Below, piece by piece: positions 1-35,272 of a stretch of 35,272 nt of DNA (position 1 is its first letter; every line of letters starts with the position of its first letter). This DNA comes from Gammaproteobacteria bacterium. GTDB taxonomy: Bacteria > Pseudomonadota > Gammaproteobacteria > GCA-002705445 > GCA-002716945. Both the position numbers and the translations under genes were made by a program. Location of the stretch: NCBI GenBank assembly GCA_018667355.1, contig JABIVC010000014.1:1-35272 (forward strand), given 5' to 3'. The notes under the pieces were generated by a model. That model was not told the origin of the DNA and did no database searches. It worked only from the letters and a program-made list of their open reading frames with translations.

Positions 1-58
1 GTTAAATAGGTTGTATTAAACACAAATGAAATATAAAATCATCGTTCGAGAGAAATAA
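1..58 (+). other. Leader upstream of rpsM
   Basis: The first nine bases read Val-Lys-stop in frame 1 and may be the end of the preceding ribosomal-operon gene (secY or rpmJ would be usual), but two codons are too few to identify it. The remainder is A/T-rich with a weak purine-rich ribosome binding site (gagag) just before the rpsM ATG. No promoter or terminator is clear. Confidence 0.3.
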
Positions 59-418
59 ATGGCTAGAATTGCAGGAATAAATTTACCAAACGGAAAGCAT
101 ATATGGATTGCTTTGACCTCTATTTATGGAATAGGGCCAACTAGAGCAAACAAAATCTGTGCAGATTCAGGTGTTATCAGGACTAAAAAAGTAAATGATC
201 TAGATGATAATGATCTGGAAACTTTAAGAAAGCATGTTGAAAAATATCAACTTGAGGGTGACTTAAGAAGAGAAACGTCAATAAACATTAAACGTCTTAT
301 GGATATTGGTTCATACAGAGGAATTAGGCACCGTAAAGGTTTACCTTTACGTGGTCAGAAGACTAAAAATAATAGCAGGACTAGGAAGGGACCTAGAAAA
401 CTCATAAAGGCTAAATAA
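59..418 (+). CDS. rpsM: 30S ribosomal protein S13
   Basis: S13 of the small-subunit head, contacting 16S rRNA and the P-site tRNA. The protein is 119 aa, matching the usual 118 or so. It opens with the family's [10 protein letters not shown] and has the helix-two-turn-helix segment with YGIGPTRA (about residues 23-30). The C-terminus is basic, with [23 protein letters not shown]-like character typical of the tRNA-contacting tail. It is the first gene of the alpha operon here; rpsK starts one base after its stop, so the two are probably translationally linked. Nothing unusual. Confidence 0.98.
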
Positions 419-419
419 T

Positions 420-809
420 ATGGTAACTACTACTAAACCAAAAAAGAAAAAAGAAAAAAGAGTTGTTAACGAAGGAGTGGCACATATATATGCTTCTTTT
501 AATAATACAATTATTACAATAACTGATAAGCAGGGAAATACATTATCTTGGGCAACTTCAGGTGGGTCTGGTTTCAGAGGTTCAAGAAAAAGCACTCCAT
601 TTGCAGCCCAAATAGCTGCCGAGAAGGCTGGAATAAAAGCTGCTGAGTTTGGTGTAAAGAGTTTAGAGGTTTTAGTTAAGGGTCCTGGACCAGGAAGAGA
701 TTCAGCTGTTAGAGCATTAAATAGTTCTGGGTATAAAATTACGAATATTACAGATATAACGCCTCTTCCACATAATGGATGTAGACCACCTAAAAAGAGG
801 AGAGTGTAA
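420..809 (+). CDS. rpsK: 30S ribosomal protein S11
   Basis: S11 of the small-subunit platform. The 129 aa match the usual length. Family landmarks are the segment around residues 24-31 (HIYASFNN), [16 protein letters not shown] in the middle, [15 protein letters not shown], and the C-terminal [18 protein letters not shown]. The N-terminus is a lysine-rich tail (KPKKKKEKR), as in other S11 proteins. It lies between rpsM and rpsD with a 1-base gap before and 6 bases after. Confidence 0.98.
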
Positions 810-815
810 ATAATT

Positions 816-1439
816 ATGGCTAAATATACTGGAGCTAAATGTAAATTAATGAGAAGAGAGGGAACAGATTTATTTTTGAAATCTGGGTCAAGATCTCTGG
901 AAACTAAGTGTAACTTAGAAAAAAAACCTGGGCAAAAAGCCGATGCAAGGAGACCTAAAACTTCCGATTATTCACTGCAGCTGAGAGAGAAACAGAAGGT
1001 GAAGAGAATCTATGGCGTGCTGGAAAAACAATTCAGAAATTACTATAAAAAAGCTGCAAGTAAAAAAGGCTCTACAGGAGAAAACTTGCTTAATATGTTA
1101 GAATCACGGCTAGATAATGTTGTATATAGATTAGGCTTTGGAGCAACAAGATCAGAGTCTAGACAATTGGTAAATCATAAGAATATTCAAGTTAATGATT
1201 CAATAGTAAACATTGCTTCATATCAAGTTAGTCCAAAAGATAAAGTTTCTGTTAGAGAAAACAAGAAAGATCAACTCCGTATTAAATTAGCTATGAGTCT
1301 TGCGGAGACTCGAGGATTTAATGACTGGGTCGAAGTAGATGCTAAAAATCTCAAAGGCACATTTATAAGAACACCAGAACGTAAAGAACTACCTTCTGAA
1401 ATAAATGAATCGTTAATTGTTGAATTATACTCAAAATAG
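816..1439 (+). CDS. rpsD: 30S ribosomal protein S4
   Basis: S4 is a primary 16S rRNA binder and, in enterobacteria, the translational repressor of the alpha operon. The protein is 207 aa (E. coli 206). The N-terminal domain has the [16 protein letters not shown] segment. The S4 RNA-binding domain, about residues 95-155, contains [20 protein letters not shown] and [11 protein letters not shown]. The C-terminus ends IVELYSK, close to the usual IVELYSK ending. rpoA begins 7 bases after the stop. I did not see a clear pseudoknot operator, because the upstream leader is mostly outside the window. Confidence 0.98.
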
Positions 1440-1446
1440 GTGATAC

Positions 1447-2433
1447 ATGAATAATAATGACTTTCTAAAACCAAAATTAGTAGACATAGAGATGTTAAAT
1501 ACATCTCATGCAAAGATAACTATAGAGCCACTAGAGAGAGGCTTTGGTCATACACTAGGTAATGCACTCAGAAGAGTATTATTATCATCTTTGCCAGGGA
1601 GCGCTGTAACAGAGGTCTCTATTGAAAATATTTTACATGAATATAGTACAATCGAAGGTGTTCAAGAGGATGTTCTTGAGATATTACTAAATATAAAAAA
1701 ACTAGCATTGGTTTTACATGAAAAAGACATGCTGGAAGTTACTTTAAAGAAAAAAGGTAAAGGCCCGGTTCTAGCTTCAGATATTACAGCAAATGCTGAT
1801 TTAGAAATCAAAAACCCAGATTATTGTATAGCTAATATTACTAATGATAAGACAGAGCTTGTGATACATATGACAATTTCAAAAGGCAGAGGATATCAAG
1901 CTGCTCAAAAGAGAAAGTTTAACGAGTCTGAAGACCTAGGTATAGGAAAGATGCAGTTAGACGCTTCTTTTAGTCCTGTTGTTCAAGTTACTTATAATGT
2001 TGATACAGCTAGGGTTAAACAAAGAACTGATTTAGATAAGTTAATAATCGATCTAAAAACGAACGCGACGATTGAGCCTGAGGATGCAATTAGACAAGCT
2101 GGACAGATTTTAAGAGATCAATTATCAGTTTTCACTATTCTAGAAGTTAAAGAAGAAGCGGTCGAAGATTTAGATGCTCCACAAATTGACCCTGTTTTAT
2201 TAAGACCTGTTGATGATTTAGAGTTAACAGTTAGATCAGCTAATTGCCTAAAAGCAGAAAATATTTACTATATAGGTGACTTAGTTCAAAGAAGTGAAAA
2301 TGAATTATTAAAAACACCTAACTTAGGAAAAAAATCACTCACAGAAATTAAAGATGTTCTAGCTACGCATAGTTTATCACTTGGCATCAAGTTAGAAGAT
2401 TGGCCACCAAAAAGTATGGAAACAAGAACATGA
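1447..2433 (+). CDS. rpoA: DNA-directed RNA polymerase subunit alpha
   Basis: The alpha subunit forms the dimer that nucleates RNA polymerase assembly; its C-terminal domain binds UP elements and activators. The protein is 328 aa (E. coli 329). The N-terminal assembly domain carries [20 protein letters not shown] (about residues 27-46). The C-terminal domain (about 245-328) carries [19 protein letters not shown] and [16 protein letters not shown]. The ending LEDWPP is like that of gamma/betaproteobacteria. Its stop TGA overlaps the ATG of rplQ (ATGA), indicating translational coupling. Confidence 0.98.
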
Positions 2434-2798
2434 GACATAGAAAAAGCGGCAGACAGTTAAATAGAAATGCTTCACATAGAAAAGCAATGTTTAAAAATAT
2501 GTGCTTATCATTATTTGAATTTGAGAGAATAGAAACATCTGTGCCAAAAGCTAAAGAGCTTAGAAGGTTTGCTGAGCCATTAATAACACTAGCTAAGACT
2601 GATTCATTGATTAGACGAAGACTCGCCTATTCAAAGATTAGAAGCAAAAAGTTAGTTAAAAAATTATTCGAGGATTTAGGACCTAGGTTTAAAAATAGAC
2701 CAGGTGGTTACCTAAGGATTCTTAAGTCAGGTTATAATCTTGGTGATGCATCTCCGCAAGCATATGTAGAGCTCACTGAAAAATCATCATCTAGTTAA
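2430..2798 (+). CDS. rplQ: 50S ribosomal protein L17
   Basis: L17 is near the exit tunnel of the large subunit. I place the start at the ATG at 2430, giving 122 aa (E. coli 127) and the universal L17 opening [13 protein letters not shown]. The frame is open further upstream to a TTG at 2400, but those ten extra residues lie inside rpoA and have no counterpart in the family. The ATG overlaps the rpoA stop as ATGA. The gene ends the alpha operon, and its TAA shares bases with the uvrA stop on the opposite strand, so there is no room for a dedicated terminator between them. Confidence 0.97.
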
Positions 2799-5647
2799 GT
2801 AAGTTTATTTTTTAGAAATTTACCAGTATAGGATTTTTTATTTCTTGAGACATATTCTGGAGTACCTTCAGATACAATATGTCCTCCACCAATCCCACCT
2901 TCTGGGCCGAGATCAATTATCCAGTCCGCAGTTTTGATAACTTCTAAATTATGCTCTATGATTATCAACGTATTTCCTCGTTGTTTAAGTTTGTTTAATA
3001 CTTTAAGTAACTTTGCTACATCATGAAAATGTAATCCTGTTGTAGGTTCGTCTAATACATACAATGTCTGGCCAGTATCTCTCTTAATTAATTCTTTCGC
3101 TAATTTTATCCTTTGAGCTTCACCACCTGATAGAGTGGTAGCATTCTGCCCAAGCTTTATATATGAAAGCCCAACCTCATTAATTATTTCTAACTTTCTG
3201 CTGATAACTGGAATATTAATAAAAAATTCAAGAGCTTCATGAACAGTGAAGTTCAAAATATCATTAATATTTTTAGTTTTGAATAGAATTTCTAAAGTTT
3301 CAGCATTATATCTTTTACCTTCGCACTTATCACATTTAACATATACATCAGATAAGAAATGCATTTCTACTTTTATAACACCATCACCTTGGCATGTTTC
3401 ACATCTACCGCCTTTAACATTAAAACTAAACCTACCGGCTTTATAACCTCTTGACCTAGCCTCTTTTGTTTGTGTAAGCAGATCTCTTATATGTGTAAAA
3501 ATACCCGTATAGGTTGCAGGATTTGATCTAGGAGTTCGTCCTATAGGGCTCTGATCAATTTCTATTATTTTATCAATATACTCTAAACCACTAACTTTAT
3601 CGCAACCTGTTTGAGAATTATCTTTCTGTAGAAAATCATTATATACATAATTAAATAAAACATTATTTATTAAACTTGATTTTCCAGAACCCGAGACACC
3701 AGTTATACATGTCATTAGACCTATAGGTATGTCAACTCTTAAGTTTTTAAGATTGTTTGTTGTCGCATTATGTATGGACAATAATTTCTTAGGATTCATT
3801 TTTAACCTATCTTTTGGAACATCTATTTTCTTTTTACCAGACAAATATTCACCAGTTATAGAATTCTTGATACTGCTTATAGCCTCAGGTTTTCCCGCAT
3901 AAACAATTTCCCCTCCTAAGTCTCCAGCGCCAGGACCAACATCAACAATATAATCAGAAGCAAGTATAGTATCTTCATCATGTTCTACAACAATTACCGT
4001 ATTACCCAGGCCACGTAAGTGTGTCAGGGTTTGAAGTAATTTATCATTATCTCTTTGGTGCAATCCAATTGATGGTTCGTCAAGTATATACATCACTCCC
4101 ACGAGACCAGAACCGATTTGGCTTGCTAGTCTAATCCTTTGTGCTTCACCACCTGACAAAGTTTCTGCACTCCTATCTAATGATAAATAATTTAGACCAA
4201 CATTAACAAGAAAACTGAGTCTACTAGTAATTTCAGCAATAATTTTTGCTGATATTTCCTTTTTCATACCTTTAAGATTTAAATCATTAAAGAATTTGAG
4301 ACATTCTTCAGTTGTAAAGGTGGTTATATCACTGATTGATTTATTTGATATAAATATATTTCTACTTTTTTCATTTAATCTTGTATTTGCACATTCACTA
4401 CATTTATCGGTACTTAAATATTTAGATAACCTATCTCTGGTTGAATATGACCCAGTCTCATATTGTTTTTCATATTTTTTTATAATTCCATCCCAAATCT
4501 CTTCTTTAACAACAAAATCACTCTGATCTCTTTTTCTATAACCTCTTACATATTTCATTTTAATAAGTTCTTTTTTACTTCCATAAAATAAAATATCTTT
4601 AAAGCTTTGAGGTAATTTCCTATACTCTAAATCTAAGTTTATCTTATAATGCTCTGATAAACTTTTAAGCAATAAATGATAATACACACTTTTATTATCC
4701 CACCCATAAATTGCCCCATTAGTTAGACTCAGTTCTTGATTGACGATAATCTTATGAGGATCAAAAAATTCTCTGACCCCGAGACCATCGCATGCCCCGC
4801 AAGCACCCGCAGGACTATTAAATGAGAATAATTTTGGCTCTAATTCACCAATTGAATAACCGCAATGCGGACAGGAGTATTTTGTCGAAAAAATATCTTC
4901 TATCAAATCCTTTTCTTTATTAAGAATATAAACTATTCCATTAGAAATATTTGATGCAGTTTCTAAGGATTCAGTTATGCGTTGTTTATTATTATTATTC
5001 ACATTTATTCTATCTACAACTAACTCGATATCATTTTTTTTCTTAGGGTTAATTAAGTGTTCGAGTAGATGTTTTGATATATCAGAGATTTCTACAATTT
5101 CATTATTTACCCTTATCCTTGCATACCCTTGTTGAGAGAATGATTGAATTAATTTTGCATGCTCACCTTTTTGTTTTTTTACTAATGGTGAGAGAACAAA
5201 AATATTTTTTTCATGGTATTTAGATAAAATTTTTGTAGTCATATCTGAGACAGACATAGCTTCTAGTTCATTTGAGTGTTCTGGGCATCGTGGAGTCCCG
5301 ACTCGGGCATAGAGAAGCCGCAAATAGTCATATATTTCTGTTACAGTTCCCACTGTTGATCTAGGATTATGAGATGATGATTTTTGCTCTATTGATATTG
5401 CTGGTGATAACCCCTCTATAACATCAACATCAGGTTTATCCATCATAGATAAGAATTGCCTGGCATAAGATGACAAAGATTCCATGTAACGCCTTTGTCC
5501 TTCTGCAAAAATAGTATCAAAAGCTAGTGAAGACTTCCCTGAGCCTGATAATCCCGTAATTGTAACAAGCTTATTTCTAGGTATTTCTACGTTTATGTTT
5601 TTAAGGTTATGGGTTCGCGCACCCTTGACAAAAATATTCTTTTTCAT
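2795..5647 (-). CDS. uvrA: Excinuclease ABC subunit A
   Basis: UvrA is the damage-recognition ATPase of nucleotide excision repair; the dimer loads UvrB on lesions. The protein is 950 aa (E. coli 940). It has two ABC ATPase modules: the first Walker A is at residues 32-40 (GLSGSGKSS), and the second reads [10 protein letters not shown] in the C-terminal half. Both halves carry the LSGGEAQRI signature followed by an LDEP Walker B. Cysteine pairs of the zinc modules are visible (CPHC...CGAC, CSEC, CETC...CKDC-like CDKC). The gene is divergent from ssb, the classical gammaproteobacterial arrangement, but I found no LexA box between them. Confidence 0.98.
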
Positions 5648-5941
5648 GCTAGAGAAATCATATCATCAAATACTATTAATTAATATCTACTACCTGTCGG
5701 TACCTAATTCACCATCATTTTTTAAAGCCTCTTTTTTGGTGACACCTCGTATAAGTAATATTTATGACCAGTAAACCGCTTATTTTTCCATTGGTCACTA
5801 AACTATTATTATGATTTAAATATGCTTAAGAATGAACGAAAAATGTACAAAACATACTCTTTGAGTGGAATTATTCCTATTCGTGAGATAGTATTTAAGT
5901 TATAGTTAAGTCCTTATAGTAAATTATACAGAAGAGAGTTT
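5648..5941. promoter_or_regulatory. Divergent uvrA-ssb control region
   Basis: This is 294 bp with no convincing gene. In E. coli the equivalent region carries SOS boxes, but no CTG-N10-CAG site with LexA-like flanks is visible here. It does contain three copies of a TGGTSA-type element: TTGGTGACA at 5736-5744 (centred in the dyad GGTGACACC, 5738-5746), TGACCA at 5765-5770 (reverse orientation) and TTGGTCACT at 5791-5799. The last two form a 6-bp inverted repeat 21 bp apart. Possible weak -10 elements are TATAGT at 5915-5920 for ssb and, on the minus strand, TATGAT at 5657-5662 for uvrA; neither has a good -35. ssb has a ribosome binding site (agaagagag) just before its ATG. Confidence 0.4.
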
Positions 5942-6373
5942 ATGTCAGTAAATAAAGTAATATTGTTGGGTAGGGTTGGCGCTGATCCTGAAGTCAAGGT
6001 AATGCCAAGTGGCAATGCAGTTCTCAATCTATCGTTAGCAACAAATAGAAAATTCAAAAATCAAGAATCTGGAGCATATGAGGATAAAACAGAATGGCAT
6101 AGAGTGGTGTTCTTCAATAAACCTGCTGAGACAATTGGGCAATATGTTAAGAAAGGCCAACAACTTTATGTTGAAGGTAGATTGCAAACTCGAAAATGGC
6201 AAGATAAAGATGGTATAGAAAAATATTCAACGGATATAATTTCTGATAACTTTACTTTTATTGGTTCTAAATCTGACTCTGGTGATAGTGCTCAATATAA
6301 TAATCAGTCACGAAGCAATGATGATTTTAATCAAGGCTCTGCTGCCCAACATGATGATGATGTACCCTTCTAG
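5942..6373 (+). CDS. ssb: Single-stranded DNA-binding protein
   Basis: SSB protects single-stranded DNA and recruits replication and repair enzymes through its C-terminal tip. The protein is 143 aa, somewhat shorter than E. coli SSB (178). The OB fold spans about residues 1-110, starting MSVNKVILLGRVGADPE, with TEWHRVVFF and YVEGRLQTRKW landmarks. A short polar Q/N/S-rich linker follows, and the tail ends DDDVPF, the acidic tip that binds partner proteins. miaB starts 5 bases after the stop, so the two are probably co-transcribed. Confidence 0.98.
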   Translation: MSVNKVILLGRVGADPEVKVMPSGNAVLNLSLATNRKFKNQESGAYEDKTEWHRVVFFNKPAETIGQYVKKGQQLYVEGRLQTRKWQDKDGIEKYSTDIISDNFTFIGSKSDSGDSAQYNNQSRSNDDFNQGSAAQHDDDVPF

Positions 6374-6378
6374 AGTAA

Positions 6379-7716
6379 ATGCTCGAAAATAAAAAATTTT
6401 TTATAAAGACTCATGGTTGTCAAATGAATGAATATGATTCAGACAAACTAACTGATGTTTTAAGAGTTAACTTAAAAATGGTTGAAACCAAAAACCCTGG
6501 CAGCGCGGATCTTCTGCTTTTGAATACCTGTTCGATTCGTGAAAAAGCCCAAGAAAAAGTTTTTCATCAGTTAGGAAGATGGAAAAAGCTAAAAGATAAA
6601 AAACCAGGCATGTTAATAGCTGTTGGCGGATGCGTTGCCTCTCAAGAAGGTAAAAGCATCAGATCAAGAGCGCCTTCAGTAGATATTATTTTTGGACCAC
6701 AAACAATTCATAGAATTCCTAAAATGATTAAAGATTTATATACTTTTGATCTTAAAAGTGCGGTGGATATCAGTTTTCCAGAGATTGAAAAATTTGATTA
6801 TTTACCTATTTCGGATAAGAAAGCTCCATCAGCTTATATTTCTATTATGGAGGGTTGTAGCAAATATTGTACTTTCTGCGTTGTACCTTACACAAGAGGA
6901 GAAGAATTTAATAGAGGGTTTGATGATATTATCAATGAAGCTATGAAGTTATCTTCTCAAGGGGCTAGAGAAATTATTTTATTAGGACAGAATGTTAATG
7001 CATATAAGTCAATTGATCATAATGGTAATCCTGTTAGCCTTTCAGACTTGATTAGATATATTTCTCATATTGATGGCATAGAAAGAATTCGTTATACAAC
7101 GTCTCACCCAATAGATTTTTCTCAAGATTTAATAAATGAGTATAATAATAACAAGTTAGCTAATAATCTACATTTACCTATTCAGTCTGGCTCGGACTTA
7201 ATTCTTTCCAAGATGAAAAGGAAACATACAGTGCTCGAGTATAAAAGCATCATTAAAAAAGTTAGAAACATTAGACCAGATATACATCTATCTTCTGATT
7301 TTATTATAGGATATCCCGGTGAATCTGATTATGAATTTCAAAAAACTCTAGACTTTATTGAAGAATTAAACTTTAGTGATGCATATAGCTTTATTTATAG
7401 CCCTAGACCAGGCACCCCCGCAGCGCAAGAGATGGATTATATATCAGACACAATTAAATCTGATAGACTTAAAGAACTAAAAGATTTAATTAAACATCAG
7501 TCGAATTGTTATTCTGAGAAAATGCTTGGGAAAACAGAAAAAGTGCTTGTCGAAGGTCTTTCTCGGAAAAGGAATAATGAAGTTTTTGGAAGAACTGATA
7601 ACAATAAGGTAATTAATTTCCCTGGAAATGAAGAATTAATTAGTAAATTAGTAGATGTTCGCATTGATGAAATAAGGGCAAATACATTGCATGGAACTTG
7701 TTTAAACATTAAATGA
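6379..7716 (+). CDS. miaB: tRNA-2-methylthio-N6-dimethylallyladenosine synthase MiaB
   Basis: A radical-SAM methylthiotransferase that adds the ms2 group to i6A37 of tRNAs. The protein is 445 aa, the usual length. The N-terminal UPF0004 domain has its three cluster cysteines at 14 (HGCQMNEYDSD), 51 (NTCSIR) and 85 (GGCVA). The radical-SAM motif is C160-x3-C164-x2-C167 (CSKYCTFC). The C-terminal segment, about residues 370-445, fits a TRAM domain. It leads the conserved miaB-phoH-ybeY-corC-lnt order. Confidence 0.97.
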   Translation: MLENKKFFIKTHGCQMNEYDSDKLTDVLRVNLKMVETKNPGSADLLLLNTCSIREKAQEKVFHQLGRWKKLKDKKPGMLIAVGGCVASQEGKSIRSRAPSVDIIFGPQTIHRIPKMIKDLYTFDLKSAVDISFPEIEKFDYLPISDKKAPSAYISIMEGCSKYCTFCVVPYTRGEEFNRGFDDIINEAMKLSSQGAREIILLGQNVNAYKSIDHNGNPVSLSDLIRYISHIDGIERIRYTTSHPIDFSQDLINEYNNNKLANNLHLPIQSGSDLILSKMKRKHTVLEYKSIIKKVRNIRPDIHLSSDFIIGYPGESDYEFQKTLDFIEELNFSDAYSFIYSPRPGTPAAQEMDYISDTIKSDRLKELKDLIKHQSNCYSEKMLGKTEKVLVEGLSRKRNNEVFGRTDNNKVINFPGNEELISKLVDVRIDEIRANTLHGTCLNIK

Positions 7717-7749
7717 TAAAAAAAATTAATACATGGAGCCTATAAGATT

Positions 7750-8721
7750 TTGACTGAAAAAATCACCAGCCAAAATTTATTATTACAACCTCAGGATAAT
7801 CAGAGGTTATCTAATTTATGTGGATTACTAGATGAAAATCTAAGGCAGATAGAAACATATATGTCGGTAGAGATATCAAATAGAGGAAATTCATTTATTA
7901 TTAAAGGTGATAAACAAAATGTACCTTTAACATCAAGTCTGATTGAAAAATTATATTTAATTTCAGCTGAAGAAGAATTAACCTCTAAGCAACTTCATAT
8001 GTATATGAATAATACAAGCGACGGCACTCAAAGTACAAAAGATAAGATTGTTTCTGATCCAGATGATATTTCTATAAAATGTAAAAAAATTACTATTAGG
8101 CCCAAATCAAAATCACAACAAGAGTATGTTAAAGCTATAATGGATAATGATTTAACATTTGGCATAGGTTCAGCGGGTACCGGTAAGACATATCTTGCAG
8201 TAGCTTGTGCTATATATTTTTTAGAGAAAGATTTAGTTAAAAAGATATTTTTAGTAAGACCTGCGATTGAAGCAGGTGAGAAATTAGGGTTTTTGCCAGG
8301 CGATTTATCTGAAAAAGTGAATCCATACTTACAACCAATATATGATGCGCTTGATGACGTCATAGGTGCCGAGAGAGTAAATAAGCTTATAGAGAAAAAA
8401 GTTATAGAAATAGCGCCACTAGCTTATATGCGAGGTAGGACATTGAACGATGCATTTATAATACTAGATGAAGGTCAGAATACTACTATTGCGCAAATGG
8501 AAATGTTTTTAACTAGAATAGGATTCGGGTCAAAGGCTGTTGTAACCGGTGATACAAGCCAGATAGATTTACCCAGAGATTCTAGATCAGGTCTAAAAGA
8601 CTGTTTGGAGTTTATGCCTAAGATTAATGGGGCGCATATCACAAAATTTAAACCAAACGATGTAATGAGACATAAAATTGTTAAAGATATAATCAAAGAA
8701 TATGATAGAAGAAAAAAATAA
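7750..8721 (+). CDS. ybeZ: PhoH-like ATPase (YbeZ)
   Basis: A PhoH-family P-loop protein, partner of the rRNA-maturation nuclease YbeY next door. The protein is 323 aa with Walker A GSAGTGKT at residues 140-147 and Walker B ending LDEGQ at about 239-243. The N-terminus (LQPQDNQRLSNLCG) matches the start region of YbeZ, which supports the TTG at 7750 as the true start: the first in-frame ATG lies inside this conserved part. A ribosome binding site (tggag) lies upstream at about 7733-7738. The end overlaps ybeY by 20 bases. Confidence 0.95.
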   Translation: MTEKITSQNLLLQPQDNQRLSNLCGLLDENLRQIETYMSVEISNRGNSFIIKGDKQNVPLTSSLIEKLYLISAEEELTSKQLHMYMNNTSDGTQSTKDKIVSDPDDISIKCKKITIRPKSKSQQEYVKAIMDNDLTFGIGSAGTGKTYLAVACAIYFLEKDLVKKIFLVRPAIEAGEKLGFLPGDLSEKVNPYLQPIYDALDDVIGAERVNKLIEKKVIEIAPLAYMRGRTLNDAFIILDEGQNTTIAQMEMFLTRIGFGSKAVVTGDTSQIDLPRDSRSGLKDCLEFMPKINGAHITKFKPNDVMRHKIVKDIIKEYDRRKK

Positions 8722-9172
8722 CTTATTAACTATTCAAATCACTAAAGATAAGTTATTGGATTATATACCAGATAATATTAAAATTAAAAAATGGGCGACA
8801 GTGGCGTTTGAAACAAAGAGAGACTCTCTAGTAATAATTAAAATAGCTCATAAAGATGAAATAATGAAATTGAATAAATTTTTTTTTAAAAAAAATAAGC
8901 CAACAAATGTCTTATCTTTTCCTAATAATTCTATCGTTAAAACAGGAGAATTTATTTTAGGTGATATCATTATTTGCCCAGAAATTATTAATAATGAATC
9001 TAAAACATATAATATAGATAGACAAAATAGGTGGGCACATATGATTATTCACTCTATGCTTCATTTACAGGGCTATACTCATGATTTAGATAAACATCAA
9101 GTCATAATGGAAAACAGGGAAAAAAAACTGATGAACTTACTAGGATATTCGGATCCATATTATGCAAATTAA
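8702..9172 (+). CDS. ybeY: Endoribonuclease YbeY (rRNA maturation factor)
   Basis: A metal-dependent RNase in 16S rRNA 3'-end maturation and late ribosome quality control. The protein is 156 aa. The signature zinc site H117-x3-H121-x5-H127 sits in HSMLHLQGYTHD near the C-terminus, and TNVLSFP (about 68-74) is the other conserved segment. It begins inside the end of phoH (20-base overlap) and overlaps corC by 11 bases, so translation of the three is probably coupled. Confidence 0.97.
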   Translation: MIEEKNNLLTIQITKDKLLDYIPDNIKIKKWATVAFETKRDSLVIIKIAHKDEIMKLNKFFFKKNKPTNVLSFPNNSIVKTGEFILGDIIICPEIINNESKTYNIDRQNRWAHMIIHSMLHLQGYTHDLDKHQVIMENREKKLMNLLGYSDPYYAN

Positions 9173-9977
9173 AAATAAATGGCTATCTAAGATTTCCGGA
9201 CTTTTAAAGGACTCCCCTAAAGCGAAAACTGATTTACTGGATGTCTTGAAAAGTGCAGTTCATAATGGGCTTCTCGATAATGAATCTTTAAAAATGATTG
9301 AAGGTGTTTTTAAAGTATCTGAAGTGCAAGTACGAGATATAATGATACCTCGACCTCATATGATAGTGATAGATATAGCCGATAAAATTGATGAAATTGT
9401 GAAAAAGGTTGCTTCATCTGGTCATTCAAGATTTCCAGTGATTGATGATAATCGCGATGAAATAATCGGAGTGCTACTTGCAAAAGATCTGCTTAAGAAA
9501 TCAATTAAAGATGATAACGATGGTATAGATTTACATGAATTACTTAGATCAGCAGTTTTTATTCCAGAAAGCAAAAGATTGAATATTCTTTTAAATGAAT
9601 TTAAGTCAAGTAGGAATCATATTGCAATTGTTATTGATGAGCATGGTGGTGTTTCAGGACTTGTAACCATTGAAGATGTTATTGAAGAAATTGTTGGAGA
9701 AATTGATGATGAGCATGACAAGAAAACTGAATCAAACATTATTGCCCAAAGCCATGATGATTATATTATAGACGCACTTACAACTCTTGACGAGTTTAAT
9801 TCATACTTTCTAACTGACTTTAGTGATGATGTAGAAACAATTGGAGGATATTTAGTCAATAAATTCGAGAGAGTCCCTTTAAAGGGGGAGATTATTGTAA
9901 TCTCTAACTTTTTATTTAAAATATTATCTGCTGATTCTAGAACTATCAAAAGAGTAAAGTTAAGCAAAAAAATATAG
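9162..9977 (+). CDS. corC: CorC/YbeX-family CBS-domain protein
   Basis: A cytosolic protein of the CorC/HlyC family, linked in enterobacteria to cobalt/magnesium efflux and, as YbeX, to ribosome metabolism. The protein is 271 aa. A CBS pair spans about residues 65-185, with VRDIMIPRPHM at its start and HGGVSGLVTIEDVIEEIVGE in the second repeat. A C-terminal transporter-associated domain (about 195-270) has VETIGGYLVNKFERVP. There are no membrane segments, unlike the longer CorB/TlyC forms. It lies in the usual place between ybeY and lnt. Confidence 0.93.
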   Translation: MQIKNKWLSKISGLLKDSPKAKTDLLDVLKSAVHNGLLDNESLKMIEGVFKVSEVQVRDIMIPRPHMIVIDIADKIDEIVKKVASSGHSRFPVIDDNRDEIIGVLLAKDLLKKSIKDDNDGIDLHELLRSAVFIPESKRLNILLNEFKSSRNHIAIVIDEHGGVSGLVTIEDVIEEIVGEIDDEHDKKTESNIIAQSHDDYIIDALTTLDEFNSYFLTDFSDDVETIGGYLVNKFERVPLKGEIIVISNFLFKILSADSRTIKRVKLSKKI

Positions 9978-9991
9978 ATTAAGAGAAACTT

Positions 9992-11455
9992 ATAAAAATT
10001 AATCAATACATACTTATCATTATTTCAGGATTATTATATACATCTGCTTTCTCTCCTATTGATTTCAAAGCTGGAATATTTTTTTCATTATCAATATTAT
10101 ATTTTGTATTATTATCTTGTGAGAGAAAACAAAGTATAATTTTATCCTTCATCTATGGAATCACTATTTTTACTTCAGGAGTATCATGGGTATTCTTTAG
10201 CGTATATTATTATGGCGGAGGGAGCCTTATCATAGCTCTTTTAATAACCATGATATTAGTTATTTTTTTATCATTAATAATTACCCCACTTGGATTGGTT
10301 ATAAATAAAAATTATAAAGATCAATCTTTTGTTACATTATTGATAATTCCATCTATATGGGTTCTCCTAGAAATTTTTAGATCTATAATATTTGGAGGCT
10401 TTCCTTGGTTAATTGCTGGTTATAGCCAAGAGGGTACAATATTTAATGTGATTTACCCTATAACAGGGAGCTATTCTGTAAGCTTTGTAATATGTACTAT
10501 ATCTTTAATTATTGCATTATTACTTAGAGAGAAACTAAGTACTTCTAATATAAAAAATGTATTTATTATGACGATATGTTTTACTTTCCTATATTTCTAT
10601 AGTCCTACATGGTCAATTGATAAAGAAGATTTTATGAAAGTTAGTATACTCCAGCCTAACATTAATATAGGAACAAAATATGATGATGAAAAAATTAGTC
10701 TTATTAAACAAAAATATATCAATCTCATTTCGGAGAACTCTATAAATAAGACTATTATCTTGCCTGAAACTGCAATCCCATTGATTTACGAGAGAGACAA
10801 AAGTTTTTATCAATCCATGCGTTCATCTGAAGATATTAATATAATATCTGGAGTATTTCACAAAAATACCGATAAAAATAAGATATATAATAGCATAGTT
10901 GTTTTGAATGAAGATGAGCAAATCTATGATAAAAGACACTTAGTCCCTTTTGGCGAATACACACCTATCAAAATAATTTTTGATTATTTATCGAAGAAAT
11001 TAAATATACCTATGTCAAATCTCTCTCATGGAGATTTAAAGCAAAAGGCATTTGTAGTAGATAATATTATTATGCATCCATTAATATGTTATGAGATTGC
11101 TTACCCACAATTAATCAATATGGGCAATGATTATAGTCTTATTATAAATGTCAGTAATGATGCATGGTTTGGAGACACATTTGCCCCTCATCAACATTTA
11201 CAAATCGCTCGATTAAGGGCATTAGAGGCAGCTCACCCAGTTATAAGGGCCGCAAATACAGGTATATCTGCTATTATTAATAAAAATGGATTAGCTGTTA
11301 AAAATATAAGCTTAAATACTGAAGGCATTATAAATGGTGAAGTATATCCATCAAAGGGCATTAGCCCATATATGCGTTTTGGTGATTATCCCATTTTGAT
11401 GTTAATATTCTCAATTATGTTAGTTTATTGCAGAAGCTATAGAAAATATGACTAA
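9992..11455 (+). CDS. lnt: Apolipoprotein N-acyltransferase, non-ATG start
   Basis: An inner-membrane enzyme adding the third acyl chain to lipoproteins. The catalytic residues of the nitrilase-like domain are visible: E259 (LPETAIP), K314 (DKRHLVPFGEY) and C366 (PLICYEI), numbered from the proposed start. The first ATG in frame (10250) would remove about 86 residues, including the N-terminal membrane segments. The frame is open from 9983 without a stop and encodes a clear Lnt N-terminus (GLLYTSAFSPIDFKAGIF, then TSGVSWVFFSVYYYGGG). No ATG, GTG or TTG exists in that stretch. The likely start is ATA at 9992 (about 5 bases after aagaga) or ATT at 9998. The length is then 485-487 aa (E. coli 512). 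The end overlaps leuS by 8 bases. Confidence 0.88.
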   Translation: MKINQYILIIISGLLYTSAFSPIDFKAGIFFSLSILYFVLLSCERKQSIILSFIYGITIFTSGVSWVFFSVYYYGGGSLIIALLITMILVIFLSLIITPLGLVINKNYKDQSFVTLLIIPSIWVLLEIFRSIIFGGFPWLIAGYSQEGTIFNVIYPITGSYSVSFVICTISLIIALLLREKLSTSNIKNVFIMTICFTFLYFYSPTWSIDKEDFMKVSILQPNINIGTKYDDEKISLIKQKYINLISENSINKTIILPETAIPLIYERDKSFYQSMRSSEDINIISGVFHKNTDKNKIYNSIVVLNEDEQIYDKRHLVPFGEYTPIKIIFDYLSKKLNIPMSNLSHGDLKQKAFVVDNIIMHPLICYEIAYPQLINMGNDYSLIINVSNDAWFGDTFAPHQHLQIARLRALEAAHPVIRAANTGISAIINKNGLAVKNISLNTEGIINGEVYPSKGISPYMRFGDYPILMLIFSIMLVYCRSYRKYD

Positions 11456-13868
11456 AGATTATAATCCAAAAGAAATTGAGAGCAGTATACAAAAATTTTG
11501 GGAAAAGAATAACTCTTTCAAAACAGATTTTAGCACCGCTGAGAATAAGTTTTATTGTTTAAGTATGTTTCCATACCCTAGTGGAAAACTACATATTGGG
11601 CATGTAAGAAACTATACAATCGGTGACGTGATATCAAGATCGCAAAGAATGAGAGGAAAGAATGTATTTCAGCCAATGGGCTGGGATGCTTTTGGATTAC
11701 CTGCAGAGAATGCGGCTATAGCAAATAAGATTCATCCAAGGGAATGGACAAAGAAGAATATAAATCATATGAGAGATCAGCTTAAGAGGCTTGGTTATGC
11801 ATATGATTGGGGAAATGAAATATCTACTGCAGACCCGAAGTATTATAAATGGGAGCAATGGTTTTTCATAAAATTATTAGAGAAGAATTTAGTCTATAAA
11901 AAGAAATCAGAAGTTAATTGGGACCCAGTTGATAAAACTGTCTTGGCAAATGAACAAGTTGTTGATGGAAAAGGATGGCGGTCAGGAGCAATTGTTGAAA
12001 GAAGGGAAATCCCTCAATGGTTTTTGAAAATAACTGATTATTCAGATGAACTACTAGATAGTCTAGAAGATATGAATGGTTGGCCAAATTCTGTAAAAAT
12101 GATGCAAAAAAACTGGATTGGTAAATCTGAAGGAGCATTAGTTAAGTTTAAAATATCTAATAGTGATGATATTTTGGAAATTTATACTACTAGAGTAGAT
12201 ACAATTTTTGGTGTAAGTTTTTTAGCACTATCACCAAATCATGACATATTAGAAAATCAAAAAAAATATAATTCTGACTTAGAGAAATTTATAGAAAAAT
12301 GTAAAAACCTAAAACTTTCAGAAGAGGCAATAAGTTCGGTTGATAAAGAAGGTGTTGATACTGGTCTGACGGCAACAAACCCTTTGGATGGTTCTGTAAT
12401 ACCTATCTGGGCAGCCAACTATGTGTTATCTGATTATGGGACAGGATGTGTTATGTGTGTTCCTGGTCATGATTTAAGGGACAACGAGTTCGCGAATAAA
12501 TATAATTTACCTATTATCAATGTAATTGCCTCTAAAGAGAGTGATGATATTTATACCGGCGAAGGAGTTTTGATTAATTCAGGCAAATACACAAATCTTA
12601 AATCAGAGATAGCAAAGCGCGATATACTAAAGGATTTAGCAAAAATAGAAGCTGGCGTTTCAAAGATAAATTATAGATTAAGAGATTGGGGTATATCAAG
12701 ACAAAGATACTGGGGCTGTCCAATTCCAGTATTTTATCATGAAGATGGAACTGTTTATCCTGTACCGGATGACCAATTACCCGTTTTACTACCAGATGAT
12801 ATTGATTTTACGAAAGATGGTAACCCATTAGAAAATCATCCAACATGGAAATACATAAAGTGCCCGTACACTGGTAAAAATGCTATAAGAGAAACAGATA
12901 CTTTTGATACTTTTTTTGAGTCATCATGGTACTACCTAAGATTTCTATCACCAGACTATCAAAAAAGCTTATTAGACCAATCAAAAAAAGAATGGCTCCC
13001 TGTTGATCAATATATCGGTGGAATAGAACATGCAATCTTGCATTTACTATATGCAAGATTCTTTCATAAGCTAATGAGAGATATTGGAATTATAGATAGT
13101 TCTGAACCTTTCTCATCATTATTATCACAAGGGATGGTGTTACAGGATGGAGTGAAGATGTCTAAGTCAAAAGGTAACACAATTGACCCTGACGATATTA
13201 TTAATAAATATGGTGCTGATACAGTTAGACTCTTCATTATGTTTTCTGCCCCTCCAGAACAGAGCCTGGAATGGTCAGATTCAGCTATAGAGGGATCACA
13301 TAAGTTTTTAAAGAGATTATGGTCATTATGTTTCATGGTGATTGATAATAAGCATATAAAGAACCCTAATTCAGAAAAAGCCAGTAATATGAGAACAAAA
13401 ATACATAAAACAATCAAAAAGTTTACGCATGATATTTTTGAAAGAAATAGTTTCAATACCGCAATTGCATCCTCAATGGAGTTATTAAATGAAATGATTA
13501 AATATAATCAAAGCAAAGAGTTTGATAATGAAATATTGTTAGAAGGGGTTACAAGTCTTCTTAAGATGCTCTCCCCAATTACTCCTCATATTTGTCAGGA
13601 GTTATGGAATAATCTTGATAAAAATTCTTCCCTAATGGATGAGTCTTGGCCAAAAGTTGACAATGATGCATTAGTAGAATCTAAAAAAGAGATTATAGTT
13701 CAAATCAATGGTAAACTTAGAGGTAAGGTTACTATTGAAACTGGCCAAAATGAAGAAGAAGTAAATTCCATAGTTTATCTAGATGAGAAAATCCAAGTCT
13801 ATCTTAAGGATAGTGATGTTAAGAAAATAATCTATATAAAAAATAAATTAATTAATTATGTCGTATAA
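11448..13868 (+). CDS. leuS: Leucyl-tRNA synthetase
   Basis: A class I aminoacyl-tRNA synthetase that charges tRNA-Leu. The protein is 806 aa, nearer the compact bacterial form than E. coli's 860. The HIGH motif is at residues 49-52 (PSGKLHIGHVRN) and KMSKS at 570-574. The editing domain (about 220-420) shows YTTRVDTIFG, the threonine-containing TGLTATNPLDG and VPGHDLRDNEFA with the conserved Asp. The anticodon-binding domain and a small C-terminal domain (VQINGKLRGK) follow. It begins within the end of lnt; lptE starts 3 bases after it. Confidence 0.98.
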   Translation: MTKDYNPKEIESSIQKFWEKNNSFKTDFSTAENKFYCLSMFPYPSGKLHIGHVRNYTIGDVISRSQRMRGKNVFQPMGWDAFGLPAENAAIANKIHPREWTKKNINHMRDQLKRLGYAYDWGNEISTADPKYYKWEQWFFIKLLEKNLVYKKKSEVNWDPVDKTVLANEQVVDGKGWRSGAIVERREIPQWFLKITDYSDELLDSLEDMNGWPNSVKMMQKNWIGKSEGALVKFKISNSDDILEIYTTRVDTIFGVSFLALSPNHDILENQKKYNSDLEKFIEKCKNLKLSEEAISSVDKEGVDTGLTATNPLDGSVIPIWAANYVLSDYGTGCVMCVPGHDLRDNEFANKYNLPIINVIASKESDDIYTGEGVLINSGKYTNLKSEIAKRDILKDLAKIEAGVSKINYRLRDWGISRQRYWGCPIPVFYHEDGTVYPVPDDQLPVLLPDDIDFTKDGNPLENHPTWKYIKCPYTGKNAIRETDTFDTFFESSWYYLRFLSPDYQKSLLDQSKKEWLPVDQYIGGIEHAILHLLYARFFHKLMRDIGIIDSSEPFSSLLSQGMVLQDGVKMSKSKGNTIDPDDIINKYGADTVRLFIMFSAPPEQSLEWSDSAIEGSHKFLKRLWSLCFMVIDNKHIKNPNSEKASNMRTKIHKTIKKFTHDIFERNSFNTAIASSMELLNEMIKYNQSKEFDNEILLEGVTSLLKMLSPITPHICQELWNNLDKNSSLMDESWPKVDNDALVESKKEIIVQINGKLRGKVTIETGQNEEEVNSIVYLDEKIQVYLKDSDVKKIIYIKNKLINYVV

Positions 13869-13871
13869 AAA

Positions 13872-14363
13872 ATGAAACTAAATTATTTAAACATCATAGT
13901 TCTTTCGATATCTATCGTATTATCTTCATGCGGATATTCTATGCGTGGCTCATTAGACATACCCTCATCTATTGAAACTGTATCTGTTATCTCTAATGAA
14001 TATAGTGAATTAGTTAATATTTTAAATTCATCCCTAGTCTTATCCAAAATAGAACTATCATCGTCTAAAACAGATAATATTTATAGGATAAACTTAATCT
14101 CAGAAAAGTTTAATCGGAGACAATTATCGATTAATATTTCTGGAAGGGTTAATGAATATGAGCTGATATATAATGTTGACTTTGAATTACAAGCGCCAAA
14201 TGGAAAACCAATTAGTGAAAGGATAACTTTATATCGTGATTATTCATTTGATGAAAATAATGTAATGGGTAACACTGATAGAGAAGATTATATAAAGAAA
14301 GATATGATGTCTACTGCCTCGACATTAATTTTCAATAAATTGAAAGCATTAACGAATAATTAG
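13872..14363 (+). CDS. lptE: LPS-assembly lipoprotein LptE
   Basis: The outer-membrane lipoprotein that plugs LptD and helps insert lipopolysaccharide. The protein is 163 aa. It has a lipoprotein signal: Lys3, a hydrophobic stretch 6-17, and the lipobox LSSC with Cys20, followed by GYSMRG, the family's GFxLRG-like start. The mature part is divergent, as is normal for LptE, so identification rests on the lipobox, the GYSMRG motif and the position directly after leuS. Its presence implies an LPS-bearing outer membrane. In most relatives holA follows directly; here holA lies 6 kb away. Confidence 0.88.
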   Translation: MKLNYLNIIVLSISIVLSSCGYSMRGSLDIPSSIETVSVISNEYSELVNILNSSLVLSKIELSSSKTDNIYRINLISEKFNRRQLSINISGRVNEYELIYNVDFELQAPNGKPISERITLYRDYSFDENNVMGNTDREDYIKKDMMSTASTLIFNKLKALTNN

Positions 14364-14366
14364 TAA

Positions 14367-15065
14367 CTAAGTTTTGTAAACCATATCATATGGTGATGGT
14401 CTGGTTTTATCATGAATAGACATTCTATACTCAACGAATTTGCTTAAATCTTCAAAATGCATAAAAGGGTTTCCGGTTATTTGTTCTTTTATCGTTGACT
14501 CTCTCTTAACAGAATAATCATGCCCGGGCAATATGATTGTGTCTTTGTCTAAAGTTTCCTTAAGATTTTTTAATGAATTAAACATTTCCTCGGGGTTTCC
14601 GCCGTGTAAATCACATCTTCCACAACCAAAAACAAAAAGAGTATCTCCGGCTACTAGTTTATTTCCGACATAATAACAGGTTGATCCGGGTGTATGACCA
14701 GGTGTATGTATTGATTTAATATTTGTTGAACCCAGCCTGATGATATCACCACCATGGTTTATTACAAAATTATCATATTTTTTCCCCCAAAAATCTTTCT
14801 CCTTATTATTTAAGAATATTTCAATATCATATATTTTTAATATTTCATCAACTGAATTTATATGGTCATGATGACTATGGGTTAAAAGTATTTTTTTAAG
14901 TATTAATTCATTATTTTTAATATAGTCTTTTACAATAGATATATCCCATGCAGGATCTATTATTGCAGTTTGACGTGTTTCTAGATCAGTTATAAGATAA
15001 ATCAGATTTTGCATTGGACCGACGTCAAACGTTTTAACTGTATATGACTGTTTTATTGGTTGCAT
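14367..15065 (-). CDS. Metallo-beta-lactamase-fold hydrolase, glyoxalase II-like
   Basis: A cytosolic metallohydrolase of the hydroxyacylglutathione hydrolase / persulfide dioxygenase superfamily. Metal ligands are H63, H65, D67 and H68 (HSHHDH), H124 (TPGHTPGST), D141 (GDTLF) and H182 (PGHDY). The segment GCGRCDLHGG after D141 is shared with glyoxalase-II-like and ETHE1-like proteins. I choose the third of three tandem ATGs (15065; 232 aa) because the GAGG site at 15072-15075 then has a 6-base spacing; a TTG at 15077 is in frame but overlaps that site. Substrate is not determinable from sequence. It is convergent with lptE (3-base gap). Confidence 0.85.
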   Translation of the reverse strand: MQPIKQSYTVKTFDVGPMQNLIYLITDLETRQTAIIDPAWDISIVKDYIKNNELILKKILLTHSHHDHINSVDEILKIYDIEIFLNNKEKDFWGKKYDNFVINHGGDIIRLGSTNIKSIHTPGHTPGSTCYYVGNKLVAGDTLFVFGCGRCDLHGGNPEEMFNSLKNLKETLDKDTIILPGHDYSVKRESTIKEQITGNPFMHFEDLSKFVEYRMSIHDKTRPSPYDMVYKT

Positions 15066-15123
15066 CATCATCCTCAATTATGTAATACTTTAATCTATTA
15101 AAAATTAACCCTTATTTAATATT

Positions 15124-15426
15124 ATGACAGAGATAGTTTTAAAACCAGAATTAATTAAAGGTCTTCAAAAAGTTTTGGTAGATTATGAACCAGAAAATGA
15201 GGATCCTATTTTAGCAGCACAGTATCTTTCTGCAGTTGTCGGATCTATTGTTGCTACATCAGGTATACCTGAAAAAGACCAAGATGATATTTTGAATCAA
15301 CTGATAGATTTTATTAAATATGTTTATGGAGAGCAACGTAAAGCAGGAACAAGCCCTATGAATGCTCCAGAAACAACCGATCCTCAGTCTGCTCCAGATG
15401 CTTTCGGGAAATGGACTCCTAAGTAG
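15124..15426 (+). CDS. Unknown 100-aa acidic protein
   Basis: I do not recognise this protein. It is 100 aa, soluble and acidic, with a mostly helical-looking body (about residues 5-75, including AAQYLSAVVGSIVATSG and ILNQLIDFIKYVYGEQ). A proline-rich tail follows, ending AFGKWTPK. It has no signal peptide, membrane segment or cysteines. No good ribosome binding site precedes the ATG. Coding is supported by an uninterrupted frame with residue composition like its neighbours, and by a fit between the divergent hydrolase and convergent pyrD, whose stop codon overlaps its own by 8 bases. It may belong to an uncharacterised conserved family. Confidence 0.75.
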   Translation: MTEIVLKPELIKGLQKVLVDYEPENEDPILAAQYLSAVVGSIVATSGIPEKDQDDILNQLIDFIKYVYGEQRKAGTSPMNAPETTDPQSAPDAFGKWTPK

Positions 15427-16447
15427 TTTCTTGAGTGATTTCTCTTATCAGGTCTAGGCCAAAATACACCAATCCAGTGTATAGTTGTAGTAGGTCAGCA
15501 CCTGAATTTAGTTTTTCAACAGCTCCCTCTTTTGAGGTAATACCACCAGCACCTATTATAATAATATCGTCTTTAACCATACTTTTTATGTCTTTAATTA
15601 TTGTATTTGATTTTTTATAAAGGGGTTTCCCACTAACGCCACCCATGCTTTCATGAAAACTTTTATCTGAGAGAGAGTTTTTATCTATAGTTGTATTTGT
15701 TGCAATTACACCATCTATTTCATAATCCAGCATTTGTTTACATAGAATTTCTAAATCATCATATTGAATATCTGGAGATATTTTCAATACCAAAGGAACC
15801 TTTTTTTGATATTTTTTGCTTAATTCTGTATGTGTTTTTTTTATTTCATGAAGAAATTTATTCAAGAAATTATCAGAATGTAATTCTCTTAATCTAGATG
15901 TATTTGGCGAAGATATATTTAATGTTATATAGTCAGCTAAAACAAATATTTCCTTCATACAGTATTGATAGTCTTCATGAGCTAACTCTATTGGAGTATC
16001 ACTATTTTTACCTATATTAATTCCTATAGGTTGGTTTCTCTCTATCAACTTTAAATTATTTTTTAAGTATTGAACTCCTTTATTATTGAAACCAAGATGG
16101 TTTATTATTGCAGTATCTTTAACCGACCTGAAGATTCTTGGCTTACTATTGCCATACTGAGCTTTAGGAGTAACGGTTCCCAACTCAATAAAACCCATAC
16201 CTATATTGTTATCAAAGTTTAGATAGTCTCCATTTTTATCAAAACCAGCCGCTAAACCAAGTTTATTAGGGAAGTTTAATCCCATAAATTTATTTGTCAC
16301 ATCAACTCTGTTTGTTATAAATATATTTTTTAGCCATGACTTATATATAAATTCTGCTGTATTTAAAGTAAATGTATGTGCGGTTTCAGCAGGCAACATA
16401 AAAATTAGATTTTTATATAGATTAAAAAAAGTTTTTGATAATTTCAT
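15419..16447 (-). CDS. pyrD: Dihydroorotate dehydrogenase (quinone), class 2
   Basis: Oxidises dihydroorotate to orotate in pyrimidine synthesis, passing electrons to quinone. The protein is 342 aa (E. coli 336). The N-terminal amphipathic/helical extension typical of membrane-associated class 2 enzymes spans about residues 1-40. FMN-site segments include GLAAGFDKNGD, GFNNKG, GINIGKN and GAGGI. The catalytic serine lies in NISSPNTSRLR. It diverges from the rubrerythrin gene. The Fur-like site at 16458-16476 lies only 11 bases upstream of its ATG, so iron could also affect it, though that would be unusual. Confidence 0.97.
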   Translation of the reverse strand: MKLSKTFFNLYKNLIFMLPAETAHTFTLNTAEFIYKSWLKNIFITNRVDVTNKFMGLNFPNKLGLAAGFDKNGDYLNFDNNIGMGFIELGTVTPKAQYGNSKPRIFRSVKDTAIINHLGFNNKGVQYLKNNLKLIERNQPIGINIGKNSDTPIELAHEDYQYCMKEIFVLADYITLNISSPNTSRLRELHSDNFLNKFLHEIKKTHTELSKKYQKKVPLVLKISPDIQYDDLEILCKQMLDYEIDGVIATNTTIDKNSLSDKSFHESMGGVSGKPLYKKSNTIIKDIKSMVKDDIIIIGAGGITSKEGAVEKLNSGADLLQLYTGLVYFGLDLIREITQETT

Positions 16448-16457
16448 ATTTACAATT

Positions 16458-16476
16458 GAGAATGATAATCATTGTT
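16458..16476. promoter_or_regulatory. Fur box
   Basis: The 19 bp match 16 positions of the classical Fur consensus GATAATGATAATCATTATC, including the whole core AATGATAATCATT. The site lies between pyrD and the rubrerythrin operon: 11 bp before the pyrD ATG and about 26 bp upstream of the rubrerythrin -35. It overlaps a possible pyrD -10 (TATAAC on the minus strand, 16474-16479). Whether it represses pyrD or modulates the rubrerythrin promoter is not clear from position alone. Confidence 0.75.
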
Positions 16477-16502
16477 ATATTAACTAGTTTAACATAATAA
16501 TA

Positions 16503-16531
16503 TTGACACTTATTGGTATTAAATTTAGAAT
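16503..16531 (+). promoter_or_regulatory. Sigma-70 promoter of the rubrerythrin operon
   Basis: The -35 TTGACA (16503-16508) is perfect, and the -10 TAGAAT (16526-16531) matches five of six consensus bases, with an ideal 17-bp spacer. The predicted start site is about 16538, giving a leader of about 65 bases before the rubrerythrin ATG at 16604. This is the best promoter in the window. Its -10 lies within the palindrome at 16524-16540. Confidence 0.8.
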
Positions 16532-16540
16532 GATTCTAAA
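16524..16540. promoter_or_regulatory. ICE/PerR-like palindromic operator
   Basis: A perfect 8-bp inverted repeat around one central base: TTTAGAAT-G-ATTCTAAA. It resembles the iron control element bound by Irr (TTTAGAA-n3-TTCTAAA) and differs from the PerR box (TTATAATnATTATAA) at two of 15 positions. It covers the -10 and predicted transcription start of the rubrerythrin operon, so a bound protein should block transcription. The Irr-like regulator encoded at 18996-19388 is the obvious candidate. Confidence 0.75.
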
Positions 16541-16603
16541 TAGTTTTTTAATACATGTTAAAGACTATTTTAGAATATTTATTGAATAATAAGGAGAAAT
16601 ATT

Positions 16604-17023
16604 ATGGGATTAAAAGGTTCAAAAACAGAACAAAATCTTAAAGATGCATTTGCTGGTGAGTCACAGGCTAACAGAAGATATCTTTATTTCGCGGCAAAAG
16701 CTGATGTTGAAGGACAGAATGATGTAGCATCTGTATTTAGATCAACAGCAGAAGGTGAAACTGGTCACGCACATGGTCATTTAGAATACTTGGAGAAAGA
16801 GTGTGGTGATCCAGCTACTGGCGAGCCTATAGGTAGTAGCGAAATGAATCTTAAAGCTGCAATCGCTGGCGAAACCCATGAGTATACAGATATGTATCCT
16901 GGCATGGCAAAATCTGCTAGGGATGAAGGTTTTGATGAGATAGCAGATTGGTTTGAAACACTTGCAAAAGCTGAGCGTTCACATGCCAATAGATTTACTA
17001 AAGCATTAGAATCAATATCATAA
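16604..17023 (+). CDS. Rubrerythrin, short form without rubredoxin domain
   Basis: A ferritin-like di-iron protein, typically an NAD(P)H-linked peroxide reductase in the cytosol. The protein is 139 aa. The ligand pattern is complete: E19 (GESQA), E52 and H55 (EGETGH), E90 and E93 (GETHEY), E124 and H127 (AERSH). The C-terminal rubredoxin domain of classical rubrerythrin (about 190 aa) is absent, so electrons must come from another protein. A strong ribosome binding site (aaggag) lies 9 bases or so before the ATG. It is the first gene of the operon, followed by a hairpin and the Fe-S protein gene. Confidence 0.96.
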   Translation: MGLKGSKTEQNLKDAFAGESQANRRYLYFAAKADVEGQNDVASVFRSTAEGETGHAHGHLEYLEKECGDPATGEPIGSSEMNLKAAIAGETHEYTDMYPGMAKSARDEGFDEIADWFETLAKAERSHANRFTKALESIS

Positions 17024-17031
17024 ATATCACT

Positions 17032-17063
17032 TGTCCCCTTAATTATGATTGAGGGGACATTTT
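17032..17063 (+). terminator. Hairpin with short T-tract after rubrerythrin
   Basis: TGTCCCCT (17032-17039) pairs with AGGGGACA (17052-17059). One G-T and two A-T pairs can extend the stem to about 11 bp around a 6-base loop. Only four T's follow (17060-17063), so termination is probably partial. It would allow much more rubrerythrin than downstream Fe-S protein and DUF3501 message, or protect the 3' end of a processed rubrerythrin transcript. Confidence 0.7.
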
Positions 17064-17092
17064 AGATAAACTTATCAATCATGGAGAATAGA

Positions 17093-18394
17093 ATGGAAGG
17101 TGGGTTACAAAAACCAACAAGATTTAGTATTGATTGGAAAAATAAAGACTACTTAAATGAAGAGTTATTTGAAGAGGAGTTAAGAAGGGTGTCTGATCAT
17201 TGTCATGGATGCCGAAGATGTGTGAGCCTATGTAACTCTTTTCCTACTTTATTTGATTTAATAGATGAATCAAAAACATTCGAAGTTGATGGAGTTACAT
17301 ATGATGAATTTAATAAAGTCATAGATCATTGCTATCTTTGTGATTTATGTTATTTGACCAAATGTCCATATGTACCGCCACATGAATGGGCTATAGATTT
17401 TCCTCATTTAATGTTGAGAGGAAAAGCTATCAAACATAGTAAATTAAAAACCTCAATTAGAGATAGAATTTTAACATCTACAGATATGCTTGGGAAACTA
17501 GGATCTCGAAAATTAATAGCTCCAATCATAAATTATTTTAACCAGATAAAAATATTTAGAGTATTACTTGAAAAAATATTACGCATTCATAGAAATGCTA
17601 AGCTTCCAAAGTTTTCTTCCTATACTGCAAAATCCAAATATAAAAATATCTTAAATGAGACAAATTCAAATAATAAAGTTGCAATATTTACAACTTGCTA
17701 TCATAACTATAATGAACCGAGTGTTATTGAGGATTTAGTGAAGGTTTTGAAACATAATAATATTTCTGTGGAATTGATTAAAGATGATAAATGTTGTGGC
17801 ATGCCTAAACTAGAGCTAGGGGATTTAAATACAGTTGAAGAAATGATGAGTCATAACATAGAGAAGTTTAAAAAGTATGTTGACAAAGGTTATAGTATTA
17901 TTGCTCCAGTTCCATCATGCGTTCTTATGTTTAAGCAGGAACTACCATTGCTTTTCCCAGAAAATAAGGATGTACAGTCTGTATCTAATGCAATATGCGA
18001 TCCATTTGAATACTTGTTAAAACTACATAACTCTGGAAGCCTAAATGTAGATTTTAAAAATGACATAGGGTCTGTATTTTATCAGGTTGCATGTCACCAG
18101 AGAGTTCAAAATATAGGACAAGTTACTAAAAAGATACTTGAGCTAGTCCCGAATACAAACATAGACGCCTTGGAAAGGTGTTCTGGCCATGATGGAACAT
18201 ATGGTGTAAAAAAAGAGACACATGAGGTAGCAATAAAAATAGCTATGCCTATAGTTAGAGAATATGAAAAACTTGAATCAACCCAGTTTACTAGCGATTG
18301 TACTTTGGCAGCACATCATGTAGTTAATGCAATGGGTAACAAGGTATTGCCTACTCACCCAATTGCGTTATTAAGAAAAGCTTATGGATTATAA
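17093..18394 (+). CDS. GlpC-like (Fe-S)-binding oxidoreductase
   Basis: An iron-sulfur protein of the GlpC / heterodisulfide-reductase-related type, 433 aa. Two ferredoxin-like motifs bind [4Fe-4S] clusters: C37-x2-C40-x2-C43-x3-C47 (CHGCRRCVSLC) and C80-x2-C83-x2-C86-x4-C91. Two cysteine-rich domains follow, the first with CCG at about 234-236, the second with the variant CSGHDG at about 363. There are no membrane helices. I choose the ATG at 17093 over 17081 because GGAG at 17083-17086 then has proper spacing and the protein opens MEGGLQKPTR. It lies between rubrerythrin and DUF3501 genes, an arrangement I recall from other proteobacteria; electron transfer to rubrerythrin is inferred. Confidence 0.9.
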   Translation: MEGGLQKPTRFSIDWKNKDYLNEELFEEELRRVSDHCHGCRRCVSLCNSFPTLFDLIDESKTFEVDGVTYDEFNKVIDHCYLCDLCYLTKCPYVPPHEWAIDFPHLMLRGKAIKHSKLKTSIRDRILTSTDMLGKLGSRKLIAPIINYFNQIKIFRVLLEKILRIHRNAKLPKFSSYTAKSKYKNILNETNSNNKVAIFTTCYHNYNEPSVIEDLVKVLKHNNISVELIKDDKCCGMPKLELGDLNTVEEMMSHNIEKFKKYVDKGYSIIAPVPSCVLMFKQELPLLFPENKDVQSVSNAICDPFEYLLKLHNSGSLNVDFKNDIGSVFYQVACHQRVQNIGQVTKKILELVPNTNIDALERCSGHDGTYGVKKETHEVAIKIAMPIVREYEKLESTQFTSDCTLAAHHVVNAMGNKVLPTHPIALLRKAYGL

Positions 18395-18409
18395 TAAGGA
18401 GATTATCAG

Positions 18410-18991
18410 ATGAAAAAATTAACTAGTAAAAACCTGTTGTCCCTAGAAGATTATGAGAAACAAAGGGAGCAGATTAAGGCTGACTTGTTATTACATAAAA
18501 AAAATCGGTCTATTATGATCGGAAAGAATATATTATTATTATTCGAAGATTATGAAACAATAAAGCATCAGGTGCAAGAGATGCTAAGAATTGAAAAAAT
18601 TTTTAAAGAAACTGAAATTAATGACGAAATATCGGCCTATACTCAGCTTATTCCTGATGGAGATAATTTAAAAGCAACTATGCTTATTATGTATCCAGAT
18701 GTATCAGAGCGTAAGATTATGTTGAATAGGCTAAACGGCATAGAAAATAATATTTATTTACAGATTGATGATATAGATAAGATATTTGCAGTTTCAGATG
18801 AAGACCTCGAAAGGACGAAAGATGGTAAAACGTCAGCAGTTCATTTCTTAAGATTTCAGCTTGACAAGAGTATTGTTGAAAAATTTAAATCTTCGAATAA
18901 TATTTTACTTGGTGTCGAACATGAAAACTACACGTATAATATGAAAATTAATAATGAAGTAAAAAATGCGCTGGTAAGCGATTTTGAGTAA
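18410..18991 (+). CDS. DUF3501 family protein
   Basis: A 193-aa soluble protein matching the DUF3501 family. Visible landmarks are NRSIMIGKNILLLFEDYETIKHQ (about residues 32-54; the FEDYETIKHQVQEMLR part is the core), then ELTAYTQLIPDG-like text (EISAYTQLIPDGDNLKATM) and SERKIMLNRLNGIE. No catalytic motif or cysteine pairs can be seen, and its biochemical role is unknown. AAGGAG about 10 bases before the ATG is a strong ribosome binding site. It is the last gene of the rubrerythrin operon and is convergent with the Irr-like regulator, 4 bases away. Confidence 0.9.
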   Translation: MKKLTSKNLLSLEDYEKQREQIKADLLLHKKNRSIMIGKNILLLFEDYETIKHQVQEMLRIEKIFKETEINDEISAYTQLIPDGDNLKATMLIMYPDVSERKIMLNRLNGIENNIYLQIDDIDKIFAVSDEDLERTKDGKTSAVHFLRFQLDKSIVEKFKSSNNILLGVEHENYTYNMKINNEVKNALVSDFE

Positions 18992-18995
18992 AATA

Positions 18996-19388
18996 TTATT
19001 TATTTCTTACTTTAATCAAAACTTCTGTTTGTTCTAACTCTAAGTCACTTGGAATATCTGGCATTTTAGAGAATGCTATCTTATCATCACTCACATCAAC
19101 AAGAGTATTGTTGCTAGTATTATATATATGATGGTGCGACCTCAAGTTTGTATCATAAAATTTACAATCATTTCTTAAATCAATAGTTTTTAATAGTCCG
19201 GTTGACTCAAATAGACATAATGTATTGTATATAGTAGCTTGTGAAATAGGCAGTTTTATATCTCCAACTTTTTCAATTAACTGTGCTGCAGTAAAATGCT
19301 GATTTTTGGCAAAAATAAGCTCTGCAATTTCTAAACGTTGCTTTGTTGGGGTTATACCATTATCTTTTAATAAACATTCTATATTCAT
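18996..19388 (-). CDS. irr: Irr-like Fur-family transcriptional regulator
   Basis: A Fur-superfamily DNA-binding regulator, 130 aa. The winged-helix domain covers about residues 1-80, with recognition helix QATIYNTLCLF (50-60). YDTN followed by HHH at 85-87 is the haem/metal motif seen in Irr. The CxxC zinc motifs of Fur and PerR are missing. The C-terminus (MPDIPSDLELEQTEVLIKVR) also has Irr character. The N-terminal haem regulatory motif of Bradyrhizobium Irr is not seen. The likely target is the palindrome at 16524-16540. It may be read through from the upstream dehydrogenase gene or from its own TATAAT six bases before the ATG. PerR-like function is the main alternative. Confidence 0.85.
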   Translation of the reverse strand: MNIECLLKDNGITPTKQRLEIAELIFAKNQHFTAAQLIEKVGDIKLPISQATIYNTLCLFESTGLLKTIDLRNDCKFYDTNLRSHHHIYNTSNNTLVDVSDDKIAFSKMPDIPSDLELEQTEVLIKVRNK

Positions 19389-19394
19389 ATATTT

Positions 19395-19400
19395 ATTATA
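19395..19400 (-). promoter_or_regulatory. Possible irr -10 element (leaderless transcript)
   Basis: On the minus strand a perfect TATAAT lies 6 bases before the irr ATG, so transcription would begin at or next to the start codon. There is no ribosome binding site, which fits a leaderless message. A half-site TAGAATA (19401-19407), resembling half of the operator at 16524-16540, abuts it upstream. The -35 is poor (TTTAAT). In such A/T-rich DNA a chance TATAAT is possible. Confidence 0.35.
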
Positions 19401-19427
19401 TATTCTAGTATTTACATATTAAACACT

Positions 19428-20318
19428 TTATTTCTTATTCTTACTGATTATTTTATTAATTATAGACGAGTCACTATTATGATAATTGTCTTCTATTGCA
19501 TTTTTCATTAATTTTTTACTATATTTGGCTCCCTTTAGATTTAAGCCAACTTTATTTGATAAACCTACAGCTATATCAAGATCTTTCATATGTAGTGCTG
19601 CTTTGAATCCAGGTTTGTAGTTACCATTAATCATTCTGTCTCCATGGAGATCAAGAATCTTGCTATTTGCAAACCCACCCATTAATGCTTTTTTCACTAA
19701 ATCTAAATCACATTTTAATTTTTTTGCGAGTAATAATATTTCGCTAACAGATACCATGGTTCCTGCTACTAATATTTGATTGCACGCTTTGGTGACTTGA
19801 CCTGATCCACTATCACCTATGTATGTAATATTTTCTCCCAGGATTGACAAAAGGTTTTTAATTTTATTAAAGATCTTTTTCTTACCCCCAACCATTATCG
19901 ATAAATTTCCATTTATTGCTCCAACCTCACCTCCAGAAACTGGTGCATCAATTAGGTAACAACCTTTCTTTTCTAATTTAACTGATATTGCTTTTGTTAC
20001 TTCTGGAGAAATTGTACTCATATCTATGATAACTGAGCCTTTAGACAAACTTTGGATTAGACCACTTGGGCCTAAAATCACTTGATAGACATCATCTGAA
20101 TTAGGCAAATTTAGAAAAATGACTTTGCTGGATTTAGCTATGCCTGCTATGTTATTAATATATCTCCCACCTATCTTTGATACCTCTTTGATTATATTAG
20201 CTTTCCTAGCATAAAATACAATATTATGCCCGGCTACCAATAGATTCTTTACCATAGGCTTCCCCATGATCCCAAGACCAATGTAGCCAATTTCATTATG
20301 AGCTTTTTTTGTATCCAT
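19428..20318 (-). CDS. Beta-hydroxyacid dehydrogenase (3-hydroxyisobutyrate dehydrogenase family)
   Basis: An NAD(P)-dependent oxidoreductase of the HIBADH / tartronate semialdehyde reductase family. The Rossmann motif GYIGLGIMGKPMVKNL is near the N-terminus, the substrate-site segment DAPVSGGEVGA is mid-domain, and the catalytic lysine lies in TKACNQ. The all-alpha C-terminal domain has LDLHGDRM and DLDIAVGLS. I prefer the ATG at 20318 (296 aa, usual length) over the ATG at 20351, because the extra 11 residues have no family counterpart. A TACAAT sits 5 bases upstream of it. Exact substrate (3-hydroxyisobutyrate, tartronate semialdehyde, succinic semialdehyde) cannot be decided. irr lies 39 bases downstream. 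Confidence 0.87.
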   Translation of the reverse strand: MDTKKAHNEIGYIGLGIMGKPMVKNLLVAGHNIVFYARKANIIKEVSKIGGRYINNIAGIAKSSKVIFLNLPNSDDVYQVILGPSGLIQSLSKGSVIIDMSTISPEVTKAISVKLEKKGCYLIDAPVSGGEVGAINGNLSIMVGGKKKIFNKIKNLLSILGENITYIGDSGSGQVTKACNQILVAGTMVSVSEILLLAKKLKCDLDLVKKALMGGFANSKILDLHGDRMINGNYKPGFKAALHMKDLDIAVGLSNKVGLNLKGAKYSKKLMKNAIEDNYHNSDSSIINKIISKNKK

Positions 20319-20351
20319 GATATATTGTATAGAATTTAAAACATTTATCAT

Positions 20352-21347
20352 ATGAAAATTAGTTACAAAAAATTCTTTGATAGTCCGCAGGTTCCAGAGT
20401 CAACAATTTATCTGATTCTAGGGAAGCCTTATCATTTACAAAATGAAGTTCAGCATAGAATAGAGGCATTTTTTAGTAAAGCAGGTTCATCAATAAAACA
20501 TTTAGTCGTTGATTCTGACTTTGATTTGAGTGATATAAGAGACGATTTTGAGAGTTATGCTTTATTTGAAGAAAAAAAAGTGATTGTTTTGAATGTAGTA
20601 TCGAATACTATTCCCAAATGCTTACTTGATTATTTATTAAATAATAATCTATCAAAAGATTTAAGTTTAATTATTAAATTGGGGCCACAAACACCTGCAT
20701 TTAAGAAAGGTAAATTTTTATCTATGATAGATTCTAAAGGGTGCATTATAGAGGTATCAGAGCTTACCGGGCCAACACTAAATAGTTGGGTGAAACAAAA
20801 ATTTAAAAAAAATAATATTAATTATAGCGATGAATTATTCACAAAGCTAATTGATAAGAATGAGGGAAACTCATCTTCAATCTCACAAGAACTTTATAAG
20901 ATGTCATTGTTGAACATAACAGATATCGCTATTTATTTTGATTATCTTCAGAAAGAATATAAGTTTACCGAATATGACCTTATTGATTCTATATTAGAGA
21001 GGAATCTTTTTAGGTCCAGAAGAATATTAGCTTATCTGAAAGCAATAAAGTCATCTGAAGTATATATATTGTTTCTAATAAATAGTGAAATTAAAAAAAT
21101 ATATTACTTACTAAATAATTTATCACCACAGCCATATATACCTAATTTCAAAAGGAATCTATATAATACTTTTTCACGAAACTCTGACAGTGACAATGTA
21201 TCAGATTTATTGGAACTCTGTTTTGTAATAGACAAAAAGATTAAGACAGGAAAGGGGCAAGTTAAAGTTTGGCATCAACTTGAAATCCTCGTATCCTCCT
21301 TTATACTTAATGAACCGCTTAATCATATAAGTAAAGAGATAAGTTGA
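20352..21347 (+). CDS. holA: DNA polymerase III subunit delta
   Basis: Delta is the clamp-loader subunit that opens the sliding clamp. The protein is 331 aa (E. coli 343). The N-terminal segment STIYLILGKPYHLQNEVQHRI matches the AYLLLGNDPLLLQE-type start of HolA. LFEEKKVIVL (about 73-82) and a helical C-terminal collar domain follow. No ribosome binding site is evident; a TAGAAT at 20330-20335 may be its -10. It usually lies between lptE and nadD; here it has kept nadD and rsfS but is separated from lptE, with proA inserted after it with no gap. Confidence 0.9.
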   Translation: MKISYKKFFDSPQVPESTIYLILGKPYHLQNEVQHRIEAFFSKAGSSIKHLVVDSDFDLSDIRDDFESYALFEEKKVIVLNVVSNTIPKCLLDYLLNNNLSKDLSLIIKLGPQTPAFKKGKFLSMIDSKGCIIEVSELTGPTLNSWVKQKFKKNNINYSDELFTKLIDKNEGNSSSISQELYKMSLLNITDIAIYFDYLQKEYKFTEYDLIDSILERNLFRSRRILAYLKAIKSSEVYILFLINSEIKKIYYLLNNLSPQPYIPNFKRNLYNTFSRNSDSDNVSDLLELCFVIDKKIKTGKGQVKVWHQLEILVSSFILNEPLNHISKEIS

Positions 21348-22604
21348 ATGGATATAAAAAAACAAATAGATAAATTATGCAGGCAAGCATTATCAGCATC
21401 TAGTTATTCAGGGATATATGATTCGAAAGTTAAGAATAGCGTCCTAAAGTCTATATCTGATAATTTAGATATTAATTACAATAGGATTATTAAAAATAAT
21501 CTTATTGATCTTAAAAATGCTAGTAAAATGAATTTAAAGGAAAGCATGATTGATAGATTAGTTTTAAATAAAGAGCGAATCTTGTCAATGCAAAGTGGTT
21601 TACATGAAATTATCAAAATATCAGATACACTTTATAAGACTACAAAAGGTATTAAGCAGAAAAGTGGAATCACAGTGAGTCAGATGCGGGTCCCACTGGG
21701 CGTGATAGGTATGATTTATGAATCAAGGCCAAATGTAACCATAGATTCTGCTGCACTATGCATTAAATCTGGGAATAGTGTAATTCTGAGAGGTGGCTCA
21801 GAGTCTATAAATAGCAATAAGGCTTTAATGACATGCATCACTAATGCTTTAAAAGATAATAAGGTCCATCAACATACAGTGCAATTAATTCAGACTACGG
21901 ATCGAAGAGCTGTTACATATCTATTATCAAAAGATAAGTATATTGATGTAATTATCCCTCGAGGCGGGAAAGGCTTAATTGAAAAAATAGTTTCTTGCTC
22001 TAAAATTCCAACAATAAAACATCTTGATGGAAATTGTCATGTATATTTAGATAAAACTGCAGATGTAAAAAGAGCAGTCAATATCAGTATTAACTCTAAG
22101 ACACAAAGGTATGGGGTCTGTAATGCCATAGAAACTCTTTTGATTCATAAAAAATTTCCAAAAAAACATATCATTCAAATTCTAGATGAATACACTGCTA
22201 AAGGAGTAGAAATACGTGGTTGTAAAAATCTTAAAAGGATTAGTAGTAATATCAGTCTTGCAAAAAGTAAAGATTGGTTCGAAGAATACTTATCTCCAAT
22301 CATAGCTATAAAGATTGTTAATAGTTTGGAAGATGCTATCGATCATATCAATAAATATGGTTCGCTACACACTGATGCAGTAGTAGCATCTAGTAAGACA
22401 GTAATAGATAAATTTAAAAGACAGGTCAACTCAAGCTCTATAATGATAAATACTTCTACAAGATTCGCAGATGGTTATGAGTATGGGTTAGGAGCAGAGA
22501 TTGGTATAAGTACTGACAAATTACATGTTAGAGGCCCGGTTGGCCTAGAGGGCTTAACAAATCTGAAATACATAGTTAGCAGCCAAGGGAAGTTGAGAAA
22601 TTAA
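21348..22604 (+). CDS. proA: Gamma-glutamyl phosphate reductase
   Basis: The second step of proline synthesis, reducing gamma-glutamyl phosphate to the semialdehyde with NADPH. The protein is 418 aa (E. coli 417). The aldehyde-dehydrogenase fold is visible, with YESRPNVTIDSAALC (about residues 124-138), VIIPRGGKGLI, HLDGNCHVY, and the catalytic Cys258 in RYGVCNAIETLL. FADGYEYGLGAEIGISTDKLHVRGPVGLEGL closes the enzyme. It follows holA directly (TGA then ATG) and its stop overlaps the proposed ATT start of nadD. Confidence 0.97.
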   Translation: MDIKKQIDKLCRQALSASSYSGIYDSKVKNSVLKSISDNLDINYNRIIKNNLIDLKNASKMNLKESMIDRLVLNKERILSMQSGLHEIIKISDTLYKTTKGIKQKSGITVSQMRVPLGVIGMIYESRPNVTIDSAALCIKSGNSVILRGGSESINSNKALMTCITNALKDNKVHQHTVQLIQTTDRRAVTYLLSKDKYIDVIIPRGGKGLIEKIVSCSKIPTIKHLDGNCHVYLDKTADVKRAVNISINSKTQRYGVCNAIETLLIHKKFPKKHIIQILDEYTAKGVEIRGCKNLKRISSNISLAKSKDWFEEYLSPIIAIKIVNSLEDAIDHINKYGSLHTDAVVASSKTVIDKFKRQVNSSSIMINTSTRFADGYEYGLGAEIGISTDKLHVRGPVGLEGLTNLKYIVSSQGKLRN

Positions 22605-23253
22605 AAACAATAGAGATAAACGAGTAGGTATTTTTGGAGGGGCTTTCGATCCAGTCCATTATGGTCATATCAATCCAATAGACGAGATATGTTCGATTCA
22701 TAACTTAGATATAGTTTACTTCATACCAACTAATGTTTCTAATTCCAACAAAAAAATTATTGCGCCTGGGTCCAAAAGGATCAAGATGCTAGAAATAGCA
22801 TTATCAGATGAAAAATATCATGTAGATGATAGAGAAATTTCAAGAGGAGGTGTTTCTTATATGATTAACACTATTGAGTCAATCTCAAAGCAGTTTCCTA
22901 AAGATAACTTATATTTGATAATAGGGTTAGATGTGTTGGCTAATGTGGATAAATGGGACAGATTTCCTGAAATTTTAAGCCTATGCAATATCATTGTCTC
23001 TAATAGAGGGAATGAATACAGCATGAGTAACTTAAATGATATAAAGATAAATAAGGCTAGTTTAAGCTCAATTATTTCATCCGATCCAGCTATATTTCAT
23101 AGTGGTTCATATGGTAAAATATACTTAGAAAAAACTACATCAGTCAATATATCATCAACGGAATTAAGAAGTAAATTGAAAAATAAGGAGACAATATCAA
23201 ATTTATTGCCATCACAGTTAGAAGAATGGCTATTAAAGAATAAAGTTTATTAA
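22600..23253 (+). CDS. nadD: Nicotinate-nucleotide adenylyltransferase, ATT start
   Basis: Adenylates nicotinate mononucleotide in NAD synthesis. The nucleotide-binding motif GGAFDPVHYGH is encoded at 22633-22668, well upstream of the first in-frame ATG (22786), so that ATG cannot be the true start. The frame is open only back to a TGA at 22594, and the only start-like codon before the motif is ATT at 22600, overlapping the proA TAA. This gives 217 aa (E. coli 213), with the family's R-V-G-I-F before the motif. AAGGGA lies about 9 bases upstream. The C-terminal ISSTELR motif is present. rsfS follows 3 bases later. Confidence 0.9.
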   Translation: MKNNRDKRVGIFGGAFDPVHYGHINPIDEICSIHNLDIVYFIPTNVSNSNKKIIAPGSKRIKMLEIALSDEKYHVDDREISRGGVSYMINTIESISKQFPKDNLYLIIGLDVLANVDKWDRFPEILSLCNIIVSNRGNEYSMSNLNDIKINKASLSSIISSDPAIFHSGSYGKIYLEKTTSVNISSTELRSKLKNKETISNLLPSQLEEWLLKNKVY

Positions 23254-23256
23254 ACC

Positions 23257-23601
23257 ATGGAAACTCTTAAAAAGTCTATCATTAGTATTTTGGAAGATAA
23301 TAAAGCTGAGAATATTACCTTGATTGATATGAAAGGCAAGTCTTCGGTAACTGATTTAATGTTTATCGTCTCAGGTCGTTCGACTAGGCATGTCAAGTCT
23401 ATTGCCGACAATCTTATAACTAAGCTCAAAAAAAATAAAATTAAGCCTATAGGTGTCGAAGGTTTCAGTTCTTCTGAATGGATACTTTTGGATTATGGAG
23501 ATTTATTAGTGCATGTTATGCATCCTGAAACTCGTGAGTTTTACTCACTCGAAAAATTATGGGATGAAAATATAGAGACAGATAATTATACTTATATATA
23601 A
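23257..23601 (+). CDS. rsfS: Ribosomal silencing factor RsfS
   Basis: Binds L14 of the large subunit and blocks subunit joining when nutrients are low. The protein is 114 aa (E. coli 105). Family landmarks are ITLIDMKGKSSVTDLMFIVSG (about residues 20-40; VTDLMFIVSGRSTRHVKSIA is the core) and GVEGFSSSEWILLDYGDLLVHVM, then REFYSLEKLW. It follows nadD by 3 bases, as in many bacteria. The usual next gene, rlmH, is absent here and yhdP comes instead. Confidence 0.97.
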   Translation: METLKKSIISILEDNKAENITLIDMKGKSSVTDLMFIVSGRSTRHVKSIADNLITKLKKNKIKPIGVEGFSSSEWILLDYGDLLVHVMHPETREFYSLEKLWDENIETDNYTYI

Positions 23602-23605
23602 TTTT

Positions 23606-26600
23606 ATGCCAAAAATAATCAAATTTCTTACATATTTTTTATCATTAGTTTTAACATTTATATTTATAATAGTTCTGGTAACTGAAAATACAAATATTGT
23701 TTCTAATCTTTATAAAGAAAAAATTGTTAAATATATTGAAGATGAATCACAACTTAAATTCGATTTTGATAGTCTTGATATAAAATGGAATGGACTCAAC
23801 CCAAATCTAATATTTAACAATATATCTTTATACAGGTCAGGTGATGAAGTTTTATATCTTGGTGGAAATAAGCTCATTATTGATATCAATACATTAGAGT
23901 CATTATTTATTTTTAATCTTAAATTATCTAGTCTTAATCTTTTCAAATCGGAAATATCATTAACTTATAATAATAATGGATTATTCTTAAGGGATCATAA
24001 CTTATTAGGCACCACAAAGACTAGTGGGAATTATGGGTTTAATGACCTAGGAAATATTAAATTACGTATAAGTGATTCTAATATAAATATTCAAAATCAG
24101 GAGAGTAATGTTCAGTATAATTTTCAAAATATTAATCTCGTCTTATTTTCTGACAATAAGCATATTAAATTATATACAACATTCAATCATAATAATAATA
24201 CTGAGATTATTCACTTGGCATCTGAATTTTCATTAGATAATGATAATAAGATCAATGGAAAACTTTATAGTCAAGCGCTTAATGTTAATCCAAATGAAGT
24301 TTTATTATTTTCAAATAAATTCAAGATAGTATCTTCTGATTTAAATTATAGCCTTTGGGCGGATATTAATAATAGTTCTCTATCGAATCTTCATGGATCA
24401 CTAAAAATTAAGGAAGCTGCACTAATAAATTTACTAACAAATAATAGAATATCATTAAAAAATTTAGATACTAATATAGAATATCTTTCATCAAAAAATA
24501 AAAATAATATCCTATTTACAAACCTCAATCTTTCAGTTGATAATTCGATATATTCTAATAATATTATTCATGCATCTTTTAACGGGATGAGTCTAGATGC
24601 GGTTGTGTTAGACAGGGTATATGTAAAGGAAATTAAAAAAGTAATTAATTTTTTACCTACCATAGGCAATAAAACTATAAATAGCATATCTAGAAATATC
24701 TATAATGGAGAATTAAGTGATATTATTTTATTAAATATTGATAATAATAAAAATCTTAAATATTCCATGAATTTTAATAATATAGAGTTTATCAATAATA
24801 ACCTATCCATGAACAATATTAATGGTAATCTCTCAGGAAGTAGTAAATCTGGTAGGCTGTCAATACATGGTCAAGATATAATGGCATCTGTTAACCAATA
24901 TGATCAATTTAAATTAGCTACTTTAAAAGGCTCAATTTTCTATAAGGTTGCTAATGGCAATGTTTCCTTGAGTTCAGAAGAATTAAAATTAGGAGACTCT
25001 CATTTAGCTAATCTTTATGGAACTTTCTCTAGTCAATATTCAAACTATAAAATTAACATCAAAGGTGATATAGGAAGTTTAATGAATATCATTCCCATTA
25101 AATACTCTAAACTTATTAAAGATAACAATATATCTATTAATTCTTTATATACTCTTGATTATCGAATTTTTGGAGAAAAAGATAAAACTAATACTTTTGG
25201 GGCTATAGATCTAAAAAATCTGGTAATTAATGATAAACAGAATGATATTGTATTGAGTACTAATAAGCTGCGAGTTAATTTTTCCGATAAATATATTCAG
25301 TCTTATAAAACTCAATCTATCATTAACAATAATACTTTTGATTTGATATTAGACACAAATATCTCTGGTAATAAGATTAAATATAACATCCACTCAAAAG
25401 GAATCATCACATCTGATTTTGTACAAAAGATTCTAGCCGTTAAACTGTCTAAATCTTTTGCTGGTTCATCTCCTGTTGATTTTAGAATAACTTATCAACC
25501 TTATGATAATATGGTATTTGTAAATCTTAGAAGTAATATGAAAGGTATGGCTTTTAATATTATTCCACCATTAAATAAAAATATTGGAGAGTCTAAAGAT
25601 TTAGAGGTATCTTATGTATTCAATGACAGTGCAAAGAAATATGTAAAAATAGATTTTGATGTATATCGATTGAAAATATCTAATCAAAAAGATTTTCTTT
25701 CTATTTCAGTTAATTCTCCAGATATAGTGGGCCTAATAAATATCCCTGACTATATAACTAGTGATAATAGATTACTTGTACGTTTAAATTATTTTAACTT
25801 AAATAAGTTTTCCGGTGGATCTGATCCTCTATCATACCCTTTCCTAGATTTAAGCGTCGAGAAAGCTAAAATTAGTAATTATTATTTTAATAATCTATAC
25901 ATTGTTACTTCTCCAAGCAATGATGGCATGATCATTGAGAGACTTGACTTTAAAAATCATAATTTAAGTATGAAGGGGAATGGAAAATGGATAAATAAAT
26001 CCGGTAAACAAATTACATTTTTTGATGCAGCATTTCAGAGTAACAATTTTGGTGATTCCTTAAACTACTTAGGGTACTCAAATATTATTAAAGAAGGAAA
26101 TCTGTCATCTAAGTTGATAGGACAATGGCAAGGGTCGCCTGAATTATTCTCTTTTAATAATTTTGATGGGAAAGTTATAATTGATTTAAAAGATGGTGAG
26201 TTTCTTCAGGTTACAAAACAAACAAGAGCTATAGGACAATTACTCGGATTATTCAGTATTTCATCATTACAAAAAAGGTTATCTTTAGATTTTAGTGATT
26301 TCTTCTCTAGTGGCTTATCATTCGATACGATGACTGGAGAATTTAATTTTTCTAAATCAAAAGCAAGAGCTAAAGACTTATTTTTAAAGGGTAGTTTTGG
26401 TGAAATGAGGGTCAATGGTGTATCTGATATCCAAAAAAGGTCCCATAATCAAAAACTAATTTATATACCAGATTTATCATCAATGAGTCTAATCTCAGGA
26501 ACCCTGCTAGGAGGACCAATTGGGGCCCTTGCTTCTATATTCTATGATAAAGTTCTCAAAGAGATGGATATTAATACTAATCAATTAGCAGCTGTTGAGT

Positions 26601-26671
26601 ATTCTATCAAGGGTCCCTGGGATGATCCAGAGATAAAAGTAACAGAATCATTTAAACCTATTGAAAATTAA
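23606..26671 (+). CDS. yhdP: YhdP-family AsmA-like protein
   Basis: A large envelope protein of the AsmA/YhdP (TIGR02099) group, implicated in enterobacteria in phospholipid movement between inner and outer membrane. The protein is 1021 aa, shorter than E. coli YhdP (about 1266). One membrane anchor lies at about residues 5-25; the rest is predicted periplasmic and rich in beta strands and Asn/Ser. The C-terminal region has the LIGQWQGSPE, GLFSISSLQKRLSLDFSDFF-type and GPWDDPEIKV segments typical of the family. It leads the conserved yhdP-nitrilase-tldD-pmbA order. Confidence 0.88.
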   Translation: MPKIIKFLTYFLSLVLTFIFIIVLVTENTNIVSNLYKEKIVKYIEDESQLKFDFDSLDIKWNGLNPNLIFNNISLYRSGDEVLYLGGNKLIIDINTLESLFIFNLKLSSLNLFKSEISLTYNNNGLFLRDHNLLGTTKTSGNYGFNDLGNIKLRISDSNINIQNQESNVQYNFQNINLVLFSDNKHIKLYTTFNHNNNTEIIHLASEFSLDNDNKINGKLYSQALNVNPNEVLLFSNKFKIVSSDLNYSLWADINNSSLSNLHGSLKIKEAALINLLTNNRISLKNLDTNIEYLSSKNKNNILFTNLNLSVDNSIYSNNIIHASFNGMSLDAVVLDRVYVKEIKKVINFLPTIGNKTINSISRNIYNGELSDIILLNIDNNKNLKYSMNFNNIEFINNNLSMNNINGNLSGSSKSGRLSIHGQDIMASVNQYDQFKLATLKGSIFYKVANGNVSLSSEELKLGDSHLANLYGTFSSQYSNYKINIKGDIGSLMNIIPIKYSKLIKDNNISINSLYTLDYRIFGEKDKTNTFGAIDLKNLVINDKQNDIVLSTNKLRVNFSDKYIQSYKTQSIINNNTFDLILDTNISGNKIKYNIHSKGIITSDFVQKILAVKLSKSFAGSSPVDFRITYQPYDNMVFVNLRSNMKGMAFNIIPPLNKNIGESKDLEVSYVFNDSAKKYVKIDFDVYRLKISNQKDFLSISVNSPDIVGLINIPDYITSDNRLLVRLNYFNLNKFSGGSDPLSYPFLDLSVEKAKISNYYFNNLYIVTSPSNDGMIIERLDFKNHNLSMKGNGKWINKSGKQITFFDAAFQSNNFGDSLNYLGYSNIIKEGNLSSKLIGQWQGSPELFSFNNFDGKVIIDLKDGEFLQVTKQTRAIGQLLGLFSISSLQKRLSLDFSDFFSSGLSFDTMTGEFNFSKSKARAKDLFLKGSFGEMRVNGVSDIQKRSHNQKLIYIPDLSSMSLISGTLLGGPIGALASIFYDKVLKEMDINTNQLAAVEYSIKGPWDDPEIKVTESFKPIEN

Positions 26672-26703
26672 TATATTCTTAGTATTCATCTTATGAGGAA
26701 TGT

Positions 26704-27525
26704 ATGAGTAGCATAGCGTCAATTCAATTATCTTCTGGACCCAATATCCAGGCTAATTTACTAGAAGTATCAAAGTACCTTGAAGAGATTTCTAGAACAA
26801 AGTCAAAATTAGTAGTATTACCTGAGAATTTTGCCTTCATGCCAGAGGATGATTCATATTTTATTGAAAATGCTGAAGTATTAGGGTCTGGTCCAATTCA
26901 AGAGTTTATCTCAGAGAATGCTAAAAAATATAAACTTTGGATTATAGCCGGTACCATACCAATAAAAACTAAGTCACCTAACAAGGTTACATCTACGACT
27001 CTTGTCTATAATGACGCTGGAGATATAGTTTCAAGATATGACAAGATACATTTATTTGATGTTGAGTTACCAAATTCAAATGAGTCATATAATGAATCAG
27101 AGTTTTTCCAGCCTGGTAAAGATTTAAAGGTTGTAGAAACACCGGTAGGCATTGTTGGTTTATCAATTTGCTATGATCTTCGGTTTCCCGAGTTGTTTAG
27201 GTTGCTGCATTCCTCAAATGTGGAGATAATTGTTCTTCCAGCAGCTTTTACAGAACAGACCGGTAAAGTTCATTGGGAGACATTAGTTAGAACTAGAGCA
27301 ATTGAAAATCTATGCTATGTAGTTACATCATGTCAGGATGGCTACCATATCAGTGGACGACAAACACATGGTAATAGCATGATAGTAAACCCATGGGGTC
27401 AAATTATATCTAGAATACCTGGAGGTTCTGGTTTTATTGAGTCTGAAATAAATCATAAACAATTAAAGTCAATCAGAGAAAAATTTCCTGTACTTGAACA
27501 CATTAACTTAATAGGTGATAAATGA
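26704..27525 (+). CDS. Carbon-nitrogen hydrolase (Nit1/deaminated-glutathione-amidase-like)
   Basis: A nitrilase-superfamily amidase, 273 aa. The catalytic triad is visible: E41 (LPENFAF), K114 (YDKIHLFD) and C156 (SICYDLRFPEL). The pattern fits the Nit1/YbeM branch, whose members hydrolyse deaminated glutathione, a metabolite-repair role; this substrate is inferred from family only. The ribosome binding site is gagga before the ATG. Its TGA overlaps the tldD ATG (ATGA). The neighbourhood with yhdP and tldD is conserved in gammaproteobacteria. Confidence 0.92.
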   Translation: MSSIASIQLSSGPNIQANLLEVSKYLEEISRTKSKLVVLPENFAFMPEDDSYFIENAEVLGSGPIQEFISENAKKYKLWIIAGTIPIKTKSPNKVTSTTLVYNDAGDIVSRYDKIHLFDVELPNSNESYNESEFFQPGKDLKVVETPVGIVGLSICYDLRFPELFRLLHSSNVEIIVLPAAFTEQTGKVHWETLVRTRAIENLCYVVTSCQDGYHISGRQTHGNSMIVNPWGQIISRIPGGSGFIESEINHKQLKSIREKFPVLEHINLIGDK

Positions 27526-28952
27526 ATTATATACAAAATCTTGTTTTAGATAATCATGATTTAACAAATGCCAAGCTTGAGAATATATTGTCAGTAGCAT
27601 GCCCTAAAAATATTGATTTTGCAGACTTATATTTTCAATATATCAATTCTGAGAGTTGGCAATTAGAGGACGGAATTGTTAAAAGCGGCTCTTCAAATAT
27701 AGATAGCGGGGTTGGTATTAGGTCTGTAGCTGGAGATAAATCTGGTTTTGCATATAGCAATAATTTTAATTATGAAAATTTGATTGCTGCAGCACAAACG
27801 TCGAAATGTATAGTTAAGAGCGGTCAAAATAGAGAAATAAAATTAGGCACTATAAAGGATATTAGAAAACTATATGACCCAGTTTCCCCATTAGATTTTA
27901 GAAAAGATGATATAAAAGTTAAATTTTTAAAAGCAATTGACAAATATATACGAGATAAGGACGATAGAGTTGAACAAGTTATTCTAAGCTTAGTTGGCGT
28001 ATATGATTCGATTTTGGTCCTTAATACAGATGGCATTAAGGCTTTTGATGATAGGCCACTTGTTAGATTTAGCGTAATGGTTATTCTAAAGGTTGGAAAC
28101 CGTAGAGAACGCGGTTCTTCTGGAGGCGGTGGAAGATATTCTTATGATCAAATTATTGATACAAACTTTGCTTATGATTTTGCTGATGAAGCAATCAGAC
28201 AAGCAGATGTAAACCTTCAGGCTGAAGATGGGAAAGCAGGGTCAATGACTGTTGTCTTAGGACCTGGATGGCCAGGAGTGCTTTTACATGAAGCTATAGG
28301 ACATGGACTAGAGGGAGATTTTAATAGAAAAAAAACTTCAGCATTTTCTGACTTGGTCGGGAAACAAGTCGCATCAACTCAGTGCACAATTGTTGATGAC
28401 GGAACAATTTCAAAAAAAAGAGGATCCCTATCTGTAGACGATGAAGGTTGCGAGACAAAATGCAATACTTTGATTGAAAATGGAATTCTTAAAGGTTATA
28501 TGCAAGATAAAATTAATGCTAAACTTATGAATACAAATCCTACAGGTAATGGGAGAAGAGAGAACTATGCTTGTCTTCCTATGCCAAGAATGACAAATAC
28601 TTTTATGTTACCTGGTGATTTTAATCCTAGTGAAATAATAGAATCAGTTAATGATGGCATTTACGCTGTAAACTTTTCTGGTGGTCAGGTTGATATAACG
28701 AATGGACAATTTGTCTTCACAGCATCTGAAGCTTATTTAATTGAAAATGGAAAAGTTACAAAACCAATCAAAGGAATGACGCTGATAGGGAATGGACCAG
28801 AGGTTCTAAAAAAAGTTTCTATGGTAGGTAATGATTTGAAATTAGATGATGGAGTCGGTACTTGTGGGAAAGATGGACAAAGTGTACCAGTAGGAGTAGG
28901 TCAACCCACTCTTAAAATAGATGAGATAACAGTCGGGGGAACGCAAGTATGA
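27522..28952 (+). CDS. tldD: Metalloprotease TldD
   Basis: The active subunit of the TldD/TldE (PmbA) heterodimeric zinc protease, which trims unfolded or modified peptides (microcin B17 maturation, CcdA degradation in E. coli). The protein is 476 aa (E. coli 481). The zinc site HEAIGH lies at residues 256-261. The third ligand is the Cys in GTCGKDGQSVP near the C-terminus, which ends with the family's EITVGGT. It overlaps both neighbours by ATGA, so subunit synthesis is probably coupled with pmbA. Confidence 0.97.
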   Translation: MNYIQNLVLDNHDLTNAKLENILSVACPKNIDFADLYFQYINSESWQLEDGIVKSGSSNIDSGVGIRSVAGDKSGFAYSNNFNYENLIAAAQTSKCIVKSGQNREIKLGTIKDIRKLYDPVSPLDFRKDDIKVKFLKAIDKYIRDKDDRVEQVILSLVGVYDSILVLNTDGIKAFDDRPLVRFSVMVILKVGNRRERGSSGGGGRYSYDQIIDTNFAYDFADEAIRQADVNLQAEDGKAGSMTVVLGPGWPGVLLHEAIGHGLEGDFNRKKTSAFSDLVGKQVASTQCTIVDDGTISKKRGSLSVDDEGCETKCNTLIENGILKGYMQDKINAKLMNTNPTGNGRRENYACLPMPRMTNTFMLPGDFNPSEIIESVNDGIYAVNFSGGQVDITNGQFVFTASEAYLIENGKVTKPIKGMTLIGNGPEVLKKVSMVGNDLKLDDGVGTCGKDGQSVPVGVGQPTLKIDEITVGGTQV

Positions 28953-30277
28953 ATTCTAATGAAAATAATATGCATATGTATAAAGATAGAATTCAGGATA
29001 TTTATAAAGAGTTAAATAAAAAATATAGCCATGAGTTTAATTTGAGTATATCCAATGGCTACACAGTAACATCTAGGTCATCTCAGGTAGAAAATATAGA
29101 ATATCATGAAGATATGGCGCTAAATGTAAGTGTCTATAATGATTATAAGAAAGGCAGTGCTTCCACAAATAATTTATCTTTAGAAAATATTTTAAAAACT
29201 ATAAAAAAAGCTGAAAATATTTCACAAAATACACAAGCTGATAATTGTCAAGGTTTGCCGGAATCAGATTTTACTGAGAAAGATTGGGATGATTTAGGAA
29301 TATATTACCCAACTGAGCTAAAAGTTGAAGAAGTAATTGAGATGACAAAGGATTGTGAGGCAGAAGCTTTCAGAACAGATAAAAGAATATCAAACTCAGA
29401 AGGTTCATCTTTCTCATTTTCTAAAAATGCACATATGATTTTGAATACTAATGGTGCATATGGGACATATCGCTCAACAGACTATTCTTTATCCTGTATT
29501 GCATTAGCAGAAGAGAATAAGTTAATGGAAAGAGATTATTGGTATTCATCTTCCAGAGATTTCAATAGGTTGGAGAAAGGGGCTAGTATTGGTAAAAAAG
29601 CTGCGGATAGAGTGCTATCTAGATTGGGAGCTAAAACCATAAAAACAAGGGTTTGCCCAGTACTATTCTCACCCGAGATGTCTGCATCTATTGTCAGTAA
29701 TTTTTTATCAGCCATCAATGGTTCAGCTATTTATAAAAAATCGAGTTTTTTATTAGATAAGATTAATGAGAAAATATTTCCAGATTTTGTGAATATACAA
29801 GAAGAACCATTATTAATTAATGGTCCTGCAACGCGCCCATATGACTCTGAAGGCGTCTTAACTAAAAGTAAAGATATTATCAGTGATGGAGTACTAGAAA
29901 ACTATTTATTAGATACTTATGCATCTAGAAAACTCAAAATGGATTGTACAGGTAATGGAGTTTTAACTAATGTAACAATGAATTCAAGCAAACCATTAGT
30001 TTCAAATATGTTATCTACTTTACATGATGGGGTATATATTACAGATATGATGGGTAGTGGCGCTAATACCTTAACTGGTGATTACTCGAGAGGAGCTTTT
30101 GGGTACCTAGTCAAGAATGGTGAAATTCAACATCCTGTTACAGAAATAACTGTTGCATCTAACTTGTCTCAAATGTTTCACAATATTTTGGCTCTTGGTG
30201 ATGATATTGACCTAAGAAATAGAATTAGAACAGGTTCGTTATTAATAGATAATATTACGATTGGTGGAACTAACTAA
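28949..30277 (+). CDS. pmbA: TldE/PmbA subunit of the TldD/TldE protease
   Basis: The non-catalytic partner of TldD, 442 aa (E. coli 450). Visible landmarks are GSASTNNLS near residues 69-77, LLDTYASRKL with the following TGNGVLTN, and the C-terminal segment with GDYSRGAFGYLVKNGEIQHP and ITIGGTN. It lacks the HExxxH zinc site, as expected. The start overlaps the tldD stop (ATGA). In many relatives yjgA separates tldD from pmbA; here they are adjacent. Its TAA lies inside the last codons of the convergent MnhD-like gene. Confidence 0.95.
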   Translation: MNSNENNMHMYKDRIQDIYKELNKKYSHEFNLSISNGYTVTSRSSQVENIEYHEDMALNVSVYNDYKKGSASTNNLSLENILKTIKKAENISQNTQADNCQGLPESDFTEKDWDDLGIYYPTELKVEEVIEMTKDCEAEAFRTDKRISNSEGSSFSFSKNAHMILNTNGAYGTYRSTDYSLSCIALAEENKLMERDYWYSSSRDFNRLEKGASIGKKAADRVLSRLGAKTIKTRVCPVLFSPEMSASIVSNFLSAINGSAIYKKSSFLLDKINEKIFPDFVNIQEEPLLINGPATRPYDSEGVLTKSKDIISDGVLENYLLDTYASRKLKMDCTGNGVLTNVTMNSSKPLVSNMLSTLHDGVYITDMMGSGANTLTGDYSRGAFGYLVKNGEIQHPVTEITVASNLSQMFHNILALGDDIDLRNRIRTGSLLIDNITIGGTN

Positions 30278-31937
30278 TATTCATTATGAGTGATACTGTA
30301 AAAGTAATGAGAATTATTATTAGCATTACTGATACTGTAGTTTGCTTCATAAGATAATTTTCTATTGAATTAAAATTTTTTCTCAAGTTAATAAAAGAAA
30401 TATAGTTAATACTTCTGGCTGTCATGTTACTCATAAAGTTCACCAGTATTTTAATATATTTAATTTTATCCCTATATAGAAAGTCTATATCTAATGTTAT
30501 AGTCAGAGTCCTTTCTAAATATTTTAGACTAATAAAAAATGCTAGTGCAGAGAATAACAATATATGTAACTGTGAAGCGACATGATTCCCAGTATATGGA
30601 ATAAAACTTACAGAGTAAGGGAGTATACTATAAAGTAATTCTGGCCAGACACCGATGAAAATACATATACCTGAAGTTATAATCATTGCATATTTCATGT
30701 ACTTTGGAGGATCTGTTGTTATAATTTTTTTATCTTTGTGAAAAAATACAAACCATGGAAACTTTATTCCCGCATGTAAAAATACTCCAGCTGACCCAAC
30801 GAGTAACATTAACCATATTAATTCCATTCCTTCATGGATACTAGCATCAACAATCATTGACTTAGAAATAAAACCAGAGGTTAGTGGGAATGCAGATATA
30901 GCTAATGCACCTACTATCCCGCATATTGCTGTTATTGGCATTGTTTTATATAATCCACCAACATCAGTACATTTACGCTTATTAATCATATAAATTACAC
31001 TTCCCGCTGACATTAACAGAAGACCTTTGTAAAGGATGTGTGAGAAAGCATGAGCTGCAGTGCCATTAATAGATAACTCTGTTCCTATCCCGATACCTAC
31101 AATCATAAATCCAACCTGATTAACAATACTATATGCAAGTATTCTTCTTATATCATTTTCAAGTAATGCGTAGACAATTCCATACATAATCATATATATA
31201 CCAATCAACATAAGAACATGACTGCCTGCAAAAGTTACTATTAATATAAAAACAGAAGTTTTCGTTGTATAGGCAGATAGAAATACTGTTGACGAATAGC
31301 TACCTTCTGGATAAGCATCTGGAATCCATTGTGAGAACGGAGGAGCACCAGCGTTTAGTAGAAAGCCTACTAGTATCATCCAGTTATACCAAGTATCAAG
31401 ATTTAATAGTCTAATCTGCAAATCATTGGTGTCAACATATAAGCCAATAATCCCGAGCAATAAAATCATTCCACCTAAAAGATGCATTACAAGATATCTA
31501 TTGCCAGCGGAGAAAGACTCTCTAGAATTATTTGACCAAATAACCATAGTTGATGCAATTGCCATAATTTCCCAAAAAATATAAAGTGTTAAAAAATCTC
31601 CAGAAAATAAAACAAAGATGGCGGAGGAAATATATAAAAGTACCATAGCCTTTTCTTTATAACTATCCCTATAGATTGAAAATAATTTTCCTATTAGTCC
31701 CATAATTAGAAAAACTAAACAGAACAAATACGCAAGTTTTGAGTATGAAAAATAATTTATAGCAGTAATGTTACTCATGTACACATAATCTACATTACTT
31801 GTAATAAATATGAGTATGAACAACGATATTAAAATAGATATTATAGATATATGATTAGATTTCTCTTTGAAGAGAAATATTAGTAAAGAGCCTATCACTA
31901 ATGGCAAAGCTGGATGCGCAAAAAGATTATTAATCAT
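30270..31937 (-). CDS. MnhD/NuoM-like antiporter subunit (third copy)
   Basis: A polytopic inner-membrane protein of the proton-conducting (NuoL/M/N, MrpA/D) family, 555 aa, with about 14 or more helices. The helix-5 glutamate is E123 (FWEIMAIAS) and a helix-8-type lysine is K226 (TTKTSVF). The helix-7 lysine found in the other two copies (AKSA / IKTA) is replaced: the segment reads LNAGAPPFSQW. The loop DAYPEGSYSS differs from the APTPVS type. This is probably a family-level trait of this third paralog. It is the last gene of the visible operon, overlapping the small protein gene by 8 bases and pmbA (convergent) by 8. Confidence 0.88.
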   Translation of the reverse strand: MINNLFAHPALPLVIGSLLIFLFKEKSNHISIISILISLFILIFITSNVDYVYMSNITAINYFSYSKLAYLFCLVFLIMGLIGKLFSIYRDSYKEKAMVLLYISSAIFVLFSGDFLTLYIFWEIMAIASTMVIWSNNSRESFSAGNRYLVMHLLGGMILLLGIIGLYVDTNDLQIRLLNLDTWYNWMILVGFLLNAGAPPFSQWIPDAYPEGSYSSTVFLSAYTTKTSVFILIVTFAGSHVLMLIGIYMIMYGIVYALLENDIRRILAYSIVNQVGFMIVGIGIGTELSINGTAAHAFSHILYKGLLLMSAGSVIYMINKRKCTDVGGLYKTMPITAICGIVGALAISAFPLTSGFISKSMIVDASIHEGMELIWLMLLVGSAGVFLHAGIKFPWFVFFHKDKKIITTDPPKYMKYAMIITSGICIFIGVWPELLYSILPYSVSFIPYTGNHVASQLHILLFSALAFFISLKYLERTLTITLDIDFLYRDKIKYIKILVNFMSNMTARSINYISFINLRKNFNSIENYLMKQTTVSVMLIIILITFTVSLIMNIS

Positions 31938-32145
31938 AATAGGTATCCTCTTTTTTTAATATTAGAGCTAGACATTTAGCAATAATAATTAAAGCAATAC
32001 AAGCTATAAAACCAAAAATAGGATAGAAACCAATTGCATTATCTATATTGAAACTAACTTTTTTAAAGTCATAGAATACATATAAATATGGAGTTATATT
32101 AATCAAGACAATAAGTATATATATTATTTTATTTCTATCATTCAT
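31930..32145 (-). CDS. Small two-helix membrane protein in antiporter operon
   Basis: A 71-aa protein with two hydrophobic segments (about residues 8-25 and 41-63) and a short charged C-terminus, KKEDTYYD. It sits between two MnhD-like genes, 1 base after one and overlapping the next by 8. I recall similar small proteins ending in a (K)ED-YYD motif next to MnhD paralogs in other bacteria, but they have no assigned function. It is probably an accessory subunit of the complex; this is inferred from context. Confidence 0.75.
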   Translation of the reverse strand: MNDRNKIIYILIVLINITPYLYVFYDFKKVSFNIDNAIGFYPIFGFIACIALIIIAKCLALILKKEDTYYD

Positions 32146-32146
32146 T

Positions 32147-33586
32147 TTAAATAATCTGCTCTGTAATAAACTTTACAATAAAATCTGTTTTAAAAAATAT
32201 AAATACTGCAATAAAACCAATCAGAATGACAGGAAACGCTAGTATTATATTTTCGCAACTACTACCTTTATAGCTAAATTTCTCCTTTTCAAAGTATGCC
32301 TTATAAATCATTGGAAAATAGTAGCTAGCATTAAGTAATGTGCTTAGTATGATTACAAAAAGTAAGTATAGCTTTTCTGATTCTACAATACCAAGAAGTA
32401 AATACCATTTACTAATAAATCCAATTGTCGGAGGTAAACCAATCATTATAATTGCACCTATAGACATCAGTAAGCAAGTGATAGGTAATTTTGAAGAAAG
32501 ATTATTCATTTCACTAACATTTTTAATACCAGTTTGTGTTGCAATAATACCTGCAGATAGAAATAGTATTATTTTTCCTAATGCATGAAATATCAAGTGA
32601 AGTATGGCAGCTAATATTGAGTATGGGGCTAATATTGCTGTTGCTAAAACAATATATGATAATTGGCCAATAGTTGAATATGCCAAACGTAATTTAATAT
32701 TATCTTTACTAAGTGCAATTATGGATGACGCTATTATAGTAAATGATGCAAATAATATTATGATGATATTAGCACCACTTGTTGTTAGTGCATCTATTCC
32801 AAATATAAACAGCATTACTTTTAGTAATATGAATACTCCTGACTTGACTACAGCTACTGCATGAAGTAGTGCACTCACTGGTGTAGGAGCGACCATTGCT
32901 GACGGTAACCATTTATGAAATGGCATTACAGCTGACTTAGCAATACCAAATAGGAACAATATAACAAGTATATATATGGTGGTGTTATTATAATTTGTAA
33001 AAACTCCACCAATTTTATAATCCAAGGTTCCAGCCGTTATATGAGTTAATATTATTGCCGGTAAGAAAAATATAATCGATGTTCCAAGTAAATAATATAA
33101 GTATTTTTTCCCGTTTACGATTGATTTATGATCCCCTTTGAATGTTACTAGTGGATATGTAGCAATAGTAAGTAATTCATAAAATATAAAAGTAGTTAGG
33201 AGATTTGACGAATAAATAATTCCATTAGTTGCGAGCATTGATAATGTAAAAAATATATAAAATTTTGATTTGTTCTCGTATTTATTTAATTCTAAATATT
33301 TTTCAGAAAAAATAGACACCATCAGCCATAAGCTATTTGAGATAACTAGAAAAATTAAACTTAAATGATCTAAACTAAATGATAGTGGTATTCCTGGTAT
33401 TATATTAATTAAATCAATTTTTTGATTAATCAAAGAATCTTGCATATTAACTATATATAGAACATATGTTAATGATACTAAGCTTATAAGTACTGAAACT
33501 AAGCCAATAAATTTTTCTTTTCTAAGAAAATTTATAATAAATATACCGAGACTTAGAAATAATATATGTGATGCTAGAATATTCAT
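32147..33586 (-). CDS. mnhD: MnhD/MrpD-like antiporter subunit (second copy)
   Basis: A proton-conducting membrane subunit, 479 aa, about 14 helices. Key residues of the NuoM/MrpD family are in place: E137 (FYELLTIATYP), K217 (GIAKSAVMPFHKWLP), and K248 in ALLHAVAVVKSGVF after the APTPVS loop. This is the most canonical of the three copies. Its start overlaps the stop of the first copy by ATGA. It would exchange protons for sodium or other cations as part of a multi-subunit Mrp-type complex; cation specificity cannot be read from sequence. Confidence 0.93.
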   Translation of the reverse strand: MNILASHILFLSLGIFIINFLRKEKFIGLVSVLISLVSLTYVLYIVNMQDSLINQKIDLINIIPGIPLSFSLDHLSLIFLVISNSLWLMVSIFSEKYLELNKYENKSKFYIFFTLSMLATNGIIYSSNLLTTFIFYELLTIATYPLVTFKGDHKSIVNGKKYLYYLLGTSIIFFLPAIILTHITAGTLDYKIGGVFTNYNNTTIYILVILFLFGIAKSAVMPFHKWLPSAMVAPTPVSALLHAVAVVKSGVFILLKVMLFIFGIDALTTSGANIIIILFASFTIIASSIIALSKDNIKLRLAYSTIGQLSYIVLATAILAPYSILAAILHLIFHALGKIILFLSAGIIATQTGIKNVSEMNNLSSKLPITCLLMSIGAIIMIGLPPTIGFISKWYLLLGIVESEKLYLLFVIILSTLLNASYYFPMIYKAYFEKEKFSYKGSSCENIILAFPVILIGFIAVFIFFKTDFIVKFITEQII

Positions 33587-35055
33587 TTATTTGTATTGTA
33601 AAAAAAGTTAGTTGATATTTGATCAGATATACCAAAAGTTAACGAGGTCTCAATACCTAGATATATTGTAATAGCAGCTAACAAATATATGCATAAAGAC
33701 TGAGAAATTGTTGGTATAGATGAATCATGATTCACACTTACTGAGAAATAAATTTTTTCAATTAATAGCCAGACATAGAATAGTGTCATGAAAGAAGTTA
33801 TAAGCACTACAACACTAATATACCAATAATCAGATTGAAGGATTGCCGAGACTAAATACCATTTGCTAATGAAGCCTGAGGTTAGCGGCAGCCCTATTAG
33901 GCCAAGTAATAGTAATAAAAAGGCAGACATTAGTAGTGGATATTTGCTTCCCAATCCAGAGAAGTCATCTATGCTGACATCTTTATTGTTTATAAATAAG
34001 ATAGTAACTACAAGAAACAGTCCAGTTTTGATAATTGAATGGTTAAAGACATGTACTAATGAGGCAGTCAATCCTTCCGGAGTTAATAATGCTATAGCCA
34101 GAATGATATAGCTTAATTGAGCAACACTAGAATATGCCAACATTTTCTTAACTTCAATTTGTTTAACCGCATACAAAGTAGATAGCAAGACTCCTATAAG
34201 AGATAGAAATAGAATTAGCTGAGCAAGCTCATAATGTTCTAAAGGATTTATTGAGTGGAATACATCTAAAAATATTCTAAGTAATATATAAACACCTATC
34301 TTTGTCGATGTTCCTGAGAAGTATGAAACAATTATTGAAGGAGCATATGTGTATGTCCTAACTAACCAACCATGTAGAGGGAATAGAGCAGTCTTGATAC
34401 CCACACCTATAAGAAACATGGCTATAGAGAGCGACATAGAAAGAGAAATATTATTATTTATTATTTTATTTGATAAATCGGACATATTTAGAGTACCAGT
34501 ATTTGCATACAAAATACCAATGGCAAATAATATAAAAACTGCCCCGATGCTCCCAATAAACAAGTATTGAATAGCTGCAAGACTAGAGGCTTTATAATTA
34601 CCTTGCGATATAAGAAAGTAACTAGCAAGGGAAGAGATTTCTAAAAAAACAAACAAATTAAATATGTCATTCGTTAGAATAATCCCTGAAAATCCAACAT
34701 TACAGAGCAACCAAGCAATATAAAATAAATATATATTGTCATCTTCAATTTGTGATTTTACATTTTTATGGCCTGCTATCAGACATATGAGAGACATGAA
34801 GCTCATAAGCAAAAGAAAATAACAAGATAATAAGTCAGCATTTAATCTAATGCCGATGGGTGCTTCCCATGAGCCGAGCTCATATAGAATATTTCCATCT
34901 TCATATACATAATGTAAAAGAGATATTATTAACAATAAGTTTAAGAATGATACTCCTAAGCTCATATTATAGGCATACCTATTATCTCTAAAAAGCAATA
35001 ATATAGGTGCAACTAATAAAGGTAAAATTAGTACTAGTACTGGTAATTGATTCAT
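33583..35055 (-). CDS. mnhD: MnhD/MrpD-like antiporter subunit (first copy)
   Basis: A proton-conducting membrane subunit, 490 aa, about 14 helices. Conserved charges are E139 (FVFLEISSLASYF), K221 (GVGIKTALFPLHGWL) and K252 (GTSTKIGVYIL). A later helix has KKMLAYSSVAQLSYI and FNHSIIKTGLF. It directly follows the MnhC-like gene (3-base gap), the normal mrpC-mrpD order, so this copy is the positional equivalent of MrpD. Confidence 0.94.
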   Translation of the reverse strand: MNQLPVLVLILPLLVAPILLLFRDNRYAYNMSLGVSFLNLLLIISLLHYVYEDGNILYELGSWEAPIGIRLNADLLSCYFLLLMSFMSLICLIAGHKNVKSQIEDDNIYLFYIAWLLCNVGFSGIILTNDIFNLFVFLEISSLASYFLISQGNYKASSLAAIQYLFIGSIGAVFILFAIGILYANTGTLNMSDLSNKIINNNISLSMSLSIAMFLIGVGIKTALFPLHGWLVRTYTYAPSIIVSYFSGTSTKIGVYILLRIFLDVFHSINPLEHYELAQLILFLSLIGVLLSTLYAVKQIEVKKMLAYSSVAQLSYIILAIALLTPEGLTASLVHVFNHSIIKTGLFLVVTILFINNKDVSIDDFSGLGSKYPLLMSAFLLLLLGLIGLPLTSGFISKWYLVSAILQSDYWYISVVVLITSFMTLFYVWLLIEKIYFSVSVNHDSSIPTISQSLCIYLLAAITIYLGIETSLTFGISDQISTNFFYNTNK

Positions 35056-35058
35056 TAC

Positions 35059-35272
35059 TTATATCTTATCCAATTCATTTTCTTCTATTGAATTATATTT
35101 TTGTTTTATTTTTATAACTAAAGCAAGAGCTAGGCTTGTTGTGGCTATGCTCACAACTATTGCCGTAAGTATTAATACATGAGGTAAGGGATTTGAGTAA
35201 ACCAATTGATAATCATTTAAAATAGGTGGAACACCACCTTCAACCTTACTTGCTATTAAATAAAAAATAAAA
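35059..35272 (-). CDS. mnhC: MnhC/NuoK-like antiporter subunit (5' end beyond window)
   Basis: The last 70 codons and stop of an open frame running off the window edge on the minus strand. The translated end contains GGVPPILNDYQLVYSNPLPH, then LILTAIVVSIATTSLALAL and a charged tail ending ENELDKI. The N-P-L-P-H-x-L-x-L-T-A-I-V segment is the hallmark of MrpC and related NuoK-like proteins. It lies just upstream of the first MnhD-like gene in the same operon. Confidence 0.9.
   Translation of the reverse strand, partial: FIFYLIASKVEGGVPPILNDYQLVYSNPLPHVLILTAIVVSIATTSLALALVIKIKQKYNSIEENELDKI

Follow-up and report, generated by a model that had tools for sequence, protein, structure and literature searches.

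Promoter, palindrome and operon

The window analysed here, a stretch of 35,272 nucleotides from a gammaproteobacterial genome, contains a rubrerythrin operon whose promoter has its -10 element inside a palindrome. The locus raises the question whether this palindrome is an operator and, if so, which protein binds it and in response to which signal. Promoter and palindrome sit between the divergent genes pyrD (15419-16447, minus strand) and rbr (16604-17023, plus strand). The sigma-70-type promoter (16503-16531, plus strand) consists of TTGACA at 16503-16508, a 17-bp spacer and TAGAAT at 16526-16531, and a promoter scan ranked it as the best of six promoter-like sites in 16380-16640, with 11 of 12 letters matching. 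The palindrome, TTTAGAATGATTCTAAA at 16524-16540, is a perfect 8+1+8 repeat that encloses the -10 and represents a putative operator of the Irr/ICE type. Both elements had been described in an initial annotation of this DNA and are confirmed here, the promoter by sequence and scan. A divergent minus-strand promoter running through the palindrome (TTAACA-17-TAGAAT) was rejected because its -35 region is missing in the short g5 leaders. The rbr leader also contains a second TTTAGAAT half-site at 16569-16576, 45 bases past the first, and several g1 relatives have TTTTAGA stretches that resemble it.

The rbr gene encodes a 139-aa rubrerythrin without a rubredoxin domain (aerobic type; Pfam PF02915). 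It is followed on the plus strand by a gene for an Fe-S oxidoreductase of the GlpC/CCG type (17081-18394; Pfam CCG, with the GlpC models scoring under their cut-offs), the RFO of PMC5114695, and by a gene for a DUF3501 protein (18410-18991; PF12007, 213.5 bits) which shares 59-61% identity with proteins of two uncultured Gammaproteobacteria bins. From the downstream end, a minus-strand gene (18996-19388) converges on this operon; profile models, alignment, tree and fold assign its product to the Fur family as an Irr-like protein, the proposed repressor. Between rbr and the Fe-S gene, folding revealed a hairpin with a 12-bp stem (17032-17059, plus strand), whose shape is kept among relatives while its sequence differs. 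The hairpin z-score was below -2 in 11 of the 13 regions folded, which were taken from 16 aligned regions after L045 (holding N) and the near-copies L040 and L050 had been left out, and the hairpin is also present in L039, L041-L044, L046, L048, L049, L051, and L055. Partial termination at this hairpin could keep the expression of rbr higher than that of the two genes that follow.

As a bare symmetry, the palindrome is unremarkable. The window contains three perfect 8+1+8 palindromes, where 100 first-order Markov sequences average 1.84, and at up to three mismatches the own genome has 45 copies of the palindrome vs 65 of a reversed control pattern. At zero mismatches there is a single copy in the own genome (1.03 Mb, 94% complete), the one at rbr. 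It is conservation that decides.

Conservation of the site and its association with the Irr-like gene

A rubrerythrin match was detected in 36 of the 57 genomes searched, the own genome included. In the own family (f1), all 20 intact rbr loci carry the palindrome ahead of rbr, 14 in perfect form and six with one mismatch. Alignment of these 20 loci with the katG locus of genome G007, which is described below, showed that TTGAC, the -10 and the palindrome are constant and that spacer and flanks are variable. In the window, in G019 and in the 18 f1 regions that were retrieved, the operon has the Irr-like gene as its direct neighbour, with a broken reading frame in the L051 copy. We searched for this gene with the IrrA model in 39 of the 57 relatives, where the scores split into one group at or above 88.8 bits and another at or below 70.6 bits, and with tblastn in the other 18, all of them f1. 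It was not found in the f1 genomes G005 and G018, whose assemblies are incomplete (84 and 90%) and in which the ftsH site is still present. At locus L150 (G013:C16), the rbr match is limited to 43 residues, and neither an RFO nor a DUF3501 frame is listed ahead of the Irr-like gene; palindrome and Irr-like gene are retained, and a peroxiredoxin-like gene of the same genome carries a perfect site.

Among the 14 relatives from other families that have a close rbr, 10 carry the site. It is present in nine out of nine with an Irr-like gene vs one out of five without (G035), and the site of G045 is weak, with four mismatches to TTTAGAMTNAKTCTAAA. The palindrome itself is kept across genera, and TTTAGACTNAGTCTAAA-like forms are kept across families.

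A class-wide sample of 274 genomes yielded a close rbr in 118 and an Irr-like gene in 111. Sites were scored with a matrix built from 14 sites, excluding the weak one of G045, at a threshold of 11.4, the 99th percentile of 2,060 shuffled regions. The held-out set comprised 101 rbr genomes not used before, with 103 promoters and no rows dropped; G409 and G256 have two rbr copies each and were counted once by the better site, and L223, L249 and L284 have 177-254 bases upstream vs the usual ~400. We found the site in 69 of 73 Irr-positive genomes (missing in four) vs 9 of 28 Irr-negative genomes (Fisher p 2.4e-10, genomes treated as independent). With one genome per family, the counts were 50 of 54 vs 3 of 16 (p 2.3e-8, families treated as independent). 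Ten families include both Irr-positive and Irr-negative genomes; in seven of them the Irr-negative member has the site, and in three it does not. The association is thus carried chiefly by contrasts between families. Since three of these seven assemblies are less than 90% complete (G341, G371, G378), some Irr-like genes may simply be missing. Counting G035 along with the nine held-out cases, ten genomes are site-positive without an Irr-like gene having been found.

Other genes with the site and an upstream Fur-box-like sequence

When the 45 places with at most three mismatches in the own genome were scored, only rbr (26.1) and ftsH (21.0) exceeded 14.5, the score of the weakest training site. 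The next-best place reached 13.8, and we therefore rejected a wider regulon in the own genome and claim no further target. Autoregulation of the Irr-like gene through the same site was likewise dismissed, as no copy with three or fewer mismatches lies near 19388. The ftsH site of the own genome lies over a TTGACA-17-TAGAAT promoter. In f1, 19 of the 21 ftsH loci were scored: eight sites have at most one mismatch, six have two and four have three, and in G009 the ftsH promoter has no site. The ftsH sites of G005 and G004 (L305, L309) were unscored by the script and seen by eye. At ftsH of g5 the site is kept, and a clear -35 was not seen.

G007, a member of f1, has no rbr match. Instead, a catalase-peroxidase gene, katG (728 aa; product over both NCBIfam catalase-peroxidase cut-offs), lies between pyrD and the Irr-like gene, with a perfect palindrome 83 bases ahead of its start, accompanied by TTGAC and a 17-bp spacer. 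In this region (L132:3243-5529), katG occupies the place that rbr-RFO-DUF3501 has in relatives, behind the same operator. In g6, six genomes have a site at peroxiredoxin-like genes; the Redoxin domain was tested for in three. There are also single cases, which may be chance: a glutaredoxin-AhpC pair in G034; a gene of the di-haem cytochrome c peroxidase/MauG family in G050 (by Pfam, with the NCBIfam models under cut-off), where the site counts as upstream only if translation begins at an inner ATG; an Rrf2/IscR-like gene in G020 (L139:2034-2050, one mismatch); and a rhodopsin gene in G018 (L134:2197-2213, one mismatch), in whose assembly no Irr-like gene is seen. Typical targets of PerR-type regulators are katG, rubrerythrin and peroxiredoxin. 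In our small, hand-picked list, the genes with the site lean to peroxide defence over iron storage, as shown by rbr, katG and the peroxiredoxin-like genes.

A Fur-box-like site at 16458-16476 lies 47 bp upstream of the palindrome and about 10 bases from the start codon of pyrD. This distance is constant in six of six g1 and eight of eight g5 loci, where the box has three to four mismatches. Five g6 loci have a degenerate box (four to seven mismatches); it was not seen in the aligned loci of g4 or at katG of G007, and it has at least seven mismatches in all ten other-family loci. Genome-wide, Fur boxes at three mismatches are no commoner than the reversed control. The site may act on rbr or on pyrD.

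These distributions bear on two other explanations of the palindrome. It might be part of an AT-rich promoter with accidental symmetry, which the 1.84 perfect palindromes expected per such window would permit. We regard this as extremely improbable and have ruled it out, because the palindrome is kept across genera and families while its surroundings change, is associated with the Irr-like gene throughout the class, and recurs at katG and ftsH, all of which point to a conserved operator. The genome-wide motif search and the check for conservation in operon-sharing relatives, which the initial annotation had named, returned one perfect copy at rbr, one further strong copy at ftsH, and a site retained in all intact f1 loci and most other-family loci. 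The other explanation is that canonical Fur is the regulator or a second regulator, with Fe-Fur binding 16458-16476 and perhaps also the palindrome. The own genome encodes such a protein (C8:65466-65819, on another contig), its only other Fur-family member, and the box keeps its distance in g1 and g5. This explanation is nevertheless unlikely, since the palindrome stays where the box decays, disappears or lies far off, the boxes do not exceed their control genome-wide, and the site may serve pyrD. Moreover, the own-genome search with the GATAATGATAATCATTATC Fur box lists 16458-16476 and not the palindrome at 16524-16540. The palindrome as operator of the Irr-like protein remains the preferred reading.

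The Irr-like protein, its possible signal and known systems

The Irr-like protein (130 aa) scores 111.4 and 111.3 bits against the NCBIfam Irr models NF045677/NF045678, missing both cut-offs (170 and 150, respectively). These are nevertheless its best scores, with PerRA at 80.8, PerRB at 58.0 and other PerR models lower. In a tree of Irr and Fur rows, PerR being absent, Fur is separated from the rest (100/100), and the Irr-like proteins of Gammaproteobacteria cluster together (94/97) next to the Irr proteins of other classes/alphaproteobacteria (90/83), with G030 and L183 left without a placement. The tree uses 8 of 15 Fur rows and omits L082 (identical to the window protein) and the frame-broken L051 copy; the row labelled F1_F1L057 in fact represents G030 (identical to L087), which is outside f1. 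The predicted fold has a mean pLDDT of 78 with a weak C-terminus, and its best match is 5nl9, a Leptospira peroxide regulator.

The HxH haem-binding motif is present as HHH at 85-87. H31, D79, H85, H87, and D98 align with the five regulatory ligands of B. subtilis PerR (2fe3), which are His37, Asp85, His91, His93 and Asp104 in B. subtilis numbering, with an Asp/Glu rule at 104 (PMC4866751, in the part consulted). In a 19-row alignment (A1, omitting the frame-broken L051 copy), H31, H85, H87 and D98 are invariant, and D79 is found in all rows but one, which has an undetermined residue. The five ligands are also present in alphaproteobacterial Irr and were for this reason ruled out as proof of peroxide sensing. 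The protein contains no CxxC motif and hence no recognizable structural Cys4 zinc site, a feature that is usual for PerR, not universal.

The description of the palindrome as ICE-like was followed up in 27 genomes from elsewhere in the phylum, outside the Gammaproteobacteria, whose Irr scores exceed the family cut-off and which, judging from Irr and the genes that carry the site, appear to be alphaproteobacteria. Exact TTTAGAANNNTTCTAAA occurs in 16 of the 27, at 23 places, vs none for the reversed control, and was not found in ten gammaproteobacterial control genomes, among them G096, the one that does have an Irr-like gene. Inspection of 16 of the 23 sites, one per genome, revealed that six lie ahead of a gene whose product combines rubrerythrin and VIT1 domains (MbfA type; the one checked by NCBIfam is over the MbfA cut-off). 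The remaining sites include one at a bacterioferritin gene, one at a BFD-like gene, one at an Rrf2 gene and four without a start within the set limits. The same letters thus stand at mbfA and bfr in genomes with genuine Irr, and the description holds.

We consider it likely that the Irr-like protein (18996-19388) is a repressor acting on the palindrome over the -10 of the rbr promoter, and by comparison the pairing of putative operator and candidate regulator is well supported. A dimer of this Fur-fold protein would sit on 16524-16540 and cover the -10, thus keeping RNA polymerase off rbr-RFO-DUF3501; it is the position of the operator that suggests simple repression. Release would most likely occur via H2O2 reacting with iron at H31, D79, H85, H87 and D98, a PerR-type site, or alternatively via a change in haem or iron status affecting the same HxH region. 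Peroxide would then be removed by rubrerythrin and its presumed electron-transfer partners, and ftsH is probably under the same protein. Promoter, palindrome, conservation, gene association, site-bearing genes and ligands enter this model through comparison; binding, direction of regulation and signal are what we infer from them. The computable evidence favours the regulator proposed in the initial annotation, because site presence appears to follow the Irr-like gene. Its main point stands, and it had overlooked the Fur-box-like site and the peroxide-defence leaning of the wider site set.

As to the signal, we see roughly an even chance that it is peroxide, which is somewhat favoured by the genes concerned and by the absence of a clear OxyR: of 25 f1 genomes searched with the OxyR model, 24 gave nothing and G007 gave a marginal match (E 8.7e-4). 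The chance of a haem or iron signal like that of alphaproteobacterial Irr, with the operon serving mainly iron safety and repressed at low iron, lies somewhat below even. The placement in the Irr clade, the HxH motif and all operator letters being common to Irr genomes, and the presence of the same operator at mbfA and bfr (iron storage and export) in those genomes argue for haem or iron, and the leaning of the site-bearing genes here, a small list picked by hand, argues against it. Both signals are plausible, since haem at HxH lowers the DNA binding of Rhizobium Irr (PMC7762939, in the part available) and a Rhodobacter irr mutant shows better peroxide resistance, with mbfA and ccpA as Irr targets (PMC3413700, likewise in part).

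The comparisons suggest that an iron-based repressor may control peroxide defence in these small marine bacteria. More tentatively, and with rather more doubt than confidence, the gammaproteobacterial members of the Irr clade, a large branch, may be peroxide sensors of the PerR kind that govern a peroxide-defence regulon through the iron operator of alphaproteobacteria. In the streamlined marine family studied here, in which a clear OxyR was not detected, such a sensor would be the main peroxide-responsive repressor, controlling rubrerythrin or katG together with the FtsH membrane protease. The class-wide pairing makes control of the rbr operon testable and hints at a way for bacteria lacking OxyR to sense peroxide, and the replacement of rbr by katG behind one operator is a natural experiment. 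Our literature search, mostly outside subscription papers, found no publication in which Irr controls rubrerythrin in Gammaproteobacteria, and the literature compared here names no regulator of the aerobic-type rubrerythrin operon.

The aerobic-type cluster of PMC5114695 has the same three genes and a rubrerythrin without rubredoxin domain, to which operator and regulator are added here; a search of its main text for Irr, PerR, promoter and palindrom, and for Fur and regulator as whole words, gave no hit. An Acidihalobacter rubrerythrin cluster is described without the words Fur or PerR in the accessible part of PMC7760498. Irr is described as limited to alphaproteobacteria with few exceptions (PMC7762939, part of the text). 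The predicted Irr-type regulators of Acidithiobacilli resemble our case as Irr-like proteins outside alphaproteobacteria, but in the portion seen of PMC2631029 haem biosynthesis and siderophore receptors are named, and its text nowhere contains the word rubrerythrin. PerR of Bacillus subtilis and PerRA of Leptospira (5nl9) are similar in that the five ligands align and 5nl9 is the best PDB match in both sequence and fold, but PerR-model scores are below the Irr scores and the CxxC zinc site is missing in the window protein. In Rhodobacter mbfA, the site lies at or near the transcription start (according to the sections of PMC3413700 consulted), as it does here relative to a predicted start. 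A close parallel is also the alphaproteobacterial Irr/ICE system (mbfA, bfr, ccpA), which has the operator letters in common with this locus and whose Irr models are nearest to the protein, whereas the system described here belongs to Gammaproteobacteria, has a protein scoring under the Irr cut-offs, and has targets that lean to peroxide defence.
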